Source: a virus. Taken from it: a stretch of DNA of 38,126 nucleotides. The stretch spans positions 1 through 38,126 of IMG/VR virus record IMGVR_UViG_3300010045_000005. One strand, written 5' to 3'. Below the pieces are notes generated by a model, which saw only the letters and a list, made by a program, of their open reading frames with translations, was not told the origin of the DNA and made no database searches. This document shows, piece after piece, positions 1 through 38,126 of the stretch. Both the position numbers and the translations under genes were made by a program. Position 1 is the first letter of the stretch. The number at the start of each line of letters is the position of its first letter.

Positions 1-15
1 CCACACCCCGTGCGC
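1..15. repeat. Terminal direct repeat, copy 1 (circular overlap)
   Basis: The first 15 bases, CCACACCCCGTGCGC, recur as the last 15 bases (38112-38126). Joining the two copies restores one uninterrupted methyltransferase frame, so I read this as the overlap of a circular assembly and not as a biological end. The unique circle would be about 38,111 bp. This fits a circular intracellular form or circularly permuted headful-packaged DNA. Confidence 0.85.
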
Positions 16-597
16 GTCCCGGATCCACTCTTCCTGAGTAACCCATCCGCCCGGATTCTTGTCGCGGTCGTAGAGACACGGCACGGGCACGCTCTCGCCA
101 GGCTTCTGGAAAATCATCACGTAGTCATTGACCGCCGGCGCGAGGTTGCGCCCATTGCGACGGCCAGTCTCGAACATCAGGCAATGAAGGTTGAGCCGCT
201 TGGCGATGATCTGGGGATTCTTCGGAATGACGAACTCGCCTTTCCACTCGAAGCCGCCGGCCTCGAATAGCTCGACGGTCGCGCCGCGAAAATCACGCCG
301 CCCCATATAGCCGTGCTGATTCTGATAGCGTAGAAGTTGCTGAATGTGGACGCAGACATTGCAGCCCGGCTTCATTACGCGAAAGAGCTGCTCTATGCAG
401 AAGCGCATGTGCAGGCCGAAGTAGCCGGCGCGAAGGTCTGTGCCGTCCTGATTATTGCCGACGTCTTCGGTCTTGCCCGAATACATAAAGAGGGCGCCGA
501 AGGGAATTGACGTGACGGCCAGGTCAACGGATTCCGGCTCGCAGCGTTCGGCCATGCCGGTCACGCAATCTTCGTTATGGATAGTCGCGTCTGTCAT
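1..597 (-). CDS. DNA methyltransferase, N-terminal two-thirds (gene crosses the circle junction)
   Basis: Adenine-N6 or cytosine-N4 DNA methyltransferase, residues 1-199 of 307; the rest is at 37785-38126. It should transfer a methyl group from S-adenosylmethionine to phage or host DNA. Motif IV is seen as TSIPFG at residues 29-34 and the SAM-binding motif DPFMGIGST at 247-255, so the order is IV before I, as in beta-class enzymes. The usual SPP[YF] is SIPF here; related phage enzymes that I recall carry SVPF or SIPF too, so it need not be dead. The ATG at 597 overlaps the helicase stop (ATGA), which argues for coupled translation. It is followed, with a GTGA overlap, by the DndC-like gene. 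The target base and sequence cannot be read from the DNA. The family call is strong. Confidence 0.9.
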   Translation of the reverse strand, partial: MTDATIHNEDCVTGMAERCEPESVDLAVTSIPFGALFMYSGKTEDVGNNQDGTDLRAGYFGLHMRFCIEQLFRVMKPGCNVCVHIQQLLRYQNQHGYMGRRDFRGATVELFEAGGFEWKGEFVIPKNPQIIAKRLNLHCLMFETGRRNGRNLAPAVNDYVMIFQKPGESVPVPCLYDRDKNPGGWVTQEEWIRDAHGVW

Positions 598-2186
598 GCG
601 CTCGTTAAGCCTTTCAGCGCCTCGCAGTAATATCGCTCCTGCGTCTCGGCGTCCTGTTCAAAATTCTCTTTCTTGCGTAAGACGTTTTCCAGAATCAAGC
701 CTTCGAGTTGTGGGATGAAGGGCACATGCACGCGCACGCTTTTCGTCTGCCCGTAGCGCACGGCGCGCCGGATGGCCTGATAGAGTTGCTCGTAAGAATC
801 ATTCAGCCCGGAGAAGATCATCGAAGTGCAGAACTGGAAGTTCATGCCGAAGCCGAGCATGGATGCCTTCGAGATGAGGGCCTGCGTGCGCCCGTGCCGG
901 AAGTCTTCAAGAATCAACTCGCGCTCTTCCGGCTTCGTGCTGCCTGTGAGCACGTCGTAAAGCACGGCGGATGGGCGCAGGAGCTGCGCGAGGATCGCGG
1001 TCTCTTCATCGAAGAGCGTCCAGATGAGCACCTGATGCCCGGCGGCGACTTCATCACGGATGAGGCGCGCGACGAACTCGGGCTTCGCGGACGGCACGAC
1101 GCGCGCGACCCGCTTGCCGGTGGCCGTATCGTAGAGAAAGCCTTTGGCGATTTGTGAAAACTTCGTCCGCTCGGTGACGCCCATGCGCTTCGCGCCGAAG
1201 AGGTCAACAGAGCCTTTGCGCGCGACGGCGTGCGCGAGTTCTAGCTGCTCGCTCACGGGTTCAAGTTTGTGCTCGAAGTAGATGGGCGCTGGAATGTCTT
1301 TGAGATTATCGGCCCAGCCGTAGCGCGCCGGGTTGCGCAAGTATATTGACCACGACGCCATGAAGCGATAGAAGCCAGCGCGCGCGTGCGGCTTCACCTT
1401 CCAGTTGCCCCGCTTATCGCGCGTGAAAAACGTCCAGAGGATTTCGCCTTCGGTGCGCAGCTTCTCAAGAAACGAAGCCTGCGAGGCATATTCCATGATG
1501 TCATTCGGGGCAGGTGTGGCCGTGCAGGATAGCTTGTATTCAACGCCGCGGGCACTCTTAATCAGATTCCACTTGATGACACCGCCGCCGGATTTCAGGA
1601 TGCTGGATTCGTCGGCGACGAGACCGGCGAGATAGCGAAACTCAGGGATGATTCCGTCCGACAGCTTTTCATAGTTGACGATGCCAAGCGCTGTCCCTTC
1701 GCCTCTGACCCATGCAATCAACTCTGCACGGGTCTTGATCTTCTCGACCGTCAGTGTGTCGCTGTAGAAGTGGACAGCCTCTTCGCAGGTCTGAGGAATG
1801 ACGGCGAGGGGCGACAGGATAAGCACGCGCCCGCCGGTGCGCGCCATGACGTGACGCGCGTACTCTAAAAAGATGGCCGTCTTGCCGAGTCCGCAGTCCG
1901 CGAAGACGGCGTAGCGCTTGGCGTGCAGCGAGGTCTCGACGATGAAGCGCTGATAGTCGAAGAGATGATCGGCGAGTGCGAGATTTGAGTTGCGCTCTGG
2001 CGCGTCCGTGATGCCGAGCAAGCGGGCGAACCGCGCCGGCGTCGTGATGCGATAGGTCGAGCGCTCTTCGTCAAACTCGACCTGGCTTTCAGGGAGCGTC
2101 TTGCAGCGTAGGAATAGCTCATAGGCTGTAAGGTCGAAGCGCTCGAATTGGACGGACGCTATTTCGTTGTGGATTGAAACTTCCAT
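594..2186 (-). CDS. SNF2/DEAD-like superfamily 2 helicase
   Basis: A 530-aa ATP-dependent DNA helicase or translocase of superfamily 2. The Walker A motif is GLGKT in ADCGLGKTAI, motif II is DESS (in place of DEAH), motif III is SCTATPAPN, and motif VI is QAIRRAVRYGQ near the C-terminus, so both RecA-like lobes are present. I chose the ATG at 2186 because a GGAG sits seven bases upstream and because longer starts would run into the gene before it. It overlaps the methyltransferase start by four bases. In many phages such a helicase is encoded beside a DNA methyltransferase. It may serve replication, recombination or DNA modification; the sequence does not decide which. It belongs to the leftward operon. 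Confidence 0.88.
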   Translation of the reverse strand: MEVSIHNEIASVQFERFDLTAYELFLRCKTLPESQVEFDEERSTYRITTPARFARLLGITDAPERNSNLALADHLFDYQRFIVETSLHAKRYAVFADCGLGKTAIFLEYARHVMARTGGRVLILSPLAVIPQTCEEAVHFYSDTLTVEKIKTRAELIAWVRGEGTALGIVNYEKLSDGIIPEFRYLAGLVADESSILKSGGGVIKWNLIKSARGVEYKLSCTATPAPNDIMEYASQASFLEKLRTEGEILWTFFTRDKRGNWKVKPHARAGFYRFMASWSIYLRNPARYGWADNLKDIPAPIYFEHKLEPVSEQLELAHAVARKGSVDLFGAKRMGVTERTKFSQIAKGFLYDTATGKRVARVVPSAKPEFVARLIRDEVAAGHQVLIWTLFDEETAILAQLLRPSAVLYDVLTGSTKPEERELILEDFRHGRTQALISKASMLGFGMNFQFCTSMIFSGLNDSYEQLYQAIRRAVRYGQTKSVRVHVPFIPQLEGLILENVLRKKENFEQDAETQERYYCEALKGLTSA

Positions 2187-2229
2187 TATATGTCTCCGAG
2201 CCATTGCTGGCCCGACTTGGCCGCCTTGC

Positions 2230-2439
2230 TTATGCGCGCGCCTCAGGGAGTTCGTCCCAAGTCCGACCGTCAAGTTCGCGCCCCGTCAGGATGATGGCGA
2301 CGGCCTGCTCGGCGTTCTTGATGGCGGCGGGCAGAAAGCCGGTCTTGACGAGCGTGTCGGCCTGCTCGCGCATGACGGCCCAGTCTGAATTATTGACCGT
2401 CTGAAGTGATTGCTGTTGTCTTACGAGTGCGTCCTGCAT
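2230..2439 (-). CDS. Small protein resembling the N-terminus of RecT-like annealing proteins
   Basis: A 69-aa protein starting at an ATG with a good AAGGAGA site. The stretch MREQADTLVKTGFLPAAI, followed by EQAVAIILTGREL, looks like the opening segment of RecT-like phage recombination proteins. The annealing domain that should follow is missing: the protein ends within 13 residues in DGRTWDELPEARA. It may be a truncated remnant, or a short protein that keeps only this interaction segment. It lies between a small unknown gene and the helicase, all on the same strand. The match is from memory of the family and is modest. Confidence 0.6.
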   Translation of the reverse strand: MQDALVRQQQSLQTVNNSDWAVMREQADTLVKTGFLPAAIKNAEQAVAIILTGRELDGRTWDELPEARA

Positions 2440-2449
2440 GGGGTCTCCT

Positions 2450-2707
2450 TCACTGTTTCGGATAAAGTTTCTGTTGAATTTCGCCGCGCTTCGGCTTCGG
2501 GATGCTCTGGTTGCGAAGACGGCGCAGCACTTCAGGGAGCGATGGGCGAGAGGTCAGCCTGCCGAAGACGAGACCCGACGTGCGGGCGTGCTCGGCGACC
2601 GCCGTGCGCTCTTCCTCGCGCGCACCGAAAAACCGCTTATTGAAGGCGCGCACACGCGCGAGAGCCTCTTCGTCCTGGCGTCGCCAATCGAGCATGATGT
2701 TGCTCAT
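2450..2707 (-). CDS. Hypothetical protein, leftward early operon
   Basis: An 85-aa basic protein of unknown function. The start is supported by GGAGGAATCAAT immediately upstream and by an ATGA overlap with the stop of the gene before it (2704-2970). It is rich in Arg, Glu and Lys, has no Cys pair and no membrane segment, and looks cytoplasmic and mostly helical. Its place in the tightly packed leftward operon upstream of the helicase suggests an early accessory function. I do not recognise a family. Confidence 0.65.
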   Translation of the reverse strand: MSNIMLDWRRQDEEALARVRAFNKRFFGAREEERTAVAEHARTSGLVFGRLTSRPSLPEVLRRLRNQSIPKPKRGEIQQKLYPKQ

Positions 2708-2970
2708 ATTGATTCCTCCGTATCGGCTGCTCGAATGCGGTTTGCTTCTTCGAGCGCGCGGACTATCTCTTCAAGGAGTTCGTTGACCTGGCGGCGCGGG
2801 AGAGTGCCGCTCACGTTCAACTCTGCGACGGCGCGCACGCGCCTGACAGCCTCTTCGATTGCTACAAAGCGGCGCGCGGCCTGCGAGGCGAGAGCGTCTA
2901 TTCGCGCCTCGGCGCGGTCGGCGTCACGCGCCCTGCGCTCAACCATTGTTTCATCGTCAAAAATGCGCAT
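2704..2970 (-). CDS. Hypothetical coiled-coil protein
   Basis: An 88-aa highly charged protein, almost entirely predicted helix, with heptad-like spacing of Ala, Val and Leu (for example RIDALASQAARRFVAIEEAV and QVNELLEEIVRALEEAN). It is likely to be a small coiled coil. There is no clear ribosome site in front of the ATG at 2970. It starts six bases after the DUF7666 stop, so it is probably translated by coupling, and it overlaps the following gene by ATGA. The function is unknown. Confidence 0.6.
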   Translation of the reverse strand: MRIFDDETMVERRARDADRAEARIDALASQAARRFVAIEEAVRRVRAVAELNVSGTLPRRQVNELLEEIVRALEEANRIRAADTEESI

Positions 2971-2976
2971 GGATGG

Positions 2977-3720
2977 TCAGTCGGCTTTAATGAAGACGCC
3001 CTTGTCGGTGAGGCGATATTTGACGTTCGGCTCAACGCCGTTCTCGTTGATGTAAGCCACAGAGAAGCGATAGCGCGAGCCGTCCCACCATCTGATAATG
3101 AGGCTGCCGCCCTCGCCAGCGGTCGCAGTGCCGCCCTCGCCAGCGGTCGCAGTGCCGTAATCGCCAGCGGTCGCAGTGCCGCGATAGCCAGCGGTCGCAG
3201 TGCCGTAATCGCCAGCGGTCGCAGTGCCGCGATAGCCAGCGGTCGCAGTGCCGTAATCGCCAGCGGTCGCAGTGCCGTAATCGCCAGCGGTCGCGCTTTC
3301 GTGGTCGCTCGCGACCACGAAAGCGCCGACGACCCCCTGTAATCCAGCCTTGTGCTTGAAGAGGAAATCGGTCGCAGATTTGCGATCCCCGCAGTGAATG
3401 ACTTTACCGGCCCTGAACTTGATTTTGCCTTCGAGGTCAACGACGCCCTTCTTTTGATCTACTTCGACAATGAGCCAGCGCGCGTCTTCTTCCCAGTTGA
3501 GAAGGCCGCCGCTTCCGATGCCCCACCCGAGCGCGTGCAGGCCGCCGCCGCACACTGGCCGCTGATCCCAGTCGGGCGCTTCTACGCTCCCACGCTTCGG
3601 CCACACGAAGCCGCCGTACGCGCGCATATCCTTGCTCACTGTCTTGAGCGCCAGTAGGGTCTCTGTTTTCGATGGCGCACGCTTCACAGCGCGCGTTTTT
3701 GCTTGAGTTGCAGTTGACAT
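2977..3720 (-). CDS. DUF7666-like protein with eight TATAG octapeptide repeats
   Basis: A 247-aa protein. Residues about 50-120 hold a globular domain with the CGGGLHA motif and a WLIVEV strand, typical of what I remember as DUF7666. Residues 142-205 are eight head-to-tail octapeptides of the form TATAGDYG, TATAGYRG or TATAGEGG. Regular Thr/Ala/Gly repeats like these may fold as a stacked beta-solenoid. A C-terminal domain of about 40 residues follows. The start has a good AAAGGA site. This family is common in phage genomes but has no established role. The repeats are almost identical at DNA level, so copy number probably varies between relatives. Confidence 0.75.
   Translation of the reverse strand: MSTATQAKTRAVKRAPSKTETLLALKTVSKDMRAYGGFVWPKRGSVEAPDWDQRPVCGGGLHALGWGIGSGGLLNWEEDARWLIVEVDQKKGVVDLEGKIKFRAGKVIHCGDRKSATDFLFKHKAGLQGVVGAFVVASDHESATAGDYGTATAGDYGTATAGYRGTATAGDYGTATAGYRGTATAGDYGTATAGEGGTATAGEGGSLIIRWWDGSRYRFSVAYINENGVEPNVKYRLTDKGVFIKAD
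3106..3297 (-). repeat. Eight 24-bp tandem repeats inside the DUF7666-like gene
   Basis: Eight consecutive 24-bp units encode the octapeptides of residues 142-205. Most are identical even at third codon positions, and differences are concentrated in the two codons after GGC (GATTAC, TATCGC, GAGGGC). That pattern points to recent expansion by slippage or unequal recombination. The array is in frame with a length divisible by three, so changes in copy number keep the gene open. Confidence 0.9.
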
Positions 3721-3766
3721 GATGAGTCCTTTGGGGAAAAGGGCGGGACGTGGCCGCCCGGATGTT

Positions 3767-4063
3767 TCAGGCGGCGACGGCGCGGGCGCGCAGTTCCATC
3801 ATTGTGACGATATGGTGGCCGACCGATGCGGCGACATGGACGCAGGCCAACCCGTGCTGATTCGCGGGGCAGGGCGTGGCGTCTGGACGCTGGCAGGTGG
3901 CGAGGCGCTGGCCGTTGACGAAAAGGAATTGAACGCGGTTCATGCCGCCTTCGGAGTTCCGCACGAGGTAGCGGCGCGGCTCGACGGGGCGGACGAGCGG
4001 TTTTAGTTGACGGGCTTTCTCGATTTGATTCTTGATCTGAGCGGCGGATTTCAGTATCAGCAT
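3767..4063 (-). CDS. SWIM-type zinc-finger-like small protein
   Basis: A 98-aa protein, the first gene after the leftward promoter, with an AGGAAGGA site before its ATG. Residues about 50-80 read as a strand-rich segment (RVQFLFVNGQ) followed by Cys-x7-Cys-x8-Cys-x-His (TCQ to CVHVAAS). This resembles the CxC...CxH ligand pattern of SWIM domains, which bind DNA or proteins, but the first Cys pair is spaced wider than the classic CxC. Being first in the operon, it could be an early regulator or host-interaction protein. The SWIM assignment is a pattern match only. Confidence 0.65.
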   Translation of the reverse strand: MLILKSAAQIKNQIEKARQLKPLVRPVEPRRYLVRNSEGGMNRVQFLFVNGQRLATCQRPDATPCPANQHGLACVHVAASVGHHIVTMMELRARAVAA

Positions 4064-4107
4064 TTGGGTGTCCTTCCTGTTGGCGCTTGATTGGGCCGAC
4101 GAGAGGG

Positions 4108-4136
4108 AGGGTACACCAATAGGATACCAATGTCAA
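4108..4136 (-). promoter_or_regulatory. Predicted leftward early promoter (pL-like)
   Basis: On the minus strand a perfect TTGACA (4136-4131) is followed after 17 bp by TACCCT (4113-4108), a weak -10 that keeps T, A and the final T. The expected start near 4101 leaves a leader of about 38 nt before the ATG at 4063. The rightward promoter at 5096-5124 has the same TTGACA-N17-TACC layout. Confidence 0.65.
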
Positions 4137-4148
4137 CTAGTAGAATAC
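4119..4148 (-). promoter_or_regulatory. Left operator, inverted copy of the right operator
   Basis: This 30-bp segment, read on the minus strand, matches 5084-5113 on the plus strand at 27 of 30 positions. It contains the -35 box and two direct half-sites, GTATTCTA and GTATCCTA, 21 bp (two helical turns) apart. Being shared by both divergent early promoters, it is the natural binding site of the repressor and of the Cro-like protein. Confidence 0.7.
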
Positions 4149-4156
4149 ATTTAGGC

Positions 4157-4188
4157 GAAAAAAATTTAAGGCTCGAAAATGAGACCTT
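4157..4188 (-). terminator. Intrinsic terminator of the repressor-ImmA transcript
   Basis: On the minus strand an AAGG-CTC / GAG-CCTT hairpin (seven pairs with one bulged base, six-base loop) is followed by AAATTTTTTT. It lies 37 bases downstream of the ImmA-like stop codon and just upstream of the leftward promoter, so it would keep repressor transcription from running into the early operon. Confidence 0.75.
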
Positions 4189-4224
4189 CTGGGCAGGGCT
4201 TTGAACGTGAAAAGTGGTTGGCTG

Positions 4225-4644
4225 TTAAATCTTAAATCGCTCTAATACTTTCCTCCGAAACGCCAGTATGTCTTTCGGGAAGTCGTGAAGTTCGCCCTGA
4301 TAAATCCGGTACAGGGTAGGCTCGTCAAGGACAGAACAGACGGCCAACACATTTGCCTCAGATTCAATTTTACTGACCGTCCCTTTGGTAAAGCAGCGCA
4401 GCCCCGGTGGGTGTTGTAAATGATGCACCATCTCATGCCAGCCTGCGTACCAGAGCCGCACGCCGGACAATCTGCTGCTTAAAGCGATGACGGGATAACC
4501 TTCGCAATGAAAGTACATTCCCGGAGTTTTCATCTTCGGTCGAACGATTTGAATCTCTTGATGCTCACACGCTGCTTCAAAATCGCTAAACGTTAAGGCC
4601 CGCTGATTCCAGCCGAGCAACTGTAATAAGCGAGGTATATTCAT
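4225..4644 (-). CDS. ImmA/IrrE-like zinc metallopeptidase
   Basis: A 139-aa predicted zinc protease. The catalytic motif HEMVH is at residues 70-74, with a likely third ligand in KIESEANVLAV (Glu96), the pattern of the ImmA/IrrE family (COG2856). Its ATG overlaps the stop of the repressor gene (TAATG), so the two are translationally coupled. In ICEBs1 and many Firmicute phages the protease ImmA cleaves the repressor ImmR to trigger induction; the same role here is inferred from the motif and the gene pair. It is short but within the family range. A terminator follows at 4157-4188. Confidence 0.85.
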   Translation of the reverse strand: MNIPRLLQLLGWNQRALTFSDFEAACEHQEIQIVRPKMKTPGMYFHCEGYPVIALSSRLSGVRLWYAGWHEMVHHLQHPPGLRCFTKGTVSKIESEANVLAVCSVLDEPTLYRIYQGELHDFPKDILAFRRKVLERFKI

Positions 4645-5012
4645 TATTTCCCCTTTTTAATGCGTTTCAGTGCGTCTTTAGCCATGTCCCATGCGATCTT
4701 AAAATCACGTCTTTGTTGCGGCCTCAGCTTCTCAACGTCCTTAAACATCAGAGCAAATTCGCTTTTGGCAAACCCTTCTGGCAAAGAGGCTTCATCAGGC
4801 CGGATAAACCCAAGCGACACAAGCGGCTCCAACAGAGTTGTGCCCAGCGCTCTTGCGAAAGCCTCAATCGTGGCGAGTGGCGGGATCGAATCGTCGTTTT
4901 TATTCTCCCACTTACTGACATAAGCCTTCTCAAAGCCGGCCTTCTCAGCTACAGCTTCCTGCGTCATCCCGACGCTTTCCCTCTTCTGTTTTAGCCACTC
5001 TGAAAAAGTCAT
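4644..5012 (-). CDS. XRE-family HTH repressor (CI/ImmR-like)
   Basis: A 122-aa cytoplasmic regulator. Residues 3-60 form an XRE helix-turn-helix (TQEAVAEKAGFEKAYVSKWEN is the core), and the rest is a charged C-terminal part without the Ser/Lys protease dyad of LexA/CI repressors. That fits regulation by the coupled ImmA-like protease instead of RecA-stimulated self-cleavage. I chose the ATG at 5012; an in-frame ATG at 5033 is possible. Longer readings add a low-complexity tail that runs through the operator. It lies between two inverted operators and is transcribed away from the Cro-like gene, so it most likely maintains lysogeny by blocking both early promoters. Confidence 0.88.
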   Translation of the reverse strand: MTFSEWLKQKRESVGMTQEAVAEKAGFEKAYVSKWENKNDDSIPPLATIEAFARALGTTLLEPLVSLGFIRPDEASLPEGFAKSEFALMFKDVEKLRPQQRRDFKIAWDMAKDALKRIKKGK

Positions 5013-5044
5013 AGACGATCCGTGCCCCCTCATTGTCAACCAAG

Positions 5045-5051
5045 AGGATAC
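5045..5051 (-). promoter_or_regulatory. Isolated operator half-site near the repressor start
   Basis: AGGATAC on the plus strand (GTATCCT on the minus strand), followed by TAG, repeats the half-site found in both 30-bp operators. It lies about 33 bp upstream of the repressor ATG, where binding could autoregulate the repressor gene. This is a single short match and so only suggestive. Confidence 0.4.
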
Positions 5052-5083
5052 TAGCGGCAGCGGTGGAATGGTAGGATTGTGGG

Positions 5084-5113
5084 GTATTCTAGTAGTTGAC
5101 ATAAGTATCCTAT
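5084..5113 (+). promoter_or_regulatory. Right operator
   Basis: This is the plus-strand copy of the 30-bp operator (27 of 30 identical to the reverse complement of 4119-4148). It contains half-sites GTATTCTA at 5084 and GTATCCTA at 5105. A further pair, GTATC-N7-GATAC (5105-5121), forms an inverted repeat that runs into the predicted -10 box, where a bound repressor would exclude RNA polymerase. Confidence 0.7.
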
Positions 5114-5124
5114 CGTGATACCGT
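5096..5124 (+). promoter_or_regulatory. Predicted rightward early promoter (pR-like)
   Basis: A perfect TTGACA (5096-5101), a 17-bp spacer and TACCGT (5119-5124). The expected transcription start falls at about 5131-5132, directly at the ATG of the Cro-like gene. That gene has no Shine-Dalgarno sequence, so its mRNA may be leaderless. Confidence 0.6.
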
Positions 5125-5131
5125 GTCCGGC

Positions 5132-5353
5132 ATGACAGATTTGACGCAGACCCAAATAGACGCAAACAAGCTGAAAGAGGCGCGGGAGAGGAAGGGTTTA
5201 ACCCAAGCCGAGGTGGGCGCGGCGGTGGGTGTCCAGAAAGCCGCCATATCGAAAATCGAATGCGGTATTGGACTCCCATCCGCTGAAACCCTCGCGCGGC
5301 TCTGTGCGCTCTATGAAGTCGGCATTACCGAGCTAACCACACAAGCGCCTTAA
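5132..5353 (+). CDS. Cro-like XRE helix-turn-helix regulator
   Basis: A 73-aa protein made up almost wholly of one XRE helix-turn-helix domain (residues 14-65; core TQAEVGAAVGVQKAAISKIE). It diverges from the repressor gene across the right operator, the position of Cro in lambdoid phages. By analogy it should bind the same operators and push the switch toward lytic growth. A GTG at 5123 would add three residues, but it lies inside the predicted -10 box. The ATG at 5132 lacks a ribosome site and coincides with the predicted +1. Confidence 0.85.
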   Translation: MTDLTQTQIDANKLKEARERKGLTQAEVGAAVGVQKAAISKIECGIGLPSAETLARLCALYEVGITELTTQAP

Positions 5354-5456
5354 CCGCCAACCATTCTTAAACTTTTTCCGTCGGTCGGGGAAGGCTCTAT
5401 TTCTGGCCCAAAAGCACTAGGGTAGCCAATGTCGCACTGCCAAACACCACACACCA

Positions 5457-5723
5457 TTACGGTTCGCCAGGATTCTCATCACGTGGCGGCGGCTGTCTGC
5501 CAGCGCTCTCTTGAACTCCAAAGGCGTGCCGCAAAAGAAAATCAGTCTGCATCTGCTCATAGCGCCGCGCGACCTCTACAGCGTCTGCGTGCGTGGTTGA
5601 GGCGGTTGTCTCGATTACCAAAACGGCCAGAGCGTCAATAGAGGCGCGCAACTGAAGCACGAGCTGCAAGATTTCGGGCAGGGTCTTGTTGGCGTCAATA
5701 GTGAATTTGAATGGTTCTGACAC
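5457..5723 (-). CDS. Hypothetical protein on the strand opposite the right early operon
   Basis: An 88-aa protein with a GTG start preceded by AAAGGAG. It is helical and Leu/Ala-rich in the middle (LPEILQLVLQLRASIDALAVLVIE) and polar and Pro-rich at the end. It has no recognised family. It runs against the Cro-like and CII-like genes that flank it, so it may be expressed in the lysogen or act as an antisense gene in the switch. The 103 bases between the Cro-like stop and this gene contain no feature I can support. Confidence 0.55.
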   Translation of the reverse strand: MSEPFKFTIDANKTLPEILQLVLQLRASIDALAVLVIETTASTTHADAVEVARRYEQMQTDFLLRHAFGVQESAGRQPPPRDENPGEP

Positions 5724-5785
5724 GGGGCTTTATCTCCTTTGATTTGATTCTAGTTTAACCGGCCTTTTGAGGGGAAGAAGGGCTA

Positions 5786-6256
5786 ATGCAGGGGATGACA
5801 TCAAGTGAGGTTTGCGCCTCATCCATCACGGCGCTACTCGTCAAATTACTCGCCAAAGCCTTCGGCGTTGATACGAAAACGGTCGAAGCGTGGCGGCGCC
5901 CGAAATCCACGGAAGCGAATCCGTGGGGCACGGGGAAAGCCAACCCGCTTGACCAGGCCGAGCGCGCGATTCGCATCATTCACCCCTACGACCCGGCAGG
6001 CGCACGCCGCTGGGTTCAATTCCTTCACGACACAATCGAACAACTGGAGCGCGAGCGCGCAGGCTCGGGCTTCAACTCTTCCGAAGAGCGGTGCGACGCC
6101 ATTGCGCGGCTCGTCAAAGAGCACGCCGAGGCTGTGGTCGCGCTCATGCACAACGACGATGACGACGCCGCGCTCCGAGAACTCGAAGAGATGCTGGCCG
6201 TAGGCCAAGAGCTGGCGGCTGCGCTGCGCGCGGAGATAGCCGCGCATACCCACTGA
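5786..6256 (+). CDS. CII-like phage regulatory protein
   Basis: A 156-aa predicted DNA-binding regulator. Residues 20-60 include a helix-turn-helix-like segment ([19 protein letters not shown]) followed by [18 protein letters not shown], a layout I associate with phage CII/regulatory proteins that read a composite operator. The C-terminal half is a long acidic helix. GAGGGGAAGAAGGG precedes the ATG; a second in-frame ATG is three codons later. It sits second in the rightward operon, where lambda places cII. Whether it activates lysogeny or regulates replication genes is not shown. Confidence 0.65.
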
Positions 6257-6276
6257 AGAAAAGAGAGGCACTCCAG

Positions 6277-6486
6277 ATGGCAAAACTTGTCGGCAAGGTC
6301 AAGTGGTTCAACGAGGCTAAGGGCTACGGCTTCATTCAGCACCCGAACGGCGGCGATGTCTTCGTGCACTACAGCGCGATTGCGGGCAAGGGCTACCGCT
6401 CGCTCAAGGAAGGCGACGAGGTTGAGTTCGAGATCGAGCAGAGCGAGAAAGGGCCGCAGGCGGCGCGAGTGCGCGTGGTCGAGTAA
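6277..6486 (+). CDS. CspA-family cold-shock protein
   Basis: A 69-aa single-domain cold-shock protein with both nucleic-acid-binding motifs: RNP1 as KGYGFI (residues about 15-20) and RNP2 as VFVHY (about 28-32). The full family length is present. Such proteins melt RNA structures and bind single-stranded nucleic acids in the cytoplasm. It follows the CII-like gene by 20 bases. Directly downstream is a strongly structured, gene-free segment (6509-6597), a plausible RNA partner or autoregulatory target, although this link is only positional. Confidence 0.95.
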
Positions 6487-6839
6487 AGCATTCGGGGGCG
6501 CGCGGATTGATAGGGACGGGCGGTGCGCGCGCACCTCGTTGGCTGCCAATGCGACACTGGCAGTCAAACTCCTATGGACGCCGCCCGTCCACCTATCTTC
6601 TCGGGCCTGTAGCGCCGGTGAGAGAGCCTGCGGGGCAAACCAAGAGACGCACCGCGAAATGCAGAACGGCGAGAGAGCCGCCAGATACAAGAGTGGCGGG
6701 CACGGTTTTCTCTCAAGGTTCAGTGGCGGGCGGCAGATCAGGACAGATCCAACCGGGATGACAACTACGGCATGCGCGTCAGTGGGGACACTGGCAGGCC
6801 CGGCCACACCTTAACCCATCTGCACAGAAAGGATTTTCT
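6487..6839. other. Gene-free interval with structured DNA/RNA and short repeats
   Basis: These 353 bases contain no reading frame with a convincing start. They hold the large hairpin at 6509-6597, two copies of AGTGGCGGGC (6692-6701 and 6722-6731, 30 bp apart), and two copies of GACACTGGCAG (6553-6563 and 6786-6796), one forming an arm of the inner hairpin. In such a compact genome an untranslated stretch of this size probably has a function. Confidence 0.6.
6509..6597 (+). ncRNA. Structured element, possible non-coding RNA or cis-regulatory RNA
   Basis: A 15-bp interrupted stem closes an 89-base element. GATAGG (6509-6514) pairs with CCTATC (6592-6597), and GACGGGCGG (6515-6523) pairs with CCGCCCGTC (6581-6589), with only CA (6590-6591) bulged. 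Inside are a second hairpin, CTGCCA/TGGCAG (6543-6548 with 6558-6563, nine-base loop), and the self-complementary TGCGCGCGCA. There is no T-tract, so it is not an ordinary terminator. It could be an RNA or a DNA-level cruciform or protein-binding site. Confidence 0.5.
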
Positions 6840-7358
6840 ATGAGTACGGAAAAAGTCCCCGTAACGAGCACTGAGCAATTTCTTGACAAAACAGGAAGCG
6901 GAGACGCGCCGCCCGTCGCTGACCGTTTCGAGCAGGCCGCGAAGGAGTCGCAGAACAGAGAGAGGCGTCGGCGCTCTAAGAGCGCCGACGCCTCTGGTGG
7001 CGACGGCATTGCCTCGCCCGAAGGTGAAGCGCAGACGGCCCAGGCGGTCGAAGCTGAAGTCGTTGGCATTGAATCAGGCCGCGCACGCCGGCGACGCGCC
7101 AAGCAGGAGACCTTCGAAGAGATGAAGCAGGAAGAGATACCTGCCGTCACGGAAGCCGCCGAAAAGTATGTCGCGCTCAGAAACGAACGGATGGAATTGA
7201 CCCGCTCCGAAGTTGATGCGCGCGAGTTCCTGATTGATTTGATGCACAAGAACAATTTGACCACTTACAAGGTCGGGAACATGACGGCGACGCTCGAAGC
7301 AAAAGAGAAGGTCAAGGTGAAGGTCGAAGAGGAAGACGAAGAGCTGGAAGTTTACTAA
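6840..7358 (+). CDS. Hypothetical early protein, charged, upstream of the initiator
   Basis: A 172-aa protein with a good AAAGGA site. Residues 1-90 are low-complexity and Arg/Glu-rich (RERRRRSKS, RARRRRAK) and probably disordered. Residues 95-160 form a helical segment followed by KNNLTTYKVGNMTATLEAK, and the end is strongly acidic. Its stop is immediately followed by the ATG of the replication initiator (TAAATG), so the two are co-translated. This suggests a replication or recombination accessory protein, but I recognise no family. Confidence 0.65.
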   Translation: MSTEKVPVTSTEQFLDKTGSGDAPPVADRFEQAAKESQNRERRRRSKSADASGGDGIASPEGEAQTAQAVEAEVVGIESGRARRRRAKQETFEEMKQEEIPAVTEAAEKYVALRNERMELTRSEVDAREFLIDLMHKNNLTTYKVGNMTATLEAKEKVKVKVEEEDEELEVY

Positions 7359-8225
7359 ATGGCGTTCATTCCAGATAGCGCGCTTCGGCGCAAGCGGGAA
7401 TTAAGTTATGCGGCTCGGGACGTGTACGAAGCGCTCTGCGCGTTCGCTGATCCCTACACCGGCATAGTCGAGGCCCGCTATGCGTCGAACGCGCGTCTTG
7501 TGGAGTGGACAGGCTTCAAACTCGGGTCAGTCAAAAACGCGCTCACGGAGCTACGCAAATCCGGCTGGATTGAAGAGAGAGAAGGGCGCGTATTCTTGCT
7601 CGTCGGCACGTTCCTCGGCGGTGTGGAAAAGGCCAGACCGTCACCCACGAATGACGGTGCGTCACTCAGGAATGACGATTCGCAGCCCGTCGAGACCCCT
7701 CAACCGTCATTCAGCAATGACGCACCGTCACTAGGGAATGACGCACCGTCATTGCGCAGTGACGCACCGTCACCCACAAATGACGCTACATATACAGGCG
7801 TTACCAGCCCAGTTAACCAGCCCATAGACCAAACCATAAACCAGCCCGACGGCGACGACGCGCGCGCGCCAACGGGGAAGGCCAAGCGCGAAGGCAAGAC
7901 CGGGCCGCCTGACGGCTTTCCCCTGACTCCCGACCTGCTCTCGTGGGCAGCCGAGCACGCGCCACACGTCAACCTTGCGCTTGAAACGGACGCCTTTCTC
8001 GACTGGAACCGGCGCAAGCGCAAGCGCCGCACGGATGCCGACTGGAAACTGGCGTGGAAAAACTGGATGCGCAACGCCGTGAAGTTCGCGGCGCGTGACG
8101 GAACCGCCCAGAAAGCCGTCCCGGTGCGCCGCTCGAATGTTGACCGCAGCATGGACGCCGTGCGCGAACGGATCGCAGAGCTGGAGGTGAAGAAACTATG
8201 CAGCACGAACTCAGCCCCGACCTAG
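7359..8225 (+). CDS. Replication initiator, lambda O-like, with iterons in its own gene
   Basis: A 288-aa predicted origin-binding protein. Residues 1-85 form a winged helix-turn-helix (YAARDVYEALCAFAD to LRKSGWIEEREGRVFLLV) as in phage replication initiators. Residues 94-143 are a low-complexity linker of seven-residue units (APSLGND, APSLRSD, APSPTND) whose DNA carries the six iterons. The C-terminal 110 residues contain FLDWNRRKRKRRTDADWKLAWKNWMRNA, a pattern typical of phage O/replisome organiser proteins. The helicase-loader-like gene overlaps its 3' end. In lambda, O binds iterons within its own gene and recruits P; the same arrangement is visible here. The exact family is inferred. Confidence 0.85.
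   Translation: MAFIPDSALRRKRELSYAARDVYEALCAFADPYTGIVEARYASNARLVEWTGFKLGSVKNALTELRKSGWIEEREGRVFLLVGTFLGGVEKARPSPTNDGASLRNDDSQPVETPQPSFSNDAPSLGNDAPSLRSDAPSPTNDATYTGVTSPVNQPIDQTINQPDGDDARAPTGKAKREGKTGPPDGFPLTPDLLSWAAEHAPHVNLALETDAFLDWNRRKRKRRTDADWKLAWKNWMRNAVKFAARDGTAQKAVPVRRSNVDRSMDAVRERIAELEVKKLCSTNSAPT
7638..7786 (+). repeat. Replication origin iterons (six palindromic copies)
   Basis: There are six 20-bp sites of the form [CG]CGTCA-N8-TGACG[ACG], starting at 7638, 7659, 7704, 7725, 7746 and 7767. Spacing is exactly 21 bp (two helical turns and seven codons) except for one gap where a degenerate site lies. Each site is itself an inverted repeat, fitting a dimeric initiator. The following 60 bases are locally AT-richer (CATATACA to CATAAACC), suitable as an unwinding region. 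Confidence 0.85.
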
Positions 8226-8740
8226 AAATCGAACTCACGAAGCGCATTGGCGCTCTCGCTGCTGCGTTTCCCTACGCGCAGATTTCGGGCGAGACCATCA
8301 AGGTCTATGCGCGGATGCTCGCAGATATTCCGCTCGAAGTGCTCGACGCCGTTGCGAGTCAAGCGATGGCCGAGTGTGAGTTTTTCCCGACGATTGCGCG
8401 CGTGCGCGAGATGGCGATGAATCTGGCATCTCCGACCGGCCAGCACGTCTCGGGCTTTGAAGCGTGGGAGCAAGTCATTCGCCAGATTCGCTCTGTTGGC
8501 TCATACGGGCGGCCCGGCTTCATTGATCCGCTAATCACGCGCGCTGTCGAGTGTCTCGGCTGGCCGGAACTCTGCCAGTCGGACAATCAGGTGGCCGACC
8601 GCTCGCACTTCGTGCGGATCTATGAGCAGCTCGTAGAGCGCGAGCGTGCAGAGGCTCGCCTGCTGCCCGAATCGCGCGAACTACGCGCGAGTGTTTTGCA
8701 CTTAGCCGAGCAGAAGAAGATCGCTGGAGGTAAAGGATGA
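8198..8740 (+). CDS. Helicase-loader-like replication protein
   Basis: A 180-aa protein that starts inside the initiator gene at an ATG with a strong GGAGGTGA site. Residues 20-75 (INTO the segment FPYAQISGETIKVYARMLADI to FFPTIARVREMA) resemble the helical domain of phage helicase loaders such as SPP1 G39P and related replisome proteins. The position directly after an O-like initiator is where lambda has P. It would bring the host replicative helicase to the origin; no phage replicative helicase of the DnaB type is visible, so recruitment of the host enzyme makes sense. The function is inferred from family resemblance and synteny. Confidence 0.7.
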   Translation: MQHELSPDLEIELTKRIGALAAAFPYAQISGETIKVYARMLADIPLEVLDAVASQAMAECEFFPTIARVREMAMNLASPTGQHVSGFEAWEQVIRQIRSVGSYGRPGFIDPLITRAVECLGWPELCQSDNQVADRSHFVRIYEQLVERERAEARLLPESRELRASVLHLAEQKKIAGGKG

Positions 8741-8777
8741 ATGAGGAGGGGCGCCAGCCTGCATTTTGAAATCGACA

Positions 8778-8987
8778 ATGGAAAATCAAAGCCCGGCACT
8801 TTGCCAGAAATCCGAAACGGAACTGTCGACTGACCCTTACTTCTGGCAGGTGGTCGAACTCAAGTATGACCTGAACAACAAGCGGGCCGAGAACGCGTCA
8901 CTTCGGCGCTCTCTCTTCTGGGCCAGTTGGGCCGTAGTGGGGCTGCTGTGCTTATCAATCTACCTGCTGGCAGAGGGCTTCCGATGA
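8778..8987 (+). CDS. Small single-pass membrane protein
   Basis: A 69-aa protein with a polar N-terminal half, a basic turn (NNKRAENASLRRS) and one C-terminal membrane segment of about 22 residues (LFWASWAVVGLLCLSIYLLA). The topology suggests the N-terminus is in the cytoplasm. The start is uncertain: ATG at 8778 or an in-frame TTG at 8766 that has GAGGAGGGG about 14 bases upstream. Its stop overlaps the next start (ATGA). The function is unknown; it could be a small membrane-acting early protein or an auxiliary lysis factor, but nothing specific supports either. Confidence 0.6.
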   Translation: MENQSPALCQKSETELSTDPYFWQVVELKYDLNNKRAENASLRRSLFWASWAVVGLLCLSIYLLAEGFR

Positions 8988-9178
8988 AAACACCATACAG
9001 CTTGAATCAGGGCGGCTTGATGCGCTGCTGCCTACTGACTCTCGATGATGCGATGGTCAAGCGCCCCGATGACGAGCCGCTCAGAGAGGGCGAGACGTTG
9101 AACTGTAAATGGTGCGCGGCTTCGATGATTTATCACGACGGATACTGGCAGTGGAATCACCCGGAGAGCAAGAAGTGA
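8984..9178 (+). CDS. Small zinc-ribbon-like protein
   Basis: A 64-aa protein that starts at ATG overlapping the previous stop and ends overlapping the next GTG start. It has a CC pair (MRCCLL) and a CKWC knuckle 29 residues later, then WQWNH, so it could bind one zinc ion. It is too short for a catalytic domain. Proteins of this size and layout are frequent in phage early regions and are usually unassigned. Confidence 0.65.
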   Translation: MKTPYSLNQGGLMRCCLLTLDDAMVKRPDDEPLREGETLNCKWCAASMIYHDGYWQWNHPESKK

Positions 9179-9528
9179 AGCAAGAAAGCCTATTCCAAAA
9201 CGTCGAAACTCCTTTGGTAAAACAGCGGGATAATATCCCACCCGTGCGCCGCCAGCGTGCGCACCCCGAATCGCGCGCCGCCTTCAATTCCATCCGCGGC
9301 CATCTCCCGCAGCTCGACGCTTCACTCGTGCGCTTCATGCGCGAGAATTTCAACATCGGCTGGACGTGCGACGAAATCGAAGTCGCGCTCTTGCTCTCTC
9401 ATCAGACCGCATCAAGCGCCCTCAAGCGCCTGAAGGATTCCAAGATCGTCATCGAAACCGACCGCACGCGCGCCACGCGCTCTGGCCGCCGTGCGCGCGT
9501 CGTGGTCTTAGCCGAAGAAGGGAAGTAG
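9175..9528 (+). CDS. Winged-helix DNA-binding protein
   Basis: A 117-aa protein. I use the GTG at 9175, which overlaps the preceding stop (GTGA) and has a GGAG ten bases upstream; longer versions would cover the zinc-ribbon gene. Residues 45-110 look like a winged helix-turn-helix (WTCDEIEVALLLSHQTASSALKRL is the turn and recognition helix, then KIVIETDRTRATRSGRRARVVV for the wing). It is probably a transcription or replication regulator of the right early operon. There are no other domains. Confidence 0.7.
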   Translation: MKQESLFQNVETPLVKQRDNIPPVRRQRAHPESRAAFNSIRGHLPQLDASLVRFMRENFNIGWTCDEIEVALLLSHQTASSALKRLKDSKIVIETDRTRATRSGRRARVVVLAEEGK

Positions 9529-9531
9529 CCC

Positions 9532-9846
9532 ATGACTTACGAAGACGAAAATGCCTCTGACCCCCACGCGCTGATTAACAATTCACGGAAGGCAAAAGTG
9601 GCCGTCCCCGCCCATGTGCTCGAAGGCTTCAAGACTATCCTTCGCCGCAGGGCGAATGTCCGCTCCTACGACCTGCACGCAATGGCCGAGGCGGCGCGCT
9701 CTGAGGGTCTTGATGACGTAGCCGCGTGGCTCACGAAGAACTCTGCCGCCTATGGCATGGGGTTAATCATCGGCTTCAAAGTTGATGAAGTGGATACTGA
9801 GACGCATCGCTTCCCCATAGTCCCGCCGAAAGAAGGTGATGCCTGA
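9532..9846 (+). CDS. Hypothetical early protein
   Basis: A 104-aa acidic protein of unknown function, three bases after the wHTH gene. The middle is helical (VLEGFKTILRRRANVRSYDL), with AMAEAARSEGLDDVAAWLTKN after it; this could be a small helical bundle. Its stop overlaps the next start (TGATG). I see no metal-binding or catalytic motif. Confidence 0.6.
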   Translation: MTYEDENASDPHALINNSRKAKVAVPAHVLEGFKTILRRRANVRSYDLHAMAEAARSEGLDDVAAWLTKNSAAYGMGLIIGFKVDEVDTETHRFPIVPPKEGDA

Positions 9847-10130
9847 TGCCAGAGCCTGTCTTCCCGGTGGATAGCAGCTTCAAAGATGAAGACCACATCG
9901 TCTTCACCGGCGACGGATCCGGCATGCGAGACCTCGCCGCCGTGCCCGTGCTTGACGATGCAGGCTCAGTCGTTACGCGCTGGCACTTCACATGGCGCGA
10001 ACGTCTGCGACTGCTTTTTCGCGGCGAACTCTTTGTTACGACCCTGACCTTCTACAGCCGATTTCAACCGCTCGCGCTCTCAATCGAATCACCTCTGCGG
10101 AAAGGTGACGAGCTGAAACGCGGACGATAA
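9846..10130 (+). CDS. Small conserved-type phage protein
   Basis: A 94-aa protein. The core, VVTRWHFTWRERLRLLFRGE followed by LFVTTLTFYSRFQPLALSI, has the W-x3-RERLRLLF-G-x-L pattern I recall from short hypothetical proteins widespread in actinophages and other phages, usually in early regions. No activity is established for them. It overlaps the preceding stop, so it is likely to be coupled. Confidence 0.65.
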   Translation: MPEPVFPVDSSFKDEDHIVFTGDGSGMRDLAAVPVLDDAGSVVTRWHFTWRERLRLLFRGELFVTTLTFYSRFQPLALSIESPLRKGDELKRGR

Positions 10131-10134
10131 ACGG

Positions 10135-10626
10135 ATGATTGATTTCGCAGTGGTCAAGCGCAAGCGTCACTCCCGAATGGTTGGCCGCCCGTGGCTTCGT
10201 CTCGACCTGGCGGGCCGTCGCTTCGGCGACCTCCGTGCCCTCTACCCGGTGCGTTACGTCCCGCAGCTCGGCTGGGTCTGGGCGATGCGCTGCGTTCGCC
10301 TGAAAGAGGACGGCACACAATGCGGTCGCATCCGTTTCATGTACGCGCGCAGGCGCAATAAGACAGTCGCATGCGCCGCATGCAGCGGTCAGGGGCGAGA
10401 CGAGGTTCGCGACGTAGAGGTCGCACGCATCGGGCAGGGAAAGAGCCGTCGCCGACGTGCCACGAAATCAAATTACAAAGAGCTGCGCGCGACCTTCACT
10501 GCCGATGAGCGAGACTCATATCGCGAATATCTGGGCAATCGCCCGACGAAGGGAAAGCGCGGCGAGCGCAACCAGATCGAGGCGGTTGATCTTGTAATGA
10601 TGGAAAGAGACAGGCGAGGAAATTAA
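10135..10626 (+). CDS. Zinc-ribbon, basic early protein
   Basis: A 163-aa very basic protein. Two Cys pairs (MRCVRLKEDGTQC and VACAAC, roughly residues 55-85) fit a zinc ribbon. A following Arg/Lys-rich stretch (GKSRRRRATKSNYKELRATF) suggests nucleic-acid binding. The N-terminal part, GRRFGDLRALYPVRYV, resembles the opening strand of ribosomal-like or HNH-associated zinc domains, but no HNH triad is present. Its stop is directly followed by the next ATG (TAAATG). Confidence 0.6.
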   Translation: MIDFAVVKRKRHSRMVGRPWLRLDLAGRRFGDLRALYPVRYVPQLGWVWAMRCVRLKEDGTQCGRIRFMYARRRNKTVACAACSGQGRDEVRDVEVARIGQGKSRRRRATKSNYKELRATFTADERDSYREYLGNRPTKGKRGERNQIEAVDLVMMERDRRGN

Positions 10627-11289
10627 ATGCAGACAGCAGAAGCAGCAGAACCCCAGAGAATTGTGCCGCCCTTCGCGCCCGGCGAAGAAATACTGCTCAA
10701 CGGGCGGTTTCTCTTCCTCTTTCAGATCACGGAAAAGGTGCTCATCTTCCGCCGTGATTACGGGAAGCAGCCACCTGCGGGCACGGAGCGAAAAGCCTTC
10801 ATGGCCGGCGCGCAATTCGAGTGGAAGAAGTGGCGCTTCGAGATCGTCAAAGTCCAGTCGCCTAAATTCAAGCGCGGCAAAAAGATGGGGCAGTTTCAAG
10901 AAGCGCGCCACTTCGAGCTGCACTGCCGACCCCTGGCCATCCGGCGCGCCGACGATGACGAGATTCGCCAGGTACTCGAGCGCATCCATCCGCCCGCGAT
11001 TGATTCACGCGAGCATCTGGAAGCGTGGCAGGCAGGCGTGCAAGGGTACTTTGAGCAGAAGCGAGTGGACGCCAACCCGCACGGCGGCCTGCTCGTCTCA
11101 CCACACGAAGGCATCAGTGAGGCCGCACGCCGTCAGGGCCTTCGCACCTTCTGGGAGCGCGGCTGGTCGGACGCCGCGCGCGCCGCAAGCGAGGTTCTAC
11201 CGCAAGGCCCTGCGCAGGATGAGCCGCCAGCGCCCGCGCGCCAGCCCGTCGTAGATGTTCCGTTTGAAGGGAGCGCGCTAAATGATTGA
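10627..11289 (+). CDS. Hypothetical early protein
   Basis: A 220-aa protein. The N-terminal 115 residues look like a beta-rich domain (EEILLNGRFLFLFQITEKVL, QFEWKKWRFEIVKVQSPKF, FELHCRPLAIR). The C-terminal 80 residues are helical and then Pro/Ala-rich. No catalytic residues stand out. It starts right after the previous stop and its last eight bases overlap the next gene. I do not recognise the family. Confidence 0.6.
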   Translation: MQTAEAAEPQRIVPPFAPGEEILLNGRFLFLFQITEKVLIFRRDYGKQPPAGTERKAFMAGAQFEWKKWRFEIVKVQSPKFKRGKKMGQFQEARHFELHCRPLAIRRADDDEIRQVLERIHPPAIDSREHLEAWQAGVQGYFEQKRVDANPHGGLLVSPHEGISEAARRQGLRTFWERGWSDAARAASEVLPQGPAQDEPPAPARQPVVDVPFEGSALND

Positions 11290-11476
11290 CCTCAGCCTGA
11301 CTTTCGATCTCGGCAACGGCGACCGCATCCACTTCGTGCTCACAAAGGGTACGGAGCTGGGCATTCAAATCACGAACTCTGGCGGCGTTACTGCCCACTG
11401 GCAGAAACTCACACCAGAGCAGGCCAAATGGATTCTACCCATCATTGAAAGAGTAGCGAGGCAGGATGAGACTTAG
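11282..11476 (+). CDS. Hypothetical small protein
   Basis: A 64-aa protein with GAAGGGAG before its ATG and overlaps with both neighbours. It has four likely strands (LSLTFDLGNGDRIHFVLTKG) and one helix near the end (PEQAKWILPIIERVARQ). It is probably a small alpha/beta fold translated together with the nuclease that follows. Its function is unknown. Confidence 0.55.
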   Translation: MIDLSLTFDLGNGDRIHFVLTKGTELGIQITNSGGVTAHWQKLTPEQAKWILPIIERVARQDET

Positions 11477-11759
11477 AGCGCGTGTAGATAAAAATCAGTC
11501 GAAGATAGTGGAAGAACTCCGGGCCGTCGGCGCGAGTGTCGAGTACCTGCACCGGCTCGGGCGCGGCGTCCCAGACCTGCTCGTCGGCTACTGTGGCGTC
11601 AATTACGTGATGGAAGTAAAAGACGGCGATGCCTCGCCATCACGCCAGGCCCTCACGCCTGATGAAGTGAAGTGGATGCGCAACTGGCGCGGTCAGAAAT
11701 GCGTTGTGCGCTCTCCCGTCGGCGCGCTCAAAGCCATCGGCATTCCGCCCGCTGAGTAG
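11466..11759 (+). CDS. VRR-NUC-type nuclease (PD-(D/E)XK)
   Basis: A 97-aa stand-alone VRR-NUC domain. The active-site series is visible as an N-terminal Glu in the first helix (IVEELRAVGASVEYL), GVPDLLVGY, and YVMEVKDG, which supplies the D and ExK residues. Such small phage nucleases are related to the FAN1 nuclease domain and to Holliday-junction-type resolvases; they act on branched DNA during replication or packaging. It closes the right early block. GAGGCAGG precedes the start. The family call is firm; the substrate is not shown. Confidence 0.88.
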   Translation: MRLRARVDKNQSKIVEELRAVGASVEYLHRLGRGVPDLLVGYCGVNYVMEVKDGDASPSRQALTPDEVKWMRNWRGQKCVVRSPVGALKAIGIPPAE

Positions 11760-11765
11760 CCCAAG

Positions 11766-11779
11766 TTATACGACACCTT
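11766..11779. promoter_or_regulatory. Intergenic motif TTATACGACACCTT, copy 1
   Basis: The same 14 bases occur at 17902-17915, and 12 of 13 bases occur at 28031-28043. All three lie outside genes. This one lies between the early block and the first late-side gene. It is followed at 11825-11841 by a small GCGCC/GGCGC hairpin. The motif is likely to be a regulatory or promoter element; its orientation is not settled. Confidence 0.5.
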
Positions 11780-11853
11780 CCATACACTGAAATACTTTTG
11801 GCGTAATCGGGGAAACCTCTAACGCGCCACTTTTCGGCGCACGAAAGGACAGC

Positions 11854-12105
11854 ATGAAGAAGCAGATCCTATTTATGATTCTTGTCGCCCAGCTACAGGC
11901 TTTCGGAACGGCTATCGCCAATCTGGACGAAGACAAGACGGGTGCAGACGACATGATCGGGCGAATCGTTCTACCTTCGGGAGCGCGCGTCCTGGATTTG
12001 TCGGCCAAAGGCAAGTTGAAGGAAGCAGACGCGGTTATTGATTCAGTCATTGATGGCCTTTGTGAGTACCGGGGACGCGAGATTCCGCCCCCTGTCACTG
12101 CCTAG
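11854..12105 (+). CDS. Hypothetical small protein at the early/late border
   Basis: An 83-aa protein with a GAAAGGA site. After a short hydrophobic start (QILFMILVAQLQAFG) it continues as an acidic helical protein with GADDMIGRIVLPSGARVLDL. The N-terminal segment is too short and too polar to be certain of membrane insertion. It may belong to the late region because the conserved intergenic motif lies just upstream. I do not recognise the family. Confidence 0.55.
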   Translation: MKKQILFMILVAQLQAFGTAIANLDEDKTGADDMIGRIVLPSGARVLDLSAKGKLKEADAVIDSVIDGLCEYRGREIPPPVTA

Positions 12106-12136
12106 CCGCTCAACTTTAATTTTCCGTGCGATTGGT

Positions 12137-12175
12137 AAGGCGGCGCGCCGGGCCTGCATCCGGCGCGCCGCCTTT
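12137..12175 (+). terminator. Perfect 15-bp stem-loop, terminator-like
   Basis: AAGGCGGCGCGCCGG (12137-12151) and its exact complement CCGGCGCGCCGCCTT (12160-12174) enclose the eight-base loop GCCTGCAT. The right arm ends in TTT at 12173-12175 but there is no long T-tract. It lies only eight bases before the ATG of the next gene, so besides ending early transcription it could hide the start of that gene in read-through RNA. Confidence 0.7.
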
Positions 12176-12182
12176 GAAACTT

Positions 12183-12533
12183 ATGGGCTTTCTTCTACAG
12201 CTAGCGCAGTCTCCGTCAGACTGGCAGGGCATCGCCGAGAGATTTGGGGTTTCGTTCCTCATCCTCTGCGCGCTCGGGCTTTTCATCTGGAAGATGCTTT
12301 GGCCTTTCCTGACTGAGCAAATCAACGCGAGCCGCCAGCAAGTAGAGAAGACAAACACGCTGCTTGAGGCGCAGTTGAACGCCAGCCACTCGGCGCGCGA
12401 AAAGGCTCTCAGCGAGTTCATGAATGCGCTTGAGCGGCGCGACACGGAATTCGGCAAGGTCGTTGAGCAACTGGAAAACCTTGCCTCGCTTATCGAAGGG
12501 ATGAAAGAAAACTCTGAGAGGAATCGGCGATGA
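12183..12533 (+). CDS. Membrane-anchored coiled-coil protein, possible holin-type
   Basis: A 116-aa protein. Residues about 18-45 form one membrane segment (FGVSFLILCALGLFIWKMLW), then a long coiled coil (QVEKTNTLLEAQLNASHSAREKAL, continuing to ENLASLIEGMKENSE). Single-pass proteins with this layout stand next to terminase genes in many siphoviruses and are often listed as holin-like. The ATG at 12183 directly follows the big hairpin and has no good ribosome site. It overlaps the next gene (ATGA). A lysis role is a guess, since no endolysin is recognisable nearby. Confidence 0.6.
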   Translation: MGFLLQLAQSPSDWQGIAERFGVSFLILCALGLFIWKMLWPFLTEQINASRQQVEKTNTLLEAQLNASHSAREKALSEFMNALERRDTEFGKVVEQLENLASLIEGMKENSERNRR

Positions 12534-12937
12534 ATGATGAATGGCTCGGATTCTTATACTTCATCTGGTGGCTTATGACCGGCGCAGATGGCGTCGGAGC
12601 GCTACTGGCTGCCCTGAGAATTCGAGAAGCCACGCGCCGGTCTGCTGTCTCCATGCGCGCCCGAAAAGTAGCGCTCGGCTACAAGGTACTGCTTTTTGGT
12701 CTGGCCGCCGAAGCCTTTTTGACCGTCCTCTCGCTCTATTTCTTTCAGGACAAATCCCACTTTACTCAGACCTATATCTTGGGGCGTGTGATAGGCCGTA
12801 CCATCAAAGCTATCTGCGTCTGGTTTTTTGTGCTCTATGTCCTGGGGATTCGCAACGGATCATCTGAGACGGATAGCTCGACTCCCCCGCCCCCGGTAGT
12901 TGGCATGGATTCGGGCGTGAACGTGACCAGGAGCTGA
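12530..12937 (+). CDS. Multi-pass membrane protein, possible holin partner
   Basis: A 135-aa protein with about three hydrophobic segments (FLYFIWWLMTGADGVGALLA, LLFGLAAEAFLTVLSLYFF, and AICVWFFVLYVLGI) and a polar Pro/Ser/Thr-rich tail. It overlaps the single-pass protein before it, so the two are made together, like paired lysis proteins. No holin family can be assigned by eye. It is immediately followed by the small terminase gene. Confidence 0.6.
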   Translation: MNDEWLGFLYFIWWLMTGADGVGALLAALRIREATRRSAVSMRARKVALGYKVLLFGLAAEAFLTVLSLYFFQDKSHFTQTYILGRVIGRTIKAICVWFFVLYVLGIRNGSSETDSSTPPPPVVGMDSGVNVTRS

Positions 12938-12950
12938 GGGGGGCATTGCT

Positions 12951-13382
12951 ATGCGCGGTCGGACACTTCGGACGCCAGAAAAATACGAGAAGTTCCTAAA
13001 CACCCTGCGTCGCACGGCCAACGTGAGCCGGGCCTGCAAGGCAGAAGGAATCGGGCGCGCAACCGCCTACGAATGGCGCGAAACAGACAAAGCCTTCGCC
13101 GCGCGCTGGGATGAAGCGGTCGAAGAGGGCCTCGACACCCTTGAACAGGAAGCGCGCCGGCGTGCTCTCAAAGGAGTGCGCCGCGCCCATTTTTACAAGG
13201 GCGAAATCATCGGATGGGAAAAAGAGTATAGCGATACGCTTCTCATCTTCCTTCTCAAAGGCGGTCGCCCAGAAAAGTACCGCGAGCGTCACGAGCTGAC
13301 CGGAGCGGGCGGCGCGCCGCTCATCCCGGCTGTGCTCGAAGTGATTAACAAAATCTATGGCGACGGCAGCGATAAATCTTGA
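12951..13382 (+). CDS. Terminase small subunit
   Basis: A 143-aa DNA-recognition subunit of the packaging motor. Residues 10-50 form a helix-turn-helix (FLNTLRRTANVSRACKAEGI, then GRATAYEWRETDKAF), typical of TerS proteins that bind the packaging site. The middle helices (EAVEEGLDTLEQEARRRALKG) would form the oligomer, and LIFLLKGGRPEKYRER is a pattern common in phage TerS. GAGGGGGG precedes the ATG. It overlaps the large subunit by 26 bases. The packaging site itself is not visible. Confidence 0.88.
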   Translation: MRGRTLRTPEKYEKFLNTLRRTANVSRACKAEGIGRATAYEWRETDKAFAARWDEAVEEGLDTLEQEARRRALKGVRRAHFYKGEIIGWEKEYSDTLLIFLLKGGRPEKYRERHELTGAGGAPLIPAVLEVINKIYGDGSDKS

Positions 13383-14757
13383 ACCGCTCGAAAGACTCGT
13401 CACGTTCGCGCGCGACGCGGGGCTGCCTCGCGACGGGATGGTCAACTTTCTGTCCGGCGGCTACGTCCCCCTTCCGAAGCAGATTCTTTTTCACGCCGCG
13501 GCGCGTGAGTGCGACCGCCGTGCAGATGATTCGCCTACAAAGGCCGCGCTCGGCGGCGCACGCGGCGGCGGCAAATCCAACGCCACGCTCGCGCAGATGG
13601 CGCTTGACGACTGCCAGCGCCAGCCCGAATTAAAGTGCCTCTTCATTCGTCAGATCGGTAAGGCCGCGCGTGAATCCTTTGAAGACCTGCGCCCGAAGGT
13701 GCTCTCGCGCGTCAAGCATAAGTATGTCTCTTCTCCTACGCCGACGGTCGAATTCAGTAACGGATCGCGCATCATCGTCGGCCACTTCAAAAACGAGAAA
13801 GACATTGATAACTATCTCGGTCTCGAATACGACGTGATCGGCATCGAAGAGGCTACACAACTCTCCGCGAAGAAAGAGCGCCAGCTTGCGACCTGCAACC
13901 GCACGAGCAAAGAGACGTGGCGCCCGCGGATGTATTACACCTTCAACCCCGGCGGCATAGGGCACGCACACATCAAGCAGACCTTCATCGAACCCTACCG
14001 GCGGGGCGCGCAGGCGGATACGCGCTTCGTGTTTGCCACCTTCCGCGACAATCCATTCCTTAACCCCGAATACGTGCGCAACCTGAATGCCCTGATCGGC
14101 TGGGAGCGCCGAGCGTGGCGCGATGGCGACTGGGACATTGCCGCCGGGCAATTCTTCACAACGTGGCGTCACGACATACACGTGCGCCGGCTCAAACAAC
14201 TGCCCGCGCACTGGCCTGTCTGGGGAGCGCTTGATTATGGCTTCACTCACCCGACCGTCGTTTATCTCCTGACAGAGTTCGACGGCAAAACCTTCGTCTG
14301 GGATGAATATCACGCCGCGCGCAGGCTCGTGTCGCAAAACGCAGAGGGCATCAAGGCCATGCTTGAGCGGCACGGCGTCTATCCAACGCGCCTGAGAGAG
14401 TTCGTCGCCGGCCCAGATGTCTTCGCGCAGCGCGGCGACCAGCAGGGCAAGACCATCGCAGACCAGTACGCCGAGACGGGCATCTACCTGACGCCCGCGA
14501 ACGCAGACCGCATCAACGGCGCGGCGAGAGTCCTGAAGTTGCTGGGCGACGTTGACGCCGGGATCGCGCCGCGACTCGTCATCTCCGACCGTTGCGCGCG
14601 GCTGATTGAGTGTTTACCACTCATGCAGCATGACCCGCGGCGGCCAGAAGATGTCTTGAAGGTGGACGTGGACGAAGACGGAAACGGCGGCGACGATCCT
14701 TATGACGGCGTGCGTTACGGCCTGATGTCGAATCAATCGGAAGGGGCGTTGATATAG
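13357..14757 (+). CDS. Terminase large subunit
   Basis: A 466-aa ATPase and nuclease that translocates DNA into the prohead. Walker A is GGARGGGKSN (residues about 65-74), Walker B is YDVIGIEEAT (about 158-168), and the RNase H-like nuclease begins with GALDYGFTHPT (about 290-300), with acidic residues again at the C-terminus (DDPYDGVRYGL). RAWRDGDWDIAAGQFF marks the linker typical of this group. The start inside terS lacks a strong ribosome site, so coupling is likely. It is the clearest packaging gene here. Confidence 0.95.
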   Translation: MATAAINLEPLERLVTFARDAGLPRDGMVNFLSGGYVPLPKQILFHAAARECDRRADDSPTKAALGGARGGGKSNATLAQMALDDCQRQPELKCLFIRQIGKAARESFEDLRPKVLSRVKHKYVSSPTPTVEFSNGSRIIVGHFKNEKDIDNYLGLEYDVIGIEEATQLSAKKERQLATCNRTSKETWRPRMYYTFNPGGIGHAHIKQTFIEPYRRGAQADTRFVFATFRDNPFLNPEYVRNLNALIGWERRAWRDGDWDIAAGQFFTTWRHDIHVRRLKQLPAHWPVWGALDYGFTHPTVVYLLTEFDGKTFVWDEYHAARRLVSQNAEGIKAMLERHGVYPTRLREFVAGPDVFAQRGDQQGKTIADQYAETGIYLTPANADRINGAARVLKLLGDVDAGIAPRLVISDRCARLIECLPLMQHDPRRPEDVLKVDVDEDGNGGDDPYDGVRYGLMSNQSEGALI

Positions 14758-14759
14758 CG

Positions 14760-14960
14760 ATGGGCTACAGGCCGCCACCGCCGCCGCCTTACGACAAGCT
14801 GCCGCCATCCGGGGACTGTTACGGCGGCTTCGCCACCAAAGAAGACAGGGAGCGCACCCGTCATGTTGAGTGGATAAAAACGATTCGGGCATTCAGGGAA
14901 ATAATGATGATGGAACTCTGGTATCCAAAATTCTACCCCAGCGAGGACGGGCAACTATGA
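14760..14960 (+). CDS. Small protein between terminase and portal
   Basis: A 66-aa protein. Its N-terminus is proline-rich (YRPPPPPPYDKLPP) and the rest is polar with a Trp/Tyr-rich end (MMMELWYPKFYPSEDG). It starts two bases after the terminase stop with GGAAGGGG upstream, and its stop overlaps the portal ATG (ATGA). Those tight joints are the main evidence that it is real. The function is unknown. Confidence 0.6.
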   Translation: MGYRPPPPPPYDKLPPSGDCYGGFATKEDRERTRHVEWIKTIRAFREIMMMELWYPKFYPSEDGQL

Positions 14961-17233
14961 GCAGCATGCAATTCTACGGCGGCGGGGAACTTGTTCCTTA
15001 CACTTCGCGCGCGGGCTTCGAGGGCCTCTCGCCGATTGATAACATCCGCGCACAGTTCGGACAGTACGGCTCGCTCGATACGAAGCGCGCCTACGAACTC
15101 GTGCCCGTCGGCGTGCAGGGCCGCCCGCAAACACCCTCAACCGACGTGCTAACGCTCATCCGCCATCACCGGCGCAATGAACTCGTCTATGCCTGTGTGG
15201 AGAAGATTGCACAGGCCGCGATTGACCCCGAAATCATCGTCGAAGAGAAGAAGGGCAAGGAGTGGTCTCCCGTCGAGGGTCACGAGCTGCGCCGCCTCAT
15301 CATGCGCCCGAATCCGATGGACGATTCCGCCTCATTCATCGGCGCGTGTCTCACTTCTGAACACATCGCCGGCGTCTTCTATGCCGAGATCGTGCGCGAC
15401 GGCGCAGGCCGCCCCGCGCAGCTCTGGCCGCTTGACCCCGCCAAGATGCGCCCCATTCCGGGCAAGGGCAAGAACGGCTCGCCCATCGTCGGCTACGAGT
15501 GGAAAGAAGGAAGCCAGAAAGTAGAGTTCAAGCCTGAAGAGGTGCTCGTGCGGCGCAACCGTGACCTCACCTCGCGTTTCCACGGTCTCGCGCCGCTCGC
15601 CGTCGCGGTGGGCGCGGTCGACGCAGACACGGCCATGAGTGATTACGTGCGCGCCTTCTTCAATAATGGCGGCGTGCCGTCGGGCGTGCTCACCTTCAAG
15701 AATCGCACGCTCTCGCGCACGGAGATGGAGCAGAAGCGCCAGGCGTGGATGATGCGCTATGGGCGAGGCGGCGTCGGCGAGCGAGGCATCGCCGTCCTTG
15801 ACCAGAATGCCGAATACCAGCGCATCGGGACTTCGATGCACGAACTGGAGTCCGACTCCCTGCGCGGCCAGCTCGAAGCGCGCATCTGCATGATCTTCGG
15901 CGTGCCGCCGCTACTCGTCGGCGCTTATGTCGGCCTGATGCACGTCAACCAGCGCGCCTCCGCAAAGGAAGCCCAGCAAGATTTCTGGATGAATAAGATG
16001 TCGCCTACTTTCAAGGCGCTGCGCACATTCCTGACTTGGAATCTCCTGACGCAGTTCGTTGACGAAGAGCAGGTGCGCGCCGAGAAGATCCGCGTCGGCT
16101 GGGATATGTCGAACGTCATCGCGCTACAAGAGGACGAAGACAAGCGCCACGACCGCGCGCGAAAGAACTTTCAGGCAGGCGGCATCACGCAGAATGAGTA
16201 TCGCGCGAAGATCGGCCAGGAGCCTGACCCGGACGGCGATTTCTACATCATCCCTTCGAGCATGAATCCGTCCACGGGTGAAGTCCTGATGGCGCGCGCG
16301 CAGGCAAAACCGAAGCCTGCGCCTGACGAGCCGACGGATGAAGAGAGCGCCGACGACGGAGACGACGCTCAGGGGAAGGCCCTATCGTTTGAAGAGCTGA
16401 AAGAGAAGTGGGCGCAGCTCGACGTCGTGATTACGTCGAAGGTCTTCATGCTGGGCGACCTCGCGCTCGCGCGGGCGCCGCGCGGCGTCGAATCCGCGAT
16501 TGACCTCAAAGCCATCGCCACAGGGCCAAAGCAGGCCGCCGCGGACATCAAGGAAGTCCTGCTCTCGCTCCGAAAGAAGCTGATCACTGAGGCCGTCAAA
16601 GACCTCGCAGAGCGCGACCCCGCAGACTCTCACATGCTGATTCTCACCCCTGACCCGAAAGTCTATAAGAGCGTGCGCAGGCAACTGGAGCGCGCCTACA
16701 CGACCGGGCGCAGGCTTATCTCGGAAGAAGCCGCACAGCAAGGCGCAAAGCGCTCTCGTGTCATGACAGAGGGCAAGGCCGCCGCGGACGATGAAGAAGA
16801 CGACCTCTACCTTGACACGGTAGGGGATGCGACCATTTCAAAGGTCGTTAACGACGTGCAGGGCAAGGCCGCGCTCATCCTGGCGACGCTGGCCGTGCTC
16901 GACGTGGCGATTGACGAGAGGCGCTCCCGCATCCAGCAGACGCTCGAAGATGGAAGCACTGTCTATGTCGAGCAGTCGGCGGCGGCGGCGGCAAACGCGG
17001 CGATGAATGCGGGCCGCGATGCCGAGATCGAGGCGCGCGCGGATGATATTCGCTCCGTCCTCTACAGCGCGATTCTGGATGTCAATACGTGCGAGTCGTG
17101 CGAAGCAGCGGACGGGCAGGAAGCTGTGGATGTTTCAGATTTGCCGTCCGCGCCGAATGAGGAATGTCTGGGCGGTGACAAATGCAGGTGTTTTCATGTA
17201 GCGGTTTTCTCGTCTGAATCGTCAGGCGGATAG
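14957..17233 (+). CDS. Portal protein fused to a MuF-like C-terminal domain
   Basis: A 758-aa protein. Residues 1-430 are a HK97-type portal (for example RHHRRNELVYACVEKIAQAA near the start, EQKRQAWMMRYGRGGVGERG, and ARICMIFGVPPLLVGAY). After an acidic linker, residues about 480-758 form a helical region ending in NTCESCEAADGQ, then ECLGGDKCRCFH, the Cys/His pattern at the end of SPP1 gp7/MuF minor head proteins. So the ring that DNA passes through and the usually separate minor head protein are joined in one chain. The ATG at 14957 overlaps the upstream stop. Confidence 0.9.
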   Translation: MSSMQFYGGGELVPYTSRAGFEGLSPIDNIRAQFGQYGSLDTKRAYELVPVGVQGRPQTPSTDVLTLIRHHRRNELVYACVEKIAQAAIDPEIIVEEKKGKEWSPVEGHELRRLIMRPNPMDDSASFIGACLTSEHIAGVFYAEIVRDGAGRPAQLWPLDPAKMRPIPGKGKNGSPIVGYEWKEGSQKVEFKPEEVLVRRNRDLTSRFHGLAPLAVAVGAVDADTAMSDYVRAFFNNGGVPSGVLTFKNRTLSRTEMEQKRQAWMMRYGRGGVGERGIAVLDQNAEYQRIGTSMHELESDSLRGQLEARICMIFGVPPLLVGAYVGLMHVNQRASAKEAQQDFWMNKMSPTFKALRTFLTWNLLTQFVDEEQVRAEKIRVGWDMSNVIALQEDEDKRHDRARKNFQAGGITQNEYRAKIGQEPDPDGDFYIIPSSMNPSTGEVLMARAQAKPKPAPDEPTDEESADDGDDAQGKALSFEELKEKWAQLDVVITSKVFMLGDLALARAPRGVESAIDLKAIATGPKQAAADIKEVLLSLRKKLITEAVKDLAERDPADSHMLILTPDPKVYKSVRRQLERAYTTGRRLISEEAAQQGAKRSRVMTEGKAAADDEEDDLYLDTVGDATISKVVNDVQGKAALILATLAVLDVAIDERRSRIQQTLEDGSTVYVEQSAAAAANAAMNAGRDAEIEARADDIRSVLYSAILDVNTCESCEAADGQEAVDVSDLPSAPNEECLGGDKCRCFHVAVFSSESSGG

Positions 17234-17267
17234 AGCAAGGGGGAACTCATAAAGAAAGGAAATCATC

Positions 17268-17537
17268 ATGTCTCAAAAGGTACGTGCAAAGTTCGTGGTT
17301 TCATCTTTGGAGAAATTCGGCGCGCCGGACGGAGAAGGCAACCCGCACACGACGCGGGTTAAGCCTGTCTTGCGACCGGTAATGCCAAGCGATAGCGACC
17401 CGAAGGCGGACGGAGAAAACGCCCGTTTCCATAAGTACACGCCGAGCGGCGAGCTGTGGATGGATGTTGATAATCCAGAGGTCTTCGGCTTTTTCGAGCC
17501 GGGCGCATTCGTCTATCTGACGCTTGAGCGTGGCTAG
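17268..17537 (+). CDS. Small phage protein of the head region
   Basis: An 89-aa protein with AAAGAAAGGAAAT before its ATG. It opens with SQKVRAKFVVSSLEKF and later has GELWMDVDNPEVFGFFEPG followed by FVYLTLERG. This layout, a strand-rich fold with KVRAKF at the start and a final YL-strand, is typical of small hypothetical proteins near portal and capsid genes in several phage groups. The role is unknown. A strong terminator-like hairpin follows 52 bases later. Confidence 0.65.
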   Translation: MSQKVRAKFVVSSLEKFGAPDGEGNPHTTRVKPVLRPVMPSDSDPKADGENARFHKYTPSGELWMDVDNPEVFGFFEPGAFVYLTLERG

Positions 17538-17589
17538 GCAGGGTTGCTCTTTTCTTCGCCTCATCTGAGGTCGAAAATCAGGCAAAGCA

Positions 17590-17623
17590 AAAGCGGCGGG
17601 AGTCCTCACGATCCCGCCGCTTT
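17590..17623. terminator. Bidirectional intrinsic terminator
   Basis: AAAGCGGCGGGA (17590-17601) pairs perfectly with TCCCGCCGCTTT (17612-17623) around a ten-base loop. There are A residues on the left and T residues on the right, so it could stop transcription from both sides. It separates the terminase-portal block from a convergent minus-strand moron and the capsid block. Confidence 0.75.
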
Positions 17624-17695
17624 CGTGCGCGCTCCTGAATATGTTGGGTGGCGCGGAGGCGCACTATATGATTTTACACTGCCCGGCCAGCCCCA

Positions 17696-17854
17696 TCACA
17701 AAACCTCAACTCGCCTTCCGTTTACGCCGTCGCGGATGTGGACTGCAATCTCTGCTAACTCGTGCGGAGCAATATCAATATATTCAATCTTATCATCGTC
17801 CTTGACGCCTCGCGCCTCAAGTTGCTCCTTAAATTCTTTCCATGTTAATTCCAT
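17696..17854 (-). CDS. 52-aa opposite-strand protein (moron)
   Basis: A short open frame of 52 codons read on the minus strand. It begins MELTWKEFKEQLEARGVK and ends DGVNGRRVEVL; the middle, DDDKIEYIDIAPHELAEIAV, has a strand/helix pattern and a normal amino-acid composition. An in-frame stop lies four codons upstream of the ATG, fixing the start. Its base composition is AT-richer than its neighbours, a sign of separate acquisition. It sits alone between a terminator and a conserved intergenic motif, against the direction of the late genes. That is the usual setting of a lysogenic-conversion gene. The function is unknown. Confidence 0.65.
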   Translation of the reverse strand: MELTWKEFKEQLEARGVKDDDKIEYIDIAPHELAEIAVHIRDGVNGRRVEVL

Positions 17855-17901
17855 AAGCCGCGCATTCTATCCCCACCAAATCCGGCCCGTCAATCTCAAA
17901 C

Positions 17902-17915
17902 TTATACGACACCTT
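17902..17915. promoter_or_regulatory. Intergenic motif TTATACGACACCTT, copy 2
   Basis: It is identical to 11766-11779. It lies 48 bases upstream of the 52-aa minus-strand gene and 26 bases upstream of the protease gene, so it could serve either direction. Read on the minus strand it contains TATAAG, a fair -10-like box, but no -35 box is apparent at the usual distance. Confidence 0.5.
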
Positions 17916-17941
17916 TAAGCCGCTGCTTTAATTCGCCCGCG

Positions 17942-18757
17942 ATGCGCGAATTCAAATTCCAGCCCGTCTACACCAAAGACATAGACCGCAAGACCCGCAC
18001 GGTCGTCGGCATCTGCGCCGTCATGGGTAATGTTGATGACATCGGAGATCGCATCTGGACGGGAGCATTCGCCAAGACCATCAGCGAAGCCAACGGGCGC
18101 ACGCGCGCCAAGCACCTCTGGAATCACGACTTCGGTGCGCCGCCCATCGCCTCAATCAAAAAACTTCAGGAAGTAGGCCGGGACGCTCTCCCCGCAAAGA
18201 TTCTCGAATGGGCGCCGGAAGCCACGGGCGGCCTCGAAGTCTCGCGCTCCTACTATGAGGGTGTCAATCTTGCCGATTGGGTCTTCGCGGCGATCCTCGC
18301 CGCAGACGTTGACGAGATGTCGTTTGGCTTCAACGCGCGCAAATACGACTGGACGACCGAAGGCGAGGGGGCCGCGGAAGTCCGCATCCGGGAGCTGCGC
18401 GAGTTGCAGCTATTCGATACGTCAGATGTCCTCTGGGGCATGAACCCAGCGACGATGGCCGATGCCAAAGGGATCGTGCCGCTCGAAGTGATGGGCGCGA
18501 ATCTCGTAGCTTTCGCGCAGGCTCTCAAAGACGGCAAGGCGGGACGCCGCAATGCCGACTCCGACCTGAAAATCATCAACGCGATTCACAGCTTAACGGT
18601 TGACCTCGGCTGCACGACGTGCGCCGGGTTGACGGAAGAAGACGACGCCGGTAAGGGCGGACAAGCCGGAAGCGAGGGCGGTGCTCTCATTCCACTTTCC
18701 GAACGAAGAAAGGCGCTGGAAGGACTTCAAATCGCCGCGCTTGAGAGTGCGGCCTAG
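17942..18757 (+). CDS. HK97-family prohead protease
   Basis: A 271-aa serine protease that matures the prohead. The likely catalytic His is His62 in LWNHDF and the catalytic Ser is Ser127 in DEMSFGF, the family signature. FQPVYTKDIDRKTRTVVGI is the typical opening strand. A C-terminal extension of about 90 residues after NPATMADAKG is unconserved and probably removed by self-cleavage. The ribosome site is weak. The major capsid protein, its substrate, follows 25 bases later. Confidence 0.92.
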   Translation: MREFKFQPVYTKDIDRKTRTVVGICAVMGNVDDIGDRIWTGAFAKTISEANGRTRAKHLWNHDFGAPPIASIKKLQEVGRDALPAKILEWAPEATGGLEVSRSYYEGVNLADWVFAAILAADVDEMSFGFNARKYDWTTEGEGAAEVRIRELRELQLFDTSDVLWGMNPATMADAKGIVPLEVMGANLVAFAQALKDGKAGRRNADSDLKIINAIHSLTVDLGCTTCAGLTEEDDAGKGGQAGSEGGALIPLSERRKALEGLQIAALESAA

Positions 18758-18782
18758 ACGCCAATTCTGGAGGGAAGCTGAA

Positions 18783-20135
18783 ATGAAAGAGCAGATCAAA
18801 AGGCTGAAAGGCGAAATCGCCCAGCTATCGACGCAGGCGACCTCTCTCTATACGGAGATGGAAGCCGACACCACGAAGCGCAATTCGGCCAATACTGAGA
18901 AGTTCGACAAGATGGTCGAAGACGGTATGGCAAAGCGCGCGGAACTCGTCAAACTCGAAAACCTCGAAGCCTTGAATGTGATGTCGCAGCCCGGCGACGC
19001 GAAGGTCGGCGCAGGCGGCGATCCGAACCTTGACCCGGCTGGCGGCGACGGTGCGGCGGCACAACCCTACAGGGGCGGCAAGTCCTGGGGTCAGCGCCTG
19101 ATTGAGTCCGACGAATTCAAGTCGGCGAAGGAGCGGTGGAAGTCCGGCAAGTTGGAGACGGTGAAAGTCGGCAACGCCGGCCCGGTGCTCTCCAAAGCCC
19201 TCAGCTCCACACTGGCTTCCGGCGGCTATCTCTACCGCGCCGACCGCCAGCCCGAAGTGATTGACACGGCGCGCCAGCGCCCCTTCTCGATTCTTGACCT
19301 CGTGAGCGTGCGCCAAACGGACGTTGATTCGGTCGAGTACGTCGAGATGTCCAGCCGCACTAACAATGCGGCGTTCGTCCCTGAACTCGACGGCGCGCGC
19401 ACGCACGTCTCCAGCGGCACGGCTGAAGCGCAGGCCGCTGACAACGGCAACTATCAGGAAAACTTCTCCATGAAGCCGAAAGGCGATCTGGCCTTCGCGC
19501 TGAAGACTGCCGCTGTGAAGCCCGTCGCTGAATGGGTTCCGGCCTCGCGTCAAATCCTGATGGACGCTCCGAACCTGCGCGGGCTGGTTGATGACGAGCT
19601 GACCTACATGCTGCGTGTGAAGTTGGAAGACTACATCATCGCGGCCAATGAGACCGGCTTCGTCGGCATCCTGAATGCTTCCGGCATCGGCTCTCGCGTT
19701 CACAAGGTGTCGGGCGCGCGCTTCGACGCGGACGATACGGTCGCGGATACGCTTCGCCGCATGCAGACCGACATCCAGCTCTCCTTCTACGAGATGGACT
19801 CCTATGTGCTCTCACCGGGCACGGCTGAGGCATTGGAGTTGGAGAAGGGCGCAGACCAGCACTACGTGCTCATCTATGACCCGGTTGTGCAGCGCGTCTG
19901 GCGTAAAGCCGTCGTGGTCTCGCGTGCTCTGTCGGGCGGGAATTCCGGCACAGCCATCGCCGGAAACTTCCAGCTCGGCGCGGTGCTCTGGGATCGCCAG
20001 GACGTTGAAGTCCGCACGGGCGAGCCGGGCAACTTCTTCCTCGAAAACGCGATTGCGATTCTCGCCGAGCTGCGGGCGGCGTTCGCGGTCGTGCGGCCTC
20101 TGGCCTTTGAGAAGGCGACGGGCCTTCCGGGCTAA
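18783..20135 (+). CDS. Major capsid protein (HK97 gp5-like)
   Basis: A 450-aa capsid subunit. Residues 1-100 are a charged coiled-coil region (EQIKRLKGEIAQLSTQATSL at the start), the built-in scaffold that the protease removes. The HK97 fold begins around residue 135-145, with RQRPFSILDLVSV, EWVPASRQILMDAPNLRGLV and the C-terminal LRAAFAVVRPLAF. The ATG at 18783 follows GGAGGG; longer frames overlap the protease gene. Cleavage probably lies between residues 100 and 140. The capsid call is clear. Confidence 0.95.
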   Translation: MKEQIKRLKGEIAQLSTQATSLYTEMEADTTKRNSANTEKFDKMVEDGMAKRAELVKLENLEALNVMSQPGDAKVGAGGDPNLDPAGGDGAAAQPYRGGKSWGQRLIESDEFKSAKERWKSGKLETVKVGNAGPVLSKALSSTLASGGYLYRADRQPEVIDTARQRPFSILDLVSVRQTDVDSVEYVEMSSRTNNAAFVPELDGARTHVSSGTAEAQAADNGNYQENFSMKPKGDLAFALKTAAVKPVAEWVPASRQILMDAPNLRGLVDDELTYMLRVKLEDYIIAANETGFVGILNASGIGSRVHKVSGARFDADDTVADTLRRMQTDIQLSFYEMDSYVLSPGTAEALELEKGADQHYVLIYDPVVQRVWRKAVVVSRALSGGNSGTAIAGNFQLGAVLWDRQDVEVRTGEPGNFFLENAIAILAELRAAFAVVRPLAFEKATGLPG

Positions 20136-20230
20136 TCGAAATCCCATAAAGACGGGCGCGTGTGGAATCACCTGTTGAGCGCACGCGCCCGCTGAAACTC
20201 TCCCTCTCCAATTTGCTGAAAGGTGTTGCC

Positions 20231-21295
20231 ATGCTGAAAAGAGTCCAGATTGCAATCGTCGCGCTCGCGCTGCTTGTGGCGTCAAGTGTGCCCGCATTCG
20301 GGCAGACGGGGCCGGGCGTAATTCCGCGGAAGAAAACGTCACTGCCAGGGACGTGCAAGCGCGACCGTGGGGATGAAGTGATTATCCCTTCTGGCGCGAG
20401 TGCGGGCCACTGGCGGTGCTCTGCCGATAACACGTGGACGAAGCTGACAGATGCGGTGGCGACGACGAAGGGCGATTTGATTGCTTATGGATCTACGCCC
20501 GCGCGTCTACCAGTCGGAGTCAACGGACAGATACTCGGGGCCGACTCGACGCAGACGAGCGGGCTAGGCTGGTCAGGCCCTTTGACGCTGGGCCTGCTTC
20601 CGCTCTTCACTCCGGCCAACTCTTCGCTCAAGTCGCTCTACGCCAGCAATCTCGGGTCGGGCAACGTGGACTTGTACACCGTGCCCGCCGGGAAGCGCCT
20701 TATCCTGCTTAATGCCGTCTGGTCGAACCCCACGGGCGGCTCGCTCTCGGCGAGCCTGCAAGTGAAAATCAGCAGCACTTATACCCGCGTCGGCAACGTC
20801 ATCGCCGCCGCCTCGAATGCCTACAACACGACCGGCTCACTGCTCTACACCTATGAGGCGGGTGAGGTCGTTGCCTTAAATACGACGGGCGCTGGCCTCA
20901 ACTTCTGGGCGAAAGCCATTCTCGTTGATGACACTGTGCCGTGGAAGTCAGTCAAGAGTTTCGCGCCCACGACCGGCGATAACGTGGTTTACACCGTGCC
21001 GGCTGGTAAGCACGCGATTGTGCACCACGCGAATCTCCACTTCGGGCTGATAACCGACGGCATGATTCAATATTTCAATGAGTCTGGCAGCACCGTCACA
21101 GCCATCGAGTACATCATCCCCTCGGGCGGCACGAAGGGCGCGACCAGTCAGTTTTTCAGCACGACCGTCGCGAGCAGCGTCACATCTTCAGTCGGCAAGG
21201 AGATTCCGGGAGTGCTTGAGCCGGGCGATCAGGTCGTCGTGAATCTCTCGGCGTCGGCGAGCGTCTGGATGTGGCTCACAGTGACCGAATATTGA
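20231..21295 (+). CDS. Head-associated fibre/decoration-like protein with a signal peptide
   Basis: A 354-aa protein. Residues 1-25 read as a Sec signal peptide: basic start, LALLVASSV core, and a PAFGQT cleavage region. Residues about 75-120 (TKGDLIAYGSTPARLPVGVN followed by GQILGADSTQTSGLGW) match a repeat commonly found in phage fibres. Two similar beta-sandwich halves follow, each opening with YTVPAGK and ending in a hydrophobic strand (FWAKAILVDD, VWMWLTVTEY), so a duplication is likely. AAAGGTG precedes the ATG. Its place after the capsid gene suggests a head fibre or decoration protein. A signal peptide on a virion protein is unusual. Confidence 0.65.
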   Translation: MLKRVQIAIVALALLVASSVPAFGQTGPGVIPRKKTSLPGTCKRDRGDEVIIPSGASAGHWRCSADNTWTKLTDAVATTKGDLIAYGSTPARLPVGVNGQILGADSTQTSGLGWSGPLTLGLLPLFTPANSSLKSLYASNLGSGNVDLYTVPAGKRLILLNAVWSNPTGGSLSASLQVKISSTYTRVGNVIAAASNAYNTTGSLLYTYEAGEVVALNTTGAGLNFWAKAILVDDTVPWKSVKSFAPTTGDNVVYTVPAGKHAIVHHANLHFGLITDGMIQYFNESGSTVTAIEYIIPSGGTKGATSQFFSTTVASSVTSSVGKEIPGVLEPGDQVVVNLSASASVWMWLTVTEY

Positions 21296-21354
21296 AGCCC
21301 TCTATTTGATTCATCTATCGCCATTATTGCCACACGGCAGAAAGGGAGCATGAA

Positions 21355-21936
21355 ATGAAACTCAATCTCAAGCGCATTGCCTACTTCGCCATCGCCATCG
21401 CCGCGCTCGTCATTCTCGCCGCCATCTTCGGAGGAGACGCGCCGATTCTGGCCGTCGCCATCGCAGCCCCGCCCATGTTCGGGCGCGGTGCACATCCGAT
21501 GTACGTGCCAGACAAAGACTACATCTGGACTGACCCGGATACGGGTGTCGAGCGTCAGGTCGGAGTCAAGGGCGTCGCCATGACACTCGCCGACGCCGTG
21601 CGCTACGGCATCGTCACGCCGGAAGATGCGGGCAGCCTTTCGGGCGGGCGCTTGCCGGTCGAGACAGAAGAAGCGCGAGATGCGCGCCTGTCGTCCTTCC
21701 AATCCGCGGGCACTGGCTCGCTCGACCCGAACCTCGGCAGCGCCGCAGGCGTGCGGCCCATCGGCGAGCCTGCGCGCGTAGCACCCGCAGCGCCCAGTCC
21801 TGAAGCAGCCTCGAAGGCAGCGGCCAATCAGCGCGCGGCGACGAAGGCGCACACAGTCGCGGGCATGCGGCGCACGTCACGCGCGGGCGCGAGCAAGAGC
21901 GCGGGGACGAAGGAAGGCGACGGCTCGCAGAAGTAA
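21355..21936 (+). CDS. Hypothetical membrane-anchored protein in the head module
   Basis: A 193-aa protein. A basic start (MKLNLKR) leads into a hydrophobic segment of about 28 residues (IAYFAIAIAALVILAAIFGG), either a membrane anchor or an uncleaved signal. Next is a compact segment with YVPDKDYIWTDPDTGVERQVG and LADAVRYGIVTPEDAG. The last 90 residues are low-complexity Ala/Ser/Arg. It stands between the fibre-like protein and the connector; two successive genes with export signals within the head module is peculiar. The function is unknown. Confidence 0.6.
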   Translation: MKLNLKRIAYFAIAIAALVILAAIFGGDAPILAVAIAAPPMFGRGAHPMYVPDKDYIWTDPDTGVERQVGVKGVAMTLADAVRYGIVTPEDAGSLSGGRLPVETEEARDARLSSFQSAGTGSLDPNLGSAAGVRPIGEPARVAPAAPSPEAASKAAANQRAATKAHTVAGMRRTSRAGASKSAGTKEGDGSQK

Positions 21937-21957
21937 TCGGGGACGCGAGGTGAATGA

Positions 21958-22593
21958 ATGGGCGCGGCTTACTGCACAGCAGACGACATCAAGGCGCAGG
22001 CGTTTGAAGAATTAAACGACGCCGAAGACGACTTGCTCGACCAGCTAGCGGAAGCCGCCTCACGCATCTTCGACCGGGCGGCTGAAGCGCCGGAAGGGTA
22101 CTTTGCCGCAGCCGCCGACGACTCAACGCCCGCGACTCGAATCTTCTACGGGGAAGGCACAGACTCGCTTTCATTGCCGCCCTACGTGCCGGGCACACTG
22201 AGTGACGTGGCACTGCCCGACGGTCTCCCGGAAATAGAGTTCATTGAAGACTCGACCCAATTTATTCTGACGCGCGCGTACATCACGCCGCTCAGTCTCT
22301 CTTTGACAGACCCGACCTACTGGCCGGGGCGAAACGATTGGCAGCGACGCTCTTCTATGGGCTGGCCGGCAGGCGTTGCGATCAGCGTCACGGCGCGCTG
22401 GGGATTCGGGGCAGTGCCGGGCGACGTGCGACAGGCCGTCATCCAGACCGCCGTGCTCATCTTCCGCGACGTTGACCCGGCCCGCACGGCAGCGGCAGAC
22501 CTCGAAGGCCAGAGCGTCGCCGCCGACATGCCCGCGATGGCAAAGATGGTGGCAGAGAAGTGGCGCGAGCGCGGACTGGTTTACGGGAACTGA
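21958..22593 (+). CDS. Head-tail connector protein (gp6-like)
   Basis: A 211-aa protein. The N-terminal segment (CTADDIKAQAFEELNDAEDD) and the later RAYITPLSLSLTDPTYWPGR resemble head completion/connector proteins of siphoviruses, and VTARWGFGAVPGDVRQAVIQ is the hallmark sequence of this group (WG followed by PxxVxxAxxxxA). GAGGTG precedes the start. It would form the ring under the portal. The order connector, gpG-like, neck and tube supports the call. Confidence 0.85.
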   Translation: MGAAYCTADDIKAQAFEELNDAEDDLLDQLAEAASRIFDRAAEAPEGYFAAAADDSTPATRIFYGEGTDSLSLPPYVPGTLSDVALPDGLPEIEFIEDSTQFILTRAYITPLSLSLTDPTYWPGRNDWQRRSSMGWPAGVAISVTARWGFGAVPGDVRQAVIQTAVLIFRDVDPARTAAADLEGQSVAADMPAMAKMVAEKWRERGLVYGN

Positions 22594-22594
22594 C

Positions 22595-23107
22595 ATGATC
22601 CGCATCACGGCAAGCGTTGACGGGAAGCCAGCTTTCGACCGCGCCTTCCTGAAGGTCGAAGCGACGTTTGATGATTTCACTCCGGTCTTTGAAGAAGCGG
22701 GCGAGCAGCTCCTTGAATTCAACGAAGATCAATTCCAGTCGGCGGGCGCGGCGGGTGGCACGCCGTGGCAGCCGCTCACGGACGATTACGCCAGGTGGAA
22801 AGCGCTGCACTCATCCTGGGGCGCGCTCATTGATCTATCTACCTTGCGCCTCTCCGACAAGATGATGCGCTCGCTCACGAAGCGCGGGGCGGACGGCAAT
22901 GTCTGGGAAGTCGGAAAAAGGGAAGCCGCGTTCGGCTCAACCAACCCGCTCGCAGGCTATCACCATAGGGGCGAAGGAAGATTGCCCGCGCGCGAGATCA
23001 TCGTCTTAAACGAGCAGCGACGCACGCAGTTGATGAAGAGATCGCAGAAGCGCCTCGTCGCGGAACTGAGAGAGACGGGACTGATTCAAAGGACGGCGGA
23101 ATTCTAG
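22595..23107 (+). CDS. Virion morphogenesis protein (Mu gpG-like)
   Basis: A 170-aa protein beginning one base after the connector stop at the ATG at 22595. FEEAGEQLLEFNEDQFQSAG, then GTPWQPLTDDYARWK and a final segment PLAGYHHRGEGRLPAREIIV, form the well-known pattern of the Mu gpG/virion morphogenesis family (G-x-x-W-x-P-L ... H-x-G ... lPaRpf). These proteins take part in joining head and tail. Upstream in-frame residues overlap the connector gene and are not part of it. Confidence 0.85.
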   Translation: MIRITASVDGKPAFDRAFLKVEATFDDFTPVFEEAGEQLLEFNEDQFQSAGAAGGTPWQPLTDDYARWKALHSSWGALIDLSTLRLSDKMMRSLTKRGADGNVWEVGKREAAFGSTNPLAGYHHRGEGRLPAREIIVLNEQRRTQLMKRSQKRLVAELRETGLIQRTAEF

Positions 23108-23110
23108 CTT

Positions 23111-23665
23111 ATGGCCGACATGACATTCGCAGAGTTTCTCGCCATTCAGCATTACAAGGCGCAGTTCGTAGAGCCACTCGCCACGCGCCTGCGCGCATTG
23201 ATCGTTGAAAGAATCTCGGCGGCCCTCGAATGGGCAGAGTACGGAAACGCCGGGGCGCTCGGTCAACCCGTCTTGCCGAAGTTCAAGTCAGACCATAACT
23301 CCGAAGTCGGCATGGTCTCGACCGCGTGGCCGGTCTTGATGGTGATTCCAATCGAGACGGCTTCTTTCACGGAAGACTTCATCGGTCTGGAGCATCAGCT
23401 TCATGTGCAGGCGGATGTAGTGGGCAAGGATGGTAACCGGCTAACGACGGAAGCCATGCTCTATTTGAAAGCAATCATCCACGTCGTGCTCAGTTTGAAA
23501 TCAAGCGACTGGACAGCGCAATGGCCCGCAGGCTCACAGAAGCCGGGCGGCATCGCGTGGGATGTTATCAACCACGATTACGGGACGCTCCGGGGCAACA
23601 AGAAGGCGACGATGTACAAGCGGAGCGTTTCATGTCGGGTAGAAGTCAAAGCAGTGGAGGCTTGA
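23111..23665 (+). CDS. Neck / tail-terminator-like protein
   Basis: A 184-aa protein. HQLHVQADVVGKDGNRLTTE, LYLKAIIHVVLSL and the ending MYKRSVSCRVEVKAVE resemble tail terminator or tail completion proteins: helix, central strands, and a final strand that carries the interface. It lies between the gpG-like and tail tube genes, where such proteins are usual. No ribosome site is obvious, so it is probably coupled to the gene three bases upstream. Confidence 0.7.
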   Translation: MADMTFAEFLAIQHYKAQFVEPLATRLRALIVERISAALEWAEYGNAGALGQPVLPKFKSDHNSEVGMVSTAWPVLMVIPIETASFTEDFIGLEHQLHVQADVVGKDGNRLTTEAMLYLKAIIHVVLSLKSSDWTAQWPAGSQKPGGIAWDVINHDYGTLRGNKKATMYKRSVSCRVEVKAVEA

Positions 23666-23670
23666 GAGAA

Positions 23671-23955
23671 ATGGCTACGCAACCAACTGAAAATAAATCA
23701 ACCGCACCGGCGGCGACCAAACCGGCGGCAACCAAAGAAGAGAAGGCGGTCGTGTCCTACGAAGAGCAAGCACGCAAAGGGGGACACGGCGACCTGTCGG
23801 GCATAGGAGTCAGCTATCGGCCAGACCTCGATCCGGGGCACGGCAGCAAAGAGAAGCCGACGCCTGCGCCTGAAGTCACGGAGATGGTTGGCACGGGCGA
23901 CTCTCAGCAGGAGTTCAAAGTCGTAGGCGGCACGCGCACGCTCGAAGAGAAGTAG
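23671..23955 (+). CDS. Short disordered protein before the tail tube
   Basis: A 94-aa hydrophilic protein starting after GGAGGCTTGAGAGAA. It is rich in Lys, Ala, Thr and Glu (APAATKPAATKEEKA), with SYEEQARKGGHGDL as the only ordered-looking stretch. It is probably largely unfolded. Such short proteins before the tail tube are seen in other phages with no known function. Confidence 0.55.
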   Translation: MATQPTENKSTAPAATKPAATKEEKAVVSYEEQARKGGHGDLSGIGVSYRPDLDPGHGSKEKPTPAPEVTEMVGTGDSQQEFKVVGGTRTLEEK

Positions 23956-24037
23956 CGCGCCGATTTTGGAAATGGTTACTAAGTTAAGTGAGTGGTCACT
24001 TGAGGGCCAAAACGTAAAGTAAAGAGAGGTAAAAACC

Positions 24038-24634
24038 ATGCCGGGTACAACTGCTCCCATCGTCACTAACAACGTCATGCGCGGCCCTTCGAAGCTGTTC
24101 TTGAACGTCGCGCTGCCAGCCGGCGGCGCGACACTCACGCTGCACACGGACGGCACGCCCGAATCTGTCGCCAATCCGAACGCCGTCTATCTCGGCGGCA
24201 CGCGCGAGGGCCTGCGGATGGTGACTGAGCACACCGAAGGCGAAGAGACGATGGACGAGCTACCAGCGCCGTATCGCGTCCACGTCACGCAGGAGCGCGC
24301 GCGCATTGAAGGCGTGATGCTCGAAATGCTCGACTTCCAGCGCCTCGCCAAACTCGTGCCGACGGGCGTGTACTCGACCGGCTCGGGCTACGTGCGCATC
24401 ACTTCGGGCGGCCTGCTCTCGATCACGGCAATTCCGATAGCGGCGATTTCGGAAGACCCGGCGAACGCTGGCAAGTTCATCGTGTTTATGCTCTATGCGG
24501 CACGCAATACGAAGGGGCTGGAGATTCCGTTGTCGGGTAAGAGCCGCACTGAAATCCCGTTCACCTTCGAGGGATTGTCAGTACCGGGCCGCACAGCGGG
24601 CGACAATCTCTGGCACATCAACAAGCAGACCTAA
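24038..24634 (+). CDS. Major tail tube protein
   Basis: A 198-aa protein with AAAGAGAGG before its ATG. Strand-rich segments include RGPSKLFLNVALPAGGATLTL and IPFTFEGLSVPGRTAGDNLW, with YRVHVTQERARIEGVMLEML between. Tail tube proteins start with a similar N-x-x-x-G-P strand and end in a FTFEGL-like strand. Its size, the 80-base gap before it and the tail chaperones directly after it all fit. It forms the hexameric rings of the non-contractile tail; no sheath gene is present. Confidence 0.82.
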   Translation: MPGTTAPIVTNNVMRGPSKLFLNVALPAGGATLTLHTDGTPESVANPNAVYLGGTREGLRMVTEHTEGEETMDELPAPYRVHVTQERARIEGVMLEMLDFQRLAKLVPTGVYSTGSGYVRITSGGLLSITAIPIAAISEDPANAGKFIVFMLYAARNTKGLEIPLSGKSRTEIPFTFEGLSVPGRTAGDNLWHINKQT

Positions 24635-24658
24635 GCGGTCTGACATCTGAAAGGCACT

Positions 24659-25195
24659 ATGGCTGAAAAACAGATCATCTCGGCGGCGGCGTGGGGCGCT
24701 GCCGCCAAATCGAATCTTCTCACCTTGCCGTCCGGCGCGGTCGTTGAAGTGAAACGGCCCGGCCCCGAAGTCTATCTGAAATTCGGGCAGATGCCGCAGG
24801 CGCTCGTTAGCCTTCTGGTGAAAACCAAGAATCCAGACCAGCTTGAGCACGCCACCGTCATGGCGTCCTTCGCGCAGCTCTCGGACGAAGAGTTTAAGCA
24901 ATACATGCTCTTTGCCCGCGACATAGTTGCGGCTTCTGTCGTGCGCCCGAAGATCGTTGTAGGCGCGACCGGCGAAGATGAGATTGACCCGTCCGACATT
25001 CCGCCGGGTGATTTCTGGCATCTCGTGAGTTGGGCCGCACTCGCCGCCCGTGGCATCCCTGTCCAGACCACAAAGGGGGATACCACGGTGGAAGCCGTGG
25101 AGACCTTTCGTCCAGAGCAAGGCGTTTCCGATGCTCTGTCTGGCAGCGTCCCGCTTCCACCAGAAGCCCAGCCAAATGTACGGCCTACTGGATGA
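24659..25195 (+). CDS. Tail assembly chaperone (lambda G-like)
   Basis: A 178-aa protein between tube and tape measure. TLPSGAVVEVKRPGPEVYLK, followed by FGQMPQALVSLLVKTK and SDEEFKQYMLFARDIVAASV, has the strand-helix pattern of tail chaperones that coat the tape measure during assembly. The C-terminus is Pro-rich. The next frame overlaps it by 20 bases, in the +1 register, the place where many phages use programmed frameshifting to make a longer G-T product. Confidence 0.75.
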   Translation: MAEKQIISAAAWGAAAKSNLLTLPSGAVVEVKRPGPEVYLKFGQMPQALVSLLVKTKNPDQLEHATVMASFAQLSDEEFKQYMLFARDIVAASVVRPKIVVGATGEDEIDPSDIPPGDFWHLVSWAALAARGIPVQTTKGDTTVEAVETFRPEQGVSDALSGSVPLPPEAQPNVRPTG

Positions 25196-25373
25196 AACGA
25201 TTGCGCTTGATTTCGACTGCGCTGCGGCTCTTTATCTCCGCTTGAATGACCCTGACCCTACATCCGCGCTGCTCGCGGCACTCGTGCGCGGCGCGGCCCC
25301 GCCCGGCGACGGATACGAACCCATGCCGCCGCCGAATTCTCAAAGCGACAACAACCGGACGGTCTACTGGTAA
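25176..25373 (+). CDS. Second tail chaperone reading frame (T-like), possible frameshift extension
   Basis: If begun at the ATG at 25176 it gives 65 aa (YGLLDETIALDFDCAAALYL is the start). That ATG lacks a ribosome site, and the frame is open well upstream through the overlap with the G-like gene. Reaching it from the G-like frame would take a +1 (or -2) shift, not the -1 shift of lambda; no textbook slippery heptamer is evident in the short overlap. I cannot tell coupled re-initiation from frameshifting. Confidence 0.7.
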   Translation: MYGLLDETIALDFDCAAALYLRLNDPDPTSALLAALVRGAAPPGDGYEPMPPPNSQSDNNRTVYW

Positions 25374-25389
25374 AGGAGCGTAGGGCGGC

Positions 25390-27744
25390 ATGGGACTCGG
25401 CGATAATTCAATCGCACTACTTTGGCATCTCAAGGTCGAAGGCTCGCCCGAATCACAGCGCGAGGTGGCCGCTCTCCGCTCTGCCGTCACATCCGACATA
25501 AACCAGCTCACGACAACGAGCAAAGCGGGCATGGCCCAGATAGAGACGGCCAATGCCAGCATGGGCGAGTCATTCCTTTCGAGCGCCCGCAACGTGGCAC
25601 TTGTGGGGACGGTCGCGGTTGGAGCTGTGGCCGGGCTTTTCGCATTCGCGAAGCAGGCGACCGAAACTGCCGCCAATCTCTACGACCTGCACCAGCAGAC
25701 GGGCTTCAACGTCGAGACCCTCAGCGCCCTGAAGAATATCGCCGACACGACCGGCGGCAGCATCGAGGGCGTCTCGGGCGCGCTCAATATCTTCCAGGCC
25801 AATCAGGTCAAGGCGCGCGAGGGAAATAAAGAACTCAACGCCACCTTCCAAGCCCTCAATATCAGCACGAGAGATAACGAGCGCGGCCTGCGCGACGCCT
25901 TCAGTGCCATCGCCGCGTTGACCAACAAGGAAGAGCAGCTCGCTCGCGCGCGCCAGTTGTTTGGTAAGAGCGGCGCTCAGGTGCTCGCCATCATCCGTGA
26001 CACGAACGGCAACCTTGATGAAGCCATTAAGAAATTCAGCGACCTCGGGCAAATCATCTCGACCGAAGACGCGAAAGCCGCAGATGAATTCCACGACCAG
26101 CTCGCCGCCGTGGGCCGTGAGACCGAATCACTTGGCCGCTCCGTTGCCATCGGATTGCTGCCCATTCTGCAATCGCTGCTCGGGATGGTCGGATGGCTGA
26201 CTACAGCCTTCAAGGGCTGGGGCATGGCGATTGATTGGGTCAAGGAGAAGATGGGCGGGAGCTGGGTAGAGAAGGCTTTCGCGGCTGTCAAAGCCTTCCA
26301 TCCGGGCCTCGGCGCTGCCAGCGCTGTACAGGGCGTCATGGATGCCATGCAATCGCGCGAGAGCGGCCCTCCGTCGCCGAGTGGCGCAGGCAGCGGTCGC
26401 GGAGGAAAGCCCGCGACCGGAATCAGCGAAGAAGGGCAGGCCGAACTTAACAGACTCAAAGAACTGAACCGTGGCCTGACTGACGCCGCACGCCAGACGC
26501 GCGAGAATCTCGACAGGGAATTCGAGCAGGGCCGGGTCAACCGGGAAAACTTCTACAATCAATCGAAGGCCGATGTTGATAAAGAGTACCGGCTGCGCAT
26601 GTCTATCCTCATGCAACAGGAGACAGCGGCCAATACCTACATCAAAAAAGAGCAGGAGCTAAACGATAAACTCGCCGAGGTCGAGAGGGAGAGGCAGGAG
26701 GCAAAGCGCACCCGCGCCAAAGAATTTCAGCGGCTGGATGACGAGCAGAAGAAGGCCGAGCTAGATGCCCGTGTCGCGCAACTCAAGCGCGAAGATGAGG
26801 TCGAGAGGTTCTACGAAGAGAAGCAGCTTGAGAGCGCTGAGGCTTTAATCAAGTCAGGTGCTGTCACAGAAAATGACGTTGACGAATTGCGCTTCAAGCA
26901 AAAGCAGGAGCAGCTCGAACGTCGCCTGGTAATCCTGCGCACCGAAATCGAAGCCTATGGCGAGTTCTCGGAAAAATATCAGTCCATCATGCACGACATC
27001 CAGATGGCTGATAACGAGCGCACAGAAAATGAGGAAGCCAACGAGCGCCGGCGCGCTGAGGTGCGCGCGCGCGAACTCGCCGCCGAGATGGATAAGGCGA
27101 CGGGGCGCACGGGCGACGGAACAGTCCCCGAAGACGAGATAGGCAAGATCATCGAAGCCCAGATAGGGCCGCCGCCCGACATGCAGCCGCACATGGACGC
27201 GATTGCGGTCTTCAGGGATTTTGCAGTAGGGGCATGGGGCGTGGTAACGCAGGGCTTCGGCCACATGGTCGAGGCATTTCTGACCGGCGGCAATCTGGCG
27301 GGCCAGTCATTCGGGAAGATGACGAAGGCCGCCATCGCCTCGGTTGCAGCGCAAGCCTCCGTGCGCGCTCTGTTTGAGATCGGAATGTGGCTCGCTACTC
27401 TATGGCTCAATCCCGCAGAGTCTGCGACTCACCTACTCGCCGCGCAGACCTTTGGTCTGGTCGCGTTGATGGCGTCAGGCGCGGCGCTGGCGATACCTGG
27501 CGGCGGGGGAGCCGGTGGAGGCACTACTACTCAGACATCATCGTCAAGCGGAAGGGGCAGTTCACAGCAGAATCAGCCCGTGCCGATAGAGGCGAATCGC
27601 CGCCAGTCAGAGCAAGCGATCAACGTGAATGTGAATGTGCGCCGCGATCCGGGTTCAATCGTGGATGTCGTGGTCGAAGATTTCAGGAACAACGGGCGGA
27701 CAAAACAGGTCATCGGCAACGATGGAATGCTGGCCGCCGTGTGA
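25390..27744 (+). CDS. Tape measure protein
   Basis: A 784-aa tail length-determining protein, the second longest here. Residues about 67-87 are hydrophobic (VALVGTVAVGAVAGLFAFAK), residues about 360-600 are a long charged coiled coil (for example AEVERERQEAKRTRAKEFQR), and residues 604-720 form a hydrophobic helical region (VRALFEIGMWLATLW), followed by a Gly/Ser/Gln-rich linker and a last strand. Its length predicts a tail of roughly 115-120 nm by the usual 0.15 nm per residue rule, an estimate only. It also helps DNA pass the membrane. No peptidoglycan hydrolase motif is apparent. Confidence 0.93.
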   Translation: MGLGDNSIALLWHLKVEGSPESQREVAALRSAVTSDINQLTTTSKAGMAQIETANASMGESFLSSARNVALVGTVAVGAVAGLFAFAKQATETAANLYDLHQQTGFNVETLSALKNIADTTGGSIEGVSGALNIFQANQVKAREGNKELNATFQALNISTRDNERGLRDAFSAIAALTNKEEQLARARQLFGKSGAQVLAIIRDTNGNLDEAIKKFSDLGQIISTEDAKAADEFHDQLAAVGRETESLGRSVAIGLLPILQSLLGMVGWLTTAFKGWGMAIDWVKEKMGGSWVEKAFAAVKAFHPGLGAASAVQGVMDAMQSRESGPPSPSGAGSGRGGKPATGISEEGQAELNRLKELNRGLTDAARQTRENLDREFEQGRVNRENFYNQSKADVDKEYRLRMSILMQQETAANTYIKKEQELNDKLAEVERERQEAKRTRAKEFQRLDDEQKKAELDARVAQLKREDEVERFYEEKQLESAEALIKSGAVTENDVDELRFKQKQEQLERRLVILRTEIEAYGEFSEKYQSIMHDIQMADNERTENEEANERRRAEVRARELAAEMDKATGRTGDGTVPEDEIGKIIEAQIGPPPDMQPHMDAIAVFRDFAVGAWGVVTQGFGHMVEAFLTGGNLAGQSFGKMTKAAIASVAAQASVRALFEIGMWLATLWLNPAESATHLLAAQTFGLVALMASGAALAIPGGGGAGGGTTTQTSSSSGRGSSQQNQPVPIEANRRQSEQAINVNVNVRRDPGSIVDVVVEDFRNNGRTKQVIGNDGMLAAV

Positions 27745-27745
27745 G

Positions 27746-27970
27746 TCATTTCTGGCGCTTAAAGACGTAGGTAAGCACACTCACGGTCGTTGAAGTTTTG
27801 CTGCCGACGGCGACGAGTTCCCACCCTTCTCCACCAAGCTGGTTAATCTTCTTCTCAGATGGCTCGTATTCGACTTTGTATTCCCACTGGGTCTTGACAG
27901 CCTGAAGTGTCCACCCGCCCACAAAGAAAACCGCGACAAGCGCCAGCGCGATCATCCATCTACGTCTCAT
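27746..27970 (-). CDS. DUF4177-like protein with membrane anchor (moron)
   Basis: A 74-aa protein on the minus strand within the tail genes. Residues 5-22 are a signal-anchor or signal peptide (WMIALALVAVFFVGGWTL). Then comes a small DUF4177-type domain (QWEYKVEY, LGGEGWELVAVG, YVFKR). GGAGGG lies nine bases before the ATG. An anchored protein opposed to the late genes suggests expression from its own promoter, for instance in the lysogen, perhaps at the cell surface. DUF4177 has no known activity. Its 3' end abuts the tape measure stop. Confidence 0.8.
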   Translation of the reverse strand: MRRRWMIALALVAVFFVGGWTLQAVKTQWEYKVEYEPSEKKINQLGGEGWELVAVGSKTSTTVSVLTYVFKRQK

Positions 27971-28030
27971 TATTCTGCCCTCCTGCTCGGAGAATAGCGA
28001 GGCCCAGTAAAACAGGCAAGGCCGTAAAAC

Positions 28031-28043
28031 TTCTACGACACCT
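28031..28043. promoter_or_regulatory. Intergenic motif TTCTACGACACCT, copy 3
   Basis: It matches 12 of 13 bases of copies 1 and 2. It lies 61 bases upstream of the DUF4177-like minus gene and 27 bases upstream of the plus-strand tail gene, the same arrangement as copy 2. On the minus strand it reads TAGAAG where copy 2 reads TATAAG. Confidence 0.45.
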
Positions 28044-28070
28044 CCGCTCGCCTGCTACCTTCCCGCCGCG

Positions 28071-28439
28071 ATGCCAACGCCTACCTATCCGAGCCTGACT
28101 TCAATTTACCCGACCGAATATTCGGAGCAGCCCCCGCACTATCTGGGGACGAAGACCGAATACACAGACGGGGGCATTGACACGCGGTCTTATTCAGACA
28201 CCCCTTTGCGTAGATGGACGATCATCTACGAGGGCAAGCCTACCGCCGACGCCACGCCCTTCGACGCTCTGGCGGCGGCTGTCAAATACAACCCACAGGA
28301 AGGCTCCTTGCTTCCCCTCATGTTCACGCCCCGCGGTGAGTCCGCGACCTCCGTGTACATAGACGAAGGAGGCTTCAAGCACACGAACAGCGGAAGCTGG
28401 ATCCACCGGATAGAGATTCACTTAATCAAGCGACCCTAA
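28071..28439 (+). CDS. Distal-tail/minor tail protein
   Basis: A 122-aa protein. YSDTPLRRWTIIYEGKPTAD, SLLPLMFTPRGESATSVYID and WIHRIEIHLIKRP resemble small minor tail proteins (lambda gpM/DUF2460-like) that join the tail tube to the hub. It lies between tape measure and hub genes. Its stop is directly followed by the hub ATG (TAAATG). The ribosome site is weak. Confidence 0.7.
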   Translation: MPTPTYPSLTSIYPTEYSEQPPHYLGTKTEYTDGGIDTRSYSDTPLRRWTIIYEGKPTADATPFDALAAAVKYNPQEGSLLPLMFTPRGESATSVYIDEGGFKHTNSGSWIHRIEIHLIKRP

Positions 28440-31400
28440 ATGCAAGATGTCCACGCCACATTGTTGACCAGACTCCAGCAGTCCGTCCTCGACCCGGCGA
28501 CGGAGCGCAAGCCCTGCGACCTCTACGAAGTCTATGCACACGATTACATCCCTGACCCCGTAAATGGCTTCGAGCCAGCGGACGCGCTGGAAAAATTCTC
28601 TGCTATAGACATCACCTGGAATGGCATCGCATACAGGCGTGAGGTTGTTTCCAGAGGCAGCATAGACAAGCAGCTCGGCCAGCAGATAAACACCGTCTCC
28701 GTCACATTCTCGGCTGTGAGCGGGTATCTGCCCACGTGGGCCATAGACAATGATGTCGAAGGCATGTGGATGGTCATCCGCTACGTCGAGCGGGACATCA
28801 CGGCAGGCTCGATAGTTCTTTTTGCGGGGAAATGCCGAAAGCCCGGCACGATCAATGACCGAACCTTCCAGATAAGTATCGCGCAGGAAGCGGTTGACCC
28901 CAACGCAGAGCTGCCCCTGCGCTCCTTCACTGCTCAAGACCCGGAAGGGCGCTCGCCCACAGATGACGAATACGAAGGCATCAGGCTCGTGGCAGTGGCT
29001 GGCAGCCAGACGACGCCCCAAATCATCCCGGCTCAAAATAGGTTCGCCAGACTGATCGGCCAGCGTGACACCGTTGATGTTACTCGCCAGTGGTCATCTC
29101 TAGACAACACCCCGTATGGCGATCCCGTCCCGGAAGTCTTAGGCCGTGCTCAGATGAAATTGAAACCATTCTTCTGGGCGGACAAGGGGCTTTTCGTCGC
29201 ATACCTGATGGCCGGGCCAGCCGGGCCGATTGCCGGGATGAGTGACATCAAATCCCGCACGTCTGGCTTTTCTGACCCCTTCAATCTGCCCGGCCCTGTC
29301 GGGCCGATCATCCACCTCGGCGACCGCGGCGGCACGGGCACGAATCTGGGAAACACGAATCAGTTTCAGGAATCTGGAAAGTTCTCTCACCTCGCCTACA
29401 TCGAAGGCGCTTCGACGGGTTCGGCTGCGGACGTGGAAGACGCGCCACCGGAAGTCACGGCGCTCGTCAAGGGGCGACGTGTACCCGTGCCGGATTCGTC
29501 GGGCATCTACACTTCGATTGATGATGAAGCCTCGCTCGAATGGTCTGACAATCCGGTGGATTTGGCGCGCTGGGTATTTATTGAGAGCGGGCTGGATGAG
29601 AATTTTCTTGAGGATGCCGTTAATTACCAGACGAGGCTCTGGTGCGACGAGCCTCTCCTGGATGAGTCGAACAGCTCGCGCGTCTTCATCCCCTCCGTTG
29701 ATATTCCGCAGACGGGCGGGCCGATTACGCGCTACATCCCGACGGGCTTCATCAATCCTCGCTCCATTCGCTTCCAGCTCGGCGAGCCGGTCGCAGATCC
29801 GACGATTGAGCAAGCGCCTTACGAGCCGCTGGATTTGGACGATATTCCGGGCGTCTTCACGATAGAGAGATTCTATCGTAAGCGATACACCTTCAACGCC
29901 CCCATCATGGAGAGAATCAAAGCCACGAATTTTCTCTTTAAGATTCTGTACCCGTCCGCGCGCCTCTACGACGTGGTTAATTCAAAGGGCGAGATTGAAA
30001 TCCGAAGCGAAAAGGCTGCGGATAGATGTCTGCTCAGGGCGAGCACCTCGCCGGGCGCGACCGCAATTTTGGTTGACGACGTGACGCAGTGGAAGACCGG
30101 CGCGCTATTAAAAGGCTACGTCCATATCGGGTTCGGATTAACGACTTCTGAGAATCGAAGGGTCAGCAGCGCCACCTATTCTCTGGCCGGAAACACCATC
30201 ACGATATCTGCCGCGAGCACAGGTATTGGCGTCGCCGTCCCCGGCGGTGGCTTCCTTTCGGGCGGCTCTTCCACAGTTCAGGCATCTGGTACGGTCGTTC
30301 TCACAGGCTCGCCCGCCGCCGGTGCCACCGTCACGGCCACACTCAATGGGATAGCAGTTCTTTACACTCTGGCGGGTGATGACACTTTAACTTCCGCAGC
30401 GGCGATGCTGGCCGTCGCCATCAACGCGGACACGAGACTGAATAGATTTATCAGCGCCACCTCGTCGGGCGCTGTCGTGACAATTAAAGCCAAGTACGGA
30501 GAGCTGAATCTCAGCTCCGCTTTGATCCTCGCGCACACCGGCCCGCGCGCCGCGCCCATTGTTCCGCCTGTCCTGGCCTCTTCCGCCGGGACGCTTCTCC
30601 CAGCGGGCACATACCTCGTCGCCTATGCCTATGTCACGGCGATGGGTAAGACAACCACGGGCACGCCCGTCAGTATCACGATTGCGGCCAATAAGAAGAT
30701 AGACGTTTCATCGTTGGGCGGTCTCCCTGTGGGCGTGCTCTCAGTCAACTGGTACGTCTCCGAATCGCCCGGCTCAGACAAATTACTGTATTACGGAAAT
30801 AACAACGGCGGGGCGTTCTCAATTACCAGTCTGCCCTCAAAGGGTAATCCGGGCGTGCCGCCATTTAATTCGTCGGGCGAGGAAGCTATCCGCATTGCGA
30901 TGCCCTTTGCCACAAATACGCAGGGGCCGACGGTGTTGGCGCAGGCCGGTCTGACGAAGGGGAATATCAAAGGCCGCACTTATAACTTCCCCCTGGGGAG
31001 CGAGCAGTCGAGCGTCAATCAAATCAAAGGAAAATTCAGAGACGCGGCAAATGACTTCGCTCTGACACCTTTCACAGTGAGTGATAAGGCCCACTATGCG
31101 CGCGTGCATAAGTGGACGCCCCTAGAGGTGGATTTTTCAGGTGTTGACAACTGGCATCAGGCATTCCGTCTGGCAAACGCGGCACTAGCAAAGAATCGCG
31201 AGGGTGACTGGTTTGATACTCACGTCACGGGAAATGGCGAAGCGCTCCTTCTGGAAGAAGGGGATTTGAAGACCGCGAGCGATGTGTCGGCAGGGTTGAT
31301 CAACGTGCTCACGAGAATTGAGGCGCTGTCCATCTCGCCAACGCACGAGGTGACGATTCGGCGTGCGCGCCGTTACTCGACCGAGATGTTTTCGGATGAT

Positions 31401-32894
31401 GTCCGGCAAAGGGACATTCCCCTGGCTTCAACTCTCCGGTATGTGCAGACGCGGCAGACAATCTTGAGGATGGTCAACGGCCCGCCCGTCAAAGATGCCG
31501 ACGGACAAGTGCCGGGGGCTTATGCCTTCGCCTCTTACGATGACGATATAAACGGCGATTGGCGCGGCGCATCGCTCTATGCAGACTATGGGGAAGGCTA
31601 TCAGGAGCTGGCAGACTTCGACCTTCTAGCCACCGTCGGCGTCTGCACGACCACTTTGGCGACCGCCACGTCTCCGGGCTGGGATCGTACAAACTCTCTC
31701 ACCGTCCAACTATACCGGGGCGAGCTGTCGAGCAAGACTGACGGCGAGCTGGCCGCCGACCCGCGCGTTAACCTCGCGGCAGTGGGCAATGAATACATCC
31801 GCTTCAAAACGGTCGTAGATAACGGCGGCGGCTCATACACGCTCTCTGATTTGCTGCGCGGGGAATTCGGGACAAACGACCGGATGAGTCACGGCGCCGA
31901 TGAGGCGTTTTGCCTCTTCGACGGCGCTGAAAAGTTTGTGCCACTAGATCCCGTGCATTTGAATGTCTCCTATCCTTACAAGGGCGTCACTAGAAACCGA
32001 GATGTCGCGGATGCGGACGTGTACAACTTCACTTGGAATGGCGGCACTGCGCTGCCACTGCCGGTGGACGGCCTGCGCGTGCGTCTCGGCAATTTCTTCG
32101 TCTGGTATTTCAGTTGGAATCGCGTCGCCAGATTCGGACAGGGGATGCGGGGAAGCGCCGGCGTGCCACTCTCCGAAGAAGAGGAAATCTATCAGGCTGA
32201 AGTTTACAACGGTGCGACGCTTGGCCGCGGGCCGCAGAGACTCAAGGGCCATCCAGTCTGGCCCGTGCTGTGGGTTAAAGCCTACATGGAAGGCACGCAG
32301 GGCTGGCTCGTGCCTGATAGAGACGGCACGGCCTTCTCAGGCCCGCTGGGCAACGGCTTCAGGGCGGTCTTTGAGTCTGTCCAGCAGGTCAGGGGCGACT
32401 TCTTCTTTGAAGTCACGATGGCCGGCTCAGGCAATCGGCTCTTGAAGGTCGGGCTGGCTGGCGTTACCAATAGATTCTTGGCAGGGCAGACATTCAATCC
32501 AACATTCTATCTGGAAGGATTAAGTGCGACCTCAATTTCGGCAGAAGGAATAGAAACGATAACAGTAGCACCGGGCGATAGGGTAGCCATGCGCGTGCGC
32601 GGCACGGTCGTTGAATACTTCCTGAATTATCATGGAGAGAATAGCGTCCCCTTCTACAGAAGCCTCGTGGCCTACAACACGCAGAAGCCGCAGAAGATAG
32701 TTTTTGAGAAGCCCGCGGACTCGAATCTCTACGTGATAATTTCGCCCAGAATCACAGATCGCACGGCATCCTTTGTCTATTCGGACGGCGAGGCGATACA
32801 GGACTTCGGCTCGCTGCCCTCATCAATCACACTGAAGGTCTATCAGGAGTCGGGAACGGTCGGGCGCGGGCCTGCTAAGGAGATTTCAACATGA
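28440..32894 (+). CDS. Tail hub / tip attachment protein (lambda J / GTA hub-like)
   Basis: A 1,484-aa multidomain tail-tip protein. Residues 1-200 form a distal-tail-like domain (ITWNGIAYRREVVSRGSIDK; VIRYVERDITAGSIVLFAGK). The middle, about residues 530-820, carries Ig-like or fibre-like inserts rich in Ser, Thr and Gly. From about 850 to 1300 it resembles the central hub of lambda J and gene transfer agents, with LSDLLRGEFGTNDRMSHGAD (about 1135-1155) and a fibronectin-like segment after it. The last 150 residues look like a SPRY/lectin-type binding domain. It carries receptor binding and helps eject DNA. Confidence 0.88.
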   Translation: MQDVHATLLTRLQQSVLDPATERKPCDLYEVYAHDYIPDPVNGFEPADALEKFSAIDITWNGIAYRREVVSRGSIDKQLGQQINTVSVTFSAVSGYLPTWAIDNDVEGMWMVIRYVERDITAGSIVLFAGKCRKPGTINDRTFQISIAQEAVDPNAELPLRSFTAQDPEGRSPTDDEYEGIRLVAVAGSQTTPQIIPAQNRFARLIGQRDTVDVTRQWSSLDNTPYGDPVPEVLGRAQMKLKPFFWADKGLFVAYLMAGPAGPIAGMSDIKSRTSGFSDPFNLPGPVGPIIHLGDRGGTGTNLGNTNQFQESGKFSHLAYIEGASTGSAADVEDAPPEVTALVKGRRVPVPDSSGIYTSIDDEASLEWSDNPVDLARWVFIESGLDENFLEDAVNYQTRLWCDEPLLDESNSSRVFIPSVDIPQTGGPITRYIPTGFINPRSIRFQLGEPVADPTIEQAPYEPLDLDDIPGVFTIERFYRKRYTFNAPIMERIKATNFLFKILYPSARLYDVVNSKGEIEIRSEKAADRCLLRASTSPGATAILVDDVTQWKTGALLKGYVHIGFGLTTSENRRVSSATYSLAGNTITISAASTGIGVAVPGGGFLSGGSSTVQASGTVVLTGSPAAGATVTATLNGIAVLYTLAGDDTLTSAAAMLAVAINADTRLNRFISATSSGAVVTIKAKYGELNLSSALILAHTGPRAAPIVPPVLASSAGTLLPAGTYLVAYAYVTAMGKTTTGTPVSITIAANKKIDVSSLGGLPVGVLSVNWYVSESPGSDKLLYYGNNNGGAFSITSLPSKGNPGVPPFNSSGEEAIRIAMPFATNTQGPTVLAQAGLTKGNIKGRTYNFPLGSEQSSVNQIKGKFRDAANDFALTPFTVSDKAHYARVHKWTPLEVDFSGVDNWHQAFRLANAALAKNREGDWFDTHVTGNGEALLLEEGDLKTASDVSAGLINVLTRIEALSISPTHEVTIRRARRYSTEMFSDDVRQRDIPLASTLRYVQTRQTILRMVNGPPVKDADGQVPGAYAFASYDDDINGDWRGASLYADYGEGYQELADFDLLATVGVCTTTLATATSPGWDRTNSLTVQLYRGELSSKTDGELAADPRVNLAAVGNEYIRFKTVVDNGGGSYTLSDLLRGEFGTNDRMSHGADEAFCLFDGAEKFVPLDPVHLNVSYPYKGVTRNRDVADADVYNFTWNGGTALPLPVDGLRVRLGNFFVWYFSWNRVARFGQGMRGSAGVPLSEEEEIYQAEVYNGATLGRGPQRLKGHPVWPVLWVKAYMEGTQGWLVPDRDGTAFSGPLGNGFRAVFESVQQVRGDFFFEVTMAGSGNRLLKVGLAGVTNRFLAGQTFNPTFYLEGLSATSISAEGIETITVAPGDRVAMRVRGTVVEYFLNYHGENSVPFYRSLVAYNTQKPQKIVFEKPADSNLYVIISPRITDRTASFVYSDGEAIQDFGSLPSSITLKVYQESGTVGRGPAKEIST

Positions 32895-33706
32895 GCACCG
32901 AAACAACAGAGATTCTTGGCGCGGAACTTCCCGGAAGCGAAGGAAGCGCCGACAAGGTTACCCGCTATAACGAAGCCTTAAATGCAGTCTTTGAATCAGC
33001 CATCGCGGGCAGGCTGGCTAAATCCGTCGCAGGCTCATCAAACGTCACCCTGTCGGATGCTGAGGGGCGCAACGCGATCATGGAATTTACCGGGGCAATC
33101 ACAGCCAATATCTCTGTGCTGTTAAGAGCGCCGGGCGGCACTCCCGCGGGCTATTCCTCAAGAGTGTTCATCGTCTATAACAACACGACCGGCGCTTTTA
33201 CTCTCACCGTAAAAACCACGGCGGCTGGCTCGACCGGAATAGCAGTCACGCAGGGGAAGGTGGCGATCCTCTTTCACAATGGGACTAACGTTTCTGAAAT
33301 CACCGAGTCGGGCGCGACGAAAGGCGCGGCCTTCTCCAATGGCTCTGACTCTGCGGTTGCTGCCAGCACGACGACTTACAACACAATCGCATTTAATTCC
33401 TTCAGCACCACGGAAGCATTGCGCCAGGCTGTTGCCCCCTATGCGCAGACCATCAGAAACTTCCGCCTTGCCACCGGGAGCGCGCAGCCCGCAAGCGGAT
33501 CGCTGGTAGTGACCCTGAGAAAGAATGGTGTAGATACCGCGGTCACTTTCACCATCGCCGCGGGTGCAGCCGCCGGCACGTATGGCGACCTGACTCATTC
33601 GGCATCCTTTGCGGCGAGTGATTTAATTTCGTGGAGCATCGTCAATAACGCTACGGGCACGAGCGCGACGATCAGAGGCATCTCTATGGAGATTGATGCT
33701 CCGTAG
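32891..33706 (+). CDS. Tail fibre-like protein at the end of the late operon
   Basis: A 271-aa protein overlapping the hub gene (ATGA) with AAGGAGA upstream. The N-terminal part (ITANISVLLRAPGGTPAGYS, FIVYNNTTGAFTLTVKTTAA) is a repeated-strand domain common in phage fibres. The C-terminal 130 residues form a beta-sandwich (NFRLATGSAQPASGSLVVTL, ATIRGISMEID). It would bind the tail tip and perhaps a receptor. No fibre assembly chaperone follows. Confidence 0.75.
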   Translation: MSTETTEILGAELPGSEGSADKVTRYNEALNAVFESAIAGRLAKSVAGSSNVTLSDAEGRNAIMEFTGAITANISVLLRAPGGTPAGYSSRVFIVYNNTTGAFTLTVKTTAAGSTGIAVTQGKVAILFHNGTNVSEITESGATKGAAFSNGSDSAVAASTTTYNTIAFNSFSTTEALRQAVAPYAQTIRNFRLATGSAQPASGSLVVTLRKNGVDTAVTFTIAAGAAAGTYGDLTHSASFAASDLISWSIVNNATGTSATIRGISMEIDAP

Positions 33707-33708
33707 CG

Positions 33709-33726
33709 GATAGTGCCCTGATGGGG
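33709..33726 (+). repeat. 18-bp direct repeat left of attP
   Basis: GATAGTGCCCTGATGGGG recurs with one change at 33954-33971. The pair brackets the tRNA-derived core at 33832-33894 on either side, as arm-type integrase or excisionase sites do. It is also only two bases after the last late gene. Confidence 0.55.
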
Positions 33727-33831
33727 TCGGTATGTGCCCACACCTGCTAAGATGAGTCGTGCTTTGGCGACCACGCGGGTAGTAAACTCCTAACAGATGG
33801 TTGATGGGCCGGGGTTAGGCGGGGGTGTAGG

Positions 33832-33894
<63 letters not shown>

Positions 33895-33953
33895 TTACTT
33901 TCAACGAGTTAAGTAGCGCGCGAGCGCCCCTTTTCAGCCCTGCCTCCGGCATA

Positions 33954-33971
33954 GATAGTGCCCCGATGGGG
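33954..33971 (+). repeat. 18-bp direct repeat right of attP
   Basis: GATAGTGCCCCGATGGGG matches 33709-33726 at 17 of 18 bases and lies 4 bases from the integrase stop. It contains a small GCCCC-GAT-GGGGC palindrome. Likely role: an arm-type site of the recombination complex. Confidence 0.55.
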
Positions 33972-33974
33972 CCT

Positions 33975-35123
33975 TCAAACAATTTCAACAGCCTCGGCCC
34001 CTACTTTCCGCGCCGTCGGAAAGGTCAAAAGCCGCCCCTTCTCCAGTTTGGACACAGCATCCCTTAACCTCTGCGGCACGGCGCGGGCGTAGCCCTTCGT
34101 CACTCGTGTTTCTTTGGTCTCGCCTTCCGGCACGGAGTGGCCCAGAAGATCGGCGATGTCGTAGGCGTGAACATTTGCCGCGCGAAGCCTCGTTGCGAAT
34201 GTCCGCCTGAGATCGTGGAAATGGAAATCATCTAGCTCGGCGTCCTTTACGGCGCGCTCGAAGCAGTGAAGCAGTTGCCTGCGACGCCTACCCGTGCGCT
34301 TCGGGTCAAAGATAAATTCCTCGTCGGGCGCATCCTGTCTCAGCCTCTGGAGAATGCCTTGCGCTTTAACAGTCAGCGGTACGGTTCGGGGCCTTTCGGT
34401 CTTCGTCTGCCATACGTTTAAGGCATCTCCCATCTGATCGCGCCACCTGGCGTTAAGCATCTCGCCCAGCCTGAGACCAGTCTCCAAATCAAGAGCGGCC
34501 AACGCGGGCAGATGCTCTCCATATTTCGAGAGCTGTTCAAAGAGCCTCTCTTCCTCGTCGTCTTCATACTGACTCAGGTATCTGTCTCTGGGTTCCGGCT
34601 CGCGTAGTTTCTTGACCCGTGAAACAGGGTTGGAGTCTAAGAGCCAGTTTCTAACTGCCAGCGACATAATCCCCGACAGCACTTGAAGGCAGCGGTTGAC
34701 AGTGGCGGGACTGTTGGCCCGCTTGTATTTATTCTGCTCCCGCCGCAGCTCCGACTTTAGTTTTTCGATAAGAATAGGAGTGATGTCACGCAAAGGGCAG
34801 TTGCCGAAAAACTTCTTGAGCCTCGCCGCCCTCTGCATAACGTCCTTCCAGCTCCGCAGGTTCTCTTTGGCCCATGTCTCGTAAGCGCCGTCAACAAAAT
34901 CCCCAAAGCGGGTAATGGCGCTCGCCGGGCTGTACTTGCGGTCGAAGATGGCCTGGCGGATTTGGGTCTCGACCTGTTCGGCCTGCTTCTGAGTCCTCGC
35001 CTCCGGTACGGCACGCTTCACATGGTGACGACGCAGCTTGAATTCGACTTGCCAGATTGCGTCTTCCCAGTGCGGATGATCGCGCTTGATGCGCTTCCCC
35101 TTGTATTGTCTAAAAACGGCCAT
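33975..35123 (-). CDS. int: Tyrosine recombinase (phage integrase)
   Basis: A 382-aa integrase that recombines attP with the host tRNA-Ser gene. The ATG at 35123 follows AAGGAGAGCAGTC. Catalytic residues in this numbering: Arg218 (ETGLRLGE), Lys241, His303 and Arg306 (HDLRRTFA), His329 (LLGHS) and the nucleophile Tyr345 (KGYARA). The N-terminal 60 residues are a beta-rich arm-binding domain (KGKRIKRDHPHWEDAIWQVE), and residues 80-170 are the core-binding helices. It is the last gene of the leftward operon, next to attP, with an excisionase-like gene just upstream. Confidence 0.95.
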   Translation of the reverse strand: MAVFRQYKGKRIKRDHPHWEDAIWQVEFKLRRHHVKRAVPEARTQKQAEQVETQIRQAIFDRKYSPASAITRFGDFVDGAYETWAKENLRSWKDVMQRAARLKKFFGNCPLRDITPILIEKLKSELRREQNKYKRANSPATVNRCLQVLSGIMSLAVRNWLLDSNPVSRVKKLREPEPRDRYLSQYEDDEEERLFEQLSKYGEHLPALAALDLETGLRLGEMLNARWRDQMGDALNVWQTKTERPRTVPLTVKAQGILQRLRQDAPDEEFIFDPKRTGRRRRQLLHCFERAVKDAELDDFHFHDLRRTFATRLRAANVHAYDIADLLGHSVPEGETKETRVTKGYARAVPQRLRDAVSKLEKGRLLTFPTARKVGAEAVEIV

Positions 35124-35196
35124 GACTGCTCTCCTTCTGAGCGCAGCCGCCAAAGCGACGCGAACTCTATCACAGGTAAATGTAAGGGGTGAAGGC

Positions 35197-35535
35197 TTAC
35201 TCGCCCACGGCGCACAGGCCGTTTCTGCCCCGCTGTCGGCTGGCTTTGCGTTGGCGCTCGGCTTCCTCTATGGCCCAGCGGTCTACGTGCTCTTTGTGGT
35301 AACGCCTGATCTCGCCGAGGTTCCCGCAGGGAAGTGGATTGTCGGGGCGGGCTGTCCATCTGCGGATAGAGTGGACAGTCCACTCGCCGTCGCGGCCTCG
35401 CAGTTGCCAGTATTCGGCGAGCTGTAATTCGGTGAGCCACGGAGAATTGATTTCGGATGAGGGCGATGGTTTAGATTTGCGTTCGTCAAATACCTCGTTG
35501 CAGATAGTTCGGATGTGCTCTTCTATTATGCTCAT
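35197..35535 (-). CDS. Excisionase-like MerR/HTH_17 protein
   Basis: A 112-aa DNA-binding protein. WLTELQLAEYWQLR opens a helix-turn-helix, then SIRRWTARPDNPLPCGNLGE and IRRYHKEHVDRWAIEEAE follow the form of excisionase/HTH_17 domains: 'L..A..L.VS..TI.RW....G.LP....G..IRF....I..W'. AGAGGTGAAAAGGC precedes the ATG. Placed directly upstream of int on the same strand, it is the best candidate directionality factor. It could alternatively be a general regulator. Confidence 0.75.
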   Translation of the reverse strand: MSIIEEHIRTICNEVFDERKSKPSPSSEINSPWLTELQLAEYWQLRGRDGEWTVHSIRRWTARPDNPLPCGNLGEIRRYHKEHVDRWAIEEAERQRKASRQRGRNGLCAVGE

Positions 35536-35759
35536 GCCTTTTCACCTCTGTTATCCCCGATTGATTCTATGACTCTGAGTAGGCGAGCCTTCAGATCATC
35601 CACGTGCACGACCGGGTGTTTGGCTTTCCACGCGGCGTGGCGGCACTGGCCGCGGTTGTTATTGCAGAAGCGGGCGTCCACGCGGTTCGTCCAGAAGGTC
35701 TTATGATCCCATTCGCAGGTCTTCTGGACTTTCTCTTTGCGTTTGTAGCGTCTCGGCAT
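35532..35759 (-). CDS. Small zinc-finger-like protein
   Basis: A 75-aa basic protein overlapping the excisionase-like gene by ATGA. TCEWDHKTFWTNRVDARFCN, then GQCRHAAWKAK, resembles the CxxC...RxDARFCsxxCRxxAW type of treble-clef zinc knuckle, although the first pair here is C-x3-H. It probably binds DNA or RNA. Its ribosome site is weak. The function is unknown. Confidence 0.65.
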   Translation of the reverse strand: MPRRYKRKEKVQKTCEWDHKTFWTNRVDARFCNNNRGQCRHAAWKAKHPVVHVDDLKARLLRVIESIGDNRGEKA

Positions 35760-35790
35760 AGGGTTTAAGACCGTGCTCTGTTGAGCGTGG

Positions 35791-35828
35791 CGGGGTGAAT
35801 AAGCCGTCGTAACGCTTTATCCACCCCG
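35791..35828 (-). other. Long hairpin upstream of the xis-int cluster
   Basis: CGGGGTGAATAA (35791-35802) pairs with TTATCCACCCCG (35817-35828), 11 of 12 positions, with a 14-base loop. It lies in the 97-base gap before the zinc-finger, excisionase and integrase genes on the minus strand. There is no T-tract. Possible roles are an RNase III site, attenuator or regulator site that sets integrase expression apart from the rest of the operon. Confidence 0.5.
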
Positions 35829-35856
35829 TAGTGCGTGTCGGTCGTCGCTGGACGCT

Positions 35857-36258
35857 CTAGGGCGTGGCATTGAGGGGCGAAGTCTGCTCATCATTCAGCG
35901 GTGTGAGATTTGCCATATAAGCCTCGCCATCCTTTTCTACATCTCCAAGTAGTTGGTAGAGTCCGAACAGGCCACACATAGCCTCACGGCTAACACGCCA
36001 GTTCGCCTCTTCTTTGGATTCGGGATTCTTGGGATTCCAGAAAGCGACTACATACTCGCGCTCGAATTGCAGGAGCATGACTAAGCGGCCATCCTTGAAG
36101 ACGCCAGCAGAGCCAGCGGTAATTAGCCGTCCTGATATGTCTTCCCAGAGGGGCATAGCTTCTTCCATCGCGGGGAATTTTTGCAGGAAAGCGTCTCGTC
36201 CGTATTGATTCTTATCGAATCCGATCTCGGCTAGCAGTTGCTCTAATGTCTCTTCCAT
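35857..36258 (-). CDS. Hypothetical early protein
   Basis: A 133-aa acidic protein with GAGAGGGAAAT upstream. The middle is strand-rich (AGVFKDGRLVMLLQFEREYVV, AFWNPKNP), flanked by helices. Cys is limited to one residue and there is no catalytic pattern. It seems to be a compact alpha/beta protein of the leftward operon. I do not recognise the family. Confidence 0.6.
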   Translation of the reverse strand: MEETLEQLLAEIGFDKNQYGRDAFLQKFPAMEEAMPLWEDISGRLITAGSAGVFKDGRLVMLLQFEREYVVAFWNPKNPESKEEANWRVSREAMCGLFGLYQLLGDVEKDGEAYMANLTPLNDEQTSPLNATP

Positions 36259-36281
36259 CTTGATTTCCCTCTCTACCGTGC

Positions 36282-36602
36282 TTATTGCTCGGTTCTCTCC
36301 ATATCGAAAATTGACGGCTGCGACGTATCCCGCCGGATGTACTTCGTCTCAAGCCCTTCGACCGTAATGATCTCGTCAAAGTCACACTCGCGCGCAACCT
36401 CAACTATCTTCTCGAAGTATTCAGGCCGCACGTACCAGAGTTTTGTTTCCGGGTCGTAGCAGCGATTCGAGTAATGCACGGCGTCTTTCAGCCGCTCAAT
36501 AAACTGCTCGCAATAGGCCGACTCGATTTCGACGGTGCAGTCGGGCTTCTGCGCCGGGCCGCGTGTCCGTTTCTTGATGGTGATGTCATATCGCCTGCCC
36601 AT
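36282..36602 (-). CDS. HARP-like small protein, leftward operon
   Basis: A 106-aa protein with GGAGAATGAT before its ATG and two bases after the DndC-like stop. Its core, IERLKDAVHYSNRCYDPETK and LWYVRPEYFEKIVEVAREC, has the form 'Ri.y..R.yDp..k.W.v...y...v...a...F', which I associate with HARP-type domains of SMARCAL1 helicases and with short phage proteins. It could be an accessory to the SNF2-like helicase of the same operon. This is inference by pattern. Confidence 0.6.
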   Translation of the reverse strand: MGRRYDITIKKRTRGPAQKPDCTVEIESAYCEQFIERLKDAVHYSNRCYDPETKLWYVRPEYFEKIVEVARECDFDEIITVEGLETKYIRRDTSQPSIFDMERTEQ

Positions 36603-36603
36603 A

Positions 36604-37788
36604 TCATTCTCCGAAGATAAGTGGTTGCATCGAACCGTCCCGGTAAATTTCGGGCCGCATCACGTCGCCGCGGTCTTCGTCTCCTGTCCATTTATTCGGC
36701 CAGGTGTTCGCGTCAATCAGTTCGAGGATGCGTAGCTCTTCCTCTTCATTGATGAGCGAGACTTCCGGCATGCCCTGAGAGCGCGCACCTTCGTTCACTT
36801 CCAACTGGATTGCTAAGACCTCTGCAAGTCCCGCGCGACGAGCTTCCATTGTGAGCGGCCCGCGCCGCCCCTGATTTGCTGCGAGCTGGCCGTCTGCGTT
36901 CGTCTCCATGTATTTGCGCAGGCGGTTATGAAACTTCGTCAGTTCGGCGTAGAGCGGGCGCAGGCGCTTTAAGGGCGAGAGGTATTGCCAGCGTGGTATG
37001 CGCAGCACGGTGTCGAGCGCCGTGTCTTTACTGGCAAGATTACAACCGACGCAGCCAGTTCGGGCGTTGATCTCCTGTGCTTCGTCGCCGCCATAGGCTT
37101 CGGCAATTTCGGTCGTGGGGAAGCCGAGGTCGGGAGCATAGAACATCAGCCAGTCCCAGACGTGGCAGACGCGCCAGTGAAGAATAGGCGCGAGCGTGTC
37201 GGCGATCCTTTCGGGTGTGGCTTCCTGAAACCATCCCTGACCGCACTCTGCCCCGTCACGGCTGCACGAGAGCGCGATCCGGGCGTCGCGCTGTGCCGAT
37301 TCGCCGAGGCGCACGCCTGTCAGCATTAGCAACTTCTCGCCCGTGCGCTCGCGCAGATCCTTCAGCGCATTCTCCATCGGCTCGATTTTTAGCTGTGCCG
37401 TGCACCATCGAAAGCGATTCTTCGGCGGCGGTACGCCTCGCCCGAACATATAGACGAAGAAACGCTCGTCTAACTCTGGCAGGACAACATGCGCCTCATA
37501 GCCGCGGTCGCGTATGGCGTTGATGATGCCCATCGCAGAGGCTTGGAGCGGCGGCAACTCCATCCGTGTGTCAGCGTAGAGCACGGTGAGAGACTCAGGC
37601 TTTGCTATCTGTCCGCCCTCGATTAAATCTATGGTGGCCGTTACTGCCGCGCTCGAATCCTTGCCGCCGCTGTATGCGATGGCCCAGTGGCGATAGCGCT
37701 CACCGTAGGCGCGCAGAGAATCCGCCGTCAGAGCGAGCGACTTTTCCAGCGTCAGGCGCTGGTCTTCAAATAGGCTCTGGTTTCTCAC
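36604..37788 (-). CDS. PAPS-reductase/DndC-like PP-loop protein
   Basis: A 394-aa protein of the adenine-nucleotide alpha hydrolase (PP-loop) superfamily. The PP-loop is SGGKDSS at residues 40-46. FRWCTAQLKIEPM (Cys129), LTGVRLGES, Cys182, and TGCVGCN (Cys246, Cys249) follow the order seen in DndC and phage PAPS-reductase proteins, in which Cys residues hold an Fe-S cluster and the PP-loop activates a substrate with ATP. DndC takes part in DNA phosphorothioation; many phage relatives have no proven function. The GTG start overlaps the methyltransferase stop (GTGA). No DndA, D or E partner is present. See the related finding. Confidence 0.85.
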   Translation of the reverse strand: MRNQSLFEDQRLTLEKSLALTADSLRAYGERYRHWAIAYSGGKDSSAAVTATIDLIEGGQIAKPESLTVLYADTRMELPPLQASAMGIINAIRDRGYEAHVVLPELDERFFVYMFGRGVPPPKNRFRWCTAQLKIEPMENALKDLRERTGEKLLMLTGVRLGESAQRDARIALSCSRDGAECGQGWFQEATPERIADTLAPILHWRVCHVWDWLMFYAPDLGFPTTEIAEAYGGDEAQEINARTGCVGCNLASKDTALDTVLRIPRWQYLSPLKRLRPLYAELTKFHNRLRKYMETNADGQLAANQGRRGPLTMEARRAGLAEVLAIQLEVNEGARSQGMPEVSLINEEEELRILELIDANTWPNKWTGDEDRGDVMRPEIYRDGSMQPLIFGE

Positions 37789-38126
37789 AGTGCGACCCCT
37801 TCTTCTATCAGACTGAACAGCGAGTGATCGTCTGACGCATTCAGCCGGCGCGCCAGTTCGACATTCCTGACGGCCTGCCGGTAATAGCTCTCCTTCAGCT
37901 CGAAGCCGACAGCGCTTCGCCCCTCGCGCACGGCCACAAATGCGGTCGAGCCGATTCCCATAAACGGGTCAAGCACTGTCTCGCCGGGATTCGTGTAGAG
38001 CCGCACGCAACGCCTGATCACTTCGAGCTGGAGCGGGCAGACGTGCTTCTCTTCCTGATTCTCTCTTGCCGACTGATAGCCTTCGAGCACGTCAGTCTCG
38101 CGAATGTCGCGCCACACCCCGTGCGC
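37785..38126 (-). CDS. DNA methyltransferase, C-terminal third
   Basis: Residues 194-307 of the methyltransferase that begins at 597; bases 38112-38126 duplicate positions 1-15. It contains the SAM-binding motif LDPFMGIGST (246-255) and CPLQLEVIRRCVRLYTNPGE before it, the typical approach sequence in this group. Reading continues without a shift across the joined ends, in the same codon register. An internal GTG at 38117 is not needed as a start. Confidence 0.9.
   Translation of the reverse strand, partial: AHGVWRDIRETDVLEGYQSARENQEEKHVCPLQLEVIRRCVRLYTNPGETVLDPFMGIGSTAFVAVREGRSAVGFELKESYYRQAVRNVELARRLNASDDHSLFSLIEEGVAL
38112..38126. repeat. Terminal direct repeat, copy 2 (circular overlap)
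   Basis: CCACACCCCGTGCGC is identical to positions 1-15. Together with the frame continuity of the methyltransferase gene, this shows that the molecule is circular or circularly permuted. Confidence 0.85.

Follow-up and report, generated by a model that had tools for sequence, protein, structure and literature searches.

The genome of an uncultured bacterial virus from an environmental sample carries two nearly identical 30-mers in inverted orientation, each overlapping a predicted outward-facing promoter, and between them a short XRE repressor gene followed by the gene for an M78 (ImmA/IrrE) metallopeptidase. We analyzed this arrangement in the 38,126-nt IMG/VR record IMGVR_UViG_3300010045_000005 (the whole stretch is called the window here). 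The region is probably a mirrored pL/pR switch of the lambda type, belonging to a temperate tailed phage whose repressor is inactivated by the M78 protease. A preliminary description of this DNA had proposed such a hybrid of lambda-like pL/pR architecture and ImmR/ImmA-type induction, and the proposal is supported by the mirror scores, by an M78 profile match over the cutoff and by a repressor without an S24 domain. A lambda-like mirrored switch joined to an M78 protease combines known parts in a new way and was absent from the 14 ImmA phages tested. The two-sided lambda operator architecture and repressor self-cleavage, which are usually taught together, are separated here. If the reading is true, two classical designs of the lysogeny switch are united in one phage.

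Mirrored promoters and candidate operators

The inverted 30-mers (4119-4148 on the minus strand and 5084-5113 on the plus strand) are identical at 27 of 30 positions. This count agrees with that of the preliminary description and lies above all of 150 dinucleotide shuffles of the region 3800-5400, in which the best inverted 30-mer scored 18 to 22. In a repeat search, the arms reached 39 nt with 82% identity (4110-4148 and 5084-5122). When the whole 38 kb was searched for inverted 30-mers matching at 25/30 or better, with arms 300 to 3,500 bp apart, this single pair was found.

Both copies contain the promoter sequence TTGACA-N17-TACC[GC]T (Table 1). The previously described core of this sequence, TTGACA-N17-TACC, was thus recovered on both sides, although the -10 hexamers are weak (3/6 matches to TATAAT, at positions 1, 2, and 6) and a promoter scan of the window listed neither pL nor pR. 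A search for the repressor's own promoter gave weak candidates only, none of them recognizable as a promoter.

The window contains exactly four instances of the motif GTATYCTA, two in each 30-mer copy at a distance of 21 bp. These occurrences had been described as half-sites, which holds, and we refine them to the better halves of 17-bp imperfect palindromes with the consensus GTATYCTA-N-TAGRATAC. The four resulting sites (OR1, OR2, OL1, and OL2) outscore every other 17-mer of the 38 kb, at 13/16 each compared with 11 for the next best, on a consensus that was derived from the scored sites themselves and with one good half in each dyad. When the mirror half was slid over spacers of 0 to 13 bp, the optimum was a spacer of 1 bp, with 5/8 matches in each of the four sites versus 2.1 expected (chance of about 0.001, counting three independent sites). 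Direct-repeat operators and dyads with wide spacers were ruled out, as a spacer of 1 bp alone fits all sites. The centers of OR1 and OR2, like those of OL1 and OL2, are 21 bp apart, or two helical turns, which would place the bound dimers on one face of the DNA.

A possible fifth site before the repressor start codon repeats the GTTGACA and GTATCCT of OR1 and OL1. It is weak on its own, with several chance sites in the window also reaching 11/16. Any -10 box at the proper distance from its TTGACA would run into the start codon of the repressor, and we therefore read it as a possible operator for autoregulation. A third in-phase site centered at 5071 was rejected, its score of 9/16 being at chance level. 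The operator pattern had no match in the viral contigs searched.

Table 1. Coordinates of the predicted switch elements and of the genes in the leftward and rightward units
Feature	Positions	Strand	Details
pR (predicted)	5096..5124	+	TTGACA-N17-TACCGT; -35 at 5096-5101, -10 at 5119-5124, TGn ahead of -10; predicted start ~5131; consensus match only
pL (predicted)	4108..4136	-	TTGACA-N17-TACCCT; -35 at 4136-4131, -10 at 4113-4108; predicted start ~4101; consensus match only
OR1 (candidate operator)	5084..5100	+	GTATTCTA-G-TAGTTGAC; 13/16; overlaps pR -35, including its TTGAC
OR2 (candidate operator)	5105..5121	+	GTATCCTA-T-CGTGATAC; 13/16; pR spacer and start of -10
OL1 (candidate operator)	4132..4148	-	GTATTCTA-C-TAGTTGAC; 13/16; overlaps pL -35, including its TTGAC
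OL2 (candidate operator)	4111..4127	-	GTATCCTA-T-TGGTGTAC; 13/16; pL spacer and -10
Possible fifth operator, OR3-like	5035..5051	-	GTATCCTC-T-TGGTTGAC; 11/16; ~22 bp before repressor start codon
XRE repressor	4644..5012	-	122 aa; HTH PF01381, 5.8e-13; short helical C-terminal part
M78 (ImmA/IrrE) metallopeptidase	4225..4644	-	139 aa; PF06114, 3.8e-5, 23.9 bits versus a cutoff of 22
Candidate terminator of the repressor-protease transcript	4157..4188	-	bulged 7-bp stem, 4188-4168; T7 run to 4157
Cro-like HTH protein	5132..5353	+	73 aa; PF01381, 1.4e-14; first gene of rightward unit
First gene of pL unit	3767..4063	-	98 aa; good ribosome-binding site, AGGAAGG
DUF7666 protein, pL unit	2977..3720	-	between the 98-aa gene and the helicase in unit order
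Helicase, pL unit	594..2192	-	PF00271, PF00270
DNA methylase, N-terminal part	1..597	-	runs on past the presumed circular join, from 38126 downward
DNA methylase, C-terminal part	37785..38126	-	boundary approximate
PAPS-reductase-family protein, pL unit	36604..37788	-	PF01507, 6.5e-8
Tyrosine integrase	33975..35153	-	PF00589, 9.6e-22; last gene of leftward unit

Repressor-protease pair and proposed mechanism

As the preliminary description had stated, the repeats enclose an XRE repressor and a coupled HExxH protease. Both genes are real, and the start of the protease gene overlaps the repressor stop codon by one base (TAATG). Pfam matches of the repressor were to HTH families only, with no S24 self-cleavage domain. 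By profile and predicted fold, its nearest relatives include CapH and DdrO: the best PADLOC profile was capH (1.4e-8, residues 1 to 103), and the nearest PDB match of the predicted fold, a weak one, was full-length DdrO (6jq1; E value of 1.2e-3, TM of 0.5), with CapH fifth. The C-terminal half of the model consists of predicted helices of lower confidence. We assign the protease to the M78 family on its profiles and motif; besides the Pfam match, it matches the PHROG 87 metallo-protease (1.8e-10), and its metal-site motif is intact (HEMVH at residues 70 to 74 and ESEAN at 94 to 98). An AlphaFold model made without an alignment was unusable (pLDDT of 41). Downstream of the protease gene, a terminator had also been described, of which the stem and the T run are present; the folding energy (-7.1 kcal/mol) is no better than that of shuffles (z of -0.41), and we regard the terminator as plausible.

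Over 30 HTH residues, the Cro-like protein and the repressor are 47% identical, and their recognition helices follow one pattern, KAx[VI]SK. The ATG of the Cro-like gene lies about 1 nt from the predicted pR start, so the cro message is probably leaderless.

Several partners of M78-type peptidases have been studied. DdrO (PMC8072749) and CapH (PMC10904395) are both substrates of such peptidases. IrrE cuts DdrO between Leu106 and Arg107 in the C-terminal domain, which abolishes dimerization (PMC8072749), and PprI and CapP are activated by ssDNA (PMC10904395). In Listeria, MpaR, which is related to the protease of phage A118, cleaves CI-like repressors during induction; its cleavage of phage repressors is stronger under SOS conditions, and it acts also on another prophage (PMC6872733). 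In Staphylococcus aureus, phage immA counteracts immR-mediated immunity (PMC12323379).

In the switch as we picture it, XRE repressor dimers would bind the 17-bp operators, two at each outward early promoter, and would block RNA polymerase at pL and pR, leaving the phage dormant. Under stress, signaled by ssDNA or free zinc in studied relatives, the cotranslated M78 peptidase would become active and cut the C-terminal dimerization part of the repressor, and pL and pR would then fire together. As a guess from the DdrO site, the cut could fall at Leu96-Arg97 of the repressor. Transcription from pR would serve cro and the replication and virion genes, and transcription from pL would serve the leftward unit up to the integrase. 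The Cro-like protein, whose recognition helix resembles that of the repressor, would occupy the repressor's operators in its turn and hold the lytic state. Operator binding and the transcription starts are predictions from the DNA sequence; repressor cleavage and its trigger we infer by analogy with the studied relatives. Looping of the DNA by repressor bound at both operator regions, which lie 973 bp apart, is possible. We give an even chance to the fuller version of this reading, in which a switch of lambda architecture, possibly with a loop around the repressor-protease pair, is induced by an ssDNA- or zinc-sensing metalloprotease and not by RecA-driven self-cleavage.

The switch may also be real without the M78 protein being its inducer. 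The protein could be a passenger (part of a toxin-antitoxin pair or of a CapP-like defense) or could act on the repressors of other prophages, and removal of the repressor would then fall to an antirepressor or to host proteases. XRE-M78 pairs are indeed also known as CBASS regulators and as proposed toxin-antitoxin pairs, and both the capH profile match and the second prophage target of Listeria MpaR fit this explanation. We nevertheless consider it unlikely, given the overlap of the two genes, the adjacency of repressor and protease also in A118, PSA, and staphylococcal phages, and the fact that in the studied cases the protease cleaves or counteracts its partner repressor. Furthermore, the proteins examined included no recognizable CBASS component; the neighbors examined are phage genes.

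Two other explanations concern the repeats themselves. The pL copy might be a weak or decayed duplicate of one functional regulatory region, with the leftward genes driven from elsewhere, which would agree with the single intergenic operator region of the known ImmA phages and with the weakness of both -10 boxes. The 27/30 identity and the two intact operators at pL, the good ribosome-binding site at the first leftward gene, and the same two-sided arrangement in lambda make this improbable. Still harder to credit, and in our view very improbable, is that the 30-bp inverted repeats serve recombination, bounding either an invertible segment or a small transposon with the repressor-protease pair as its cargo. 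It is true that inverted repeats of 30 to 39 bp flank a 0.9-kb gene pair and that a tyrosine recombinase is encoded elsewhere in the genome. However, both copies are predicted promoters with operator dyads, an additional operator-like copy lies at 5035-5051, and the promoters would still point outward after an inversion. Among the proteins examined, neither a serine invertase nor a transposase was recognized, and the integrase adjoins a tRNA gene, its presumable site of action.

Confirmation of the proposed mechanism would mean that the architecture of control and the mode of induction can be exchanged as modules. The cassette of about 1 kb from an uncultured phage, comprising repressor, protease, and operators, would also suit a comparison with lambda in bistability and induction threshold.

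Genome organization and relatives

The record is classed as linear, and its ends share 15 bases (CCACACCCCGTGCGC, window positions 1-15 and 38112-38126). When the DNA methylase ORF is joined across the ends, it matches PF01555 over positions 1 to 220 of 221 (6.2e-23). Most probably, the genome closes into a circle of 38,111 bp, and it is this circularity that ties the leftward promoter to the integrase unit. The order of the predicted leftward unit is pL, the 98-aa gene, the DUF7666 gene, the helicase, the methylase, the PAPS-reductase-family gene, and the integrase, which lies about 7 kb away, behind the second mirrored promoter. The 98-aa protein had no Pfam family and no convincing PHROG match. 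The rightward unit begins with cro and continues with the terminase, portal, capsid, and tail genes to 33706.

A complete tRNA-Ser(CGA) gene (33808-33894) adjoins the integrase gene and is flanked by an 18-bp direct repeat, GATAGTGCCC[TC]GATGGGG, with 17/18 matches (33709-33726 and 33954-33971). This region is likely attP. Within the DUF7666 ORF, a 24-bp tandem repeat of 7.6 copies (3113-3294) encodes an 8-residue repeat resembling TATAGDYG/TATAGYRG. The early rightward genes include one for a cold-shock-domain protein (6277-6486; CSD, 7.6e-29). Just after cro and antisense to the early rightward unit, an 88-aa ORF (5457-5723, minus strand) has a good ribosome-binding site and had no PHROG match.

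Relatives of the terminase at 50 to 60% identity were spread over environmental viral contigs and Chloroflexi and Verrucomicrobia assemblies, which leaves the host phylum uncertain. The repressor, the protease, and the first pL gene had no close relatives in the viral contigs, and the protease had none in named phages or genome contigs. Relatives of the repressor came from three Arthrobacter phage records only and matched residues 11 to 79. A protease query against 400 and 388 genomes of Chloroflexi and Verrucomicrobia, the phyla of the two terminase-bearing assemblies, returned nothing in a search without a positive control, and 22 viral records with a related terminase had no detectable M78 gene. 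Two Chloroflexi prophages encode small M78-type HExxH proteins (L067, 1378-1737; L068, 1408-1755); these matches were ruled out as a switch, being sited in the structural gene cluster.

Comparison with known switches

To compare the mirrored arrangement with those of other phages, we took the 600 bp behind the protease (in lambda, behind rexB) together with the cro-repressor intergenic region and scored the best inverted 30-mer match between the two. The window scored 27/30 and lambda oL/oR scored 24/30, whereas 14 named repressor-ImmA phages scored 19 to 21, within the range of shuffled maxima (19 to 22), and thus had no mirrored operators. These phages are those reached by two query proteins plus a few named records, not an exhaustive set. 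In the 14 and in Campylobacter phage CJLB-5, which was considered for layout only, the repressor-protease pair is followed on the same strand by zero to four genes and then the integrase.

The ImmR/ImmA modules found in phages and ICEs of Gram-positive bacteria (A118, PSA, phietaviruses, TP901-1, and ICEBs1) resemble the window in having a short XRE repressor, an overlapping or adjacent M78 peptidase, and a divergent Cro-like gene. The window differs from the ImmR/ImmA phages looked at both in its mirrored second promoter and in the position of its integrase. DdrO/IrrE of Deinococcus and CapH/CapP of CBASS likewise pair a small XRE repressor, with a helical C-terminal part, with an M78 partner, but they are not phage switches, and IrrE has an extra GAF-like domain, which the 139-aa protein of the window is too short to accommodate.

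By fetching relatives of the helicase, we reached a 49.5-kb viral contig, IMGVR_UViG_3300046780_001007 (L095/L108), whose helicase is 34% identical. A CI-like repressor gene lies there inside mirrored operator-like repeats (24/30, 1.1 kb apart; TAACGTTGACGCTA at 1356-1385 and 2480-2509 of L108), with a divergent Cro-like gene and with start codons abutting the outer repeat copies on both sides. It differs in the repeat sequence and in its longer repressor (155 aa), and its repeats enclose no M78 gene. A two-sided switch is thus seen again in a phage that is only distantly related, and the M78 pair resembles a module inserted into such an architecture, an evolutionary order that we infer from this one comparison.

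Lambda itself shares with the window a repressor operon inside two mirrored operator-promoters, outward early promoters, 17-bp operators with one better half, a Cro-like gene first on the right, and an integrase that ends the left unit (here by gene order). The operator sequences are unrelated, and lambda has three operators per side where the window has two clear ones, with operator regions about 2.4 kb apart instead of 973 bp. Finally, the self-cleaving repressor of lambda corresponds to a repressor without a self-cleaving domain, and in place of rexA and rexB stands the M78 protease.

Follow-up and report, generated by a model that had tools for sequence, protein, structure and literature searches.

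What phage genes annotated as PAPS reductases do is unsettled, and they are regularly tallied among the auxiliary genes of the sulfur cycle. One gene that falls under this label, encoding a DndC-type protein, lies beside a DNA methyltransferase gene in the viral record studied here, and it raises the question of whether such proteins feed sulfur metabolism or take part in the modification of DNA. The DndC-like cysteines of the protein, together with the repeated adjacency of its family to unrelated DNA methyltransferases, make DNA modification the likelier role, and we consider the family more likely to be an aid to DNA modification than a feeder of sulfur metabolism.

The locus in a temperate phage

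The window, that is, the whole stretch of DNA analysed, comprises 38,126 nt and corresponds to positions 1 to 38,126 of IMG/VR virus record IMGVR_UViG_3300010045_000005. Genes for terminase, portal, capsid, prohead protease, tape-measure protein, repressor and integrase were found in the record, and the combination of structural genes with a repressor and an integrase indicates a temperate tailed phage. The features relevant to the locus are as follows.

36604–37788, minus strand: 394-aa PP-loop protein of DndC type (family phrog_12882), translated from a GTG start, with SGGKDS at residues 40–45 and six invariant or nearly invariant cysteines
37785–38126, minus strand: beta-class N6/N4 DNA methyltransferase, C-terminal part, PF01555 at 68.5 bits (cut-off 26.7), DPFMGIGS
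1–597, minus strand: the same N6/N4 methyltransferase, N-terminal part, phrog_67 at 2.1e-11, TSIPF
594–2273, minus strand: SNF2/DEAD-type helicase, 559 aa, PF00271 at 52.4 bits and PF00270 at 26.8 bits (both above cut-off), GLGKT (Walker A) and DESS (Walker B)
36282–36602, minus strand: 106-aa open reading frame starting 1 base past the DndC-type stop codon, PF07443 (HARP) at 17.4 bits (cut-off 25)
1–15, no strand: 15-base direct repeat, copy 1, same as 38112–38126 and the ground for a circular reading
38112–38126, no strand: 15-base terminal repeat, copy 2, same as 1–15

A preliminary description of this DNA had read the helicase, methyltransferase and PP-loop genes as a trio joined by four-base overlaps. 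The open reading frame at 36604–37788 on the minus strand, 394 codons from a GTG start, is real, and both overlaps are present, ATGA between helicase and methyltransferase at 597–594 and GTGA between methyltransferase and DndC-type gene at 37788–37785. The helicase and the DndC-type gene occupy the two far ends of the window, so that only a circular record would bring the trio together. The identical 15-base ends and the methyltransferase that reads in frame through the join make it very likely that the record is circular or circularly permuted. Once the ends are joined the methyltransferase has 307 aa, spanning 597–1 and then 38126–37785, and its motif IV (TSIPF at 29) precedes motif I (FMGIGST at 249), the order of beta-class PF01555 enzymes. 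Gene callers that assume a linear record would miss this gene, which is cut by the record's ends.

The module is directed leftward, from the repressor side towards the integrase, and its position downstream of the repressor on the same strand makes expression in a lysogen possible. At 4225–5279 the repressor is followed by an open reading frame with a WHEMVHH stretch, ImmA-like by eye, and the frame at 2977–3720 encodes a DUF7666 protein that contains a series of GTATAGDYG-type repeats and belongs to phrog_18079, a family with no assigned function. HARP domains occur with SNF2 helicases; for the 106-aa frame at 36282–36602, whose HARP match is below cut-off, a search for viral relatives found none by that method.

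The absence of DndA, DndD and DndE, which had also been proposed, holds for the window: among its 51 open reading frames no NCBIfam or PADLOC row corresponds to these proteins, or to SspA, SspB or SspC, with 25 of the 29 matched NCBIfam families listed. PAPS-reductase-fold proteins also occur in other conflict systems, as the CysH-like protein of type IV-B CRISPR and as BrxP and SspD, the latter two linked to BREX type 4 (PMC8175902 and PMC12839542, in excerpt), and the BrxP and SspD profiles match the window protein weakly. In contrast to type IV-B CRISPR and BREX type 4, no csf, SspB/SspC or PglZ was recognised in the window, nor were other BREX partners among its 51 frames, where the helicase gives just a partial match to BrxH models.

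A DndC-type family with cysteines of its own

The protein gives a full-length match to phrog_12882 (502.5 bits, E 1.5e-150, residues 8–392 against profile positions 9–403 of 404). PHROGs labels this family 'phosphoadenosine phosphosulfate reductase', a name for which the CysH motif offers no support. ECGxH is the catalytic motif of CysH, and it was found in 0 of 169 members. The family has GCxxC and ECGQG instead, although it shares with the CysH PAPS/APS reductases the HUP/PP-loop fold and a PF01507 match above cut-off. PMC8175902 also states that CysH has a conserved C-terminal cysteine.

Among characterised families the best matches are TIGR03183 (DndC) and the PADLOC DndC model. The TIGR03183 match reaches 130.2 bits (E 9.7e-38) against a curated cut-off of 290.4, and a cyanobacterial DndC scores 662.1 bits for comparison. 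With four cyanobacterial DndC proteins as outgroup, the phrog_12882 family forms one long separate branch. Like DndC, the window protein has the SGGKDS PP-loop, the GxGxPxP..FRWCT..LK core and the GCxxC pair. It differs in length (394 aa versus 529), in its score below the cut-off, in having no C-x10-C dyad, and in its own invariant C175/C182/C208; the phage, moreover, has no DndA/D/E, and the gene is paired with methyltransferases. The preliminary term 'DndC-like' is apt in so far as the protein is related to DndC far beyond chance. By the TIGR03183 cut-off and the dyad, it is DndC-type and not DndC proper.

C129, C175, C208, C246 and C249 occur in 168 of 168 members and C182 in 167 of 168; one pattern of the scan that supplied these relatives includes RWCT, so that C129 was partly selected for, while the other five cysteines were not. 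That scan kept the best 80 of 374 viral stretches, and a second kept the best 80 of 147; the alignments A3 and A4 hold 70 and 69 rows chosen from 91 representatives. SGGKDS at 40–45, the SGGxDS motif of PP-loop ATP-pyrophosphatases, is invariant in 69 alignment rows. C129 and C246/C249 align with the RWCT and GCWVC of DndC, whereas C175, C182 and C208 belong to the phrog_12882 family and are not shared with DndC. Conversely, the C-x10-C dyad is present in all four DndC proteins compared and not in the window protein. PMC10853773 describes three cysteines as the ligands of the 4Fe-4S centre in DndC, and a further cysteine dyad as its probable sulfur carrier. We infer that the three are the RWCT and GCxxC residues, and that the dyad is the C-x10-C pair before GCWVC.

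The AlphaFold model of the protein (pLDDT 87.3, pTM 0.86) has a PP-loop fold, with a low-confidence segment around C175/C182 in which residues 163–174 and 176–180 have pLDDT below 50. Its best fold matches (Foldseek/VIA) are APS/PAPS reductases, LarE, TtuA, NcsA, and GMP and FAD synthetases, with NAD synthetases also present. Some of these hits (GMP and NAD synthetases, FAD synthase) are to enzymes that move no sulfur, and the fold by itself therefore leaves the chemistry unsettled. A search by sequence found no relative of solved structure. In L032 a second, frame-broken copy (3064–4262) lies upstream of the intact family gene.

DNA methyltransferases beside the family

Fifty records, chosen for length and diversity from 88 viral/phage loci whose neighbours had already been seen, were searched in full with Pfam. 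A C5 (PF00145) or N6/N4 (PF01555) methyltransferase was present in 37 of them, counting some PF00145 rows under the cut-off (L089 on such a row alone) and leaving out three weak PF01555 rows; in the 13 records with no match to either profile, some are fragments. The nearest methyltransferase lay no more than 600 bases from the family gene in 18 of the 50 records, no more than 1.2 kb in 21 and no more than 3 kb in 28, where random placement predicts 1.16, 2.28 and 5.47; in these 28 it was always on the same strand. None of 4000 simulations gave counts as high, under a null that takes no account of the clustering of early genes. This point is answered in part when the remaining genes on the same strand of each locus serve as controls: the count for the family gene is 23 of 59, the mean for the controls is 5.0, and 0 of 5000 draws were as high. 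Up to 0.7 kb from the family gene, methyltransferase density in the retrieved loci was 0.297 per kb and side; farther out it was 0.015–0.068.

The type of partner is variable. Among 51 rows the family tree requires 15 or more changes of partner type (C5, N6/N4 or TIGR04096), and the partner lies upstream in some loci and downstream in others; in many, the start codon of one gene overlaps the stop codon of the other. Pairing that arises again and again is the pattern expected under selection for a shared function, and is no proof of a complex. Of the tree's 107 family rows, 56 had no methyltransferase inside 700 bases as judged by profiles less sensitive than those of Pfam.

Pairing extends to isolates and plasmids. 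Seventeen phage records matched, of which eight were examined, the rest being five far relatives, the unannotated KM389401 and three duplicates. At 52% identity or above, all seven isolates examined (RR1-A, phiC725A, RHph_N28_2, Mae-JY29, D14A, Dobby and OQ658365) have a methyltransferase within one gene, labelled in D14A by the whole-record Pfam search and in OQ658365 by clustering. In Thermus phage Tsatsa, at 41% identity, the annotation shows no methyltransferase beside the family gene. From 878 matching plasmid records six were opened. Three of these exceed 50% identity, and in each of them a methyltransferase lies directly upstream; the other three are far relatives. Plasmid H20 carries the family gene in two pieces.

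A chromosomal form of the pairing is found in cyanobacteria, where in L101 and its relatives a family member adjoins a dnd locus that encodes DndB, DndC, DndD and DndE. In seven cyanobacterial loci the family gene is divergent from a gene for a 671–724 aa protein; the one tested is TIGR04096 at 839 bits, and the other six are 62–92% identical to it. NCBI names TIGR04096 'DNA phosphorothioation-associated putative methyltransferase'. This name and a conserved DYGCGHG motif make it a putative methyltransferase, although it has no Pfam methyltransferase match and its structural model, for which 7 sequences were used, is of low quality (pLDDT 62.7, pTM 0.36). Among 292 cyanobacterial genomes TIGR04096 exceeds its cut-off in 83 and the phrog_12882 family is found in 4 at E 1e-60. 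All four of these strong matches stand next to TIGR04096 in divergent orientation, confirmed by sequence in three genomes and by coordinates in G001, the centre of the genome draw, whose pair was known beforehand, so that three of the four are fresh. A fifth, weaker match, G001:C23 (349 bits), is distant (39% identity) and lies in a phage-like region with no TIGR04096 beside it. In L189, which holds this locus (family gene at 4363–5619), a frame at 7450–8421 resembles a Dam-type methylase by eye. The cyanobacterial loci thus resemble the phage loci in holding a phrog_12882 member, here divergent from TIGR04096, and differ in being chromosomal, beside DndB/C/D/E and confined to one clade inside the family, at the base of which stands a viral contig.

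The helicase shows no such constancy. The window helicase and methyltransferase together match the single-chain helicase-methylase phrog_16, and the relatives L017 and L060 also encode a helicase-methylase in a single chain. Yet only one of eight viral records holding a relative of the helicase has a DndC-type gene, and there its neighbour is a C5 methyltransferase. The proposed trio is thereby rejected as a conserved unit, and the helicase as a member of a fixed module. What survives of the preliminary description's DNA-modification module is the link between the DndC-type gene and methyltransferases, and it is this link, seen across many phages, plasmids and cyanobacteria, that favours a role in DNA modification.

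A proposed sulfur mark on DNA and the alternatives

The reading that we prefer, and to which we give slightly less than an even chance, is that the DndC-type enzyme is coupled to the neighbouring DNA methyltransferase and adds an extra, probably sulfur-based mark to phage DNA; the chemistry is predicted from sequence. A PP-loop, probably [4Fe-4S] sulfur-transfer enzyme would work with whichever methyltransferase adjoins it, which would replace the scanning modules DndD/DndE or SspB/SspC. The partner methyltransferase would bind the DNA and choose the site, the ATP-using PP-loop domain would activate a base or backbone oxygen, and sulfur from a host cysteine desulfurase would pass through the Fe-S centre to C175, C182 and C208 and on to the activated position. 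Carrying this methyl-plus-sulfur mark, with the sulfur on the methylated site or adjacent to it, the DNA of the phage or prophage would be protected from host restriction. Gene linkage and motif pattern are what we observe; that the protein binds an Fe-S centre, transfers sulfur, forms a complex, acts on DNA and gives protection is what we infer, and IscS, named in the preliminary description, is a possible source of the sulphur.

Alternatively, the gene and the methyltransferases may act independently, for example against different host systems, and be neighbours through a phage gene island. The free change of partner type, its position on either side and the 56 of 107 rows with no methyltransferase called nearby are all in keeping with such a bystander, which we nevertheless consider somewhat unlikely: the excess is concentrated in the first 0.7 kb and not region-wide, start and stop codons frequently overlap, and the pairing is seen again, with a partner of unrelated type, in cyanobacterial loci outside phages. 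Methyltransferase neighbours could also be explained by a PAPS reductase that acts as a sulfate-assimilation auxiliary metabolic gene and raises the supply of cysteine and SAM. PF01507 (PAPS_reduct, 33.2 bits, cut-off 22.5) and the PHROGs label speak for this, and phage papers treat such genes in that way (PMC8879888 and PMC5463345). The missing ECGxH motif speaks against it, as does the nearest characterised relative by profile score, which is DndC and not CysH, and we regard sulfate assimilation as very improbable. A regulator, or a nucleotide- or RNA-modifying PP-loop ATPase that performs no DNA sulfur chemistry, as in tRNA thiolation or an adenylation switch, would suit the tRNA thiolases NcsA and TtuA and the non-sulfur PP-loop enzymes among the fold matches; the repeated link to DNA methyltransferases and dnd loci makes it improbable.

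A bolder form of the preferred coupling to methyltransferases, which we hold to be unlikely but worth stating, is a third route of sulfur into DNA that uses neither DndDE nor SspBC. Specificity would be borrowed from an exchangeable methyltransferase and the product would be a methyl-plus-sulfur double mark, which could be a base that is thiolated or methylthiolated, or a methylated site with a phosphorothioate; the cyanobacterial TIGR04096 pair would be its chromosomal counterpart. A mirror image of the preferred coupling is reported in PMC10853773, where cytosine methylases replace the phosphorothioation genes beside DndDE-type cores. No description of the pairing between this family and methyltransferases was found in open-access papers (subscription papers and preprints lay outside the scope).

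This is a large family (374 viral stretches in one scan), and what has been found favours a part for it in DNA modification next to methyltransferases. Should this hold, tallies of viral sulfur metabolism would include modification genes, and TIGR04096 would gain its first functional clue. Phage PAPS reductase-type proteins have been said to deserve further investigation (PMC11437467), and Pseudomonas phage Dobby and Rhizobium phage RR1-A, isolates that carry the pair, make the question approachable in culture. For one S. meliloti prophage with PADLOC DndC and MTase_II hits, the affiliation was left open in PMC12429752.

A fusion of DndC with a methyltransferase, considered on account of a match to PADLOC PDLC03333 'MTase_II', was rejected. 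Canonical DndC matches the same model at 340 bits (30–500 of 544), so the model is a DndC and its label is misleading. PADLOC 'MTase_II' calls drawn from PDLC03333 may therefore be wrong.
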